This document shows, piece by piece, positions 1 through 50,564 of a DNA stretch of 50,564 nt. Position 1 is the first letter of the stretch; each line of letters starts with the position of its first letter. Position numbers and translations under genes: made by a program. The notes below the pieces were generated by a model that ran no database searches, had not been told where the DNA came from, and was given only the letters and a program-made list of their open reading frames with translations. This DNA is from an uncultured Myxococcales bacterium. GTDB lineage: Bacteria > Myxococcota_A > Polyangia > Polyangiales > Polyangiaceae. The DNA lies in NCBI GenBank assembly GCA_937902985.1, contig CALFNG010000031.1:1-50564 (forward strand), given 5' to 3'.

Positions 1-2043
1 GCGGCTCGCGCGCGACCTCGGGCGGCCGCCGCCGGAGCTCGCCTCCTCGGTCCGCTGAGCGGCAGCGCCGACGTCGGGCTCGCCGCGCTCGTCATCATGG
101 CGCTCGGGCTCATGATCGTACCCCTCCCGACGTGGACGCTCGATCTCTTGATCTCGGCGAACCTCGCGGCGTCGATCGCGATCCTTCTCGTTGTTCTCTA
201 CGTGCCCGATGCCATCGGCATCGCGACGTTCCCTACGCTCCTGCTTTTGACGACGCTCTTTCGCCTGGCGCTGAACGTCGCCTCCACGCGGCTCATTCTC
301 CTCCAGGCGAACGCAGGCGAAGTCATCAAGGCGTTCGGCACGCTCGTCGTGCGGGGCAACTACGTCGTGGGCGCCGTGGTCTTCTTCGTTCTGACGACCG
401 TTCAGTTCATCGTGATCGCCAAGGGCTCGGAGCGCGTGGCCGAGGTCGGCGCCCGCTTCGCTCTCGACGCCATGCCGGGAAAGCAAATGGCCATCGACGC
501 CGAGCTTCGCGGCGGTTCGATCGACGGCAACGAAGCCCGACGGCGGCGGCGGCTCCTCCAGCGCGAGAGCCAGTTCTACGGCGCGATGGACGGAGCCATG
601 AAGTTCGTGAAGGGCGACGTCATCGCCTCGATCGTGATCGTCGTGGTCAACGCGCTCGGCGGAATCGCGATCGGCGTCGGGATGCGCGGGATGACGGCGG
701 GCGACGCGCTCCACCGATACGGGCTCCTCACGATCGGCGACGGGCTCGTCACCCAGATTCCCGCGCTGGTGCTCTCGACCGCCGCGGGACTCCTCGTGAC
801 CCGGGTCGCGAGCGAAGAGGCCGACACGCCCCTGGGCGAAGAGCTTGCGCGGCACTTGCTCGGCGTGCCCAAGGCCCTGCAGGTGGCCGGGGGCTTCGTA
901 CTCCTCCTGGCCGCGGTGCCGGGGCTGCCGGTCGCGCCGTTCCTCGCGATCGGCGTCGCTCTCGTATTCACGGGGCGCGCTCGGGCCCGAGCGAAGGCCG
1001 TGGAGATGCGCCGCGCCGCGGCGGAGCCGATGCCGGTCGACCGCACCGGGCGCGCCGGCATGCATGATCCGACGTTCGTTCCCCTCGTCGTCCCCTGGAC
1101 CCTCGAGGTCAGCCAGGATCTGGAGGCCGCGCTCGACGCGGAGCCTCGCGGTTTGCGAGCGGCGGCGTTCGGCGTGCGCGAGCGCGTGTTCGCGGAGCTC
1201 GGCGTGCCGCTTCCGGCGGCGCGAATGCGCGTCCGGGTCGAGCTCGATCGGCGCTGCGTCGTGGTCTCGCTGCACGAGGTTCCCGCGAAGGTCCTTCGGG
1301 TGCCCGAGTCGATCGCAGACGACGCGGTCGTCGAGTGGGTCTGCGACCAGGTGCTCGAGGTCCTGCGCGCCCGCGCCGCCGATTTCATCGGGATGGCCGA
1401 GGTCCAGCGGCTCCTCGACGAGCTCGAGCAGTTCGCGCCAGCGACCGTACGCAACGTCGTCCCGAAGCCCTTGAGCCTGGTGCTGCTGACCGATGTCTTG
1501 AGGCGGCTCGTCGAGGAGCGCGTCAGCATCCGCGACCTCCGCGGCATCCTCGAATCGCTGTCGGCGATCGCCGCGACCGAGAAGGACCCGCTGAATCTCG
1601 CGGAGTACGTGCGCAGTCAGGCCCGGCGCGCGATCACATTTCGACTCACGGCGGGCGTGGGGCGCCTCGACGTGGTCTTGCTCGACCCGATCCTCGAAGA
1701 GACCGTTCGACGGGCGATCACCCGGACCACCGCCGGCTCGTTCCTGACGCTCGCGCCGCAGGCCGCCCGCGACGTGATCGCTTCGGTCATGAGAGCGATC
1801 GGCCAGGTGTCCGACGGGGCCGCAGGCGTCGCGCTGGCTGCGTCCGGCGCGCAGGGAGCCTCGGGGGGGCTCGCGCTGCCCGCGCGCCCGCCGACGCCGG
1901 TCATTCTCACGCAGCCCGACATTCGACGCTTCGTTCGAAAGCTGCTCGAGAGCGAGCTGCCCGACGTGTCCGTCGTCAGCTTTGCCGAACTCCTGCCAGA
2001 GGTCGCGTTGAAACCCGTCGCTCGCGCGATCCCACTCCCCTGA
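1..2043 (+). CDS. sctV: Type III secretion export gate protein, SctV/FlhA (FHIPEP) family, 5' end outside window
   Basis: Inner-membrane export gate of a type III secretion apparatus; the family forms a nonameric ring handing substrates to the export channel. The N-terminal half has several membrane segments and the family signature LDAMPGKQMAIDAELR followed by an RRRRLLQRESQFYGAMDG stretch, then LLTIGDGLVTQIPAL. The C-terminal cytoplasmic domain ends with DIRRFVRKLLESELPDV, as in SctV. The first ATG is at 97, but the frame is open to base 1, and the residues before it (SGSADVGLAALVI) match the conserved start of the family, so the true start lies upstream. SctV is preferred over flagellar FlhA from the motif wording. 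No other secretion gene is in view. Family assignment is firm; the paralogue choice is less so. Confidence 0.85.
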   Translation, partial: AARARPRAAAAGARLLGPLSGSADVGLAALVIMALGLMIVPLPTWTLDLLISANLAASIAILLVVLYVPDAIGIATFPTLLLLTTLFRLALNVASTRLILLQANAGEVIKAFGTLVVRGNYVVGAVVFFVLTTVQFIVIAKGSERVAEVGARFALDAMPGKQMAIDAELRGGSIDGNEARRRRRLLQRESQFYGAMDGAMKFVKGDVIASIVIVVVNALGGIAIGVGMRGMTAGDALHRYGLLTIGDGLVTQIPALVLSTAAGLLVTRVASEEADTPLGEELARHLLGVPKALQVAGGFVLLLAAVPGLPVAPFLAIGVALVFTGRARARAKAVEMRRAAAEPMPVDRTGRAGMHDPTFVPLVVPWTLEVSQDLEAALDAEPRGLRAAAFGVRERVFAELGVPLPAARMRVRVELDRRCVVVSLHEVPAKVLRVPESIADDAVVEWVCDQVLEVLRARAADFIGMAEVQRLLDELEQFAPATVRNVVPKPLSLVLLTDVLRRLVEERVSIRDLRGILESLSAIAATEKDPLNLAEYVRSQARRAITFRLTAGVGRLDVVLLDPILEETVRRAITRTTAGSFLTLAPQAARDVIASVMRAIGQVSDGAAGVALAASGAQGASGGLALPARPPTPVILTQPDIRRFVRKLLESELPDVSVVSFAELLPEVALKPVARAIPLP

Positions 2044-2157
2044 CTCACCCGCCCCCACCTTTCTCGGGGCCGTGCGCGACGGACACGGCGGACTGCGATT
2101 CCGCGCTTCATCCGCGGGCGTTCGTTTACGCTGAGACGTCGAGGAAGGAGATCACCG

Positions 2158-3189
2158 ATGAACCAGCCCCCGGGCTATCCCCCTGGTGGACCGCCCTTTC
2201 CGGGTCCGCCGGGTGCACCGCAGCCGCAGGGTCCGCAAGGCGCTGCTCCCCCGCAAGGTCACAAGCCGATGCAGGGGACCCAGATCATGAACAGCGCGCC
2301 GGGCTCGCCAGCGCTCGCTGCTGCACAAGCTCAGGTCGCCGCCGCCCAGGCTGCCGCCGGCGGCGCGCCACCCGGGTACGCTCCGCAGCCAGGGGGTCCC
2401 TACGGAGCCCCGCCGCCCTACGGTCAGCCGCCACAAGGCGCCTATGGCCCTCCCCCACAGGGCTACGGGCCGCCGCCGCAATACGGGCCAGCGCCGCAGT
2501 ACGGTCAGCAACCGCAATACGGCCAGCCGCCGCAAGCGCAACCGCCTTACGGTCAGCCTCCGCAACAGCCCTATGGCCAGCCGCCGCCTGGATACGTGCC
2601 GCAAGGTGGGCAGGCGGGGTACGGCCAACCGGGCCAGCCGCCGCCCGGCGGGTACGGGCAGCAGCCCGGCTACGGGCCGCCGGCCGGTCAACCGTTCCCA
2701 CAGTTCGGGGCGATGCAGCAGCCCCAGGGAGCGCCCATCGTCGTCGCGCCAGGAACGCCAAGGCCGACCGCGCGCAACCCCCTGATGACCATGCTCGTCC
2801 CCATCGGAGCGGTCTTCGGGGCGATCATCCTCTCGGTCGTCTCGGCGATCGTCGCCGGTGTGCTCGATTCGGCGATCATCGGCATTCTGGGCAGCGCCGT
2901 CTCCGGCCTCGGGATGCTCGCGGGCTCGGTGCTCATGTTCATCTCGGCGGTCAAGATGATGAGCGAGCTCCGCGCCATCACCCGGGCTGACGCGCTCGCG
3001 TGGTGGGGCCTCCTCATCCCGTTTTACAGTCTCTACATCGTCCTCGTCGTCGTTCCCGCCGAGATGACGAAGGCCAAGCAAGCGCTCCGCGTTCAAGAGC
3101 CGACGCGGAACATCGTCTTTTACTGGCTGCTCTTCCTCTACGCGTTCGCGGCGGACCTGAACGACGTCGGCCGCGCGATGCCCGGCTGA
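2158..3189 (+). CDS. Pro/Gly/Gln-rich repeat protein with C-terminal membrane domain
   Basis: Function unknown. A strong ribosome binding site (AAGGAG) lies about 7 bases before the ATG. Roughly the first 200 of 343 residues are low complexity, dominated by repeats such as PYGQPPQ, which should be disordered. The last 140 residues contain three or four hydrophobic segments (starting MTMLVPIGAVFGAIILSVVSA and ending near FYWLLFLYAFA). The layout, a disordered cytoplasmic arm on a small membrane anchor, is common in myxobacterial and actinobacterial hypothetical proteins. It runs convergent to the next gene, with a palindromic hairpin between them. It shows no functional link to the upstream export gene. 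Confident as a gene; no function is offered. Confidence 0.8.
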   Translation: MNQPPGYPPGGPPFPGPPGAPQPQGPQGAAPPQGHKPMQGTQIMNSAPGSPALAAAQAQVAAAQAAAGGAPPGYAPQPGGPYGAPPPYGQPPQGAYGPPPQGYGPPPQYGPAPQYGQQPQYGQPPQAQPPYGQPPQQPYGQPPPGYVPQGGQAGYGQPGQPPPGGYGQQPGYGPPAGQPFPQFGAMQQPQGAPIVVAPGTPRPTARNPLMTMLVPIGAVFGAIILSVVSAIVAGVLDSAIIGILGSAVSGLGMLAGSVLMFISAVKMMSELRAITRADALAWWGLLIPFYSLYIVLVVVPAEMTKAKQALRVQEPTRNIVFYWLLFLYAFAADLNDVGRAMPG

Positions 3190-3208
3190 TCTCCGGCAAT
3201 CCGCTCCG

Positions 3209-3265
3209 AGAGCCGGCGGCTCCAGCGGCGGCGCTATGCGCGACCGCCTCCTAGCTGCCGGCTCT
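3209..3265. repeat. Palindromic element D between convergent genes
   Basis: Arms 3209-3221 and 3253-3265 are inverted repeats matching at 12 of 13 positions. They enclose a second inverted repeat (GGCGG/CCGCC). The core at 3231-3254 shares GCGCTATGCGCG and CCTCCTAG with element C at 18451-18475. It lies between two convergent stop codons, so it could act as a two-way terminator, although there is no T-tract. Confidence 0.6.
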
Positions 3266-3267
3266 GG

Positions 3268-4218
3268 CTACATCTTCTGGCGCACCATCTTGCGCGGAAC
3301 CGCGCCGCTACGCATGAGAAGCTGCTTCGCCTCTTGTTGCAGCATGGGGTGGATCCTCTTCGCGCCGACGAACATCCCGAGAAGCTGCGGATTCACGTCG
3401 ATGAGCTTCTTGAGCGCTCGCGAAGCGCCTTTCATGTCGCCCACCCCTGCGTACGCGAAGGCCCGCGCCCGGAGCATCTGCACGCGCATCTCGCCATACT
3501 CGGGATCGTCCGGGTTGTAGAGCTCGAGCAGCTCGACCCCCTTCTTGCCCTGGCCCGTTCGGCCGTAGGCCTCGCCGGCCACGGCCGCGAACATCGCGCG
3601 GGTCTTGGCGTCTTGCTGCTTGCCGAGCTCCATCTTGTCGACCAGCGCGCGCGCCTCGGGGAGATCGCCGAGCTGGAGGTGAATGGTGGCGCGGGTGCAC
3701 CGGACCTGATCGGCCACAGGCGTCATCTGCTTGGCGAGGTCGACGGACTCGAGGGTCGCGAGCGCCTTCCGCGGGTCGTCTTGCATCTCGAGCTGGGCCC
3801 GCGCGATGGCCGCCTGCACGTCGCCCTTCTTGAAGCCTGTCTCCAGCTTCTTCAAGGCTTCTTGTCGCCCCTCTTCGTTCTGCGAACCCGACCGAAGGAG
3901 CGCGGCCATGTCGCGAGACTTGTTGACGTACCGCACCAACCAGATGGCGGCTGCAATGGCGGCCAGCGTCAGCGCGCCGGCTGCGAACATCGGGATGACC
4001 GTCCACCGCGCGACGATGAACGCCACGACCCAGAGGACGGCAATGACGCCGCCGGCGCGGACGATGATCTTCTTCAGGTCCACCGGCGGACGCTCGGGAG
4101 CGTCGGGCGAAGGCTTCGCCAGATCGCGGAGCTCGCGCTGCATCGCGGCGACGCTTTGCTTCTTTTTCTTCTTCTTCGGCGCGTCGAGCGGGGCTTCGGA
4201 TTTGGCGTCGGTGGGCAC
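3268..4218 (-). CDS. Membrane protein with TPR-like helical domain
   Basis: Unknown function, 316 residues. The N-terminus carries a run of six lysines and an amphipathic region. Two membrane segments follow at about residues 50-95 (IIVRAGGVIAVLWVVAFIVA and a second beginning IPMFAAGALTLAA). The remaining 220 residues are alpha-helical with TPR-like spacing (GDVQAAIARAQLEM, GDLPEARALVDKM, GVGDMKGASRALKKLI), suggesting a protein-binding scaffold. The lysine run would sit on the cytoplasmic side. The gene is convergent with the upstream low-complexity membrane protein, and smc is encoded behind it on the same strand with a gap of about 60 bases. Real gene by composition and length; role not inferred. 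Confidence 0.75.
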   Translation of the reverse strand: MPTDAKSEAPLDAPKKKKKKQSVAAMQRELRDLAKPSPDAPERPPVDLKKIIVRAGGVIAVLWVVAFIVARWTVIPMFAAGALTLAAIAAAIWLVRYVNKSRDMAALLRSGSQNEEGRQEALKKLETGFKKGDVQAAIARAQLEMQDDPRKALATLESVDLAKQMTPVADQVRCTRATIHLQLGDLPEARALVDKMELGKQQDAKTRAMFAAVAGEAYGRTGQGKKGVELLELYNPDDPEYGEMRVQMLRARAFAYAGVGDMKGASRALKKLIDVNPQLLGMFVGAKRIHPMLQQEAKQLLMRSGAVPRKMVRQKM

Positions 4219-4277
4219 GGTGATTCAGTTGCCGGATTAGCGCGACAGGCGCCCCGGCGCAAACCGCCCCCACGCTC

Positions 4278-7200
4278 TCACGCTCTCGCTCGCGCGACGG
4301 CGGCCTCTCCGGCGCCCTTGCTGAACCCGATCATTGCGCTCGTCCCGTTCACCCCGCCGAACGCACCGACGCCACCGACGCCACCCATGCTGCCCGGGCT
4401 CGCAGCCGGCTTCGCCTCGGCGTCGTTGATCTTGACGCTCACGATCTTGGAGACGCCCGCCTCTGGCATCGTGACGCCGTAGAGCACGTCGACCATCTGC
4501 ATGGTGCGCTTCACGTGCGTGATCAAGATGAACTGCGAGCGGTCGGTCATCGATCGAATGAGCTCGTTGTATCGAGACACGTTGGCCTCATCGAGCGGCG
4601 CGTCGACCTCGTCGAGAATGCAGAAGGGCGACGGCTTGATCTGGAAGATTGCGAAGATGAGGCTCACGGCGGTCAGAGCCTTCTCGCCTCCGCTCATGAG
4701 CTCGATGCTCGAGAGCTTCTTTCCGGGCGGCTGCGCGATGATGTCGATACCGGTCTCGAGCATGTCTTCGGGGTTCGTGAGCCGGAGCTCGGCGCGCCCG
4801 CCCCGGAACATCCTCGGAAAGATCTCGCGGAACCGATCGTTGACGAGCGCGAACGTCTCCTCGAAGAGGCGCCGCGATTCGCGGTTCATCTGCTGGATGG
4901 CGCGGGTGAGATCGGCGAGCGCCTTGTCGAGATCGGCCTTCTGGGTCGTGTAGAACGTGAATCGCTCTTCGGCTTCGGTGTGCTCGCGCATCGCGTCGAG
5001 GTTCACGCTGCCCATGCGCTCGATGAGCCGCACGAGCTCTTCGACCCGCGAGTGCAGGACCTCGTCGGGCGGCGGTCGCATGTGGTAGTCGCCGACGATC
5101 CGGGCCAGGCGCAAACCGCGGAATTTGTCGCCCACGCCGGCCAGCAAGTGCTCCATCGCGAGCTGCTTCTCGCGTAGCGCCATCTCGTGCGTCATCAGCG
5201 CCGCGCGCACCGCGTCTCCACGGCTCCGCAGATCTTTGAGCACGGCCTCACGCTCGAGCAGTCCGGCGCGCAACTCTTCGAAGGCGCCGCGCACTCGAGC
5301 AAGTTCGTCTTGCGCGTCACGCGCGGAATCGAGCGCGGCCTGCACCTGCCCCTTGTGGACCATGAGCATCGCCGCCGTCTCTCCGAAGGCGTGCGCGTTC
5401 GCGAGGAGCTCGCCTTCGAGGCGCTGCGCGCGCTCGCGCAGCTCGTCGGCGCTTCGTGTCAGGCGGAGCTCCGTGCCTCGCGCCGCTGCGAGCCGCTCCC
5501 GGGCGCCCGCAACCGTCACCTTCCGCGCGGTCACGGCCTGCCGTTGAGCGTCGAGATCCTCGCGTGCCGAAGTCAGAGCGATCGCCGCCGCTTCGAGCTC
5601 GCTCGCCGTCCGGACCACGACCGCTTGCGCCTCGGAGAGGACCCGCGTCGCGTCGTCGCGCTCCAGGCCGGCTTCGTCGAGTCCCCGCAGGAGCTCGCCC
5701 TCTTCGGCGACGACCGTCTCGAGTCGACGGTGCACGCCTTCGAGCTGGCCCTCGGCTTTCTGCAAGTCCTTCTCGGCGGTGATGAGCGCCAGTTCGCGCG
5801 CGTGGGCCTCGTGGCGAGCCCGATCGAGCGCGGTGCCGACCTGGGTGATCTCGACCCGCGACGCCTGGAGCGCTTGCAGTCGCTCGGTGACGAGCGCGTC
5901 GAGCCGCTCGAGCTCCTTGACGAGCTCCCGTGCCTCGCGCTTGCTCTCCAGCATGCCCGCCGCGACCGCGTCGCCCTGGCCGCCTTCGACCCGCCCGTCG
6001 CCGTGAATCACCGTACCGTCGAGCGTGACGAGAACGGAGCGTCCCCCGGCCTCGCGGACCCGGCGCGCCCCGGCGAGATCGCGCACCACGACCGCATCGC
6101 CGACGAGCGCCCGAACGAGCGCCTCGTCTTCGGGTGCGAAGCGAAGGGCGTCGGCCAAAGACGCCACGACGGCTTCGTCAGCCGGCGCGGTCTCGCGCCC
6201 GGCGACGCCCGCGACGAAGCTCGGGCGCTGCGGGATGATCGCGGCGCGTCCCCTGCGCTCGCGCGCCAGGTCCTCGAGGAGCGAGACGCCCCGGGCGACG
6301 TCGCTGACGATCACGTCCTGCAGGCGCGATCCGAGCAACCCCGCGAGCGCCTGCGTGAGCTCGGCCGGAGCTTCGAGCCGGTCGGCCACGAGGCCCACGA
6401 TGCAATCGTCGCGAGTGCCGACGAGCGCCTTGGCCCCCACGCCGACGCCCTCGAGACGGGCGTGCATCTCCTCGAGAGCCCCGTAGCGAGAGCGCTTCTT
6501 CGATAGCTCGCCCTTGCCCTCGTCGAGCGCCTTTTCCTGGAGCTGGATGAGTTCTTTGAGTTCGCCGAGCCGCTCCTCGAGGCGCGTCTTCTCGGCCACC
6601 GTGGTCACGCGACCGGCGCGGAGATCCTCGATCGATCGCGCCAGCCCGTCCGCGCGCGCGGCGTGCTCGACACGAGCTCCGTCGAGCAACTCTTTCTCCC
6701 CGCCGAGGCGGTCGCGCCGCGCCGTCATCTCGTTTCGGCGCCGCTCGAACCCGGCGAGCTTCGCCTCGGTGCTGGCGATGTCCGCCTGGAGCTTCGCGAT
6801 CACCTGACGCCGCTGGACCACGCCTGCGTCGCGGCCCGCGTGAACCGCGGCGAGCTCGTCGAGCCTCGTCTCTTCGCCGGCGACGCGAGAGGCCTGATCG
6901 GTCTCCTCGGCCTCGAGCGAGGCGACCTCCGCGGTGACCACGTCGCGCTCGGCCCCGAGGCGCGCGCTCTGCTCGGTCATCTCGCGTTTCTCGCCCTCGG
7001 CTTGCTGCTCGCGTTGCGCGAGCGCCGCCAGGCGGTCCTTCGCGCGCTCGATCGCGGCCTCCTCGGTTTGTACCGCGCTGTCGGCAGCGAAGCTCGCGTT
7101 CTGCGCCGCGTCGAGCCGCTCGCCCGCGCCGTGCACGTCGAGCCGCGAGGCCTCGAGCTCGGCTTCGCGAGCGCCGAGCTCCGTACGAACGCGCGCGTCG

Positions 7201-7973
7201 TCTTCGGCGAGCCGTTCGACCTCGCCGCCTTCGAGCTTGATCCAGCCGGAGAGCTCGAGATAGCGGTGCGAGGCCTCGTGGAGCTGAAGATCCTCGACCT
7301 CGTTCCGGTAGGCCACGTACCGCTCGGCCTTGGCCGCCTGGCGCTTGAGAGACGCCAGGCTGCGCTCGATCTCCGCGACGATGTCGCCTACGCGCAGCAA
7401 GTTTTGCTGCGTCAGATCCATCTTCTTTTCGGCCTGCTTTTTCCGGCTCTTGAACTTCGTGATGCCGGCGGCCTCTTCGATCAAGAGCCTGCGATCTTCG
7501 GCCTTCGCGCTGACGATGAGGCCGACCTTGCCCTGCTCGACAATGGAATAGGCCTTGGTGCCGGCGCCCGTACCGAGGAACAGGTCCGTGACGTCGCGGA
7601 GGCGAACCGACGTCTTGTTGACGAGGTAGTCGCTGTCGCCGGATCGATAGAGACGCCGTGTCACCGCGATCTCGGCGTACTCCTTGTACTCGAGGGGCAT
7701 CTCGTCAGGGTTGTCGTTCTCGAAGGTGATCGTCACCTCGGCGAAATCCTGCGCGGTGCGCGTCTCGCTGCCGCTGAAGATGACATCGTCCATCGAGCGA
7801 CCGCGAAGATGCCTTGCGCTCTGCTCCCCCATGCACCAGCGAATCGCGTCGACGATGTTCGACTTACCGCATCCGTTGGGCCCCACGATGGCCAGGACAT
7901 CGTGATCGAAGCGGAGCACGGTCCGATCGACGAACGATTTGAAGCCGGCAAGCTCGAGCTTCTTGATCTTCAT
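4278..7973 (-). CDS. smc: Chromosome segregation protein SMC
   Basis: Structural maintenance of chromosomes ATPase, which condenses and organises the chromosome with ScpA/ScpB partners (not in this window). The N-terminal head has Walker A GPNGCGKS at residues 31-38 and the SMC segment ARHLRGRSMDDVIFSGS. Long Glu/Arg/Ala-rich coiled coils flank a hinge near the middle (LVGTRDDCIVGLVADRL and following). The C-terminal head has the signature LMSGGEKALTAVSL and Walker B FCILDEVDAPLDEANV. At 1231 residues it has normal length. A Gly/Ala-rich tail of about 40 residues follows the last conserved strand and is probably disordered. Start is an ATG giving the canonical MKIKKLELAGFKSF. Confidence 0.97.
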   Translation of the reverse strand: MKIKKLELAGFKSFVDRTVLRFDHDVLAIVGPNGCGKSNIVDAIRWCMGEQSARHLRGRSMDDVIFSGSETRTAQDFAEVTITFENDNPDEMPLEYKEYAEIAVTRRLYRSGDSDYLVNKTSVRLRDVTDLFLGTGAGTKAYSIVEQGKVGLIVSAKAEDRRLLIEEAAGITKFKSRKKQAEKKMDLTQQNLLRVGDIVAEIERSLASLKRQAAKAERYVAYRNEVEDLQLHEASHRYLELSGWIKLEGGEVERLAEDDARVRTELGAREAELEASRLDVHGAGERLDAAQNASFAADSAVQTEEAAIERAKDRLAALAQREQQAEGEKREMTEQSARLGAERDVVTAEVASLEAEETDQASRVAGEETRLDELAAVHAGRDAGVVQRRQVIAKLQADIASTEAKLAGFERRRNEMTARRDRLGGEKELLDGARVEHAARADGLARSIEDLRAGRVTTVAEKTRLEERLGELKELIQLQEKALDEGKGELSKKRSRYGALEEMHARLEGVGVGAKALVGTRDDCIVGLVADRLEAPAELTQALAGLLGSRLQDVIVSDVARGVSLLEDLARERRGRAAIIPQRPSFVAGVAGRETAPADEAVVASLADALRFAPEDEALVRALVGDAVVVRDLAGARRVREAGGRSVLVTLDGTVIHGDGRVEGGQGDAVAAGMLESKREARELVKELERLDALVTERLQALQASRVEITQVGTALDRARHEAHARELALITAEKDLQKAEGQLEGVHRRLETVVAEEGELLRGLDEAGLERDDATRVLSEAQAVVVRTASELEAAAIALTSAREDLDAQRQAVTARKVTVAGARERLAAARGTELRLTRSADELRERAQRLEGELLANAHAFGETAAMLMVHKGQVQAALDSARDAQDELARVRGAFEELRAGLLEREAVLKDLRSRGDAVRAALMTHEMALREKQLAMEHLLAGVGDKFRGLRLARIVGDYHMRPPPDEVLHSRVEELVRLIERMGSVNLDAMREHTEAEERFTFYTTQKADLDKALADLTRAIQQMNRESRRLFEETFALVNDRFREIFPRMFRGGRAELRLTNPEDMLETGIDIIAQPPGKKLSSIELMSGGEKALTAVSLIFAIFQIKPSPFCILDEVDAPLDEANVSRYNELIRSMTDRSQFILITHVKRTMQMVDVLYGVTMPEAGVSKIVSVKINDAEAKPAASPGSMGGVGGVGAFGGVNGTSAMIGFSKGAGEAAVARARA

Positions 7974-8136
7974 CTAGCTAGGCTCCCGCACGCTACCGGA
8001 CGCCACCGGATCATGTCACTGCACATATCGTCACTCTCTACGCATCACCTGTACCCCCCTTCGTGCGTTCAGTTCAAGGCAAGACAGCCGGGTTCCAGGC
8101 AAAAGCTTGACCGCCTCGCTTGCCCGGCCGTTCCGC

Positions 8137-8176
8137 TGGCACTCGACTTGACACAGTGCCAGCCAAGCCATATTCG
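8137..8176 (+). promoter_or_regulatory. Candidate promoter of the FmdB-type gene with overlapping palindrome
   Basis: A perfect -35 hexamer TTGACA at 8148-8153 is followed after 17 bases by TATTCG at 8171-8176, which matches the -10 consensus in its first three bases. The -35 lies inside a perfect inverted repeat TGGCACT-N11-AGTGCCA (8137-8143 and 8155-8161), a plausible operator. No regulator is identified. The start codon is at 8185, so the leader would be very short. Confidence 0.4.
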
Positions 8177-8184
8177 CTAAAGCT

Positions 8185-8559
8185 ATGCCGACCTACGAGT
8201 ACGCTTGCGGAGCGTGCGGGCATCAGTGGGAGCAGGTGCAGCGAATCATCGAGGCGCCCATCGAAGTGTGCCCGAAGTGCGCGCAAACGGCCGCCCACCG
8301 CCTGATCAGCGGGGGCACGAACTTCATCCTGAAGGGCGGCGGCTGGTACTCGGACCTCTATTCGTCGTCCAAGCCCCCCGCCAAGGCGGCCGAGCCGTCC
8401 GGGGGCTCGGCTTCCACGGGCTCCGAGGGCACGGGCGGCACCAAGAGCGACGCTGGTTCCACCGCTGGAACCAAGGGCGAAACCAAGGCCGCGCCTGCCG
8501 CGACCCCGACGCCCTCGTCGACTCCGTCGTCCTCGTCGGCTCCGTCTTCTTCCAGCTGA
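8185..8559 (+). CDS. FmdB-family zinc ribbon protein
   Basis: Small zinc-ribbon protein of the FmdB/putative regulatory family. The first 35 residues carry two CxxC knuckles (CGAC and CPKC) in the family wording PTYEYACGACGHQWE, followed by ISGGTNFILKGGGWYSDLY. Zinc binding follows from the family; the biological role is poorly known. The last 55 residues are Ser/Thr/Gly/Pro-rich, as is often seen in this family in myxobacteria. That tail overlaps, antisense, the end of the next gene by about 200 bases. Start ATG at 8185 places the conserved MPTYEY at the very N-terminus. Confidence 0.88.
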   Translation: MPTYEYACGACGHQWEQVQRIIEAPIEVCPKCAQTAAHRLISGGTNFILKGGGWYSDLYSSSKPPAKAAEPSGGSASTGSEGTGGTKSDAGSTAGTKGETKAAPAATPTPSSTPSSSSAPSSSS

Positions 8560-9149
8560 GTGGTCAGCACGCGTGACACCGCCCGCGTAGCTCGGCGCCG
8601 GTTGCCGAAGACGAGAAATCGCGCCTCCTCGTGCGGAAGCCCGAGAGTACGCGCAAGCTTCTCGAAGACCAGGTCCGTAATGCGACCTCCAAGGGGCGCG
8701 GCGAGCTCGCCGAGGTCGCGCCTCCAGTGGAGCGCGTCCTTCGACGCGGCCTGAACCGCCGCGTGGACCTCGAATTCGCGCTCGGTGGCGAGGTCAACCG
8801 TCTTTCGGCCCGCTAGCCATCGCTTGGCCCAGAGGGCACCACGGGCCAGCGCGTGGAAGGCTGCCGTCGCCTCCATCCACGCTTCAACGGGGCCCGACCC
8901 ACCCAGCGCGGCTTCGAGCCGCAGGATCCGATCGCGGATCTCGTCGAGCTCGAGATCGTCGATCTCCCGGAGCGCACCGGGGAAGCGCGACGCGAGCGTC
9001 GCCATGCGCGCGCGCACCCGAGCGCCGGCGACCGCGTCGCTTTCGCCCGCTTCAGGTTCGAGGCGCATCGCGAGCATTTCGCGGTACTTACCCCGGAGGT
9101 CATCGAGCGCTTCAGGGAGCGTGATACCCACTTCCAGAGCGTAGGGCAC
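8358..9149 (-). CDS. Uncharacterised protein overlapping the FmdB-type gene tail to tail
   Basis: Function not recognised. 263 residues from a GTG start. The first 190 residues are a mixed helical soluble protein with no signal peptide (for example RIIDLVFEKLARTLGLPHEEARFLVFGN-like composition near residues 150-180). The last 70 residues are acidic and then Pro/Val-rich, and are encoded opposite the low-complexity tail of the zinc-ribbon gene. The gene reads in good high-GC codon style until about base 8560. The overlapping extension may simply reflect loss of an earlier stop codon. It is divergent from the PheA-like gene with a gap of under 60 bases. Confidence is high for the N-terminal part and lower for the tail. 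Confidence 0.65.
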   Translation of the reverse strand: MPYALEVGITLPEALDDLRGKYREMLAMRLEPEAGESDAVAGARVRARMATLASRFPGALREIDDLELDEIRDRILRLEAALGGSGPVEAWMEATAAFHALARGALWAKRWLAGRKTVDLATEREFEVHAAVQAASKDALHWRRDLGELAAPLGGRITDLVFEKLARTLGLPHEEARFLVFGNRRRATRAVSRVLTTQLEEDGADEDDGVDEGVGVAAGAALVSPLVPAVEPASLLVPPVPSEPVEAEPPDGSAALAGGLDDE

Positions 9150-9207
9150 GTGCTAGGGCATGTACCAGTTCGTGGCGCGTTGCGAGAGCGAGCGTTAGAT
9201 TTCAGGA

Positions 9208-10344
9208 GTGGCCGACGGAACACCGCGAGAAACAGACGAACTCCGTCAGGAGATGGCCCGCCTCGACGCGCGGATCGTGACCATCCTCGACGAGCGAGCG
9301 CGTCTCGCCCGGCAAGTTCGAGAGCTTCGTCGCAACCAGGCGCCGGCGCTTCCGGTCGGCGATCACGCCGCGATCCGCGAGCTCGTCGAGCGATCCAGCG
9401 GCGACATGCCGAAAGACGCGCTCCGCGACGTCTTGGGCGCAGTCTTCGCCGCGGGCCTGGCGCTCGAACTCCCGGTCAAGGTCGCGTTCGTCGGCCCCGA
9501 AGGCGGAGCCGGGCACGCCGCCGCGCGCAGCCGGTTCGGTTCGGGCGAATCCATGCTCGTCCCGGCGGACAGCGCGGTCGACGCGCTCGAAGAGGTGTCG
9601 CGCAAGCGCGCCGAGTTCGCAGTCGTCCCTTTCGAGACGTCCACCGAGGGCCCGCTCCAGCCCACCATCCAGGCGTTGATGACGCGCGATTTGCGCATCG
9701 CCGAGATGGTCGACAACGACTTCGCGCTGCACCTCGTCAGCCGGACAGGCACGCTCGGGCCCACGCTCGGGCCCACACTAGGGCCCACACTAGGGCCCAC
9801 ACTAGGGCCCACACTAGGGGAAGTGTCGAAACTGTACGGAACGGCGGCCGACCACGCGCTGTGCCGGCGCTTCATCGAGCGGCTCGCCTCGCACGTGGCG
9901 GTCGTCCCGGTGGCCAGTCCCCGATTGGCTTGCGAGCTCGCCGCGGGCGAGAGCGGCGCCGCGGCGATTGCTGGCGAGGCCGTCGCCGCCTCGTTCGGCC
10001 TCGAGATCGCGACGCGCGACGTCCGCGACGCCGAGAGCGCGCGCGTGCGATACGCCATCGCGGGGACGCGCCCTTCTGCGCGAACGACCGACGAGGCGAC
10101 GTCGTTCGTCTTCAGCGTGCAAGACGCGCCCGGGTCGTTGCTCGACGTTCTACGCGTCTTCGCCGACCGTGGAATTCGCCTGACGAAAATTCACAGCCAC
10201 CCATCCGATGGCTCGAACTGGAGCTACCTCTTCTATGCCGAGGCGTCGGGTCACTTCACGGACCGGTCGCTCGTGACCGCCTTCGAAGAGATCAAGCGAA
10301 TGACCCGGCTGTTCAAGCTCCTCGGTTCCTATCCGGCGCGGTAG
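9208..10344 (+). CDS. PheA-like protein (chorismate mutase, prephenate dehydratase-like and ACT domains) with altered active sites
   Basis: Domain order matches the bifunctional P-protein: an AroQ-type helical domain (residues 10-85), a prephenate dehydratase-like domain (90-288) and an ACT domain (298-375). Key dehydratase residues known from the E. coli enzyme are replaced in a hand alignment: Asn160 is Thr144, Ser208 is Gly211, Gln215 is Leu218, and Thr278 of the TRF motif is Val280 (VRY). In the mutase domain the catalytic Glu52 position is Ile and Lys39 is Arg. The ACT phenylalanine-binding ESRP motif reads HSHP. A TLGP tandem repeat (residues 182-205) interrupts the dehydratase fold. 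The fold is kept; classical activity is doubtful. GTG start at 9208. It begins a coupled run with a lipoprotein and an AroA-like gene. Confidence 0.85.
   Translation: MADGTPRETDELRQEMARLDARIVTILDERARLARQVRELRRNQAPALPVGDHAAIRELVERSSGDMPKDALRDVLGAVFAAGLALELPVKVAFVGPEGGAGHAAARSRFGSGESMLVPADSAVDALEEVSRKRAEFAVVPFETSTEGPLQPTIQALMTRDLRIAEMVDNDFALHLVSRTGTLGPTLGPTLGPTLGPTLGPTLGEVSKLYGTAADHALCRRFIERLASHVAVVPVASPRLACELAAGESGAAAIAGEAVAASFGLEIATRDVRDAESARVRYAIAGTRPSARTTDEATSFVFSVQDAPGSLLDVLRVFADRGIRLTKIHSHPSDGSNWSYLFYAEASGHFTDRSLVTAFEEIKRMTRLFKLLGSYPAR
9751..9820 (+). repeat. 12-bp tandem repeat inside the PheA-like gene
   Basis: Five full units and one partial unit. The first two read ACGCTCGGGCCC and the later ones ACACTAGGGCCC. 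All encode Thr-Leu-Gly-Pro. The frame is preserved, so copy-number change would lengthen or shorten the protein by four residues per unit. The rare CTA leucine codon in the later units suggests recent expansion from a single variant unit. Confidence 0.9.
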
Positions 10345-10356
10345 TCTGCCGGATCG

Positions 10357-11292
10357 ATGCATCGACGCCATCTACTGGTCCTCGTCGCGCTTCTCTTCGG
10401 GTGTGGTGGAAAGGGCGCGGCCTCGGGAGCCGACGCGAAGACCGTCGCGGACGCCGACCCGGTCGCACTCTTGCCGCCGTCGTCGATCGTGGTCGCGAGC
10501 CTCGAGGCGCGCGCGATGTACGCCAGCGCGTCGATCGGCGCGACGCTCGCGACGTTCACTGGCTCGCTCGTGCCCTTCGGGCCGGAAGCGGGGTTTCAGG
10601 CGTCTCGCGACGTGGACCGCGTGACCTTCGGCGCCTACGCGGGCAGCGAGGCCGACGTGGCCGCCGTGCTCAGCGGCCGCTTCGATCTCGACAAGATCGC
10701 CGCCGCGACGACGACGAAGACCGGCGCAGCCATCGTAAAGGCGACCTACGCCGGCTTCGCGACCGACGCCATCGGCGCCGTCACGATCGCGCCGATCACC
10801 GCGAAGACGCTGGTCGTCGGAACGAGCGAGCGCGTCCACCGCGTGCTCGATCGCCTCGGATCCGGTGCGCTCCAGCGGTCGGTTCCCCCGTGGGTGTCGG
10901 ACACGTTGAACACGCCGGGCGCGCAGTTCGTGGTCACGGCCGACTTTGCGACCCAGCCGATTGCCTCCGCGACCATTGGCTCGATCAATCTGTCGTGGCT
11001 CAAAGGGTTGCAGGTCGTCCGCGCGATCGGCGACTTCGACGCCCCGGGGATCAACGTCGCAGGAACCCTCACCTACGGCACTCCGACCGAGGCGCAGGGC
11101 GCGGCCGATGGCATCCATGTCCTCGACGGTCTGCAAAAGGTGCTTGCTCCGCTGCTCCTCGGAGCCAGGGTGCAAAACCTCCAGGTCTCGAGCAGCGGCA
11201 GCGACGTCAGCTGCAAATTCGCCCTCGACGGCTCGTCCATTGGCGCGCTGCTGTCGCTCGCGACTCGTTACGCGCTGCCGCCCGCACGATGA
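10357..11292 (+). CDS. Predicted lipoprotein, unknown function
   Basis: 311 residues. An N-terminal signal peptide (MHRRHLLVLVALLFGC) ends in a lipobox LFGC at residues 13-16, so the mature protein should be lipid-anchored outside the inner membrane. The rest is a Ser/Thr/Ala/Gly-rich beta/alpha protein with hydrophobic strands such as KTLVVGTSERVHRVLDRL and AQFVVTADFA. It ends in an ATGA overlap with the AroA-like gene, so the two are probably translationally coupled. The layout (a Pro-Pro start, a VDRVTFGAY-like strand, a TLVVGTSE-like strand, a late KFALDGSS strand) loosely resembles that of the second lipoprotein at 13382-14470. The two may be distant paralogues. No catalytic motif is visible. 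Confidence 0.8.
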   Translation: MHRRHLLVLVALLFGCGGKGAASGADAKTVADADPVALLPPSSIVVASLEARAMYASASIGATLATFTGSLVPFGPEAGFQASRDVDRVTFGAYAGSEADVAAVLSGRFDLDKIAAATTTKTGAAIVKATYAGFATDAIGAVTIAPITAKTLVVGTSERVHRVLDRLGSGALQRSVPPWVSDTLNTPGAQFVVTADFATQPIASATIGSINLSWLKGLQVVRAIGDFDAPGINVAGTLTYGTPTEAQGAADGIHVLDGLQKVLAPLLLGARVQNLQVSSSGSDVSCKFALDGSSIGALLSLATRYALPPAR

Positions 11293-12653
11293 CGGCGCTC
11301 GTCGTCCACCCCGCGGAGCGCCCGCTCGTCGGCAGCATCCCGGTCCCGTCGGACGCGGGCATCGGACACCGTGCGCTGCTCTTCGCGGCCGTCGCCCAGG
11401 GCAAATCGCGCCTCGTCTCGTTCTCTGCCGTCGACGGCACGCTGACGACCGCCGCTTGCCTGCGGGCTCTCGGAGCGTCGATCGACTCGGTCGGTCACGA
11501 CGTCATCATCTCGGGCGCCGGCCTCGGCGGGCTTCGCGCGCCCGAGCGCGGGGTCTACTGCGGCGCGTCCAGCACGACGATGCACCTCCTGTGCGGTCTT
11601 CTGGCCACGATGCCCTTTCGAGCGACGCTCGCCGGCGACGGCGCGCTTTCTCGAGAGGCGATGACGCCGCTGGTGACGCCTCTCCGGCGGCGCGGAGCGC
11701 TCGTCGAAGGGACTGGGCGCGACGGCGAGGTCACGGCCCCCCTGGCGATCGAGCCTCTCCCCGACCGACGGCTCCTGTCGAGGATCGAGTACGAGAGCCC
11801 TGCGGCAAGCGCCGACGTGAAGGCGGCCGTCTTGATCTCGGGCTTGCGCGCCGAAGGTGCCACGCTGTTCAAGGAGCCCACGGTCTCGCGTGACCACACC
11901 GAGCGCTTGCTCGACGCGCTCGGCGCCCCGATACGAACGTTCGGCACCGTGGTCCAGCTCGACCCCACGGCCTGGGACGGACACATCGCGGGTTTCGAGT
12001 TCGCAATTCCCGGAGACCTGTCGGCCGCCGCCTTCCTCATCCTCGCCGCGAACCTCGTGCCCGGCTCTCGCGTGACGGCGCGCGCGGTCAGCGTGAACCC
12101 GACGCGATCGGGCCTGCTCGAGATCGCGCGCGACATGGGCGCGGGGCTCACGATCGAGCCGCAGGGCGAGCGCCAGGGCGAACCGGTCGCCGCGCTGCAC
12201 GCGTGGCGCGCAGGCCTCCGCGCGGCGACGATCGGCGGCGAGACCGTCGCGCGCGCGAACGACGACATCCCCGTCGCCTGCGCGCTCGCCGCGCGAGCCG
12301 CGGGAACGAGCCGCGTCACGTTCGGCGACGGCGAGCTTGGAGCGGAGGCGGTGCGTCGACGGGTCGCGCCGCTGCTAGGCGCGCTCCGGTCGTTCGGCGT
12401 GCAGTGCGACGAGCGGCCGGGCGGCGTCGAGATCGAGGGCCGAGAAGGACCCCTCCGCGCCGCTCGTATCGAGAGCGGTGGCGATCCCTCGCTCGCGATG
12501 ACCACAGCGATCCTCGCGCTCGCCGCCGACGGGCCGACGCGGATCGAGGACGCGGCTTGCATCGGGTCGCGGTATCCGAAATTCGTGGCGACCCTTCGCG
12601 CCCTCGGCGCTCGCGTCGACGTCGAGAGCGAGAGCGAGAGCGAGAGCGGGTGA
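11289..12653 (+). CDS. AroA (EPSP synthase)-like protein lacking several PEP-binding residues
   Basis: 454 residues with the full two-domain EPSP synthase fold: SRDHTERLL (200-208), FAIPGDLSAAAFLILAA (238-254) and VNPTRSGLLEIARDMGA (269-285) are family hallmarks, closest to the class II type. Aligned by eye with E. coli AroA and CP4 EPSPS, the Lys-Ser of GDKSISHR is Ala24-Gly25. The Arg of the RPM motif (E. coli Arg124) is Glu123. Gln171 is Asp176. Arg386 of DHRMAM is Ser401. Arg28, Arg201, Asp325, Glu353 and Arg356 are kept. Loss of Lys22, Arg124 and Arg386 removes much of the phosphoenolpyruvate pocket, so normal catalysis is unlikely. The C-terminus ends in a Glu-Ser repeat. The start overlaps the lipoprotein stop (ATGA); cmk follows after 36 bases. 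Confidence 0.85.
   Translation: MTALVVHPAERPLVGSIPVPSDAGIGHRALLFAAVAQGKSRLVSFSAVDGTLTTAACLRALGASIDSVGHDVIISGAGLGGLRAPERGVYCGASSTTMHLLCGLLATMPFRATLAGDGALSREAMTPLVTPLRRRGALVEGTGRDGEVTAPLAIEPLPDRRLLSRIEYESPAASADVKAAVLISGLRAEGATLFKEPTVSRDHTERLLDALGAPIRTFGTVVQLDPTAWDGHIAGFEFAIPGDLSAAAFLILAANLVPGSRVTARAVSVNPTRSGLLEIARDMGAGLTIEPQGERQGEPVAALHAWRAGLRAATIGGETVARANDDIPVACALAARAAGTSRVTFGDGELGAEAVRRRVAPLLGALRSFGVQCDERPGGVEIEGREGPLRAARIESGGDPSLAMTTAILALAADGPTRIEDAACIGSRYPKFVATLRALGARVDVESESESESG
12624..12647 (+). repeat. Hexanucleotide repeat at the 3' end of the AroA-like gene
   Basis: Four units of GAGAGC encode the terminal Glu-Ser repeat of the AroA-like protein. Slippage here would only change a disordered tail. 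Confidence 0.85.
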
Positions 12654-12689
12654 GCGCGTAAATCGCCGCGGATGGACTAGAGTCACGCT

Positions 12690-13385
12690 GTGGGTCGTTC
12701 CCGTCCGATCGTCGCCATCGATGGTCCCGCAGGAGCGGGAAAGAGCACCGTCGCGAAGCGCCTGGCCGATGTACTCGGCTACGTGCTCGTCGACACCGGC
12801 GCCATGTACCGCGCGGTGGCGCTCGCGGCGCAACGCGTCGGAATCGGGTGGGACGAGGCCGAGCCCGTCGGCGAGCTCGCCCGGCAGCTGGTAGCGCGGA
12901 GCGCCCTCGGTTTCGAGCGCGATCCCGAGCGCGGGGTCAGGGTCCGCCTCGACGGCGCAGACGTGACCGACGCGATCCGTGCCCCCGAGATCGGAATGGG
13001 CGCGAGCACGGTCTCGGCGCACAAGGCCGTTCGCGACGCCCTCCTGGCGATGCAGCGGCAGGCCGGGCGATCGGGCGGCGTCGTCCTCGAGGGTCGCGAC
13101 ATCGGCACCGTCGTCTTCCCCGAGGCCGACGCCAAGTTCTTCCTCACGGCGCGCCCCGAGGTCCGGGCGCGCAGGCGCTTCGACGAGCTGACGGCCAGGG
13201 GCGCGAAGGTGTCGTTCGAACAGACCCTCGACGAGGTGCGCCAGCGCGACGAGCAAGACACGACGCGGGCGGTCGCGCCGCTCCGTCAGGCGCCCGACGC
13301 CACCCTGGTCGACAGCTCCGAGATCGGCATCGAAGAAGCCGTCGCCCGAATGGCCGAACGGGTCCGTGCGGGGGCAAGCGGTTGA
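12690..13385 (+). CDS. cmk: Cytidylate kinase
   Basis: Phosphorylates CMP and dCMP with ATP in pyrimidine salvage and RNA turnover. All family motifs are intact: Walker A GPAGAGKST near residue 12, DTGAMYRAVALAA, the NMP-binding segment VLEGRDIGTVVFP, and the lid motif RDEQDTTRAVAPL. 231 residues is the normal length. The GTG start at 12690 puts IVAIDGPAGAGKS at the expected distance. The intact active site contrasts with the degraded AroA-like protein just upstream. The stop overlaps a TTG start of the next gene, and rpsA lies downstream, the usual cmk-rpsA order. Confidence 0.95.
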   Translation: MGRSRPIVAIDGPAGAGKSTVAKRLADVLGYVLVDTGAMYRAVALAAQRVGIGWDEAEPVGELARQLVARSALGFERDPERGVRVRLDGADVTDAIRAPEIGMGASTVSAHKAVRDALLAMQRQAGRSGGVVLEGRDIGTVVFPEADAKFFLTARPEVRARRRFDELTARGAKVSFEQTLDEVRQRDEQDTTRAVAPLRQAPDATLVDSSEIGIEEAVARMAERVRAGASG

Positions 13386-14470
13386 CGATCGCGTGGAGGA
13401 CGGCGTTCCTCGCGCCGATCTCGCTCACTTCGCTCATCTGCGCCCCCGCGCCCCTCGCCTGCGGCGGAAACGCGCTCGCTCCGTCGACGCAGACTTCGCC
13501 GGTGGCGGCAGAGCCCCGCTGGGAAGACGCCTTCGACGCGACGCCGGAGCTCATGGTCTTCGTGTACCCGTCGGCGCTCCGGTCGGACCGCGTCTACGGT
13601 CCCCTGCTTCGCCGCGCGATTGCGCTCGTGCGGCAGCGGAGCCGGGTGGTCGCCCAGACCCGTGCGCTCGACGCGATGGAAGACGCCGACGAGGTGATTC
13701 TCGGTCTTCGTCCCGGGTCGTCGGAGACGGCGGAGGACATCGTCGTCGTCGTTCGCGGCGTGCGCGCCGATGTGGACCCGGCGGCGCTGGTCGATTCCGA
13801 AGGCCGTCCCCTCTGGGCACCTGGCCCGATGGGCCGCGTGCGGGAGCTCATCCGCGCCGATGCGGCTTCCCCGCCATCCGAGGCCGGCGAAGTCCCTGCC
13901 TCTCTCTTCGAACTGCCTGGGCGCACGTGGGTCATCGCCGCGGGCGACGCGCGTACCCGGGCGCGGTCCGCGTTCACGCGTACGCCCGCGCGCTCCCGCT
14001 CTCGGGCGCCGGTCGAGCCTGGGGCCGACGACGCCCTTGTCACCATCCGGATCGACGGGGCCGCGCTCGTCCGACGCGTTCCCGCGCTGCGTTCGGGCGA
14101 TCTTGGCAGCGTGGGTCGCCGCCTCGACGACATGACGTTCGAGCTCGCCGCCGGCTCGGTCGACGGGGTCGCGCCCGCCGACGGCGGACCTCTGCCGGCC
14201 CCGGACCGCAAGGTCAAGGCGACCCTTTCGTATGCGAACGAAGACGCCGCGGCGCTCGCCGAGTCCACGGTGCGTCAGGCGCTCGAAGCGATCCAGCGAA
14301 AGAAGCCCGAGGGGCTCGCGTGGCTTCCGAGCGAGCAGATCACCGTCGAGCGTCCTCCCCCAGGGAAGCGGGTCGTCCTGACAACCCCGCTCCCTCCGCG
14401 CCTCATCGATGCGCTCCTGCATGCGGGCGCGCCCCGACCCGGCCCGGGCGAGCGCGATCCGCCGCCCTGA
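13382..14470 (+). CDS. Predicted lipoprotein, unknown function
   Basis: 362 residues starting from TTG at 13382, overlapping the cmk stop as TTGA. This start is chosen because it alone supplies a signal peptide (MTIAWRTAFLAPISLTSLIC) and a lipobox PLAC before a Gly-Gly. The mature part starts with an Asp/Pro linker and contains alternating strands (ELMVFVYPSAL, DIVVVVRGVRADVD, RTWVIAAGDART, ALVTIRIDGAALV). Its layout parallels the lipoprotein at 10357-11292. No enzyme motif is recognised. Gene reality is supported by coupling and the signal peptide; a later ATG start around 13552 is less likely. Confidence 0.75.
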   Translation: MTIAWRTAFLAPISLTSLICAPAPLACGGNALAPSTQTSPVAAEPRWEDAFDATPELMVFVYPSALRSDRVYGPLLRRAIALVRQRSRVVAQTRALDAMEDADEVILGLRPGSSETAEDIVVVVRGVRADVDPAALVDSEGRPLWAPGPMGRVRELIRADAASPPSEAGEVPASLFELPGRTWVIAAGDARTRARSAFTRTPARSRSRAPVEPGADDALVTIRIDGAALVRRVPALRSGDLGSVGRRLDDMTFELAAGSVDGVAPADGGPLPAPDRKVKATLSYANEDAAALAESTVRQALEAIQRKKPEGLAWLPSEQITVERPPPGKRVVLTTPLPPRLIDALLHAGAPRPGPGERDPPP

Positions 14471-14486
14471 TACCCGTCACGTGCCT

Positions 14487-14515
14487 TTGACAGACGGGCT
14501 CCGGCACGCTAAGTG
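14487..14515 (+). promoter_or_regulatory. Candidate promoter upstream of rpsA
   Basis: A perfect TTGACA at 14487-14492 lies 17 bases before TAAGTG (14510-14515), a weak -10. The -10 region overlaps a short palindrome GGCAC-GCTAA-GTGCC (14503-14517). The half-site resembles the one at the FmdB-type promoter. rpsA starts about 145 bases downstream, leaving a leader in which S1 autoregulation could act, though none is shown. Confidence 0.35.
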
Positions 14516-14660
14516 CCAGCGTCCCGAGGCTGGCTTTCGAGGATGCGTCCGTCCGTCGCCAGCCCAGGATTTTACCCAACCCAACGCGTGCATCGCACGC
14601 ACACTAGTCGCACCGCTAGCACCGCTCGCAGGCGCGACTGCCGAGGATCCCCCGAACATC

Positions 14661-16500
<1,840 letters not shown>

Positions 16501-16508
<8 letters not shown>

Positions 16509-16527
16509 CTACGAGTAGCTACGAGTA
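16501..16527 (+). repeat. 10-bp tandem duplication at the rpsA stop codon
   Basis: ACGAGTAGCT is repeated twice and followed by ACGAGTA, so the GAG-TAG end of rpsA has been duplicated. Only the first TAG is used. Confidence 0.85.
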
Positions 16528-16572
16528 AAGTCTCTCCCTCCTTTTTAGTTAGGTAGCTAGACGAACGGCGAA

Positions 16573-16612
16573 GAGGCGGGCTGCCCGGTGCGGCCCGCCT
16601 CTCGTCGTTTTT
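16573..16612 (+). terminator. Rho-independent terminator after rpsA
   Basis: Arms GAGGCGGGC (16573-16581) and GCCCGCCTC (16593-16601) form a perfect 9-bp stem with an 11-base loop, followed by TCGTCG and a run of five T. It sits 65 bases after the rpsA stop and before the HIT gene. Confidence 0.85.
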
Positions 16613-16636
16613 GGCTCATGACCCATTGGATTCCCC

Positions 16637-17149
16637 ATGTCCGACGTTCTGTGGGCGCCCTGGCGAATGGAGTACCTCCTCGGATCGAAGGGAGGGCCAT
16701 GCGTGTTCTGCGACATGGCCGCCGCCCCGCCCGAGGCGTACCGAAGCAAGCTCGTGCTCATGGTCGCCGCGCATGCGCTCGTCTGTCTCAACAAATATCC
16801 GTTCGCGGCGGGCCATCTCTTGATCGTCCCGCGTCGTCACGCGGCGGACCTCGCCGAGCTCGAAGACGGCGAGTACGACGCCACGATGCGGCTCGTCCGC
16901 GCCACGGTTGCCCGCGTGCAGCGGGGCACCGGCGCGCAGGGAGTCAACCTGGGAATGAACCTCGGGGCCGCGGCGGGCGCGGGCATCGCGGAGCATCTCC
17001 ACGCTCACGTCGTTCCCCGCTGGCCTGGCGACACCAACTTCATGCCCGTCGTTGCGGACGTGCGCGTGATGCCGGAATACCTCGACGCGACGTGGAAGAC
17101 GCTCGCGCCGCTGTTCGCCGACCTGCCCGGCGCGCATCCGGTCGGGTAG
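16637..17149 (+). CDS. HIT family nucleotide hydrolase/phosphorylase
   Basis: Histidine-triad protein, 170 residues. The catalytic triad motif HLHAHVV has histidines 120, 122 and 124, and the N-terminal part has CVFC at residues 22-25 and the strand LNKYPFAAGHLLIVPRRH. The length, CxxC and WAPWRMEYL opening match the diadenosine tetraphosphate phosphorylase/hydrolase branch (like Rv2613c of Mycobacterium) rather than short HinT proteins. The likely reaction is breakdown of Ap4A or related dinucleotides. It starts just after the rpsA terminator, and the permease gene follows after 24 bases, so they may be co-transcribed. Confidence 0.9.
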   Translation: MSDVLWAPWRMEYLLGSKGGPCVFCDMAAAPPEAYRSKLVLMVAAHALVCLNKYPFAAGHLLIVPRRHAADLAELEDGEYDATMRLVRATVARVQRGTGAQGVNLGMNLGAAAGAGIAEHLHAHVVPRWPGDTNFMPVVADVRVMPEYLDATWKTLAPLFADLPGAHPVG

Positions 17150-17173
17150 GGCCGAGGGAGCGGCGATGAGGTC

Positions 17174-18403
17174 ATGAGCGAGACTCCCCCGCCCCGCTGG
17201 CGCCGCCCACTCTTTCTCTGGGGCAGCGCGGCGCTCGCGATCGCCGTCATGGTCGCGGCGCGCGAGGTCATCTTGCCGTTCATCCTCGCCGTGGTCATCG
17301 CCTACGTCCTGACCCCCCTCGTCGCCGCTCTCGAAAAGCGACGCGTGCCGCGCGCGGTCGCGGTTCTGTGCGTCTATGCGGCGGTTCTTGGCTCCCTCGG
17401 GGGCTTCTTGACGGCGATCGCTCCGCGGATCGGCGGCGAGTTCCGGGGGCTGCGTGACGAGTTGCCGAAGGTCACCGCTCAGATTCGCGATCGGTGGGTC
17501 CCGGCGATCACCGATCGGCTCCGCGCGGTTGGCATGGCGCCCGAGACGCCGCCCCCCGAGGCCGCCGAACAGGCCCCGTCGAGCGCCTTCGTGGCGCGGC
17601 CTCAGCCCGACGGCTCGATCGCCATCGACGTCGGCAGCGGAGTCAAGGTCGTCGCGACGCGAACGGGCTGGGACGTGGAGCCGGTGCACGCCAAGAAAGA
17701 CGCGTCGTTCGACCCGGGCCGGCTGATCAGCGACATGATCGGCCAGTCGTTCGCCTACGCGCAGCAGAACTCGCTCGAAGTCGCGCGCGCCGTGCGCGAC
17801 TTCTTGACGGGGGTCAGTCGCGTCATCTTCGTCTTCTTCATCACCCTGATGCTCGCGGCCTACACGATGCTGACGCGCGAGCGAATCCGCGCCTTCTTCC
17901 GGTCGCTCGTCCGGCCGGCGCGGCGCGATAGCTTCGACGAGCTGCTCGCGCGCATCGACCGAGGGCTCTCCGGCGTGGTCCGGGGTCAGCTCGTCATCTG
18001 CTGCATCAACGGTGCGCTCTCCGCCGTCGGCTTCGCGATCGTGGGTCTCAAGTACTGGCCGGTGATGGCGCTGATCGCGGCGCTGTTCTCGCTGGTCCCG
18101 ATCTTCGGGTCGATCGCCAGCGCCGTTCCGGCCATCGCGATCGCGCTGACGCAGGGCGTGGGCACCGCGGCGTTCGTGTTCGCCTGGATCCTCGGAATTC
18201 ACCAGCTCGAGGCGAACGTCTTGAACCCCAAGATCATGGGCGACGCTGCCAAGATCCACCCAGTGCTCGTGATTTTTTCACTGCTCGCGGGCGAACATTT
18301 CTTCCGCGTCCCGGGCGCGCTCCTCGCCGTGCCCACCATGTCGATCGCCCAGAGCGTCTTTCTCCATCTGAACGAAGTGACGCGCCGCGACCCGACCGAC
18401 TAG
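17174..18403 (+). CDS. AI-2E family transporter (PerM/TqsA-like permease)
   Basis: 409-residue integral membrane protein of the AI-2E transporter family. About eight membrane segments are visible: a pair at residues 12-75, then a soluble helical insert of about 130 residues, a segment near FIFVFFITLMLAAYTML, and a dense C-terminal group. The conserved family motifs are GLSGVVRGQLVICCINGALSAVG and LVPIFGSIASAVPAIAIAL. Members export small molecules (autoinducer-2, or sodium/proton exchange in some), so substrate is unknown. The insert contains a Pro/Glu-rich stretch (PETPPPEAAEQAP). The stop codon is the TAG inside the CTAG that begins palindromic element C. Confidence 0.9.
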   Translation: MSETPPPRWRRPLFLWGSAALAIAVMVAAREVILPFILAVVIAYVLTPLVAALEKRRVPRAVAVLCVYAAVLGSLGGFLTAIAPRIGGEFRGLRDELPKVTAQIRDRWVPAITDRLRAVGMAPETPPPEAAEQAPSSAFVARPQPDGSIAIDVGSGVKVVATRTGWDVEPVHAKKDASFDPGRLISDMIGQSFAYAQQNSLEVARAVRDFLTGVSRVIFVFFITLMLAAYTMLTRERIRAFFRSLVRPARRDSFDELLARIDRGLSGVVRGQLVICCINGALSAVGFAIVGLKYWPVMALIAALFSLVPIFGSIASAVPAIAIALTQGVGTAAFVFAWILGIHQLEANVLNPKIMGDAAKIHPVLVIFSLLAGEHFFRVPGALLAVPTMSIAQSVFLHLNEVTRRDPTD

Positions 18404-18475
18404 CGGCGGCGCAGCCGTCCGCGTCCTGGGAAGTCACGACGGAGGCGGTCGCGCTATGCGCGGGCGGCCTCCTAG
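18400..18475. repeat. Palindromic element C bounded by CTAG, between convergent genes
   Basis: The 76-base element begins and ends with CTAG. The left CTAG contains the stop of the permease gene, and the right CTAG contains, on the other strand, the stop of the acyl-CoA dehydrogenase gene. An inner hairpin (18441-18472) pairs GGAGGC with GCCTCC and CGCGC with GCGCG. Its core 18451-18475 is shared with element D at 3231-3254. It probably acts as a two-way transcription terminator. Confidence 0.6.
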
Positions 18476-20274
18476 AACCAGGCGGCGTTCATTCGATCGT
18501 AGGAGCCTTCGCCCGACCGACACAGGTGCGCGAGCTGTTCGACCCTCGGCAGCTCGGTCTTGATCCAGTACTCGGCCGCGCAGATCTTGCCCTCGTAGAG
18601 GTCCGACGATGCGTGCGACGGAGATTCCGCCAGCTTCTCCTTGGCCACCGCCGCTTGCAGGATCCATTGCCACGAGACGACGACCGTCGAGACGAGGTCG
18701 AGGTAGTCCATGCTGTGGCACATCATTTCTTCGACCTGACCCGCGACGCCGAGGCCCGCGAGATGCATCGTCACCTCGCCCACGGTACCCACCGCGCGGT
18801 CGAGCGCCGCGCCCCAGCCGGCGTCCACGCCCGCGCTCGCCGCTCGGGCCGTGGCGGCCGCGATCTCTTCGCCCAGCATCCGGAGCGCCCCGCCCTGATC
18901 GGCGACGACCTTCCGCCCCAGGAGGTCCATGCTGTGCATGCACGTGGTGCCCTCGTGGAGGCTGTTGAGCTTCTGATCGCGTAGCCAGGCCTCGGGAAGG
19001 TACTCGCTCGTGTATCCGTAGCCGCCGTGGATCTGCACCGCGAGCGCGTTCGACTCGAAGCCCCTCTCGGCGGCGAACGATTTGACGATCGGAGTCATCA
19101 TGTCGAGGAGGAGGAACGCGCGCCGGCGCGCGTCGGGCGTCGCCCCATGGGCCGCGAGGTCGGCGTAGCGCGCGGTCTGCACGCCGAGCGCGAGCGCGCC
19201 TTCGACGATGGCCTTCTGCCTGAGGAGCATGCGGCGAACGTCGGCGTGCTCGATGATGGGTACCTGCGGCGTGGTCGGGTTCTTCGACGTGAGGGGCCGG
19301 CCCTGCGGCCGGGTGCGCGCGTACTCGAGCGACTCGTGGTAGGCCGCCGACGCCGTGGCGATGCCCTGCATTCCGACCATCAAGCGCGCCTCGTTCATCA
19401 TCTGGAACATGTACGAGATGCCGCGGTGGGGTTCGCCGACGAGCCACCCTTGACAGTCGTCGTTTTCGCCGAGATTGAGGGCGATGCTCGGGATCCCGCG
19501 CCACCCCATCTTGTGGAACGCGCCCGCGCAGTGCACGTCGTTGGGAACCAGCTTGCCGCCCTCGAGGCGCTTCTTCGGCACGGCAAAGAGCGAGACGCCC
19601 TTGATGCCGGGCGGCGCTTCGTCGATGCGCGCGAGCGTCAGGTGCACGATGTTCTCGGTCAGGTCGTGGTCGCCGCCCGAGATGAAGACCTTGTTGCCGC
19701 GGAGCAAGTAGTGACCGCGTTCGGTCGGCGTGGCTCGGGTCTTCACGTCGGTCAAGCTGCTGCCGGCCTGCGGCTCGGTTAGGGCCATCGTGCCCGTCCA
19801 CTCGCCACTGTACATTCGCGTCATCATCTCGGCCTTCAGCGCTTCGTTGCCGAAGGCTTCGATGAGGTGCGCTGCTCCGGCGGTGAGCCCCAGGTAGCTG
19901 ACCGCGCTCAGGTTCGCCGCCATGCCGTAGAGCGCGCAGACCGTCGCCACCATGTGCGGAAGCTGCTGGCCACCGACCTCGTGGGGACGCGTCGCGGCGA
20001 CCATCCCTTGGTCGACGAGGTGCGGATAGACCTCGCGCATCGCCGGATGAACCTTGATGCCTCCGCCGACCATCTGAGCCGGCGCCTCGTCCATCGGCTT
20101 GTACGTCGGGAAGAGCACCTCGCGCGCGAACTTGCGGGCGTTCTGCAGGACGAGGTCGAACGTCTCCCGGGAGTGCTCCTCGTACGCGTTCAAGTGGCAG
20201 AGGGCTTCGACGTCAAAGACCTCGTAGAGCAAGAACTCGACGTTGCGGTCGCTGACGAGGGGGTTGTTCGGCAT
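18472..20274 (-). CDS. Acyl-CoA dehydrogenase (DmdC/AidB-like 600-residue type)
   Basis: FAD enzyme that oxidises an acyl-CoA to the 2-enoyl-CoA. The 600-residue length, the N-terminal extension (residues 1-60) and the helical C-terminal domain fit the larger acyl-CoA dehydrogenase class that includes 3-methylmercaptopropionyl-CoA dehydrogenase. Motifs: MALTEPQAGSSLTDVKT (FAD/substrate contact), YLLRGNKVFISGGDHDLTENIVH, AVQIHGGYGYTSEYLPEAWLRD, and LHEGTTCMHSMDLLGRK, whose Glu aligns with the catalytic base. Start at ATG 20274 gives MPNNPLVSDRNVEFLLYEVF, which matches the family N-terminus. It follows dnaE2 on the same strand with an 80-base gap and may be read through from the mutagenesis operon. 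Substrate unknown. Confidence 0.9.
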   Translation of the reverse strand: MPNNPLVSDRNVEFLLYEVFDVEALCHLNAYEEHSRETFDLVLQNARKFAREVLFPTYKPMDEAPAQMVGGGIKVHPAMREVYPHLVDQGMVAATRPHEVGGQQLPHMVATVCALYGMAANLSAVSYLGLTAGAAHLIEAFGNEALKAEMMTRMYSGEWTGTMALTEPQAGSSLTDVKTRATPTERGHYLLRGNKVFISGGDHDLTENIVHLTLARIDEAPPGIKGVSLFAVPKKRLEGGKLVPNDVHCAGAFHKMGWRGIPSIALNLGENDDCQGWLVGEPHRGISYMFQMMNEARLMVGMQGIATASAAYHESLEYARTRPQGRPLTSKNPTTPQVPIIEHADVRRMLLRQKAIVEGALALGVQTARYADLAAHGATPDARRRAFLLLDMMTPIVKSFAAERGFESNALAVQIHGGYGYTSEYLPEAWLRDQKLNSLHEGTTCMHSMDLLGRKVVADQGGALRMLGEEIAAATARAASAGVDAGWGAALDRAVGTVGEVTMHLAGLGVAGQVEEMMCHSMDYLDLVSTVVVSWQWILQAAVAKEKLAESPSHASSDLYEGKICAAEYWIKTELPRVEQLAHLCRSGEGSYDRMNAAWF

Positions 20275-20354
20275 TGGGGGGCGGCCCCAGGGTAGCGCCC
20301 CGGGGTGCGGCGCGCGAAGGCGGGCGCGCACGCCGACGCAGCGGGCGTCCGCGA

Positions 20355-23300
20355 TCAGCGAAAGTCGCGGCTCGCCGAGGGCATGTCTTTGCCGCTGCTC
20401 AGCGTCAGCGGCTCGAGGCGTTCGGGCACGACGTACACGACGTCTCCGTCTCGTTCGACCTTGCCGTGCGCCGCCAGGAGGGAGCTCGTCGTCGCGATGT
20501 GCCTCCAGCGATCGAACGTACGATTCCACAGGATCAAGTTCACGAAGCCCGTCTCGTCTTCCATCGTGATGAACACGACGCCGCTGGCCGTCTGTGGCCG
20601 TTGCCTGCAGATGACCAGGCCCGCCGTACTCACGTTCTCGCCGTGGGTCATCGACGCGAGGTCCCGAGCGTTCTTGAAATGCGACGGGAGCGTCCCGCGA
20701 AGGACGCTCATCGCGTGATCGCCCACCGAGACTCCGGTCGTGGAGTAGTCGAGCACCATTTGCTCGACGCGCGTCATCGGCGGCAGGGGCGGCATCTCTT
20801 CGCGGAAGTCGAGGCCGGCGAGGAGGTCGTCTTCGCGAGGCCCACGCGTCTTCCAGAGCGCTTCGCGCCGGGCCAGCCCGAAGCCCTCGAGCGCTCCAGC
20901 CCTCGCGAGGGCGTCGAGCTCGCGTCGCTGGAGGGAGGCGCGGGCGACGAGATCTTCGACCCCTGCGAAGGCTCGAACTCGCCGCGCGCGCTCGACGCGC
21001 CGTCCTGCGTCTTCGCCGAACCCGTCGACGAGCCGGAGGCCGAGTCGGAGAGCGGGCGCGTCGCCATCGAGCATGGGATCCGCGCCCTCGAGCGTGCAAT
21101 CCCAGTCGCTCGCGTCGACGCGCACCGGCAAGACTTCGACGTCGTGCCGCTCGGCGTCTTTCACGATCGAACCCGGTGAATAGAAGCCCATCGGCTGGCT
21201 GTTGATGAGCGCCGCGGCGAACGCCGCGGGGTGGTGCACTTTCAGCCACGAGCTGGCATAGACGAGGAGCGCGAAGCTCGCGGCGTGGCTCTCGGGGAAG
21301 CCATACTCGCCGAACCCCTCGATCGACTGGTAGAGCCGCTCTCCGAACTCGCGGTCGATTCCGCTCTTCTCGAAGCCTTCGAGCAGGCGCGCCCGGTGGC
21401 GCTCGAGCTTGCCGTTTCGCCGCCAGGCCGCCATATCGCGCCGGAGCTGATCGGCCTCGCCGCCGGTGTATCCCGCGCCGGCGATGGCGAGCTGCATCAC
21501 CTGCTCTTGAAAGAGCGGTACGCCCAGCGTGCGATCGAGGATGGGCGCGAGCTTCGCGTGGGGAACGCTCGCCGGCTCGAGCCCCATGCGGCGTCGCAGG
21601 TACGGATGGACCATCCCTCCCTGGATCGGACCCGGGCGAACGATCGCCACTTCGACCACGAGGTCGTAGAACTGCCGCGGTCGCAGCCGCGGGAGCATCG
21701 CCATCTGCGCGCGGCTCTCGATCTGAAAGACGCCGACCGTGTCCGCCTCGCAGAGCGCGTCGTAAACGCGAGGATCCTCCGCAGGAATGGACGCCAGTCG
21801 ATCGATGGCGCTCCGTGGTCGCGACCCCGATCTTCCCGTCTTCCCGTCTTCCTGTTCAATCCTCTCGATTCGAGGCCAGGCGAGGTCGAGCGCCTTGCGG
21901 ATCGCGGTCAACATGCCGAGGCCGAGCACGTCGACCTTGAAGAAGCCGAGGGTGTCGAGATCGTCCTTGTCCCAGGGGATCACGGTGCGATCGCGCATCG
22001 TCGCGGGTTCGACGGGCGCGACGTTCTCGAGCAGATCGGCGCTGAGCACGAAGCCGCCGACGTGAATCGACAGATGGCGCGGGCACCCCTGGATCGCGTA
22101 CGCCATCGCGAGCACCTGGCGAACCCGGAGGTCTTTCGGATCGAACCCGCAAGCCACGACGCGATCGGCGTCGATCTCGTCGAGCTTGTCCCACCACGAG
22201 ACGAGCGCGCCGAGTCGATCGACCTGCTCGAGCGACAGGCCGAACGCCTTGCCCACCTCGCGAAGCGCGCTCTTGCCACGGTACGAGATGATCTCGCTCA
22301 CCATGGCGGCGCGCTTTCGGCCGTAGGTCTCGTAGATGGCTTGAATCACCTCTTCGCGTCGTTCGTGCTCGAAGTCGACGTCGATGTCGGGAGGCTCGCG
22401 TCGCTCGGCCGAGAGGAACCGCTCGAAGAGCAGGTTGCTGCGCGAAGGATCGACCGACGTGACGCCGAGACAAAAACAGACGGCGCTGTTCGCGGCGCTG
22501 CCCCGTCCCTGGCAGAGGATGTCGCGATCCCGGGCCATCTCGACGATGGCTTGAACGCTCAAGAAATACGGCGCGACCTGGATCTCTCGGACGAGCTCGA
22601 GCTCTTTCTCGATCTGCGCGCGCACGCCGGCGGGCAGGCCGTGCGGGTAGCGGTCGACGGAGCCCTCGTAGGTCAGGCGGCGCAGGGCTTCGTCGGCTGT
22701 TTCTCCTTCGACCTTCGCGCGCCGCGAGCGGGGCGCCGTGGCCGCGCCGCCGGCGACGCTCGGAAACTCGCAAGGGAAGCGATATTTGAGCTCGCGCATC
22801 GAGAACCGGCACGCGTCCGCGACCTCGCGGGAGCGCGCGAGCCAGCCCGGGCGTTCGGCGAAGAGCCGCCCCATCTCGGGGAGCGACTTCAGGTGTGCCT
22901 CGGTGTTGGGCGAGAGCGCGCGTCCCGCCTCGTCGAGCGTCACGCCTTCACGGATGCAGTGAAGGACGTCGAGCACGGGCTTTTCGCCGCGCGTCGCGTA
23001 GAGGACGCGGTTCGACGCGCACACGGGCGCGTCTAGCGATTTCGCCAGGGCCTCGACTCGCTCGAGGCGTCCTTCGTCTTCCCCATCGAAGTGGCGCCAG
23101 CCGAGCAGCGAGAACCGCTCGCCGAAGGCCTCTCGGAGGGGGCCCGGATCGACGCCGGTGGGAGGACAGGCGCACCATAACCCGGCCGCCCACTCGCACG
23201 TCAGATCGAGCGGGATGCCGGCGAACTGGTTTCTTGCCACGCCCTCGTCCGGCCGGCGCGCCTTCCCTTTCGGGTGTCGCTCGTGGCTCCTGGTGAGGAT

Positions 23301-23603
23301 GCGACAGAGGTTCCGGTAGCCTTCGAGCGTCGCGACGTGGAGCCAGATCGAGCCTGACGTGGCTCCCATTCGCGAGGCGTCCGGATCCGGTAGGTCGACC
23401 GCCACTTCGCTCCCGACGATCAATCGAACCCCGGTCTCTTCGGCCGCCTCGAGCGCGCGGACGATGCCGTAGAGGCCGTCGCAGTCGGCCACGCCCAGCG
23501 CGTCGTAACCGAGCTCCGCGGCCCGGTGCACGAGTGCCTTCGGAGACGACGCGCCCCGGAGGAAAGAGAAATGCGTGCGCGCGGCGAGCTCGACGAAAGA
23601 CAC
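20355..23603 (-). CDS. dnaE2: Error-prone DNA polymerase III alpha subunit DnaE2 (ImuC)
   Basis: Catalytic polymerase of the damage-induced mutasome; works with ImuA and ImuB to copy past lesions. 1082 residues, a typical DnaE2 length, shorter than replicative DnaE. The N-terminal PHP domain opens with FVELAARTHFSFLRGASSP. The polymerase active-site aspartates are in PPDIDVDFEHERREEVIQ near residue 405. The palm and fingers have GRGSAANSAVCFCLGVT. The C-terminus has an OB-type segment (STAGLVICRQRPQTASGVVFITMEDETG) that is conserved in DnaE2. GTG start at 23603. It lies 15 bases downstream of a hybrid kinase gene that separates it from imuB; all are on the minus strand. Confidence 0.96.
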   Translation of the reverse strand: MSFVELAARTHFSFLRGASSPKALVHRAAELGYDALGVADCDGLYGIVRALEAAEETGVRLIVGSEVAVDLPDPDASRMGATSGSIWLHVATLEGYRNLCRILTRSHERHPKGKARRPDEGVARNQFAGIPLDLTCEWAAGLWCACPPTGVDPGPLREAFGERFSLLGWRHFDGEDEGRLERVEALAKSLDAPVCASNRVLYATRGEKPVLDVLHCIREGVTLDEAGRALSPNTEAHLKSLPEMGRLFAERPGWLARSREVADACRFSMRELKYRFPCEFPSVAGGAATAPRSRRAKVEGETADEALRRLTYEGSVDRYPHGLPAGVRAQIEKELELVREIQVAPYFLSVQAIVEMARDRDILCQGRGSAANSAVCFCLGVTSVDPSRSNLLFERFLSAERREPPDIDVDFEHERREEVIQAIYETYGRKRAAMVSEIISYRGKSALREVGKAFGLSLEQVDRLGALVSWWDKLDEIDADRVVACGFDPKDLRVRQVLAMAYAIQGCPRHLSIHVGGFVLSADLLENVAPVEPATMRDRTVIPWDKDDLDTLGFFKVDVLGLGMLTAIRKALDLAWPRIERIEQEDGKTGRSGSRPRSAIDRLASIPAEDPRVYDALCEADTVGVFQIESRAQMAMLPRLRPRQFYDLVVEVAIVRPGPIQGGMVHPYLRRRMGLEPASVPHAKLAPILDRTLGVPLFQEQVMQLAIAGAGYTGGEADQLRRDMAAWRRNGKLERHRARLLEGFEKSGIDREFGERLYQSIEGFGEYGFPESHAASFALLVYASSWLKVHHPAAFAAALINSQPMGFYSPGSIVKDAERHDVEVLPVRVDASDWDCTLEGADPMLDGDAPALRLGLRLVDGFGEDAGRRVERARRVRAFAGVEDLVARASLQRRELDALARAGALEGFGLARREALWKTRGPREDDLLAGLDFREEMPPLPPMTRVEQMVLDYSTTGVSVGDHAMSVLRGTLPSHFKNARDLASMTHGENVSTAGLVICRQRPQTASGVVFITMEDETGFVNLILWNRTFDRWRHIATTSSLLAAHGKVERDGDVVYVVPERLEPLTLSSGKDMPSASRDFR

Positions 23604-23618
23604 GACGCGCCCGCCCTC

Positions 23619-25193
23619 TCAGTTGCGGACGGAGTCGCTGACTCGCGAGCGCACGATCTCGATCAGCGCGTCGACGTCGAATGGCTTCTCGATCCGCGTG
23701 TTCGGTACGCGCTCGAGGAACTCGCGCGCGCGAGGCGTGAACGCGCCGCCCGTCACGAACAACATGCGCTCTGCCTGCGCGGGCGCGATCTTGCAAAGCT
23801 CGTCGTAGAGAATCGGGGCGTCCATCTCGGGCATCATCAGATCGCAGAGGATGACGTCGAACCGGTCGCCCTTCTGGATGTTGGCGAGAGCCTGGCGCGC
23901 GCTCGTCAGAGCGACGACCTCCCCCTCGTTCGAGAGGAGGCGTTCGAGGGTGAAGCAGACGATGGGTTCGTCGTCGACGACGAGAATCCGCCCTCGCGTC
24001 GGCGGGTCGGAGCGCTTCGCTCGCTCCCCGGACGAGCGAGCGCCGCTGTCACCGTCGGTAGCGGCCGTTTCGGCGACCGGCAGCTCGACGCGGAAGACGG
24101 TGGCTCTCCCGACTTCGCTCTCGAACGACAACGTGCCCCCGAGCGACGCCACGATGCCGTGGCAAATCGTCAGTCCGAGTCCAGTTCCGATGCCAACGGG
24201 CTTGGTCGTGAAGAACGGCTCGAAGATCCGTCCGCGCACTTGAGGCGGAATCCCCACGCCGTTGTCATGCACCTCAACCACGACTCGATTGCGCGACGGG
24301 GCCCTGACGATGAGGTGGATCCGGTTCTGATCGCGCCGGTCTTCGGGGAGCGCCTGCACCGCGTTGAGCAGCAAGTTCAAGAAGACCTGCCCGAGACGTG
24401 CCTCGTTGGCGACGACGTCGGGAACGACGCCGTAGTCTTTGACGAGCTGCGCGCGGTGATGAATCTCGTTGGCCACCATCGGTAGCGTGGAGTCGAGGAG
24501 CTTCGCGAGCTGGAGAGGCACGCGGGTCTCGTTCTCGGGGCGAGAAAATGTTTGAAGACTGCGCACGGTGTTCCGGATGCGCTCCGCTCCGTCGCGCGCG
24601 TGCTCGATCGCGATCATGACCTCTCGCGCCTTCGGGCTCTCGGGCGTCGAGAGCAGCTTGGGGAGCTCTTCGGCCAGGTAACCGAGGTTCAAGAGCACGT
24701 AGGCGAGCGGGTTGTTGATCTCGTGCGCCACGCCGACGGCGAGCGTTCCCAGCGACGTGAGGCGGTCGGTCTGCGCGAGCCGCGCCTGGAGGTCTCGATG
24801 CTCGCTCTCGAGGAGTAGCCGATCGATGGTCTCGATGAGCGTGTCGTAGTCGACGGGCTTCTTCAGATAGGCCTCGGCGTCGATCGCCGCGGCCTTCGGG
24901 GTGGAGTCGGCGCTCAGCGCGAGCACGGGGATGGTCGCGAGCTCCGGGTCGTCTTTCTGTACGACGCGAAACTGCCAGCCATCCATGACGGGCATCATCA
25001 GGTCGAGCAAGATGAGATCGGGCTTCGGCGACACCCGCAGCCAGTCGAGCGCCTCACGACCATTGGAGCAGCCGGTCACGAGGAAGCCCTCCATCTTGAG
25101 CAGGCCCGCAAGCGCTTCGCGAATGTCTGCGTCGTCCTCGACGACGAGGAGCGTTCGACCCGATGCGCGCTTCTCGAAGTCATCCGATCGCAT
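23619..25193 (-). CDS. Hybrid signalling protein: receiver, histidine kinase, receiver
   Basis: Cytoplasmic two-component protein with no sensor or membrane domain. Residues 12-125 are a receiver (DLILLDLMMPVMDG, phospho-Asp64). Residues 140-372 are a kinase with the H-box VAHEINNPLAYV (His157), an N-box around FLNLLLNAVQAL, DNGVGIPP and GTGLGLTICHGIVASLGG. Residues 400-520 are a second receiver (CDLMMPEMD, Asp451). The start is uncertain. MRSDDFEK at 25193 is preferred because it begins just before the receiver. An upstream ATG at 25319 would place it seven bases from imuB and add 42 residues of unusual composition. Its place between imuB and dnaE2 suggests co-expression with the SOS mutasome. 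Confidence 0.9.
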   Translation of the reverse strand: MRSDDFEKRASGRTLLVVEDDADIREALAGLLKMEGFLVTGCSNGREALDWLRVSPKPDLILLDLMMPVMDGWQFRVVQKDDPELATIPVLALSADSTPKAAAIDAEAYLKKPVDYDTLIETIDRLLLESEHRDLQARLAQTDRLTSLGTLAVGVAHEINNPLAYVLLNLGYLAEELPKLLSTPESPKAREVMIAIEHARDGAERIRNTVRSLQTFSRPENETRVPLQLAKLLDSTLPMVANEIHHRAQLVKDYGVVPDVVANEARLGQVFLNLLLNAVQALPEDRRDQNRIHLIVRAPSRNRVVVEVHDNGVGIPPQVRGRIFEPFFTTKPVGIGTGLGLTICHGIVASLGGTLSFESEVGRATVFRVELPVAETAATDGDSGARSSGERAKRSDPPTRGRILVVDDEPIVCFTLERLLSNEGEVVALTSARQALANIQKGDRFDVILCDLMMPEMDAPILYDELCKIAPAQAERMLFVTGGAFTPRAREFLERVPNTRIEKPFDVDALIEIVRSRVSDSVRN

Positions 25194-25325
25194 GCCAAAA
25201 TGATTGTGGCGCAGGAGCGCGTCATGTCGAAGCGTTCCAGGGGTGCGAGCCGAGATTCGTTCGAGCCTCGGGAGCATGTTCGACACGCTCGAGTGAGCGT
25301 CGACCGAGAGCTGTGGCATGTTGTC

Positions 25326-27038
25326 TCAATCGATCCATCCGCGCAGCAAAACGTGGCCCGCGTTGTCCCCGCCCCCTGCGCTCGCCTTCCCCGCCCCCGC
25401 CCTGGATGGCCCCGCCCTGTTCCCTGCACTGGATGAGGGCGCCGCGACGTCGCTGCCGTCTCCCGTTGCTCGCAGCTCGATCCAGGCGAGGCTCGCTCCG
25501 TCCCACGCGGCGCAGAAGTCTCGCCGCTGCAAGCCTCTTCGCCACCACTCGACGGCCTCGAACCGTGCGAGCAGCCAGCGGTCTTCGAATGAATCGAGCG
25601 ACCTTCGCAGAGGGTGCACGAGTCGCGACGGCTCGACCGCGGGGGTAGTTGCGGGCGGGATCGAGAGGGGAAACGAGGCGGTCGCGACGGTTCGAGTCGC
25701 GTCGAGCCGGCTCGCGGTTAGCCGGCTCGCGGTTAGCCGGCTCGCGGTTAGCTCGCTCGCGGTTAGCTCGCTCGCGGTTAAATAGGGGGCCAGCCGGGTG
25801 CGCTCGTCGGGGGACCAGGTATCGACGAGCGCGAGCGTGCCGACGCTCGTCAGTCCCAGCTCGGCGACGAGCTCGGCCACGAGAGGCCCGAGCACGCGAG
25901 CGGCTCTCGGCTCGGGTGCGAAGAAATCGAGCGGACGCGACTTCGAGGAAGAGAGCTCGAGGGCGCGCAACGTCACCGCAAGAACGGGCGCCGGGAGATC
26001 TAGATGTTCGAGCCGGGTGCGGACCACGGCGAAGAGATCGGCTGCACGAACGACCGGGACCGGCAACGCGAGCTCGAACGCCGATACGGGCAAGTCGCCT
26101 TCGCCGAGCAGCGCCCGGTCGAGTGCGAGCACGAGGCCTATGCGCGACGCCGCCATCGCGCGCCCCTCGAGTCGCAAGGCGAGCCGATCGCAAAGCGCCC
26201 TCACGACGAACCCCAACGCCTCGACGGAAGACGCTCCCCACTCGAGCTCGACGCGCTCTTCGGGCACCTCGGGGGGGCGCCACGCGTCGAGCGGCGCGGC
26301 GTCTTCTCCGTTGAGGAGCTGCATCACGTCTTTCGTGCGAGCACCGAGCCGCGTACCCAGCGAGCGCTTCGGGAGACGCTGGAGATCGCCGCAGGTGCGA
26401 AGGCCCAGGTCTCTCAGCCAGACGACCGTGTCGCCGGCAAGGTCGAGCGCCTCGACGGAGAGCTCGCGAATCGCAGCCGCCCCCTGCCCCGCCGAGACAA
26501 CGAGGGGAGCCCTGTCTTCTTTGCTCTGAGGCTGGGTCAGGCGCGCGACCGCCGATGCGATGCGAGGCCCGTCGGAGATCGCGACCCGACACACGTGGCC
26601 CGAGACGCGGACACGCTCATCGAGGATCCGCGCGAGCTCGTGTTCGCCTCCGTGAAGATGGGAGCAACCGCCGATCTCGAGCCATACGACGTCGCGCACG
26701 ACGTCGAACGCTGCCGAGGGACCGAAGGCGAGCGCCACTTCGGCTACCCGCGACAGCGCCGTGCCGACCGTGCTCTCCGCGAGCACCCGGACGTGCAATC
26801 CGGTGCACTTCGCGCGCGCGGCCGCGACCGTTTGACCCACGCGAACCCCGAGCGCGCGAGCTTCTCTCGACACGACGTCGAGCCGCGTATTGCCAAGGAC
26901 GTCGCGCGCCGTCTTCACGGATCCCCCGGGCCTCGCGATGACGACGGCGAGCGGCGCCGACGACGCCGCATGCGCCGGGTCTTCTCTCGCGATCTCGATG
27001 CGGATCTGCGGCAGCGCGATGCACGCGACGCGACGCAC
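25326..27038 (-). CDS. imuB: ImuB, Y-family polymerase-like mutasome subunit
   Basis: Adaptor of the ImuA-ImuB-DnaE2 mutasome. It has a Y-family polymerase fold and, in characterised members, links DnaE2 to the beta clamp without being catalytic. N-terminal MRRVACIALPQIRIEIA, the segment SREARALGVRVGQTVAAARA, and ALAFGPSAAFDVVRDVVWLEIGG match the family. The acidic DxD of active Y-family enzymes is replaced by hydrophobic residues there. The middle has helix-hairpin-helix-like LRDLGLRTCGDLQRLPKRSLGTRLG. 570 residues from a GTG start three bases after the imuA stop. A 15-bp tandem repeat encodes LTASR/LTASE near residue 430 and is absent from typical ImuB proteins. Confidence 0.93.
   Translation of the reverse strand: MRRVACIALPQIRIEIAREDPAHAASSAPLAVVIARPGGSVKTARDVLGNTRLDVVSREARALGVRVGQTVAAARAKCTGLHVRVLAESTVGTALSRVAEVALAFGPSAAFDVVRDVVWLEIGGCSHLHGGEHELARILDERVRVSGHVCRVAISDGPRIASAVARLTQPQSKEDRAPLVVSAGQGAAAIRELSVEALDLAGDTVVWLRDLGLRTCGDLQRLPKRSLGTRLGARTKDVMQLLNGEDAAPLDAWRPPEVPEERVELEWGASSVEALGFVVRALCDRLALRLEGRAMAASRIGLVLALDRALLGEGDLPVSAFELALPVPVVRAADLFAVVRTRLEHLDLPAPVLAVTLRALELSSSKSRPLDFFAPEPRAARVLGPLVAELVAELGLTSVGTLALVDTWSPDERTRLAPYLTASELTASELTASRLTASRLTASRLDATRTVATASFPLSIPPATTPAVEPSRLVHPLRRSLDSFEDRWLLARFEAVEWWRRGLQRRDFCAAWDGASLAWIELRATGDGSDVAAPSSSAGNRAGPSRAGAGKASAGGGDNAGHVLLRGWID
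25706..25780 (-). repeat. 15-bp tandem repeat inside imuB
   Basis: Five in-frame units: three GCCGGCTCGCGGTTA and two GCTCGCTCGCGGTTA as read on the plus strand. They encode three LTASR and two LTASE on the coding strand. They lie between the polymerase-like core and the C-terminal region. The near identity of units suggests recent expansion. Confidence 0.9.
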
Positions 27039-27041
27039 GGC

Positions 27042-27800
27042 TCAACCCGCCCTTTGCAGCAGGGGCTGGAACGCGACGGTCTTCGTCATACCGATGCGTC
27101 CGCGGCGGTCCTTCGCGATGCGAACCGCCATCTCGTTGTGGCTCGGACGCGAGAGCTCGAGCCGCAACGCCACGGGCCACTGCTGGGCCCGCGGCCGGGT
27201 GGAGTCGGTCAGGATCAGGACCGTCGCTCCACTCGACTCCGCGGCGAGCGCGAGCTTTCGCACCAGCACTTCGGGCGCCCACGCCTTCTTCTTCGCCAAC
27301 GTTTGCCGTTCATGGCTTCTGCCGTGCGAAGACCCCGGCACCGCCCCTGGTATTGCCCCTGGTATTGCGTCGAAATCGACGACGACGACTTCGAAAGCGC
27401 CCGCACCCATGACCTTCACGGCGACCCGCCCGAGCTGGGCGCGCGGAGGGCGCACGACCAGCATCCGGGCAAGATCGACCCCGCTCGCCGCGACCCCTGG
27501 GGCGTGGAGCGTGCCCTCCGGGTCCAGCCAGGCGCACCAGGCTCCCTTCGACCGCGCTTGCCCGGCTCGCACGGCCTCGAGCGCGACACTCGTCGACCCG
27601 CCAAGCGCGCGAGGAGAGGCGAGCTCGACCACCCCTCGGGGGAGGCCCCCGTCGGGCAAAAGATCGTCGAGCCCAGGCCAGGAGAGAGCGAGAGACGTGC
27701 CATCACGAGGTGTTGCGAGCCGAAGCGAGCTCGCAGACCGCGTTTTCGAGAACTGGGCGAGATTCGCCAGGAGAGCTTCGACGTCATGTGCAGCGGACAT
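27042..27800 (-). CDS. imuA: ImuA, RecA-like mutasome subunit
   Basis: RecA/SulA-like partner of ImuB and DnaE2. 252 residues from the ATG at 27800, preceded by a GAGG ribosome binding site; an upstream ATG (27848) would add 16 residues over the divergent larE leader. Family features: WPGLDDLLPDGGLPRGVVELASP at the N-terminus, corresponding to the RecA-like opening, VVVDFDAIPGAI near the Walker B strand, and SGATVLILTD with the late RLELSRPSHNEMAVRIAKDRRG. The P-loop is degenerate (SPRALGGSTSVAL), as in other ImuA proteins. A short IPGA/VPGS tandem repeat sits after the Walker B strand. First gene of the mutagenesis operon; a candidate LexA site is upstream. Confidence 0.9.
   Translation of the reverse strand: MSAAHDVEALLANLAQFSKTRSASSLRLATPRDGTSLALSWPGLDDLLPDGGLPRGVVELASPRALGGSTSVALEAVRAGQARSKGAWCAWLDPEGTLHAPGVAASGVDLARMLVVRPPRAQLGRVAVKVMGAGAFEVVVVDFDAIPGAIPGAVPGSSHGRSHERQTLAKKKAWAPEVLVRKLALAAESSGATVLILTDSTRPRAQQWPVALRLELSRPSHNEMAVRIAKDRRGRIGMTKTVAFQPLLQRAG
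27331..27366 (-). repeat. 12-bp tandem repeat inside imuA
   Basis: Two exact GCCCCTGGTATT units (27343-27354 and 27355-27366) preceded by a diverged third encode the IPGAIPGAVPG stretch of ImuA. Confidence 0.7.
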
Positions 27801-27811
27801 CTCGACCTCGT

Positions 27812-27828
27812 ACTGAACAAAGTAGCAG
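27812..27828 (-). promoter_or_regulatory. Candidate LexA operator upstream of imuA
   Basis: On the minus strand the 17 bases read CTGCTACTTTGTTCAGT. From memory, the Myxococcus LexA site is CTRHAMRYBYGTTCAGS, roughly CTGAAC-N4-GTTCAG; 14 of 17 positions fit, with a perfect right half and a weak left half. It lies 11 bases upstream of the imuA start and in the larE leader, so it could control both divergent genes. A rather similar match exists upstream of smc, so this is only a candidate. Confidence 0.4.
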
Positions 27829-27853
27829 CCATGAGGGGGGAGGCGCAAGCAAC

Positions 27854-28738
27854 ATGCTATTGAAGGACCTCTCGAGAGAACGGATGGCCACCGTCGAACG
27901 CCCGCAACGCCTTCTGCGCCTCGAATCCTGCATCCGGGAGATGGGCTCGGCGCTCATTTGCTATTCGGGCGGCGTCGATAGCGCGCTCGTTCTCGCGGTC
28001 GCGCACGAGGTCCTCGGCCCCGGCGCCATAGGAATGACCGCCGTCTCTCCGAGCCTGGCTCCATTCGAGAAGGAAGCAGCCGTCGCGATCGCCAGGCAGA
28101 TCGGCGCGCGTCACGAGCTCGTCGAGTCGCACGAGATCGAGCGACCCGGGTACGTGGCCAACGCGTCCGACCGATGCTTCCACTGCAAGAGCGAGCTTTA
28201 CGACATCGCCACTCTGAAGCAGCGCGAGTGGAACGTCGCCCACGTGGTCAACGGAACGAACCTCGACGATCTCGGCGATTACCGGCCCGGGCTCGAGGCC
28301 GCCGCGAACGCCAAGGTGCGCAGCGTGCTCGTCGAGTGCGAGTTCCACAAAGAAGACGTGCGCGAAGCGGCGCACTACCTGGGCCTCGCCATCTGGGACA
28401 AGCCCGCCAGCGCGTGCCTCTCGAGCCGCATCCCTTACGGCACGGCGGTGACCCGCGAGCGCCTCGCCCAGATCGGCGGCCTCGAGGCCGAGCTCCGGCG
28501 CTTCGGATTGCGGCAGGTTCGAGTCCGCTGGCACGCGCTCGGGGGCCTCGCGGCCGATCGCGCGCTCGCTCGCGTCGAAGTCGCGCGCGACGAACTCTCG
28601 GCGGCGTTCGACGCGCGCGACGCAATCGTCGAGGCGGCGAAGCGTTTCGGCTTCGCGTACACCACGCTCGATCTCCAAGGCTATCGCACCGGCAGCCACA
28701 ACGAAGTCATCTCGGGCAAGAGCCTTCGCGTGCTCTAG
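27854..28738 (+). CDS. larE: LarE-like ATP-dependent sacrificial sulfur transferase
   Basis: PP-loop protein of the nickel-pincer nucleotide (lactate racemase cofactor) pathway. It adenylates a pyridinium carboxylate and inserts sulfur, in the Lactobacillus enzyme from its own cysteine. Motifs: PP-loop CYSGGVDSAL at residues 36-45, DRCFHCKSELYD, GTNLDDLGDYRPG, and ACLSSRIPYG whose Cys188 aligns with the sacrificial cysteine. 294 residues is the normal length. ATG start at 27854 follows a GGGGGGAGG-type ribosome site. larB, larC and larA are not nearby, so the partner enzymes must lie elsewhere or the protein modifies another substrate. The TAG stop is part of the CTAG that opens palindromic element A. 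Confidence 0.9.
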   Translation: MLLKDLSRERMATVERPQRLLRLESCIREMGSALICYSGGVDSALVLAVAHEVLGPGAIGMTAVSPSLAPFEKEAAVAIARQIGARHELVESHEIERPGYVANASDRCFHCKSELYDIATLKQREWNVAHVVNGTNLDDLGDYRPGLEAAANAKVRSVLVECEFHKEDVREAAHYLGLAIWDKPASACLSSRIPYGTAVTRERLAQIGGLEAELRRFGLRQVRVRWHALGGLAADRALARVEVARDELSAAFDARDAIVEAAKRFGFAYTTLDLQGYRTGSHNEVISGKSLRVL

Positions 28739-28862
28739 AGCCAGCGCCGGCGTCGCGGAACGGGCCCGTCTCGACGCTCGCGGTGCTCGACGTACAGGAA
28801 GTACGTCTGCGCGCCGCGACCGCCGAGCCAGACCCGTTCCGCCTAGCCGGCGCTGGCTCTAG
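28735..28862. repeat. Palindromic element A, 128 bp, CTAG ends
   Basis: Outer arms 28735-28751 and 28846-28862 are perfect 17-base inverted repeats starting CTAGAGCC. The pairing continues with three mismatched bases and another GCGGAACGGG/CCCGTTCCGC match, and the centre is GACGTAC-AGGAA-GTACGTC. The whole element could fold as one long hairpin. It shares about 55 left and 50 right bases, with few differences, with element B at 47570-47707. It begins in the stop codon of larE. Confidence 0.85.
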
Positions 28863-29029
28863 TTCTCCATGGCTGGGGGCACCCACGCCGTATGAAACGG
28901 GGCATGACCGCCCCCCCAACGCGCCCGGAGTTTCTTCCTGGTTTTCCACGGGCGGAGCGCCCACCCACGCCGGATGAAACTCGCGATCGGCGGCCCGACG
29001 ATTTCGAGACGTTGGCCCGAGGTTTCTTG
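28863..29029. other. Non-coding stretch with an 18-bp direct repeat
   Basis: Between element A and the kinase stop codon there is no convincing gene. An 18-base sequence ACCCACGCCGKATGAAAC occurs twice in the same orientation (28881-28898 and 28963-28980) with one difference. Confidence 0.6.
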
Positions 29030-30754
29030 TTAGGGCATCGCTTTGCTGAGCTCTTCGCCCAGGCCACGGAGCGCTTGTGCGAAGGTGCGCGCGTCGGGAA
29101 ATCGATCCGAGGGCTGCGGCGCCATCGCCTTCTCGATCACGACGCGCCACGCAGGCGGCACGAGCGACGACGACTTCTGCGTCCCCGAATCCGTCCGCAG
29201 GGCCGACCCGTCGGACGTTCGAATCAGCCCGCTCGGCGTTCGGGGCGGAGGCGGCTCCCCGGCGAGGCATTCGAAGAGCATGGCGCCGAGGGCGAAGAGA
29301 TCGCTGCGGCCATCGACCTCGCCCTCACCCATCTCTTGTTCCGGAGACATGTAGCCCGGCGTTCCGAGCGGGCCGCCGGTGTTGGTGATGCGCGTCTCTT
29401 CCCACTCGACGCGCGCGATGCCGAAGTCGAGCAGCTTCACGCGCTCGGGTCCCCCCGGAGCGTCTCGATCGACCACCAGGAGGATGTTCGACGGCTTCAC
29501 GTCGCGGTGCACGACGCCCGCGGCGTGGACCGCGGCGAGCGCGTCGCACATCTGCAGAGCGATCGGCAGGAGCTCCGCCGGCGTGATGCGCACGCGATTG
29601 CGGAGGCGCGTCGCCAGCGACTCGCCCGGCAGCAGCTCCATGACCAGGTACGCCGTGCCGTCCGGGAGATACCCGTGGTCGATGACCTCGACCACGTTCG
29701 GATGCCACGACAGGCCGAGCGCTTCGGCTTCGCGCCGCAGCCGGTCGCTCGCCACCGCGTCGTGCGCCGCCGCCACGCGTAGGAGCTTCATCGCGACGGG
29801 AAGACCGTCGGAGATGCGCACGGCCTCGTAGATGACGCCCGTGGAGCCAGCGCCCATGCGCTGCAGGATCCGGTACTGACCCGCGGCCACGGTCCCTTCG
29901 AGGTTCGCCCCGGCGCCGCTCCCGCTCGACTCCTTCAGCGACAGGCTCCGCTCGAGGGCGTGCACACGCGTCTGCTGGGCGTGGTTCTCGGCGCGGCGAA
30001 GCTGATCGCGCGCGCGAACGACCCCCGCCAGCGCGCCCGTGGCGCCGGCCACACCCGCGATCAGCGCGCAGAGACTGAAGGTCCCCAGATGCGTGTCCAT
30101 TCCGACGCGCGCCATCATCGGGATGACGCCGAGGGCGAGGCCCAACGCGCCGCCGAGCGTGCCGCTGGCGGCCGCGTCCGCCACGGACCACGTGACCTCG
30201 TACTCCTGCATCAACCCGGTCGCTTCGTCGGCGCGGAGCGAGCGCGCTGTGGCCCCGGGGTAGCCGAAGAGCGCCGGCACCGCGGCGAGCTCGGCGAGCC
30301 TGGCCAGACGGAGCAGCCCGTCGGCCTCGAGCGCGGGATCGTGCGCGATGCTCACCCGCCCTTGCCACCCACCCCGACGCGTCGACGTGGTCTCCCAACG
30401 CGTCGTGCCCCCGTACTGGCTGTCGACCGCGTCGAGGCGCGCGAACGCCTCCGCGGGCTCGGTCGTTCCCCGGAGAACGCGCACCCAGACGCCCAGGCTG
30501 TCCGGAGCGATCAGGTACTTCCACGCGCCCGGAATGGCCTCCCGGCCCGCGACCTCGGCAAACGCCGCGAGCGCTCGGTGCAGCGCCGACAGCGGCAGCG
30601 TGCGTGTCTCATCGGAGAAATCGGCCCCGACCATGCGAATCGCTCGCAGCCAGGCCTCGGCCGCCGCGGCGCCTTTCTCGGCTGACAGCGAACGATGAAG
30701 CGCCTTGAGCAGCCCCATGTTGGCCTGGCCCGTCGGGAAGTTACGGCGATTCAT
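29030..30754 (-). CDS. Membrane-anchored serine/threonine protein kinase with C-terminal kinase domain
   Basis: 574 residues with an unusual order. Residues 15-190 are a soluble alpha/beta domain of unrecognised family. Residues 197-247 are two membrane segments (GTLGGALGLALGVIPMMA and LGTFSLCALIAGVAGATGALAG). A short coiled coil follows (250-275), then a Hanks-type kinase at 294-570. Kinase motifs are complete: glycine loop GAGSTGVIYEA, Lys323 in VAMKLL, HRDVKPSNILL (416-426), DFG (443-445) and GTPGYMSPEQ. Both halves should face the cytoplasm. The start is uncertain between ATG 30754 and 30769. It is divergent from the RqcH-like gene with only about 35 bases between. Confidence 0.92.
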   Translation of the reverse strand: MNRRNFPTGQANMGLLKALHRSLSAEKGAAAAEAWLRAIRMVGADFSDETRTLPLSALHRALAAFAEVAGREAIPGAWKYLIAPDSLGVWVRVLRGTTEPAEAFARLDAVDSQYGGTTRWETTSTRRGGWQGRVSIAHDPALEADGLLRLARLAELAAVPALFGYPGATARSLRADEATGLMQEYEVTWSVADAAASGTLGGALGLALGVIPMMARVGMDTHLGTFSLCALIAGVAGATGALAGVVRARDQLRRAENHAQQTRVHALERSLSLKESSGSGAGANLEGTVAAGQYRILQRMGAGSTGVIYEAVRISDGLPVAMKLLRVAAAHDAVASDRLRREAEALGLSWHPNVVEVIDHGYLPDGTAYLVMELLPGESLATRLRNRVRITPAELLPIALQMCDALAAVHAAGVVHRDVKPSNILLVVDRDAPGGPERVKLLDFGIARVEWEETRITNTGGPLGTPGYMSPEQEMGEGEVDGRSDLFALGAMLFECLAGEPPPPRTPSGLIRTSDGSALRTDSGTQKSSSLVPPAWRVVIEKAMAPQPSDRFPDARTFAQALRGLGEELSKAMP

Positions 30755-30789
30755 ACCCTCGCTTGTCATGCTATCGCACCTCGAGAAAG

Positions 30790-32193
30790 ATGCAGCCCGA
30801 GCTCGATCGGGGGTATTTGCAGCGCGTCCGGGTCGCGCAGGTCTCCGGCGAGGGCGGCCGCAAGGTCGCCCTCTTCGAGGTTCGCATGCCAGGCGAGACC
30901 GTGCACCTCGTTTGCGCTGCGGGACTGGGCGTCGGGGTGCTCGACGCCGCACGGCGCGCGCGCGTCAGGGACGCGATGCGTGCGACGCAAGCCTCGCGCG
31001 CGCCGCACGGCGAAGCGATACCGCCGCCGCCCTCGACGCGCGGCGGCGAGCCGATGAACGCGCTCTGGCGCGCGCGTCTCGAAGGCGCCTCGGTAGTGCG
31101 GGTGGGGCTCCAGGCCATCGAGCTCGCGCGGGAAGGGCGCAGCGTAGTGGCCGGGTCGATCGGGGCCGGCAAGGGCGCCGCGCTGCGCATCGCTGAAGGC
31201 GCGCTGACGGACGCCGACGCGGCGCCCCGCAGTGAGCTCGAACGACGGGGCGCACTGATTGCCGACGAGCTGGCCAACCTCGCGACCGGAGGCCGCCGCG
31301 AAGCGCTTCGGCGCGCGCTCCGCAGGGCGATCGCGAAGCTCGAACGGAGGGTCGCCGCGGTCGAGGCGGACCTCGCTCGGATCGAGGGAGCTGACGCGCT
31401 CGCCGAACGCGCGCAGCTCTTCGTGCCGGCGGCCGCGACGGCCTCGCGCGGCGCCGACAGGCTGCACGCCGTCGACTGGACCACCGGCGAGGCCCGGGCC
31501 ATCGAGCTGCCGATCGATCCCGCCCGGAGCGCACGGGAGCAGATCGACGCGCTGTTCAAGCGCGCTCGTCGCCTCAAGGAAGGCGGCCGGATCGCCCGTG
31601 CACGCCTCGCCGAAGCCGGGGCTTCGCTGGCGAGCCTGGAGCGCACCCTCTCGGACCTCACCGCACCGGACGCGGAGCTCGCGGACCTCGAGGGGCGAGG
31701 GCGCGCGGCGGCCCCCCGCGACTTTCGATTGTCCCACGATGCCGCCGCAGGTCCCGGGGGGCCCGTTCGCGTGCGCTCGCGTTCGACCGAGCAGGTGCGC
31801 AAGCCGGTGTACCGGACGTTCGTCGGCGCGTCGGGCGCGCGGATCCTCGTGGGTCGTGGCGCCGCGCAGAACGACGCGCTCACCTTCCGGGTCGCGCGTC
31901 CGCACGACCTCTGGTTGCACGCCCGCGACACGACCGGCGCCCACGTGGTCGTTGCCCTCGCCAAGGGCAAGTCGTGCCCGCCAGACTGGCTCGTCGAGGC
32001 CGCGCACCTGGCGGCCCACTTCTCGGACGCGCGAGACGAGCGGCTGGTCGACGTCGTCTACACGCCCCGGCGCTACCTTCGGAAGCCCCGGGGGAGCCCG
32101 CCCGGGCTCGTGGTCATCGACCGCGAGAAGGTGTTCGTGCTTCGCAAGGACGATGGGGCCCTCCAGAAGCTCCTCGATGCCGAGATCGTCTGA
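30790..32193 (+). CDS. rqcH: NFACT family ribosome quality control protein (RqcH/Rqc2-like)
   Basis: Homologue of bacterial RqcH, which binds stalled 50S subunits with peptidyl-tRNA and directs C-terminal alanine tailing. The C-terminal NFACT-R domain is clear: YRTFVGASGARILVGRGAAQND, then FRVARPHDLWLHARDTTGAHVVV and VYTPRRYLRKPRGSPPGLV. A long Arg/Glu/Ala coiled coil (residues 150-300) precedes it. The N-terminal domain (1-120) is shorter and more diverged than in Firmicutes, and at 467 residues the protein is roughly 100 short of typical members. ATG at 30790 is chosen; an upstream start would run into the divergent kinase gene. Family firm, activity inferred. Confidence 0.87.
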   Translation: MQPELDRGYLQRVRVAQVSGEGGRKVALFEVRMPGETVHLVCAAGLGVGVLDAARRARVRDAMRATQASRAPHGEAIPPPPSTRGGEPMNALWRARLEGASVVRVGLQAIELAREGRSVVAGSIGAGKGAALRIAEGALTDADAAPRSELERRGALIADELANLATGGRREALRRALRRAIAKLERRVAAVEADLARIEGADALAERAQLFVPAAATASRGADRLHAVDWTTGEARAIELPIDPARSAREQIDALFKRARRLKEGGRIARARLAEAGASLASLERTLSDLTAPDAELADLEGRGRAAAPRDFRLSHDAAAGPGGPVRVRSRSTEQVRKPVYRTFVGASGARILVGRGAAQNDALTFRVARPHDLWLHARDTTGAHVVVALAKGKSCPPDWLVEAAHLAAHFSDARDERLVDVVYTPRRYLRKPRGSPPGLVVIDREKVFVLRKDDGALQKLLDAEIV

Positions 32194-32242
32194 AGCCCGG
32201 CGAAAGCGCGCGGGCGGGTGAGCCGTGGCCCGGAAACCGAAC

Positions 32243-33142
32243 TTATGCCGAGTGCTCTCGAAGGTACCCGCCCAGGCTCGCTATGGCTTCTTGTCCTTCG
32301 GGAAGAATGGCCGAAAACGCCTGGAATACATGAAACATTTCCGGCCACACTTCGCATCGCACGTCGACGCCCGCCGCGCTCGCCTTGGCCGCGAAGCGGC
32401 GAGTATCGTCGAGCAACACCTCGGCGTCGCCGACCTGCATGAGGAGGGGCGGGAGGCCGGCCAGGTCCCCGTAGAGAGGCGAGACCCGGGGGTCCAGCGG
32501 GTCGTGGCCCGCGAGGTACGCGCTCGCCGTGGGCTGCATCAGGTGCGCCGCGAGAACCGGCTCGGCCGCCGCACGCGTGACGAGGGACTCGCCGCTGCAG
32601 GTGAGATCGGTCCAGGCCGACAGGGTGACCGCGGCCGTGACGGGAACGCGTCCACGGGTCGCAAGCAGCGTCGAGAGGGTCAGCCCGCCGCCCGCCGAGT
32701 CGCCCCCGACAAAGAGGCTCCGCGGGGCGGCGAGCGCCCCGTTGGGGCCGTAGTGCGCCGTGTACTCGAGCGCGGCGATGCTGTCTTCGAGCGCCGCAGG
32801 GAACGGGTCTTCTGGCGCGATGCGGTAATCGACGACGAGTCCGACGCACCCGGCTGCCTCGGCGATTCGCGCCGCCAGCGCCCGGTGCGTGTGCACCGAC
32901 CCGGCGATGTACGCGCCGCCGTGGAGGTAGAGGAGCCGAACGTTCGGGTCGGCACCTTCCGGCACGACCCAGTCGACCGTGCGGCCGGCGACCTCGGTGC
33001 GGAAGACGCGAACCCCGTTCGGGGGTCGCGGCGCCATCGCGGTCAGGAAGCGGCGGTAGCGCTGGTAGTCGAGCGGGTCCCCCTCCCGCGGTTGAGTCGA
33101 GCGCAACATCGAAACGACGCGGGCGAACCCGGGCGAGGCCAT
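32243..33142 (-). CDS. Alpha/beta hydrolase, GDXG (hormone-sensitive lipase) family
   Basis: Carboxylesterase-type serine hydrolase of 299 residues. The oxyanion-hole motif LYLHGGAYIAGS and the nucleophile motif VGGDSAGGGL mark the HSL group. The catalytic Asp is in VGDAEVLLDD and the His in EMFHVFQAF. VVDYRIAPEDPFPAALEDSI is also typical. Substrates of this group are short acyl esters; the natural one is unknown. No signal peptide, so cytoplasmic. Start at ATG 33142 is preferred to an ATG about 33 bases upstream because the added residues are not family-like. It converges on the RqcH-like gene and diverges from the dynamin-like gene; no operon partner. Confidence 0.9.
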   Translation of the reverse strand: MASPGFARVVSMLRSTQPREGDPLDYQRYRRFLTAMAPRPPNGVRVFRTEVAGRTVDWVVPEGADPNVRLLYLHGGAYIAGSVHTHRALAARIAEAAGCVGLVVDYRIAPEDPFPAALEDSIAALEYTAHYGPNGALAAPRSLFVGGDSAGGGLTLSTLLATRGRVPVTAAVTLSAWTDLTCSGESLVTRAAAEPVLAAHLMQPTASAYLAGHDPLDPRVSPLYGDLAGLPPLLMQVGDAEVLLDDTRRFAAKASAAGVDVRCEVWPEMFHVFQAFSAILPEGQEAIASLGGYLREHSA

Positions 33143-33205
33143 CACCCTGTCGTTTACACCATTTCCGCCGCACATCGCGCCGCCGGCCTCGGCTAGGCTC
33201 CGGCC

Positions 33206-35818
33206 GTGCGCCTCGCGGAGGTCATCGGGCGGTTCCTCGGCAAAGTCGAGATCGTCCTCGCCGGCGCCGACGACGACCTGCGTCAGGGCGAAGAGAGCCT
33301 GGCGGCCGGGGACCCCATGAGCGCCCGCGCCGCGGCCCACCGCGTGCTGGCGCAGGCGCCGGACTCTCCGCTCGGTCTCGCGCTGCTGGCGGACGCCTGC
33401 GAGGCGGCGCGCCTCGATGCCGAGCTGGCGCTGATCCTCGAAGAGCTCGCCCTCCGCGCGCCCTCGCGTGCGGAGGTGTGGGTGCGCCTCGCACGGGCGC
33501 GTCGGGCGACCGGCGTCCCCACCGAGGAGGTGCGCGACGCGCTCGGTCGGGCCCTGGCGGTCGCCGAGTCGGGAAGCGAGGCCCGGGTCGATGCGCTGAT
33601 CGGGTTGGCGGACCTCGATCTCGCGGCCGGCGATGGCGCGCGTGCCGAGCTCTGGCTCGAACGCGCGGCTCCCGTCGCGTCGAGCGCAAGGGCTGGAGCG
33701 GCGCCCGGGTCGACGGCGACGCTGGCCCCCCAGACCGCCTCGGACATCGCGGTTCGCAGCGCCGAAGCGCGGCTCCTGCGGGGCGACCCCGCCGGCGCCC
33801 GGGCCAGGCTCGACGGAATTCACGCCCCCGCGACCGACGAGCGGGCGGCCCTCGTCCGCGGGCGCACCCTGGCCGCGCTCGGCGAGCCCGAGGCGTTCGT
33901 GCCGCTGATCCGCGCGATGGTCCTCGACGCCCCGGGCGCAAGCGAGGCCCTCTCGTCCGCGCTCGCGTACGTCCCGAGCGACGCGCAAACGCGAACGCGC
34001 ATCCGGTCGGTCGTCGACGCCAAGGGTGAGCAGGCCCTGGCGCGCTGGCGGGCGGCGTTCGCGAGGGCCGAGGGGGAACGCGACGCGGCGCGCCTGGCGC
34101 TTCGCGAGGCGCTCGCGTCGGGCGATCGGGCCGCGGCGGCCCCTCTGCTCGATGCCTCGATCGAGGATCGCGACGCCGGCGCGCTCCACGACGCCCTCGC
34201 CGCCTTGCCGGCCGACCCGGCCGACGCGGTGCTCGCCGACGCGCGCAGGCTCGCGGCCGCGTTTCCCATCGACGCCGCGCGCGGCGCGACGCCCCTCGAT
34301 GCGATCGCCGAAGTGACCCACCCGCGCCTGGCTCCGTGGGCGGACGCCCTCGCCGCGCAGGTGGCGACCGCCTGGATCCCGCCGGGGGACCCGCCCGCGG
34401 CGTGGGGTCCGCTCCTCGCCCGGCTCGACGCGCGGGCACACGCCATCGGCGACCTCCAGGCGGCTGCCCCGGCGGGCGACCTCGCGGCCGACCGCGCGCG
34501 CCCCGTCCGCCTGGCGATCGTCGGCGAGTTCAACGCCGGCAAGAGTACGTTCATCAACGCCCTCATCGGGGCCGACGTGGCTCCGACCGGCGTCCTCCCG
34601 ACCACCGCCACGCTCCATCACCTGCGGTGGGCTCCCGACCCCTTCGCGAAGATCCTCTTCGCCCCGGGCCACGAGCCGCGCGAGCGGATCGTCGCCCTCG
34701 CCGACCTGCGCTCGACGTTGACCTCGCTGGCGGGTCTCGAAGCGAACACCATCGAGCGCGTCGAGCTGCGCCTGCCCCTGGCCACCCTCGTCAGCGTCGA
34801 GATCCTCGACACGCCCGGCTTCAATGCTCCCGACTCCCAGCACGCCCGGGTCGCCCGGTCGGCGTTCGAAGAGGCCGACGTCGCCGTGTGGCTCCTCGAC
34901 GCGACCCAGGCCATGAAACAGAGCGAGCGCGTCGTTCTCGACGAGGCGCGCCGCATCCGCCTGCCCGTGCAGATGCTCGTCAACAAGGCCGACCGCCTCT
35001 CGGCGCCCGATCTCGCCCGCGTGATGGAGAGCGTGATCGAGGCGCTGGCCGAGACCCGGATCGGGACCTGGGGGCCTCCGATCGCGTTCTCGGCGAAGCG
35101 CGCCCTCGCCAGCCGGCTCGGAACCGCCGGAGCCGACACGGCCTCGCTCGAGGCGTCGGGGTGGCCGGCCGTGCAAGCGCTGCTGGACCAGCAGATCGTC
35201 GGTCGCAGCGCGGAGCTCAAGGAGCGCGCGCTCCGCCGGCGCTCGGCCGCGCTCGTCGCCAGGCTGCTCGAGGCGTGGACGACCCGCGACGCGTCCGATC
35301 GCGACGCCGCGGCCCGCGGCGACGAGCGAACGCGAGCCGCATCGCGCGCCGCGACTCGGATTGAGCGGGACGCCGACGCCCTCGCCGTGCGACTCGCCGA
35401 GTCGCTCGAGCCCCACGTCGCCGACTGGAAGCGCGACCTCGACCTCGTGTTCATCGGCCGCGACCGCGACGCCGCCGAGCGCGATCCGGTGCTCGGGCGC
35501 TACCGGGTCGATCGCGCGGTCGACGCGATCGCCCCCGCCCTCTCGCGCGGGCTCTCGGCCCTGGCGGCCGAGGTCGAGGTCCCGCCGGGCCGCCTGGCCG
35601 CCCAGGCGCGGGCCATCGTGCGCACCGCGGCATGGGGACCCCAGTCCGACCCCGCCGAACGGCTCGAAGCGATCGCGCGCTCGGCGGTCGCCACGCTGGT
35701 CGAAGAGCTCCTCGCGCTCTCGGTCGCCCCGCCCCCCGTCGAGAGCCGGGCCCGGGCGGCGCCTGCAGCCGGCGTCTTGCGCGAGCTGCGGGCCTTTCGC
35801 GTGGCCCTCGAGACCTGA
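33206..35818 (+). CDS. Dynamin-like GTPase with N-terminal TPR-like region
   Basis: 870 residues. The first 390 are Ala/Arg-rich helical repeats with TPR-like spacing (SARAAAHRVLAQAPDSPLGLALLADA and following). A GTPase domain starts near residue 435: P-loop VGEFNAGKSTFINALIG, a G2 threonine in GVLPTTATLH, DTPGF (G3), and NKAD (G4). The C-terminal 280 residues are long amphipathic helices, as in bacterial dynamin-like proteins that remodel membranes. The TPR part suggests a partner-binding arm. GTG start at 33206. It lies immediately before lptA, where lptC is often found, with a 38-base gap. Membrane remodelling is inferred from the family, not shown. Confidence 0.85.
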   Translation: MRLAEVIGRFLGKVEIVLAGADDDLRQGEESLAAGDPMSARAAAHRVLAQAPDSPLGLALLADACEAARLDAELALILEELALRAPSRAEVWVRLARARRATGVPTEEVRDALGRALAVAESGSEARVDALIGLADLDLAAGDGARAELWLERAAPVASSARAGAAPGSTATLAPQTASDIAVRSAEARLLRGDPAGARARLDGIHAPATDERAALVRGRTLAALGEPEAFVPLIRAMVLDAPGASEALSSALAYVPSDAQTRTRIRSVVDAKGEQALARWRAAFARAEGERDAARLALREALASGDRAAAAPLLDASIEDRDAGALHDALAALPADPADAVLADARRLAAAFPIDAARGATPLDAIAEVTHPRLAPWADALAAQVATAWIPPGDPPAAWGPLLARLDARAHAIGDLQAAAPAGDLAADRARPVRLAIVGEFNAGKSTFINALIGADVAPTGVLPTTATLHHLRWAPDPFAKILFAPGHEPRERIVALADLRSTLTSLAGLEANTIERVELRLPLATLVSVEILDTPGFNAPDSQHARVARSAFEEADVAVWLLDATQAMKQSERVVLDEARRIRLPVQMLVNKADRLSAPDLARVMESVIEALAETRIGTWGPPIAFSAKRALASRLGTAGADTASLEASGWPAVQALLDQQIVGRSAELKERALRRRSAALVARLLEAWTTRDASDRDAAARGDERTRAASRAATRIERDADALAVRLAESLEPHVADWKRDLDLVFIGRDRDAAERDPVLGRYRVDRAVDAIAPALSRGLSALAAEVEVPPGRLAAQARAIVRTAAWGPQSDPAERLEAIARSAVATLVEELLALSVAPPPVESRARAAPAAGVLRELRAFRVALET

Positions 35819-35856
35819 CGCGTGCCGGGCAGGGTGCGCTACACTCCACCCACCCG

Positions 35857-36327
35857 ATGTCCCGGCTCCATCTCCTGCCCCTCGCGCTGGCCGCGCTGCT
35901 CACGCCGGTCACGCTCGCGCGGGCAGAGATCCTGGGGGGCGTGGGGCCCGAGCCGGTGAAGCTCCAGGCCGACCAACTCGACATCGACATTCTCGCCGGC
36001 GAGGCGACGCTAACGGGCAAGGTGACGCTCACGAAGGGCGATCTCGTGGTCAATTGCCCGCGGATCGATCTCCGGTTCGAGCACGCGCCGCACCTCACGT
36101 GGGCGCGCGGCTCCGGGGGCGTCACCGCCGACGTTCGCGGCGTCCACGCCGAGGCGCCGTCCGTGGAGCTCGATCTGACCAAGCAGGTCCTCGATCTCCG
36201 CGGGGGCGTGAAGCTCACGCGCGGTCAGGGCTGGCTCACGGCCGACAGCGCCCGCATCGAAATCGGGACCGCCAAGGTCTCGTTGACGCAGGTGAAAGGG
36301 GCCATTCCGGTCGCGAAAGGGCCGTAG
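35857..36327 (+). CDS. lptA: LptA-like periplasmic lipopolysaccharide transport protein
   Basis: Periplasmic OstA-fold protein that bridges inner- and outer-membrane parts of the lipopolysaccharide export machine. 156 residues with a signal peptide (MSRLHLLPLALAALLTPVTL) cleaved near ARAE. The mature part is a short beta-jellyroll pattern: VKLQADQLDIDILAGEATLTG, KVTLTKGDLVVNCPRIDLRF, and KQVLDLRGGVKLTRGQGWLTADSARIEI. It is followed four bases later by an LptB-like ATPase, the usual order. No lptC is seen immediately upstream. Confident by fold pattern and neighbour. Confidence 0.85.
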   Translation: MSRLHLLPLALAALLTPVTLARAEILGGVGPEPVKLQADQLDIDILAGEATLTGKVTLTKGDLVVNCPRIDLRFEHAPHLTWARGSGGVTADVRGVHAEAPSVELDLTKQVLDLRGGVKLTRGQGWLTADSARIEIGTAKVSLTQVKGAIPVAKGP

Positions 36328-36330
36328 CGC

Positions 36331-37188
36331 TTGGCATCGGATGTCGCCTCCGACGAGCCCGCGTCGGCCGCAACGGACGGCGAGCGCGCACCCGTCCGGG
36401 TGGCCTCCCCGCCGCCGATCGTCCTCTCGGCGCGCGGCCTGCGCGTCGCGCGCGGGGGCAAGGCCGTGCTCCGGGGCGTGGATCTCGAGGCGCGCGCCGG
36501 CGAAGTGCTCGGCGTGCTCGGCCCCTCGGGCGCGGGAAAGTCGACGCTGTTCCGGGCTCTCGTCGGAGAGGACCCTCCCGACGACGGAGTCGTCACCATC
36601 GGCGGGGAAGACGTGACCCGCTGGCCCTTGTGGAAGCGCGCCCGAGCGGGAGTCGGGTACGTGCCGCAAGGCCCCAGTGTGCTCTGGGATCTCACGGTCC
36701 GGCAGAACCTCGAGGCTTTCAGGCTCATCACGCGCGCGTCCCCCGAAGACCCCCGCGTCGCCGCGGCTAGGGTCGGACTCGACCACCGGCTCGACGTTCG
36801 CGCGGGCGAGCTCTCGTCGGGCGAGCGACGTAGGCTCGAGCTGGCTCGCGCCGTGACGCGCACACCGCGTGTTCTCGTGTGCGACGAGCCGTTCGCTGGC
36901 GTCGATCCGGTGGGGGCGGCGCAGCTGGGCGATCTGCTCGGGGGGCTCGCCCGGGCGGGCACCGCGGTCATTCTCGCCGACCACCACGTCGCGGAGGCGC
37001 TTCGCGTGTGCACCCACGCCGTCCTGATGCTCGACGGACTCGTCGCGGCCAGCGCCGCCTCGGCCGACTTTGCGAGCCACCCGCTGGTGCGTGGGCGCTA
37101 CCTGGGGACGTGGCAGCGTGACAGTTTGCCTGCAGGAGCGATGCCTTCGGACCCCCCTTCGAGCGGCAGCCAAAGGCTCGGACCGTAG
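36331..37188 (+). CDS. lptB: LptB-like ABC transporter ATPase
   Basis: ATP-hydrolysing subunit that powers lipopolysaccharide extraction. Motifs: Walker A LGPSGAGKSTLF, Q-loop YVPQGPSVLWDLTV, signature LSSGERRRLELARAV, Walker B VLVCDEPFAGVDP and switch His in ILADHHVAEAL. The DEPFAGVDP and ADHHV wording is typical of LptB. 285 residues, longer than usual (about 240) because of a 35-residue Ala/Pro-rich N-terminus from the TTG at 36331 and a Ser/Pro tail. A later start is possible. It sits between lptA and rpoN as in many proteobacteria. Confidence 0.87.
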   Translation: MASDVASDEPASAATDGERAPVRVASPPPIVLSARGLRVARGGKAVLRGVDLEARAGEVLGVLGPSGAGKSTLFRALVGEDPPDDGVVTIGGEDVTRWPLWKRARAGVGYVPQGPSVLWDLTVRQNLEAFRLITRASPEDPRVAAARVGLDHRLDVRAGELSSGERRRLELARAVTRTPRVLVCDEPFAGVDPVGAAQLGDLLGGLARAGTAVILADHHVAEALRVCTHAVLMLDGLVAASAASADFASHPLVRGRYLGTWQRDSLPAGAMPSDPPSSGSQRLGP

Positions 37189-37396
37189 CATCCTTACGGC
37201 GCGCGGTTCCCTATAAAAAAAGCTCAATTGAACTAAATTCAGCCGCTGGCACGAAAGTCGCTTTAATTCGCTGTGAGCAGGCTGCCACTCTGGCTCCCCA
37301 GTGTTAGTTGTTATGAAGCTGGTGAGGCAGCTGGCGGGGCAGCCGATGCCGCCTCCTCACCGGCGCGCGGGCCGCGCCCCCCAACTCGAGAACGCG
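37189..37396 (+). promoter_or_regulatory. AT-rich leader of rpoN with candidate sigma-54 promoter
   Basis: CTGGCACGAAAGTCGCT at 37246-37262 matches the sigma-54 consensus YTGGCACGRNNNTTGCW at every position but one (TCGC for TTGC), with GG and GC 10 bases apart. An unusually AT-rich stretch (37210-37245) with the palindrome TCAATTGA lies just upstream and could hold activator or IHF sites. Transcription would begin near 37273, about 125 bases before the rpoN start. Confidence 0.5.
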
Positions 37397-38911
37397 ATGG
37401 AGATAAAGCAGCAGCTCAAGCTCAGTCAGCAGCTCGTCATGACGCCGCAGCTGCAGCAGGCGATCCGCCTCCTTCAGCTCTCACGCCTCGAGCTCATCGA
37501 CGAGATCCGGAAGGAGCTCGATGCCAACCCCGTGCTGGCCGACGAGGAGATCGACCCCAGGGCCCGCTCCAACGGCGACGCGAAGAACGGCGAGCTGCTC
37601 CACGAGCCCCCTGCCCCTGACTCGCCGGCCATGGCCTCCGAGAAGCTCCAGGTCGCCGACCTCGAGAAGCGCTCCGAAGACAAGAGGGTTCAAGAGATCG
37701 ACTGGGAGCAGTTCCTCGAGAACCGGACCCTCCAGCAGCCCCTTCCCAGCAACCGGGGGGGCTACGACGAGCTCCCCCCGATCGAACAGAACCTCACGAA
37801 GAGCGCCTCGCTGGTCGATCACCTGCGCTGGCAAATGCAGCTCAGCGACTTCACCGACGAAGAGAAGCAGTTCGCGGAGCTCGTGCTCGGAAACCTCGAC
37901 GAGAACGGGTTTCTCGACCTGAAGGGAATGGACCGTGAGAACGGCGAGAAGACCCCCGACCTGACCATAGAGGACCTCGCCCGCGAAGTGCCCATCGACC
38001 CCGAGGACGCGGAGTGCGTCTTGAGGGAAATGCAGGAGTGGGACCCCGTGGGCGTCTGCTCGCGGTCCCTTCAAGAGTGCCTGCACGTCCAGGCCGAGTG
38101 CTTCGGCTACGACGACCTCGAAGTTCAGATGATCGACAAGCATCTGAGCAACCTCGAGAAGCACAACTACCAGGCGATCGCGCGCGACATGAAGGTGACG
38201 GTCGAAGAGGTCTACGAGGCGGTCAAGCAGATCCAGAAGCTCGAGAGCCGTCCCGCCCGCAACTTCACCGACACCGACGACAAGACCATCGCGATCACGC
38301 CGGACGTTTACGTCATCAAGGACAGCGACAAGTTCGTCGTCACCGACAACGACCGCGGCGTCCAGCGCCTCTACATCAACGAGTCGTTGACCAAGCAGCT
38401 GCTCAAGGACCCCCAGGCCAAGGAGTTCATCGGCGAGAAGCTCCGGAATGCGCAGTGGCTGATTCGAGCCATCGAGCAGCGCCGGAAGACGATCATTCGC
38501 GTCACCGAGTGCATCGTCGACAAGCAGCGCGACTTCTTCGAGAAGGGCGTCGCGCACCTGAAGCCGATGATCCTCCGAGACGTGGCCGAGTCCGTCGGGA
38601 TGCACGAATCGACCATCAGCCGCGTCACGACGAACAAGTACGTGCACACGCCGCAGGGGCTCTTCGAGCTCAAATACTTCTTCAACTCGTCGATCCGCCG
38701 CATGGCGGACGAAGACATCGCGAGCGAGAGCGTCAAGCAGGCGATCAAGAAGATCATCGACGAGGAAGACAAATCGAACCCGCTGTCTGACCAGCAAATC
38801 GTCGAGCTCCTCGCCAAGCGCGACGGCATCCAAATCGCGCGAAGGACCGTTGCCAAGTATCGAGAGATGCTCGGCATTCTGTCGTCGAGTAAGCGCAAGA
38901 AGCTCTTCTAG
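37397..38911 (+). CDS. rpoN: RNA polymerase sigma-54 factor
   Basis: Alternative sigma factor requiring enhancer-binding activators. The start at ATG 37397 gives the canonical region I opening MEIKQQLKLSQQLVMTPQLQ; upstream in-frame sequence is not conserved. Region I is Gln/Leu-rich; region II is acidic (residues 50-110). The core-binding and HTH domain includes LRDVAESVGMHESTISRVTTNKYVHTPQG. The RpoN box ARRTVAKYREMLGI is at the C-terminus. 504 residues, normal length. Between lptB and hpf, the conserved locus order. A sigma-54-like promoter in its own leader suggests autoregulation. Confidence 0.97.
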   Translation: MEIKQQLKLSQQLVMTPQLQQAIRLLQLSRLELIDEIRKELDANPVLADEEIDPRARSNGDAKNGELLHEPPAPDSPAMASEKLQVADLEKRSEDKRVQEIDWEQFLENRTLQQPLPSNRGGYDELPPIEQNLTKSASLVDHLRWQMQLSDFTDEEKQFAELVLGNLDENGFLDLKGMDRENGEKTPDLTIEDLAREVPIDPEDAECVLREMQEWDPVGVCSRSLQECLHVQAECFGYDDLEVQMIDKHLSNLEKHNYQAIARDMKVTVEEVYEAVKQIQKLESRPARNFTDTDDKTIAITPDVYVIKDSDKFVVTDNDRGVQRLYINESLTKQLLKDPQAKEFIGEKLRNAQWLIRAIEQRRKTIIRVTECIVDKQRDFFEKGVAHLKPMILRDVAESVGMHESTISRVTTNKYVHTPQGLFELKYFFNSSIRRMADEDIASESVKQAIKKIIDEEDKSNPLSDQQIVELLAKRDGIQIARRTVAKYREMLGILSSSKRKKLF

Positions 38912-39233
38912 TCGAGCGGCTCACGCGGCGAGCGCGAGAGATTCGCCGCCTCCCTATCCCTCTTCGCACAGCGTGTAGCGAGCGCCAGCAGACCGAACCG
39001 TGGGTTCGCGTAGGTTGAAGCGCCGCGTCGAAGACCGAAGGCCGGCAGGGCTTATGCAGGCGCTCATATCCCGGTGAAAAGGCCGTTATTGTTACGTGTC
39101 TCCCGCGAGGCCAAGTGTTACGCTTTCAGCATGGCGCAGGGAAGATTGCGCGTCGCTTGTCGGTAGGAGCTTCCGAGCCTCGCAAACGCTCTCGAGCCAA
39201 CGCCGCCAAGCGCGGCGTGAGGAGCAAGCCCTG
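38912..39233. other. Non-coding region between rpoN and hpf
   Basis: 322 bases without a convincing gene. Near the rpoN end GCGGCGA (from about 38926) can pair with TCGCCGC to form a weak hairpin. Around 39085-39115 two GTTACG-containing direct repeats flank an AT-richer patch that could hold the hpf promoter, but no hexamers are clear. A GGAG ribosome site lies about 11 bases before the hpf start. Confidence 0.5.
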
Positions 39234-39578
39234 ATGAACATCTCGATCACGTTTCGCCACATGGACGCGACCGATGCGGTCAAGATCTATGCGACTGAGA
39301 AGATTGCGAAGCTGCAACGCTTCCTCCGTGGACCGATGAAGGGACAGGTCACGCTCAGTTGTGAGAAAGAGCGCGTGCACAAGGTCGAGGTCGACGTTCA
39401 CGCCGGCCACGATCACTTCCACGCGCACGAGGCGAGCGAAGACATGTACGCCTCGATCGACAAGGTGGTCGACAAGATCGAGCGGCAGATTCTCTCCGCG
39501 AAGGAGAGCATCAAGACGCGCAAGAAGGGCGCCGACCGGGCCTCGGCCCATCTCCCGAGCGAAGCCGTCAAAGGGTAG
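39234..39578 (+). CDS. hpf: Ribosome hibernation promoting factor (short form)
   Basis: Binds the 30S decoding region in slow growth and promotes 100S dimers or inactive 70S. 114 residues, the short HPF/YfiA type: MNISITFRHMDATDAVKIYATEKIAKLQRFL, then the strand VDVHAGHDHFHAHEASEDMYASIDKVVDKIERQI. No long C-terminal dimerisation domain; the Lys/Ser/Ala tail of about 20 residues is disordered. ATG at 39234 follows GAGGAG. The position after rpoN is the conserved one in proteobacteria. Confidence 0.95.
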   Translation: MNISITFRHMDATDAVKIYATEKIAKLQRFLRGPMKGQVTLSCEKERVHKVEVDVHAGHDHFHAHEASEDMYASIDKVVDKIERQILSAKESIKTRKKGADRASAHLPSEAVKG

Positions 39579-39667
39579 CCCCCCGGGGAAAGTATCTGTC
39601 CGGAAAGTCCGCAGGATCCGTGCGACGGGGCCCGATCTCGATCTAGAGTCTGGCCCCGAGCATCCAA

Positions 39668-40129
39668 ATGCGACTCACGGACCTTCTCACGCCCGAGCGC
39701 GTAGCGATCCATCACGATCATCTGGACAAGGCCGGGGTCATCAAATCCCTCGGGCAGATGCTCGCCAAGGGCACGCGCGTCAACGGCGCCGAGATCGAGC
39801 GCGTGCTCATGGAGCGCGAGCAGCTCCAGTCGACGGGGATCGGCGAGGGAGTCGCCATTCCTCACGGCGCGCTCGTTCAGCTCGACACCCAGCACGCGGG
39901 CCTCCTCGTCGTGCCCGAGGGAGTCGACTTCGCCGCCATCGACGGCCAGGCCGTCTACATCGTCTTCGCCGTCATCGGGCCCAAGCGGGCGACCGGCGAG
40001 CACCTCAAGACCCTCGCCCGGGTCTCGAGGCTGCTCCGCAATCGCACGTTCCGCGAACGCCTGATCGCCTCCGAGAGCGCCACCGCCGCCCACGGCCTCA
40101 TCGCCGCGGAGGAGGGGGACCGCCCGTGA
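39668..40129 (+). CDS. ptsN: Nitrogen-type PTS IIA protein
   Basis: Regulatory EIIA-Ntr, phosphorylated on His66 in GVAIPHG by HPr. 153 residues with the mannitol/fructose IIA fold: GVIKSLGQMLA, REQLQSTGIGEGVAIPHG, VYIVFAVIGPKRATGEHLKTLARVSRLL. No membrane permease partner occurs here, so it probably signals rather than transports. Between hpf and hprK in the conserved rpoN-linked order. Confidence 0.95.
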   Translation: MRLTDLLTPERVAIHHDHLDKAGVIKSLGQMLAKGTRVNGAEIERVLMEREQLQSTGIGEGVAIPHGALVQLDTQHAGLLVVPEGVDFAAIDGQAVYIVFAVIGPKRATGEHLKTLARVSRLLRNRTFRERLIASESATAAHGLIAAEEGDRP

Positions 40130-40148
40130 AGCCGCGGGGGGGCACGCG

Positions 40149-41410
<1,262 letters not shown>

Positions 41411-41414
<4 letters not shown>

Positions 41415-42448
41415 ACGCGCCGACCGTCGTCGTCGTCAGCGGCCTCTCGGGGGCCGGCAAGTCCCAGGCGCTGCACGCCCTCGAGGACCTCGGGTTCTTC
41501 TGCGTCGACAACCTGCCGACGCTGCTCGCGCCCCAGGCCGTGGAGCTGTGCGAGCGCGGCGAGATGACGCGCCTCGCGCTCGGCATCGACGTCCGCGTCC
41601 GCGCCTTCCTCGGCGAGGTGGGCAGCGTGCTCGAGCTGCTCGAAGCGGGCGGCCAGCGCGACCTCCACGTGCTCTTCCTCGACGCGAGCGACGAGACGCT
41701 CCTTCACCGGTTCAGCGAGACGCGGCGGCCGCACCCGCTGGCCGCCGAGAGCGGCGTCAGCGGGTCCGAGGGCGCCCTGGCGGTGCTCGACGGCGTGCGC
41801 GTCGAACGCGAACGCCTGGCCCCGCTTCGCGCCCGGGCGACGCGCGTCATCGACACGACGAACATGAGCGTGCACGAGCTCCGCCGCGTGCTCGTCGCGC
41901 ATTTCGGCCCGGCATCGCGCGGAGCGCCGGGCATGGTGACCCGCTTCGTGTCGTTCGGGTTCAAGTTCGGAACGCCGGTCGACGCCGACGTCGTGCTCGA
42001 CGTGCGCTTCCTCGACAATCCGTATTTCGTGCCCGGGTTGAGGCCGCTGACCGGCCTCGACGCGCCGGTCGTCCACTACGTGCTCGGGTCGGTCGAGACG
42101 CAGGAGTTCTTGCGCCACGCGCGCGGACTCCTCGAATATGTCCTTCCGCGCTACGAGCGCGAAGGAAAGAGCTACTTGACCATCGCAATCGGCTGCACGG
42201 GCGGCAGGCACCGCTCGGTGGCGATCGCCGAGGCGCTCGCGAAGGACCTCGCGAACGCGGCCGGCGCGTCGATCGGGGTGCTTCACCGCGACGTGCACCG
42301 GGGGCAGCTCGCGCCCACGGCCTCCCCCTCCGAGCGCAGGCCGTCGACGCCGGGGGCCGACGACGACAATTCGAACGTGCTCGAGCTCAAGGGAATGATC
42401 GCACCACCGCCGCCGGCCTCGTCGACGCCGCGCGAGGAGAAGTCATGA
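41411..42448 (+). CDS. rapZ: RapZ/YvcJ-family nucleotide-binding protein
   Basis: P-loop ATP/GTP-binding protein; in E. coli RapZ controls glmS through RNA decay, in Bacillus YvcJ has other roles. Walker A VSGLSGAGKSQALHAL at residues 6-21, FFCVDNLPTLL, RRPHPLA, and the C-terminal hallmark FVSFGFKFGTPVDADVVLDVRFLDNPYF and IGCTGGRHRSVAIAEAL. 345 residues, about 55 longer than typical, with a Pro/Ser/Asp-rich tail. GTG start overlapping hprK stop as GTGA; its own stop overlaps HPr as ATGA. Confidence 0.94.
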
Positions 42449-42720
42449 GTGAGGTGACTGCACGTTTCAAGATCATCAACCAGCTCGGCCTCCACGCGCG
42501 CGCCGCAACCAAGCTCGTGCAGCTCGCGTCGAAGTTCCCATGCGAGGTCGAGGTCTCACGCGAGGACCAGAGCGCGAACGGCAAGAGCGTGATGGGCGTG
42601 CTCCTGCTCTGCGGCTCCAAGGGCACCGTCATCGAAGTGCGGGCCAAGGGGGAGCGCGCCGAGGAGTGCGTCGCAGCGATTGGTCAGCTCATCGCCGACA
42701 AGTTCGGGGAGGGTCGATGA
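42445..42720 (+). CDS. ptsH: Phosphocarrier protein HPr
   Basis: 91 residues. His17 in GLHARAATKLV receives phosphate from Enzyme I. Ser48 in GKSVMGVLLL aligns with the HprK-phosphorylated serine, so both regulatory sites are present, in agreement with the neighbouring kinase. ATG overlaps the rapZ stop, and its stop overlaps the ATG of Enzyme I, indicating translational coupling across three genes. Confidence 0.95.
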   Translation: MSEVTARFKIINQLGLHARAATKLVQLASKFPCEVEVSREDQSANGKSVMGVLLLCGSKGTVIEVRAKGERAEECVAAIGQLIADKFGEGR

Positions 42721-44624
42721 ACGACGACGACCCTCCCCCGCCGACCATGTCCGGAGTCGCGGTCACGTTGGCGCCGCCCAGCGACACCTGCCTGCCGCGC
42801 GGGATCGTCCTGAAGGGCATCCCCGGGAGCCCGGGCGTCGTCGTGGGCCTGGCCCTCGTGGTGGGCGACACGCGCACCGCGTACGGGCGGCGCCACGTCC
42901 CGAGCGCGCAGATCGAGGCCGAAGTCGAGCGGCTGCACCGCGCCGTCGAAGACGCCAAGCGCAACCTCCGCGAAGTGAGCGCGCGCATCCCGGCTGGCCC
43001 GCTCGAGACAAACGCGATCCTCGACGCTTACCTGATGATGGTCGGCGACCCGATGCTCCTCGAGCGCGTCGTCAGGAAGATCCGTGACGAGAAGAAGTGC
43101 GCCGAGTGGGCGGTCGCGCAGGCGAGCGACGAGATCGCCAAGCTCTTCGCACCGGCCGACAGCAACGAGCGCGACGCCTACATCGCCGAGCGCGGCCACG
43201 ACATCGAGTTCGTTTGCGACCGGCTCCTCCGCGAGCTGACCGGCGACATGAAGCAGATCGTCCCGCGCCTCGACCAGCCGGTCGTCATCATCGGCCGCGA
43301 TCTGTCGCCCGCCGACACGGCCGGCATGGTGCGCGAGCCGGTCATCGCGTTCATCACGGAGATCGGCACGCGCACGAGCCACACAGCGATCATGGCGCGC
43401 GCCCTGGAGATCCCCGCCGTGGTCGGCGTGGCCGACGCGCTCTCGCTCGTTCGCACCGGAGACACGCTCATCGTCGACGGGCTGCGCGGCGAGGTCGTGG
43501 TCAACCCGAACGCGGCCACCATCGAAGAGGCGCGGAGCCGGGGCGCGAAGCACCTGGCGTTCGCGCGCGGGCTCCTCACCGCCCGCAACCAGCCCTGCGT
43601 CACCCGCGACGGCGAACCCGTGAGCCTGAAGGCGAATGTCGAGCTGCCCGCCGAGGCCATTCTCGCGCTCGACCACGGCGCCGAGGGCATCGGTCTCTAC
43701 CGCACGGAGTTCATTTACATCGATCGGCGCACGATGCCGACCGAAGATGAGCAATACGAGCTCTATCGCGCCGTCGTCGAAGCGGTGGCGCCGCGTCCGG
43801 TCACGCTGCGCACGTTCGACATCGGCGGCGACAAGTTCGCGTCGAGCTTCCAGCTCCCCGCCGAGATGAACCCGGCGCTCGGTCTCCGCGCAGTCCGGCT
43901 CGCGCTCTCGCGACCCGACGTGTTCCTCGTGCAGCTGAGGGCGATGGTCCGGGCGAGCGTCCACGGCGACCTTCGCATCATGGTGCCCATGGTCGCAAGC
44001 GTGCAGGAGCTCCGCGAGGTCCGCCGCCTGCTCGGGCGGGCGATGAGCGAGGTCGACAACGCCGGCCACGGCCGAGCAAAACACATCCCCCTGGGCATGA
44101 TGATTGAGGTCCCGAGCGCCGTCGTGATGGCCGACGTGCTCGCGCGCGAGGCCGAGTTCTTCAGCATCGGGACCAACGATCTCATTCAATACACGCTGGC
44201 CATCGACCGAGGGAACCGGTCGCTTGCGCACCTGGCGTCGGCTTTTCACCCCGCCATCCTCCGGATGATCCGGCAGGTCACGCGCGCGGCCGCGGCGCAC
44301 GCCGTTCCCGTCGCCCTCTGCGGCGCGATGGCGAGCGATCCGCTCGCGGCGGTGTTGCTCGTCGGCCTCGGGTTGCGCGAGCTCTCGATGGAGGCCGCGG
44401 CCATCCCCGAGATCAAGGAGGCGATCCGGCGCGTGGCGACCGCCGACTGCGAGCGCGCCGCCGAGGCCGCGCTGTCGCTCGATACCGCCGAGGCGGTCGA
44501 AGAGCTCATCGCCGGCACCTTCGCGCCGGCGCTCTTCGATCTGCTGACCGGCTCCGAAGACGGGTCGTACGCCGAGGAGCCCGTCACGTCTCCCGACGCG
44601 CTGCGGACCCTGCCGGAACCCTAG
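42717..44624 (+). CDS. ptsI: PTS Enzyme I (phosphoenolpyruvate-protein phosphotransferase)
   Basis: Transfers phosphate from phosphoenolpyruvate to HPr. Active-site His222 in GTRTSHTAIMAR; PEP-binding barrel motifs GAEGIGLYRTEFIYI, EMNPALGLRAVRLAL, IPLGMMIEVPSAV, FFSIGTNDLIQYTLAIDR and CGAMASDP. 635 residues, slightly longer than usual owing to a 25-residue Pro-rich N-terminus and a C-terminal tail. No GAF domain, so it is the sugar-type Enzyme I rather than PtsP. With no sugar permease in view it probably feeds the IIA-Ntr/HprK regulatory loop. Confidence 0.96.
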   Translation: MNDDDPPPPTMSGVAVTLAPPSDTCLPRGIVLKGIPGSPGVVVGLALVVGDTRTAYGRRHVPSAQIEAEVERLHRAVEDAKRNLREVSARIPAGPLETNAILDAYLMMVGDPMLLERVVRKIRDEKKCAEWAVAQASDEIAKLFAPADSNERDAYIAERGHDIEFVCDRLLRELTGDMKQIVPRLDQPVVIIGRDLSPADTAGMVREPVIAFITEIGTRTSHTAIMARALEIPAVVGVADALSLVRTGDTLIVDGLRGEVVVNPNAATIEEARSRGAKHLAFARGLLTARNQPCVTRDGEPVSLKANVELPAEAILALDHGAEGIGLYRTEFIYIDRRTMPTEDEQYELYRAVVEAVAPRPVTLRTFDIGGDKFASSFQLPAEMNPALGLRAVRLALSRPDVFLVQLRAMVRASVHGDLRIMVPMVASVQELREVRRLLGRAMSEVDNAGHGRAKHIPLGMMIEVPSAVVMADVLAREAEFFSIGTNDLIQYTLAIDRGNRSLAHLASAFHPAILRMIRQVTRAAAAHAVPVALCGAMASDPLAAVLLVGLGLRELSMEAAAIPEIKEAIRRVATADCERAAEAALSLDTAEAVEELIAGTFAPALFDLLTGSEDGSYAEEPVTSPDALRTLPEP

Positions 44625-44657
44625 CTCAAGCGACATCGCGTCCGGCCGAGGCCGCGA

Positions 44658-44685
44658 TTGACGGGGCGTCGCCGCTGCCTATACT
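44658..44685 (+). promoter_or_regulatory. Promoter of rpsO
   Basis: TTGACG (44658-44663) and TATACT (44680-44685), each one base from consensus, are 16 bases apart. The rpsO start is about 160 bases downstream, leaving a leader long enough for S15 autoregulation. The strongest housekeeping-type promoter seen in the window. Confidence 0.6.
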
Positions 44686-44846
44686 GCGCGCCTTCTTCAA
44701 CCCCGGGGCCCGATCCGGCGCCTGCGTTTCACTCTCCCCTGCTCGATTCCTTCGCGCAGGGTGCAGGAACGCTGAACCGAGCCCGACACGGCGAGCCCGT
44801 CCCTACCGTCCCCAGACACGCTGGCCGGCCCGCCCGAGAGCGATCC

Positions 44847-45116
44847 ATGACCCTGAACGCCGACAAGAAGTTCGAAGTCGTCTCCAAGTTCCGCACGCAC
44901 GATCACGATACCGGGTCCCCCGAGGTCCAGATCGCGCTGCTGACGGAGCGCATCACGTACCTGACCGAGCACTTCAAGACGCACGTGAAGGACCACCACT
45001 CGCGCCGGGGCCTCTTGCGCCTGGTCTCGAAGCGGCGCCGTCTACTCGATTATCTGAAGCGAACGAGCCTCGAGCGTTACCGCAAGGTCGTCGCCGCGCT
45101 CAATCTGCGCAAGTAA
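44847..45116 (+). CDS. rpsO: 30S ribosomal protein S15
   Basis: Primary 16S rRNA-binding protein. 89 residues, standard length. Family motifs: [55 protein letters not shown] at 44847 gives the canonical four-helix protein. It precedes pnp, the conserved rpsO-pnp pair, with hairpins in the gap. Confidence 0.97.
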
Positions 45117-45209
45117 GCGACCCCTTGGCGGAGCCTGCCGATCAACGGTAGGCTTCGCGCCGGAAACTCATATCGGGTCCACCGGGCACGACCTTTTGCT
45201 CTTCGATTC

Positions 45210-45251
45210 GCGCGCGCGAGCGCCCCTTCACTTGCGGGCGCTGGCGCGCGC
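45210..45251 (+). promoter_or_regulatory. Long hairpin in the pnp leader
   Basis: Arms 45210-45225 and 45236-45251 pair at 15 of 16 positions around a 10-base loop (CTTCACTTGC). No T-tract follows. The location, about 80 bases before pnp and after rpsO, resembles the RNase III-processed leader stem that mediates PNPase autocontrol in E. coli. A weaker hairpin at about 45131-45155 (AGCCTGCCG/CGGTAGGCT) lies just after rpsO. Confidence 0.55.
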
Positions 45252-45332
45252 GAACCGAGGATCAAAGGCGCACGGTGTGCCCGCGTAGCTGCTGCACGCA
45301 CGCGGCGAAGCGCCCAGGAGCGCTGACACACC

Positions 45333-47573
45333 ATGTCCCATTTCGTTCGTGAATCCGTGGTCGTCAACGGGCGCCCACTCGTGTTCGAAACCGGCCGCCT
45401 CGCCAAGCAGGCTCACGGCGCCGTCCTGGTCACGTACGGCGAGAGCGTCGTGCTCGTCACGGCCGTCAGCGGCGACGAGCGCCCCGGCATCGACTTCTTC
45501 CCCCTCACCTGCGACTACGTCGAGAAGACCTTCGCCGCCGGCAAGATCCCGGGCGGGTTCTTCAAGCGCGAGGGGCGACAGCGCGACGAAGAGATCCTGA
45601 CCTCGCGGCTCATGGACCGGCCCTACCGGCCGCTCTTCCCCGAGGGCTACAAGAACGACACGCAGGTCATCGCGACCGTGCTGTCGAGCGACAAGGAGAA
45701 CCCGACCGACATCCTCGCGATGACGGCCGGCGCAGCGGCGCTTCACATCTCCGACATCCCCTGGGGCGGGCCGGTGGTGGCCGTTCGCGTGACGCGCCTC
45801 AAGGGCGAGTTCCTCCCGTTCCCGACGTTCGCGCAGCAGGCCGAGGGCGATATCGACCTCATCGTCTCCTGCTCCAAGGACGCGATCGTGATGGTCGAGG
45901 GCGGCGCGGCTGAGGTCAGCGAAGGCGACGTCATCGACGCGCTCATGTTCGCGCACCGCACGGCGCAGCCGATCCTCGAGCTCATCGAGCGGATGCGCGC
46001 GGCGGTGGGCAAGCCGAAGCGCTCCTTCGACAAGAAGACGCTGCCGGCCGAGGTCGCGGCCACCGTGAAGGACCTGTCCGACCGGGACATCCTCACGGCG
46101 TCGCTCATCAAGGACAAGAAAGCCCGTTACGACGCGTACAAGGCCACGAAAGCCAAGGTCGTCGAGACGCTCGTCGACAAGCTCGGCACCGAGGGCTTCG
46201 CGAAGATCGAGAAGCTCGTCAAAGAGGAGTTCGAAGATCGCAAGTACCACGTCGTTCGCAACTACGTGCTCTCCGAGCGCAAGCGCATCGACGGCCGCGA
46301 CATGGCGACCATCCGTCCCATCGTCTGCGAAGTCGGCATCCTCCCGCGGACGCACGGCTCGGCGCTGTTCCAGCGCGGCGAGACGCAGGGCCTGGTCACG
46401 GCGACCCTCGGCACGTCGACCGACGAGCAGAAGATCGACGCGCTGACCGGCGAGCGCTGGAAGCGCTTCATGCTGCACTACAACTTCCCTCCGTACTCGA
46501 CCGGCGAGACCAAGCCGCTCCGCGGGCCGGGCCGTCGCGAGATCGGCCACGGCGCGCTCGCCGAGCGGGCTCTCGTGCGGATGATCCCCGACGGCGAGAA
46601 GTTCCCCTACGTGCTCCGCGTCGTCAGCGAGGTCCTCGAGTCGAACGGGAGCTCGTCGATGGCGAGCGTCTGCGGCGCGACCCTGGCCATGATGGACGCG
46701 GGGGTGCCGATCAAGGCGCCCGTCGCGGGCATCGCGATGGGCCTCATCAGCGACGGTCCGCTCACCGACGCGAAGACGCGCTACGCGATCCTCAGCGACA
46801 TCCTGGGCGACGAGGATCACCTCGGCGACATGGACTTCAAGATCTGCGGGACCAAGAAGGGCGTCACCGCGATCCAGATGGACATCAAGATCGAGGGGCT
46901 CTCTCGCGAGGTCCTGACGCAGGCGCTCGACCAGGCAAAAGAGGCGCGCCTCTTCATCCTCGATCGCATGCTCTCGACGCTCCCCACCGCGCGCCAGGAC
47001 CTGTCGAAGTGGGCGCCGCGCATCACGCAGATCAAGGTCAAGCCGGACCAGATTCGCCTGATCATCGGGCCGGGCGGCAAGACCATCAAAGGCATCATCG
47101 ATCAGACGGGCGTGGCCATCGACGTCGAGGACGACGGCACGGTCAACATCGCCTCGAGCGACAACGAGGCTGTGAGGAAGGCGCTCGACATCATCAAGGG
47201 CCTGACCACGGAGCCCGAGATCGGCGCCGTCTACAAGGGCACCGTCTCGCGCGTCGTCGACTTCGGCGCGTTCATCGAGATCCTCCCGGGCACCGACGGC
47301 CTCTTGCACGTGTCGGAGATGGCCCACGAGCGCGTCGAGAAGGTGACGGACGTGATGAAAGAAGGCGACCCGGTCGACGTGAAGGTCATCTCCGTCGATC
47401 GCGACGGCAAGATTCGTCTCACGCGCCGCGAGCTCCTTCCCTTTCCCGAAGGCGTCGAGGGCGACCGCGCCCGCGAGCGCATCCAGCAGGCCCGCGAAGC
47501 CGGCCCGCCCCAGCGAAGCAGCGGCGGCCGAGGCGACCGCCGCGACGGCCCCCCCCGCGGCGGTAGGCGCTAG
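45333..47573 (+). CDS. pnp: Polyribonucleotide nucleotidyltransferase (PNPase)
   Basis: 3'-5' phosphorolytic exoribonuclease of the RNA degradosome. 746 residues: first RNase PH domain (FETGRLAKQAHGAVLVTYGESVVLVTAV, FFKREGRQRDEEILTSRLMDRPYRPLFP), helical linker, second RNase PH domain (LPRTHGSALFQRGETQ, GALAERAL, GDMDFKICGTKKGVTAIQMDIK), KH domain (IRLIIGPGGKTIKGIIDQTG) and S1 domain (YKGTVSRVVDFGAFIEILPGTDGLLHVSEM). A Gly/Arg-rich tail follows, typical of RNA-binding extensions. The TAG stop lies in the CTAG that opens palindromic element B. Confidence 0.97.
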   Translation: MSHFVRESVVVNGRPLVFETGRLAKQAHGAVLVTYGESVVLVTAVSGDERPGIDFFPLTCDYVEKTFAAGKIPGGFFKREGRQRDEEILTSRLMDRPYRPLFPEGYKNDTQVIATVLSSDKENPTDILAMTAGAAALHISDIPWGGPVVAVRVTRLKGEFLPFPTFAQQAEGDIDLIVSCSKDAIVMVEGGAAEVSEGDVIDALMFAHRTAQPILELIERMRAAVGKPKRSFDKKTLPAEVAATVKDLSDRDILTASLIKDKKARYDAYKATKAKVVETLVDKLGTEGFAKIEKLVKEEFEDRKYHVVRNYVLSERKRIDGRDMATIRPIVCEVGILPRTHGSALFQRGETQGLVTATLGTSTDEQKIDALTGERWKRFMLHYNFPPYSTGETKPLRGPGRREIGHGALAERALVRMIPDGEKFPYVLRVVSEVLESNGSSSMASVCGATLAMMDAGVPIKAPVAGIAMGLISDGPLTDAKTRYAILSDILGDEDHLGDMDFKICGTKKGVTAIQMDIKIEGLSREVLTQALDQAKEARLFILDRMLSTLPTARQDLSKWAPRITQIKVKPDQIRLIIGPGGKTIKGIIDQTGVAIDVEDDGTVNIASSDNEAVRKALDIIKGLTTEPEIGAVYKGTVSRVVDFGAFIEILPGTDGLLHVSEMAHERVEKVTDVMKEGDPVDVKVISVDRDGKIRLTRRELLPFPEGVEGDRARERIQQAREAGPPQRSSGGRGDRRDGPPRGGRR

Positions 47574-47707
47574 AGCAAGCGCCGGCGTCGCGGAACGAGC
47601 CCGTCTCGACGCTCGCGGTGCTCGCCGGACGCGAACGTAACCGAGTTCCGGCTGCGCGCCGCGACCGCCGAGCCGGACCCGTTCCGCTTAGCCGCCGCTC
47701 GCTCTAG
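47570..47707. repeat. Palindromic element B, 138 bp, CTAG ends
   Basis: Arms 47570-47586 and 47691-47707 pair at 15 of 17 positions. The flanking halves match element A (28735-28862) closely, but the centre differs: here CCGGA and TCCGG flank the loop. The left CTAG contains the pnp stop; the right CTAG contains, on the minus strand, the stop of the truncated membrane gene. A second copy in the same window shows this is a dispersed family. Confidence 0.85.
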
Positions 47708-48735
47708 TACCCCGCCCCAGAGGTTCGAGGCGCCGCGATCAGGGCATGGAGCGGCGGATACTTCGGATAGAGGTGCGGCCCTCGCTTGACCGCGTTCTCG
47801 ATCCACAGCTCGGGCGAGTCGACGACGTCGAGGCCGTTGGAGAGCACGAGCGTCCCGTGCCCGAGGTTGCGCGCCATCTCGAAGTACATGTGCCCGTCGT
47901 TGACGAGGAGCACGGGACGGGTGACGGCGAACGCGCGCGCGGCGAAGAGGCTCGCGTAGAGGGCCGTCGCGAGCGCCGGGTGGTCGAGGACCCACGCGCG
48001 TGCAGCCGCAAGCATCGCTCCGCGTATCACGGGGCGCTTCGAGGGGGCAACGAAGCCCTCGCCCTGGGCGCTCGGCGACAGGAGGACCGGCCTTGCAACG
48101 CGAGCGCGGTAGGTCTTCGCTGGAGAGGAATTCGCTTTGCTTGCGGGTACATCGGCATCCGTTGCGCGCGCACTCGCGTCGCTTTCAGTCGCATTCGCAT
48201 CGCTCGCGGTTGCACTCGCGTCACTTGCAGGCGGATCCGCGACGCGCAGGGGTTCGCCCGCGACGCTCGCGTCCGTACCCGCTTTGCTTGCGCGTTCACC
48301 TGCGGTGCTCGCGTCGGTACTCGCATCGCTTGCGCGCTCACCCGCGATGCGCGCGGGGCCATCGGTCACGCTTGCGTACGGTGACGCAGCTCTCACCGAT
48401 CGATCCGGATCGCTTGCACGCGCGTTCGCAGCGTGTGTGGGTGCGGCGGCGACGCTGACGGGTGTACGCGCATCGCTCGCGGAGAGTCCCGCGAGAAGAG
48501 CGCGGGCAGGCGCATGCAGCGCTCGCGCGCCTACGTCCGTTGAGGATCGATCCGCAATGGAAACGGATTCGCCCGCAGGCGGAGGGGTTGACTCCGCGTC
48601 GCGAGCGCATTCGCCTGCAGGGCATGCGGAAGATCCGGTGTCACCGACGCGTTCGTCCGCATCGCTCGCGCGACCGCCCGCGTCGTCCGAAGATGCCCCC
48701 GACGTCCCCGCGGATACTCGATCGAGCCGAGCCAC
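47704..48735 (-). pseudogene. Truncated GT-C (PMT-like) membrane glycosyltransferase remnant with Asp/Ala-rich N-terminus
   Basis: The last 100 codons (from ATG 48015) read like the start of a GT-C or PMT-type glycosyltransferase: a membrane segment (ALYASLFAARAFAVT), then the first periplasmic loop with DGHMYFEMARNLGHG and LYPKYPPLHALIAAP. An intact member would continue for several hundred residues. Here it breaks after eight more codons at the CTAG end of element B. The final residues SGAGY match the near-terminal SGAGYVLLRSR of the neighbouring gene at 49634, suggesting an internal deletion in a paralogue. The upstream 240 codons from a GTG at 48735 are ASDA-type low complexity and may or may not be translated. 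Pseudogene status is inferred. Confidence 0.55.
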
Positions 48736-48827
48736 TGCGGTTCATCCGAAAATCGTCCCCCCCGCCAAACTTTTTTCCAAGATCTGCGGCCCCCGCGCGG
48801 ACTCTTTATATATGAGGCCACGGAAAC

Positions 48828-48846
48828 ACCGGGCATGGTGCCCGGT
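48828..48846 (+). promoter_or_regulatory. Hairpin in the 5' leader of the next gene
   Basis: ACCGGGCA-TGG-TGCCCGGT is a perfect 8-bp stem with a 3-base loop, 33 bases before the ATG. An AT-rich patch (CTTTATATATGA, about 48813-48824) just upstream could hold a -10 box. Confidence 0.5.
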
Positions 48847-48878
48847 CGGTGTCCTCAGGGAAAAGAAAGGTCAGGACC

Positions 48879-49457
48879 ATGTCGAACATCAGAGCAAAGA
48901 ACAATTTGGCGGCCGAGGTGACGCACTTGATCGCCGGAGCCAACAAGCACTTCCCGAACGGGAGCCAGGCGCTCCAGGTGGGGGGTGGGACCTTCACGAT
49001 CCTTGCGTTGACGCAGGAGCTGCAGGGCTTCGTCGACAACCGGGACGCCGTGGAGGCGTCGAAGGCCGCAACGAAAGCGAAGATCGAGACCGAACGTGTC
49101 CAGTCGCCGTCGCAGCTCGCGCTCATTCGCGCGTTCCAGACGGTCGTCCGGGGCGCGTTCGGCAACGCGGCCGACGTCCTGGCTGACTTCGGGCTCGCAC
49201 CTCCCAAGGTGCGCGTCACGAAGACGGCGGAACAGAAGGCGGTCACCGCGGCGAAGATCGCGGCCACACGGAAGGCGAGGGGCACGATGGGGAAGAACCA
49301 GAAGAAGGCGATCAAGGGGTCCGTCACGGCGCGGCTCGTCGTGACGCCGGTGACGACTTCGCCTGTTTCGACTCCCGTCGAAGCTCCCGCGCCCGCGACG
49401 CCCGCAACGACGACGGCAGCACCGACCGCCGCCGCCACGGCGCCGCACTCCACGTAG
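48879..49457 (+). CDS. Basic protein of unknown family
   Basis: 192 residues from the ATG at 48879, with AGG-type ribosome sites upstream. Residues 1-105 form a soluble helical domain (NLAAEVTHLIAGANKHFPNGSQALQVGGG, then FTILALTQELQGFVDN). Residues 115-155 are Lys/Arg-rich (TKTAEQKAVTAAKIAATRKA and RGTMGKNQKKAIKG), as in nucleic-acid-binding segments. The last 40 residues are Ala/Pro/Thr-rich and disordered. The codon style is less extremely GC-rich than in its neighbours. No known domain is recognised; the basic segment suggests nucleic-acid contact, which is only inference. It stands alone between hairpins, so it is probably a single-gene transcript. Confidence 0.8.
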   Translation: MSNIRAKNNLAAEVTHLIAGANKHFPNGSQALQVGGGTFTILALTQELQGFVDNRDAVEASKAATKAKIETERVQSPSQLALIRAFQTVVRGAFGNAADVLADFGLAPPKVRVTKTAEQKAVTAAKIAATRKARGTMGKNQKKAIKGSVTARLVVTPVTTSPVSTPVEAPAPATPATTTAAPTAAATAPHST

Positions 49458-49480
49458 CGCGGCGGGCGGCGAGTAACAAC

Positions 49481-49540
49481 GCAACGAAAGCAAACGAAAG
49501 CAAACGAAAGCAAACGAAAGCAAACGAAAGCAAACGAAAA
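49481..49540. repeat. 10-bp tandem repeat, intergenic
   Basis: Six units of CAAACGAAAG; the first has GCAACGAAAG and the last ends AAAA. AT-rich relative to surroundings. It follows the stop of the basic protein by about 24 bases. No gene is supported in it on either strand. Confidence 0.9.
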
Positions 49541-49547
49541 CAAGGGA

Positions 49548-49585
49548 AGCGGGGAACGCCGTCGGAATGGGCGTCGTTCCCCGCT
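49548..49585. terminator. Hairpin between convergent genes
   Basis: Arms AGCGGGGAACG (49548-49558) and CGTTCCCCGCT (49575-49585) are perfect 11-base inverted repeats with a 16-base loop. Placed after the tandem repeat and before the end of the convergent membrane gene, it is a likely two-way terminator, though without a T-run on the plus strand. Confidence 0.6.
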
Positions 49586-49633
49586 CCCGCATTTCTCGGC
49601 CTAACGCTTCGCCGCCGTGCTGCAAGCCGGTCC

Positions 49634-50564
49634 TCAACGCGATCGCAGGAGCACGTACCCCGCGCCGCTCGAGCCGAGCGGCAGCCACGCCGCGGGCGCG
49701 AAGTGGCGAGCGATGACGTCGTCGTCCACGAGCCTCGCCTCGACGGCGCGGGGGGTGACGAGATCTCGCGACGCTGCGAGGCCACCCACCGGCAAGCCGA
49801 GGGGCGCGTAGAGAAGCAGCGTGTCGGGCGCGCGATCGAGGAGAAACCGCGCGTCGATCCGCTTCGACGTGTGGCCGCCCGGGAGCGACGCGATCTCCAG
49901 ATCGGTGAGGCCGGCGAGGTCCACGATGTCGGCCTCCGTCGCCGCGCTGACCCACCCGATGTCGAGCGCCGCCACGCGCGCGGCTCCCTCGAGCCACGGA
50001 CGGGCGGTCACTACGAGCGCGGCGCGATCCGTCCCGACGTCGCGCCCCGATGACCCCCCGCGGGCGAGGAGCACGACCCCGACGACGATCGCCGCGCACG
50101 AGCGGAGCGCGGTCCACGCGGGACGAGCGCGCGTGCTCGCGAGCACCGCGGCGTACACGAGCGACGGCACGACCGGCACCATCAGTCGCGCGTACGGCAT
50201 CCAGTCGCCGCCGACCGCGACGATCGAGCCGACGTGGGCCAGCCCCGCGAGCGCGAGCGCGCGACCGCGCGCGTGCCCGGCGAGGGCGAGCGGCGCGACG
50301 ACGAGGATGGGCGCCAGGGTCACGACGCAGGCCGCGCCCGCGTACGCGAGGCCGTGCGCGAGGTCGCTCGGCTTCGCGAGGACGGCGAGCGGCGCCGGGC
50401 GGCCCCACGCGAGCGCGCGCGCGAGAGCGCACACGGCGAATGGCGCCAGCGCCAGCGCCCCCACGCGGAGACCCCTCGCCGCGCGTCCCGCGTCTCCAAC
50501 GGCGACTACGCCCCCGCCTGCGTCCGCGTCTGCGCCTGCGTCTGCGTCTGCGTCCGCGCCCGCG
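49634..50564 (-). CDS. GT-C-type membrane glycosyltransferase-like protein, 5' end outside window
   Basis: Only the C-terminal half is present; the minus-strand frame is open to the last base, and the GTG at 50464 is not necessarily the start. Several membrane segments (GALALAPFAVCALARALAW, VVTLAPILVVAPLAL, LRSCAAIVVGVVLLA) precede a soluble C-terminal domain. GGDWMPYARLMVPVVPSLVYA is a hallmark of bacterial GT-C polyprenyl-sugar-dependent transferases related to PMT/AftB types. An Ala-Asp repeat (from GCGTCT/GCGTCC hexamers at 50518-50564) precedes the membrane part. The C-terminus SGAGYVLLRSR resembles that of the truncated gene at 47704. Acceptor and sugar unknown. Confidence 0.75.
   Translation of the reverse strand, partial: AGADADADAGADADAGGGVVAVGDAGRAARGLRVGALALAPFAVCALARALAWGRPAPLAVLAKPSDLAHGLAYAGAACVVTLAPILVVAPLALAGHARGRALALAGLAHVGSIVAVGGDWMPYARLMVPVVPSLVYAAVLASTRARPAWTALRSCAAIVVGVVLLARGGSSGRDVGTDRAALVVTARPWLEGAARVAALDIGWVSAATEADIVDLAGLTDLEIASLPGGHTSKRIDARFLLDRAPDTLLLYAPLGLPVGGLAASRDLVTPRAVEARLVDDDVIARHFAPAAWLPLGSSGAGYVLLRSR

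Follow-up and report, generated by a model that had tools for sequence, protein, structure and literature searches.

The closest precedent for the protein described here is, by analogy, the type I dehydroquinase domain of Candida albicans Aro1, which is inactive through active-site substitutions and still folded, the step being carried out by Dqd1 (PMC9074039). This domain is active in species without Dqd1 and dead where Dqd1 is present (PMC9074039). The likeness lies in a shikimate-pathway part that is dead yet folded where an enzyme of an unrelated type takes the step. Nevertheless, the dead part of Aro1 is one domain of a five-domain polypeptide, the retention of which is easily explained, whereas the protein studied here is free-standing; and in contrast to Aro1, the class II AroA shows several residue losses and some gene deletions. 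EPSP synthase (AroA) is among the best studied metabolic enzymes and is the target of glyphosate; we found no report of its conversion to a selected pseudoenzyme and, among open-licence papers, no literature on an EPSP synthase pseudoenzyme or on the two aroA genes of Sorangium.

The window, a stretch of 50,564 nucleotides from an uncultured member of the Polyangiaceae, carries an aroA-like gene (aroA*, encoding P0001) in the gene order pheA-P0002-aroA*-cmk-rpsA (Table 1). In almost every relative checked, cmk adjoins the class II aroA, and it marks the ancestral aroA position. As read from the sequence, the stop codon of P0002 and the start codon of aroA* share 4 nt (ATGA). P0002 itself has no Pfam or NCBIfam match; it is conserved across the family between pheA and aroA or cmk, even where aroA is deleted. 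Short repeats occur in two of the genes: a 12-bp tandem repeat (5.2 copies, window 9757-9819) reads as (GPTL)n inside the PheA-like protein, and a 6-bp CGAGAG repeat (window 12623-12648) forms the ESESESES tail of the AroA-like protein just before its stop codon.

Table 1. Operon genes in the window and substituted pocket positions of P0001 (residues replaced are in E. coli numbers).
Feature	Position	Strand	Remark
PheA-like chorismate mutase/prephenate dehydratase/ACT gene	9208..10344	+	Pfam PDT, ACT, CM_2; same operon
P0002, lipoprotein-like conserved protein	10357..11292	+	upstream neighbour of aroA* in the operon
pseudo-AroA (putative class II EPSP synthase descendant; P0001), 454 aa	11289..12653	+	catalytically dead by sequence
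A23-G24 replacing catalytic/PEP-binding Lys-Ser (K22-S23)	11355..11360	+	alignments
A93-S94-S95 replacing N-S-G (N94-x-G96)	11565..11573	+	alignments
E123 replacing PEP-binding Arg (R124)	11655..11657	+	alignments
D176 replacing Gln (Q171)	11814..11816	+	alignments
A354-V355-R356-R357-R358 replacing K340-E341-x-x-R344	12348..12362	+	catalytic Lys and Glu lost, Arg kept
P400-S401 replacing H385-R386	12486..12491	+	alignments
cmk, (d)CMP kinase	12690..13385	+	TIGR00017, 221.8 bits; directly 3' of aroA*
rpsA ORF (30S ribosomal protein S1)	14409..16508	+	NF004952, 753 bits; exact start uncertain

The threonine of the TRF motif of prephenate dehydratase is catalytic. This motif is lost in the operon PheA-like protein, which reads VRY in the window and xRY, xRH or xRF in most of the family members inspected, the other families of the order having mostly TRF. 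A second, stronger prephenate dehydratase is encoded elsewhere in the window genome (contig C236). The operon may hold two aromatic pseudoenzymes, one PheA-like and one AroA-like.

P0001 resembles the class II EPSP synthases (CP4, 2GG6; S. pneumoniae, 1RF4; B. halodurans, 3RMT) over its whole length, and shares with them the SRDHTE and NPTR motifs and the place before cmk. Its PF00275 match spans the entire protein (222 bits vs a gathering cut-off of 22.8), the best solved match by sequence is the class II enzyme 3RMT (7.6e-77) and among NCBIfam models the AroA part of NF011381 fits best. It differs from these enzymes in the absence of PEP-binding and catalytic residues and in a TIGR01356 score of 234.8 bits, below the equivalog cut-off of 287.25 bits, the orthologue from the same genus (G002) scoring 345.5 bits. 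The frame is open throughout its 454 codons, which is not what a broken-frame pseudogene would look like. MurA (UDP-GlcNAc enolpyruvyl transferase) belongs to the same fold superfamily (Z about 36-37), but P0001 matches MurA models only weakly and the genome's own MurA sits on another contig (C400). Altogether, the open reading frame, the PF00275 and 3RMT matches and the alignments agree with the original prediction of a full-length AroA-like protein that stands in the aroA position and lacks PEP-binding residues.

To describe the pocket, P0001 was aligned with canonical orthologues, in sets of 11 and of 144 relatives, and residues are given in E. coli numbers. The changes are K22A, S23G, N94A, G96S, R124E, Q171D, K340A, E341V, H385P and R386S, and the equivalent of R100 is H99; the loop with the K340 and E341 equivalents carries a 2-residue insertion. 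Residues R27 (R28 in P0001), T97, S169, S197, D313 (D325), R344 (R358) and the class II R201 are retained. Of the catalytic and PEP-binding residues of EPSP synthase K22, R124, K340, E341, R344, H385 and R386, P0001 keeps R344 (R358) only. K22, D313 and E341 have been named as catalytically important (PMC12256929), and P0001 is without two of these (K22 and E341). The losses are not due to chance, because G002 retains every one of these pocket residues at 60% overall identity. The alignments bear out the replacements predicted from the window for the RPM arginine (E123), Gln171 (D176) and the DHRMAM Arg386 (S401), as well as the survival of Arg28, Arg201 and Asp325. The Lys-Ser pair of GDKSISHR is indeed lost, at A23-G24 and not at positions 24-25 as first given. 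The listed survival of Glu353 and Arg356 as substrate-binding residues, however, finds no support: both alignments to relatives give K340 as A354 and E341 as V355, with only R358 matching R344. The replacements of N94 (A93), G96 (S95), R100 (H99) and H385 (P400), and the losses of K340 and E341, had not been noticed before.

A search of the genome for a second, canonical aroA had been set as a test beforehand, and a class I AroA was found on contig C507. PF00275 genes number exactly three in the window genome, namely aroA*, MurA and this class I AroA, in which 18/18 scored residues are present and which scores 428 bits with TIGR01356. Chorismate synthase and dehydroquinate synthase were found on contig C465, and it therefore seems that the class I enzyme serves the shikimate pathway of this organism; unlike the class II EPSP synthases, P0001 is apparently unneeded for the reaction. 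The class I gene and the one downstream of it, a putative RNA methyltransferase by its PF04013 match, overlap (L289, 17644-19966).

The fold of P0001 is predicted to be intact. An AF2 model built on an alignment of the window protein plus relatives reached a pLDDT of 91.4 and a pTM of 0.89, and superposed on 3RMT with Z 51.8 and rmsd 1.8 over 422 aligned residues (VIA-align 2); Z ranged from 48.9 to 51.8 across the three class II enzymes. By model and structure alignment, P0001 thus has the two-domain EPSP synthase fold. The fold is also predicted intact in a far more eroded copy (G065, 15/18 scored residues changed), with a pLDDT of 88.6 and a Z of 45.8 to a class II enzyme.

Both proteins were searched for in 58 relatives and in 108 family genomes, the loci were fetched, and 18 pocket residues were scored in 144 AroA proteins. 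The outcome is a dead-or-deleted pattern of the class II gene that goes with class I AroA. In genomes without class I AroA, 73/73 full-length class II copies are canonical (0-1 of 18 changes); most of the genomes studied are metagenome bins, and class I absence is certain only in complete ones. With a class I AroA, 31/31 class II copies are changed, at 2-17 of 18 positions. The frames of all 31 degenerate copies are intact save that of G117, which is cut by a contig end, and those checked by position still lie directly before cmk. At least six more genomes with a class I AroA (G011, G018, G026, G044, G045 and G056) have no class II gene at the cmk locus. G025 and G017 also have no class II gene before cmk; G025 has another AroA elsewhere, and in G017 (L118; 96% complete) no AroA was found, MurA being the sole PF00275 gene. 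Frame breaks in the G001 copy were considered as signs of decay and proved to be assembly N-gaps in an otherwise canonical gene.

The change can be followed within genera in three cases: the window genome against G001 and G002, G094 and G095 against seven canonical members of genus g5, and G069 against G034. Sorangium (g20) shows a gradient, with 2-4 of 18 residues changed in 5/6 copies and twelve in that of G123; the G122 copy passes TIGR01356, and enzymatic activity may persist in those Sorangium copies that are mildly changed. Because the class I copies split into several well-separated groups, the class I takeover probably happened more than once. A Cmk tree gives 11-13 state changes on the best tree; this tree is weakly supported, with only 2 independent pairs on well-supported branches, so that a sign test is powerless and the contrasts inside three genera are the count to rely on. 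Outside the order, coexistence of the two AroA types was not clearly seen among 86 genomes of the phylum, most of them from outside the order and searched with a P0001 query that detects class I AroA weakly.

Strong purifying selection acts on the class II gene after the loss. Omega was estimated with a pairwise codon model (GY94-type, F3x4). Sister pairs in which both copies are dead gave 0.027-0.126 overall, with LRT against 1 from 60 up: 0.114 for G065/G066 (15/18 residues lost; dS 0.51, LRT against 1 = 145), 0.027 for G101/G106 and 0.029 for G103/G104; Sorangium pairs gave 0.095-0.126 and the canonical genera 0.02-0.085. On the window branch, omega is 0.054 (LRT against 1 = 51), a rough value since dS is saturated in the window's own pairs, and one that averages the time before and after the loss. 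More change accumulated on this branch (2.18) than on two canonical sister branches (0.60 and 1.08). Columns conserved in the enzyme relax, from an omega of 0.006-0.010 in canonical copies to 0.014-0.093 in dead ones, whereas at variable polar columns, used as a proxy for surface positions, the constraint persists (0.043-0.158 in dead vs 0.081-0.125 in canonical copies). As in pseudogenes of displaced enzymes, the gene is redundant after a replacement enzyme and its active site is lost; here, however, the frame is intact, the codon-position GC pattern is kept and omega is 0.03-0.13. Decay to a pseudogene was therefore rejected, on intact frames and an omega far below 1. The intact uncut frames, the omega values of the window branch and of the dead sister pairs and the predicted fold all agree with the original prediction that the gene is not decaying. 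P0001 combines what marks a pseudoenzyme, a predicted fold that is kept with catalytic residues that are lost, and purifying selection after the loss.

Among 118 columns that are at least 95% conserved in the enzyme, it is chiefly those of the pocket that the dead copies have lost: across the 23 degenerate copies scored, K22 was retained in 4% and N94, Q171 and K340 in 0%. Residues of the fold were kept, and so were some charged positions typical of class II that lie away from the scored pocket, K178, E196, E318 and R322 at 100% and D202, E205 and R206 at 96%. Leu, Gly, Phe and Pro are over-represented among the retained residues, and the lost ones are polar. In a comparison over 17 degenerate copies, retention was 26% in pocket columns vs 68% in the other columns of equal conservation (p = 1e-7, Mann-Whitney). 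A search for convergent residues in the dead copies returned only five columns, none of which is a scored pocket residue. Genus g23 (eight species; L238-L244, L045) has fixed pocket changes (K22R, A170D, Q171H and K340D/E) and keeps S23, R27, D313, R344, H385, R386 and R201; conservation is higher in its pocket columns than in its other columns (0.77 vs 0.68), which suggests a ligand site that is remodelled, not emptied.

The exception is G069. This genome (90% complete) has a dead class II copy (15/18 changed) with an intact frame, and in it we found no class I or other AroA, no AroB, no AroC and no prephenate dehydratase (PheA); pheA is also absent from the assembled operon locus (L287, L300). 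Aromatic auxotrophy is thus possible in this member of the same family. Read most simply, G069 has lost the pathway and retains the dead AroA nonetheless, assembly gaps being possible at this completeness. A partnership of the dead AroA with the operon PheA was considered and rejected, G069 keeping the former without the latter.

Continued EPSP synthase activity of P0001, with different residues serving in the PEP pocket, would fit the kept D313 and R344 equivalents and the predicted intact fold; yet the protein has four lysines only (39, 178, 195 and 431), none of which aligns to the pocket, both K22 and E341 are gone, and a canonical AroA is present elsewhere in the genome, which makes continued activity most improbable. 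The window or the class I AroA contig could also come from a contaminating organism of the metagenome bin, an assembly of 563 contigs with an estimated contamination of 3.4%. Against this artefact, C507 and the window agree in composition (GC 0.682 vs 0.691; tetranucleotide r 0.98), and the same class I/class II pairing is found in single-contig Sorangium genomes (G122, G123 and G124) and many further assemblies. On these grounds we rejected a contaminant origin of the class I AroA, and we give the artefact very little credence.

Two further readings accept the loss of activity and explain selection differently. The pocket could have been remodelled, making the protein an enzyme or sensor for another ligand, with selection acting on that binding. 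The fixed and conserved pocket of g23 speaks for it, as do the retained R28, R201 and D325 on the shikimate-phosphate side of P0001. The pocket of P0001, however, is without several basic groups and has gained two acids, pocket residues are almost all replaced in genera g6, g57, g3 and g61 and differ among these lineages, and if these proteins bound a common new ligand, common new pocket residues would be expected, whereas none of the five convergent columns is a scored pocket residue. A new ligand fits g23 best and the window copy least, and as an explanation of P0001 we consider it fairly unlikely. The original prediction of a new role stands as far as decay is excluded, but another substrate is less likely for the window copy than a structural or regulatory part, because its pocket is emptied and not kept. 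Alternatively, the protein would have no function of its own: its translation would be needed for coupled cmk and rpsA, and only folding would be selected, toxic misfolding being avoided while catalytic residues drift. The ATGA overlap with the upstream gene and the bias of retained residues (Leu, Gly, Phe and Pro kept, polar ones lost) are consistent with this, and loss of catalytic residues may stabilise a fold. Yet several lineages have cleanly deleted the gene, P0002 then adjoining cmk, so coupling does not require aroA*; the gap to cmk is not tighter in dead copies (median 21.5 nt vs 18); and variable polar sites in dead copies (omega 0.04-0.16) are no nearer neutrality than in the active enzyme. 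The clean deletions and the constraint at variable polar sites weaken this explanation, which we regard as distinctly unlikely.

On balance, we lean slightly towards a non-catalytic role, probably the binding of another protein, for which this pseudo-EPSP synthase is retained and which comes to light whenever another AroA takes over catalysis. P0001 would descend from the class II EPSP synthase of an ancestral pheA-P0002-aroA-cmk-rpsA operon; a class I EPSP synthase would have taken over the reaction in the window's lineage, and the class II protein would then have lost PEP binding and catalysis. It has not been discarded: the analysis shows a protein of two domains that is predicted to fold and is under purifying selection, and hence a pseudoenzyme. 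The selected role would lie on the protein surface, in protein binding or as a scaffold or regulator. Counted against such a role are the pocket conservation in g23, the mildly changed Sorangium copies and the absence of the gene from at least six class I genomes, from which it follows that the role is dispensable. The side role is probably older than the loss of activity and existed in the active enzyme, because the dead protein was kept in many genera and in G069, where the pathway itself seems lost.

The host is a soil myxobacterium in which the dead copy occupies its normal operon place, and many related genera are alike. Annotation by family match and surveys of EPSP synthase glyphosate sensitivity will count such dead copies as enzymes. 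The conversion seems to be repeated in one bacterial order. Since three genera show the contrast internally and Sorangium, one of the cases, can be cultured, the hidden function is open to simple deletion and pull-down experiments. More broadly, and as a tentative proposal to which we give somewhat less than even weight, the class II EPSP synthase of the Polyangiales would have a second, non-catalytic function independent of aromatic biosynthesis, and would become a pure pseudoenzyme after each takeover, even in G069.
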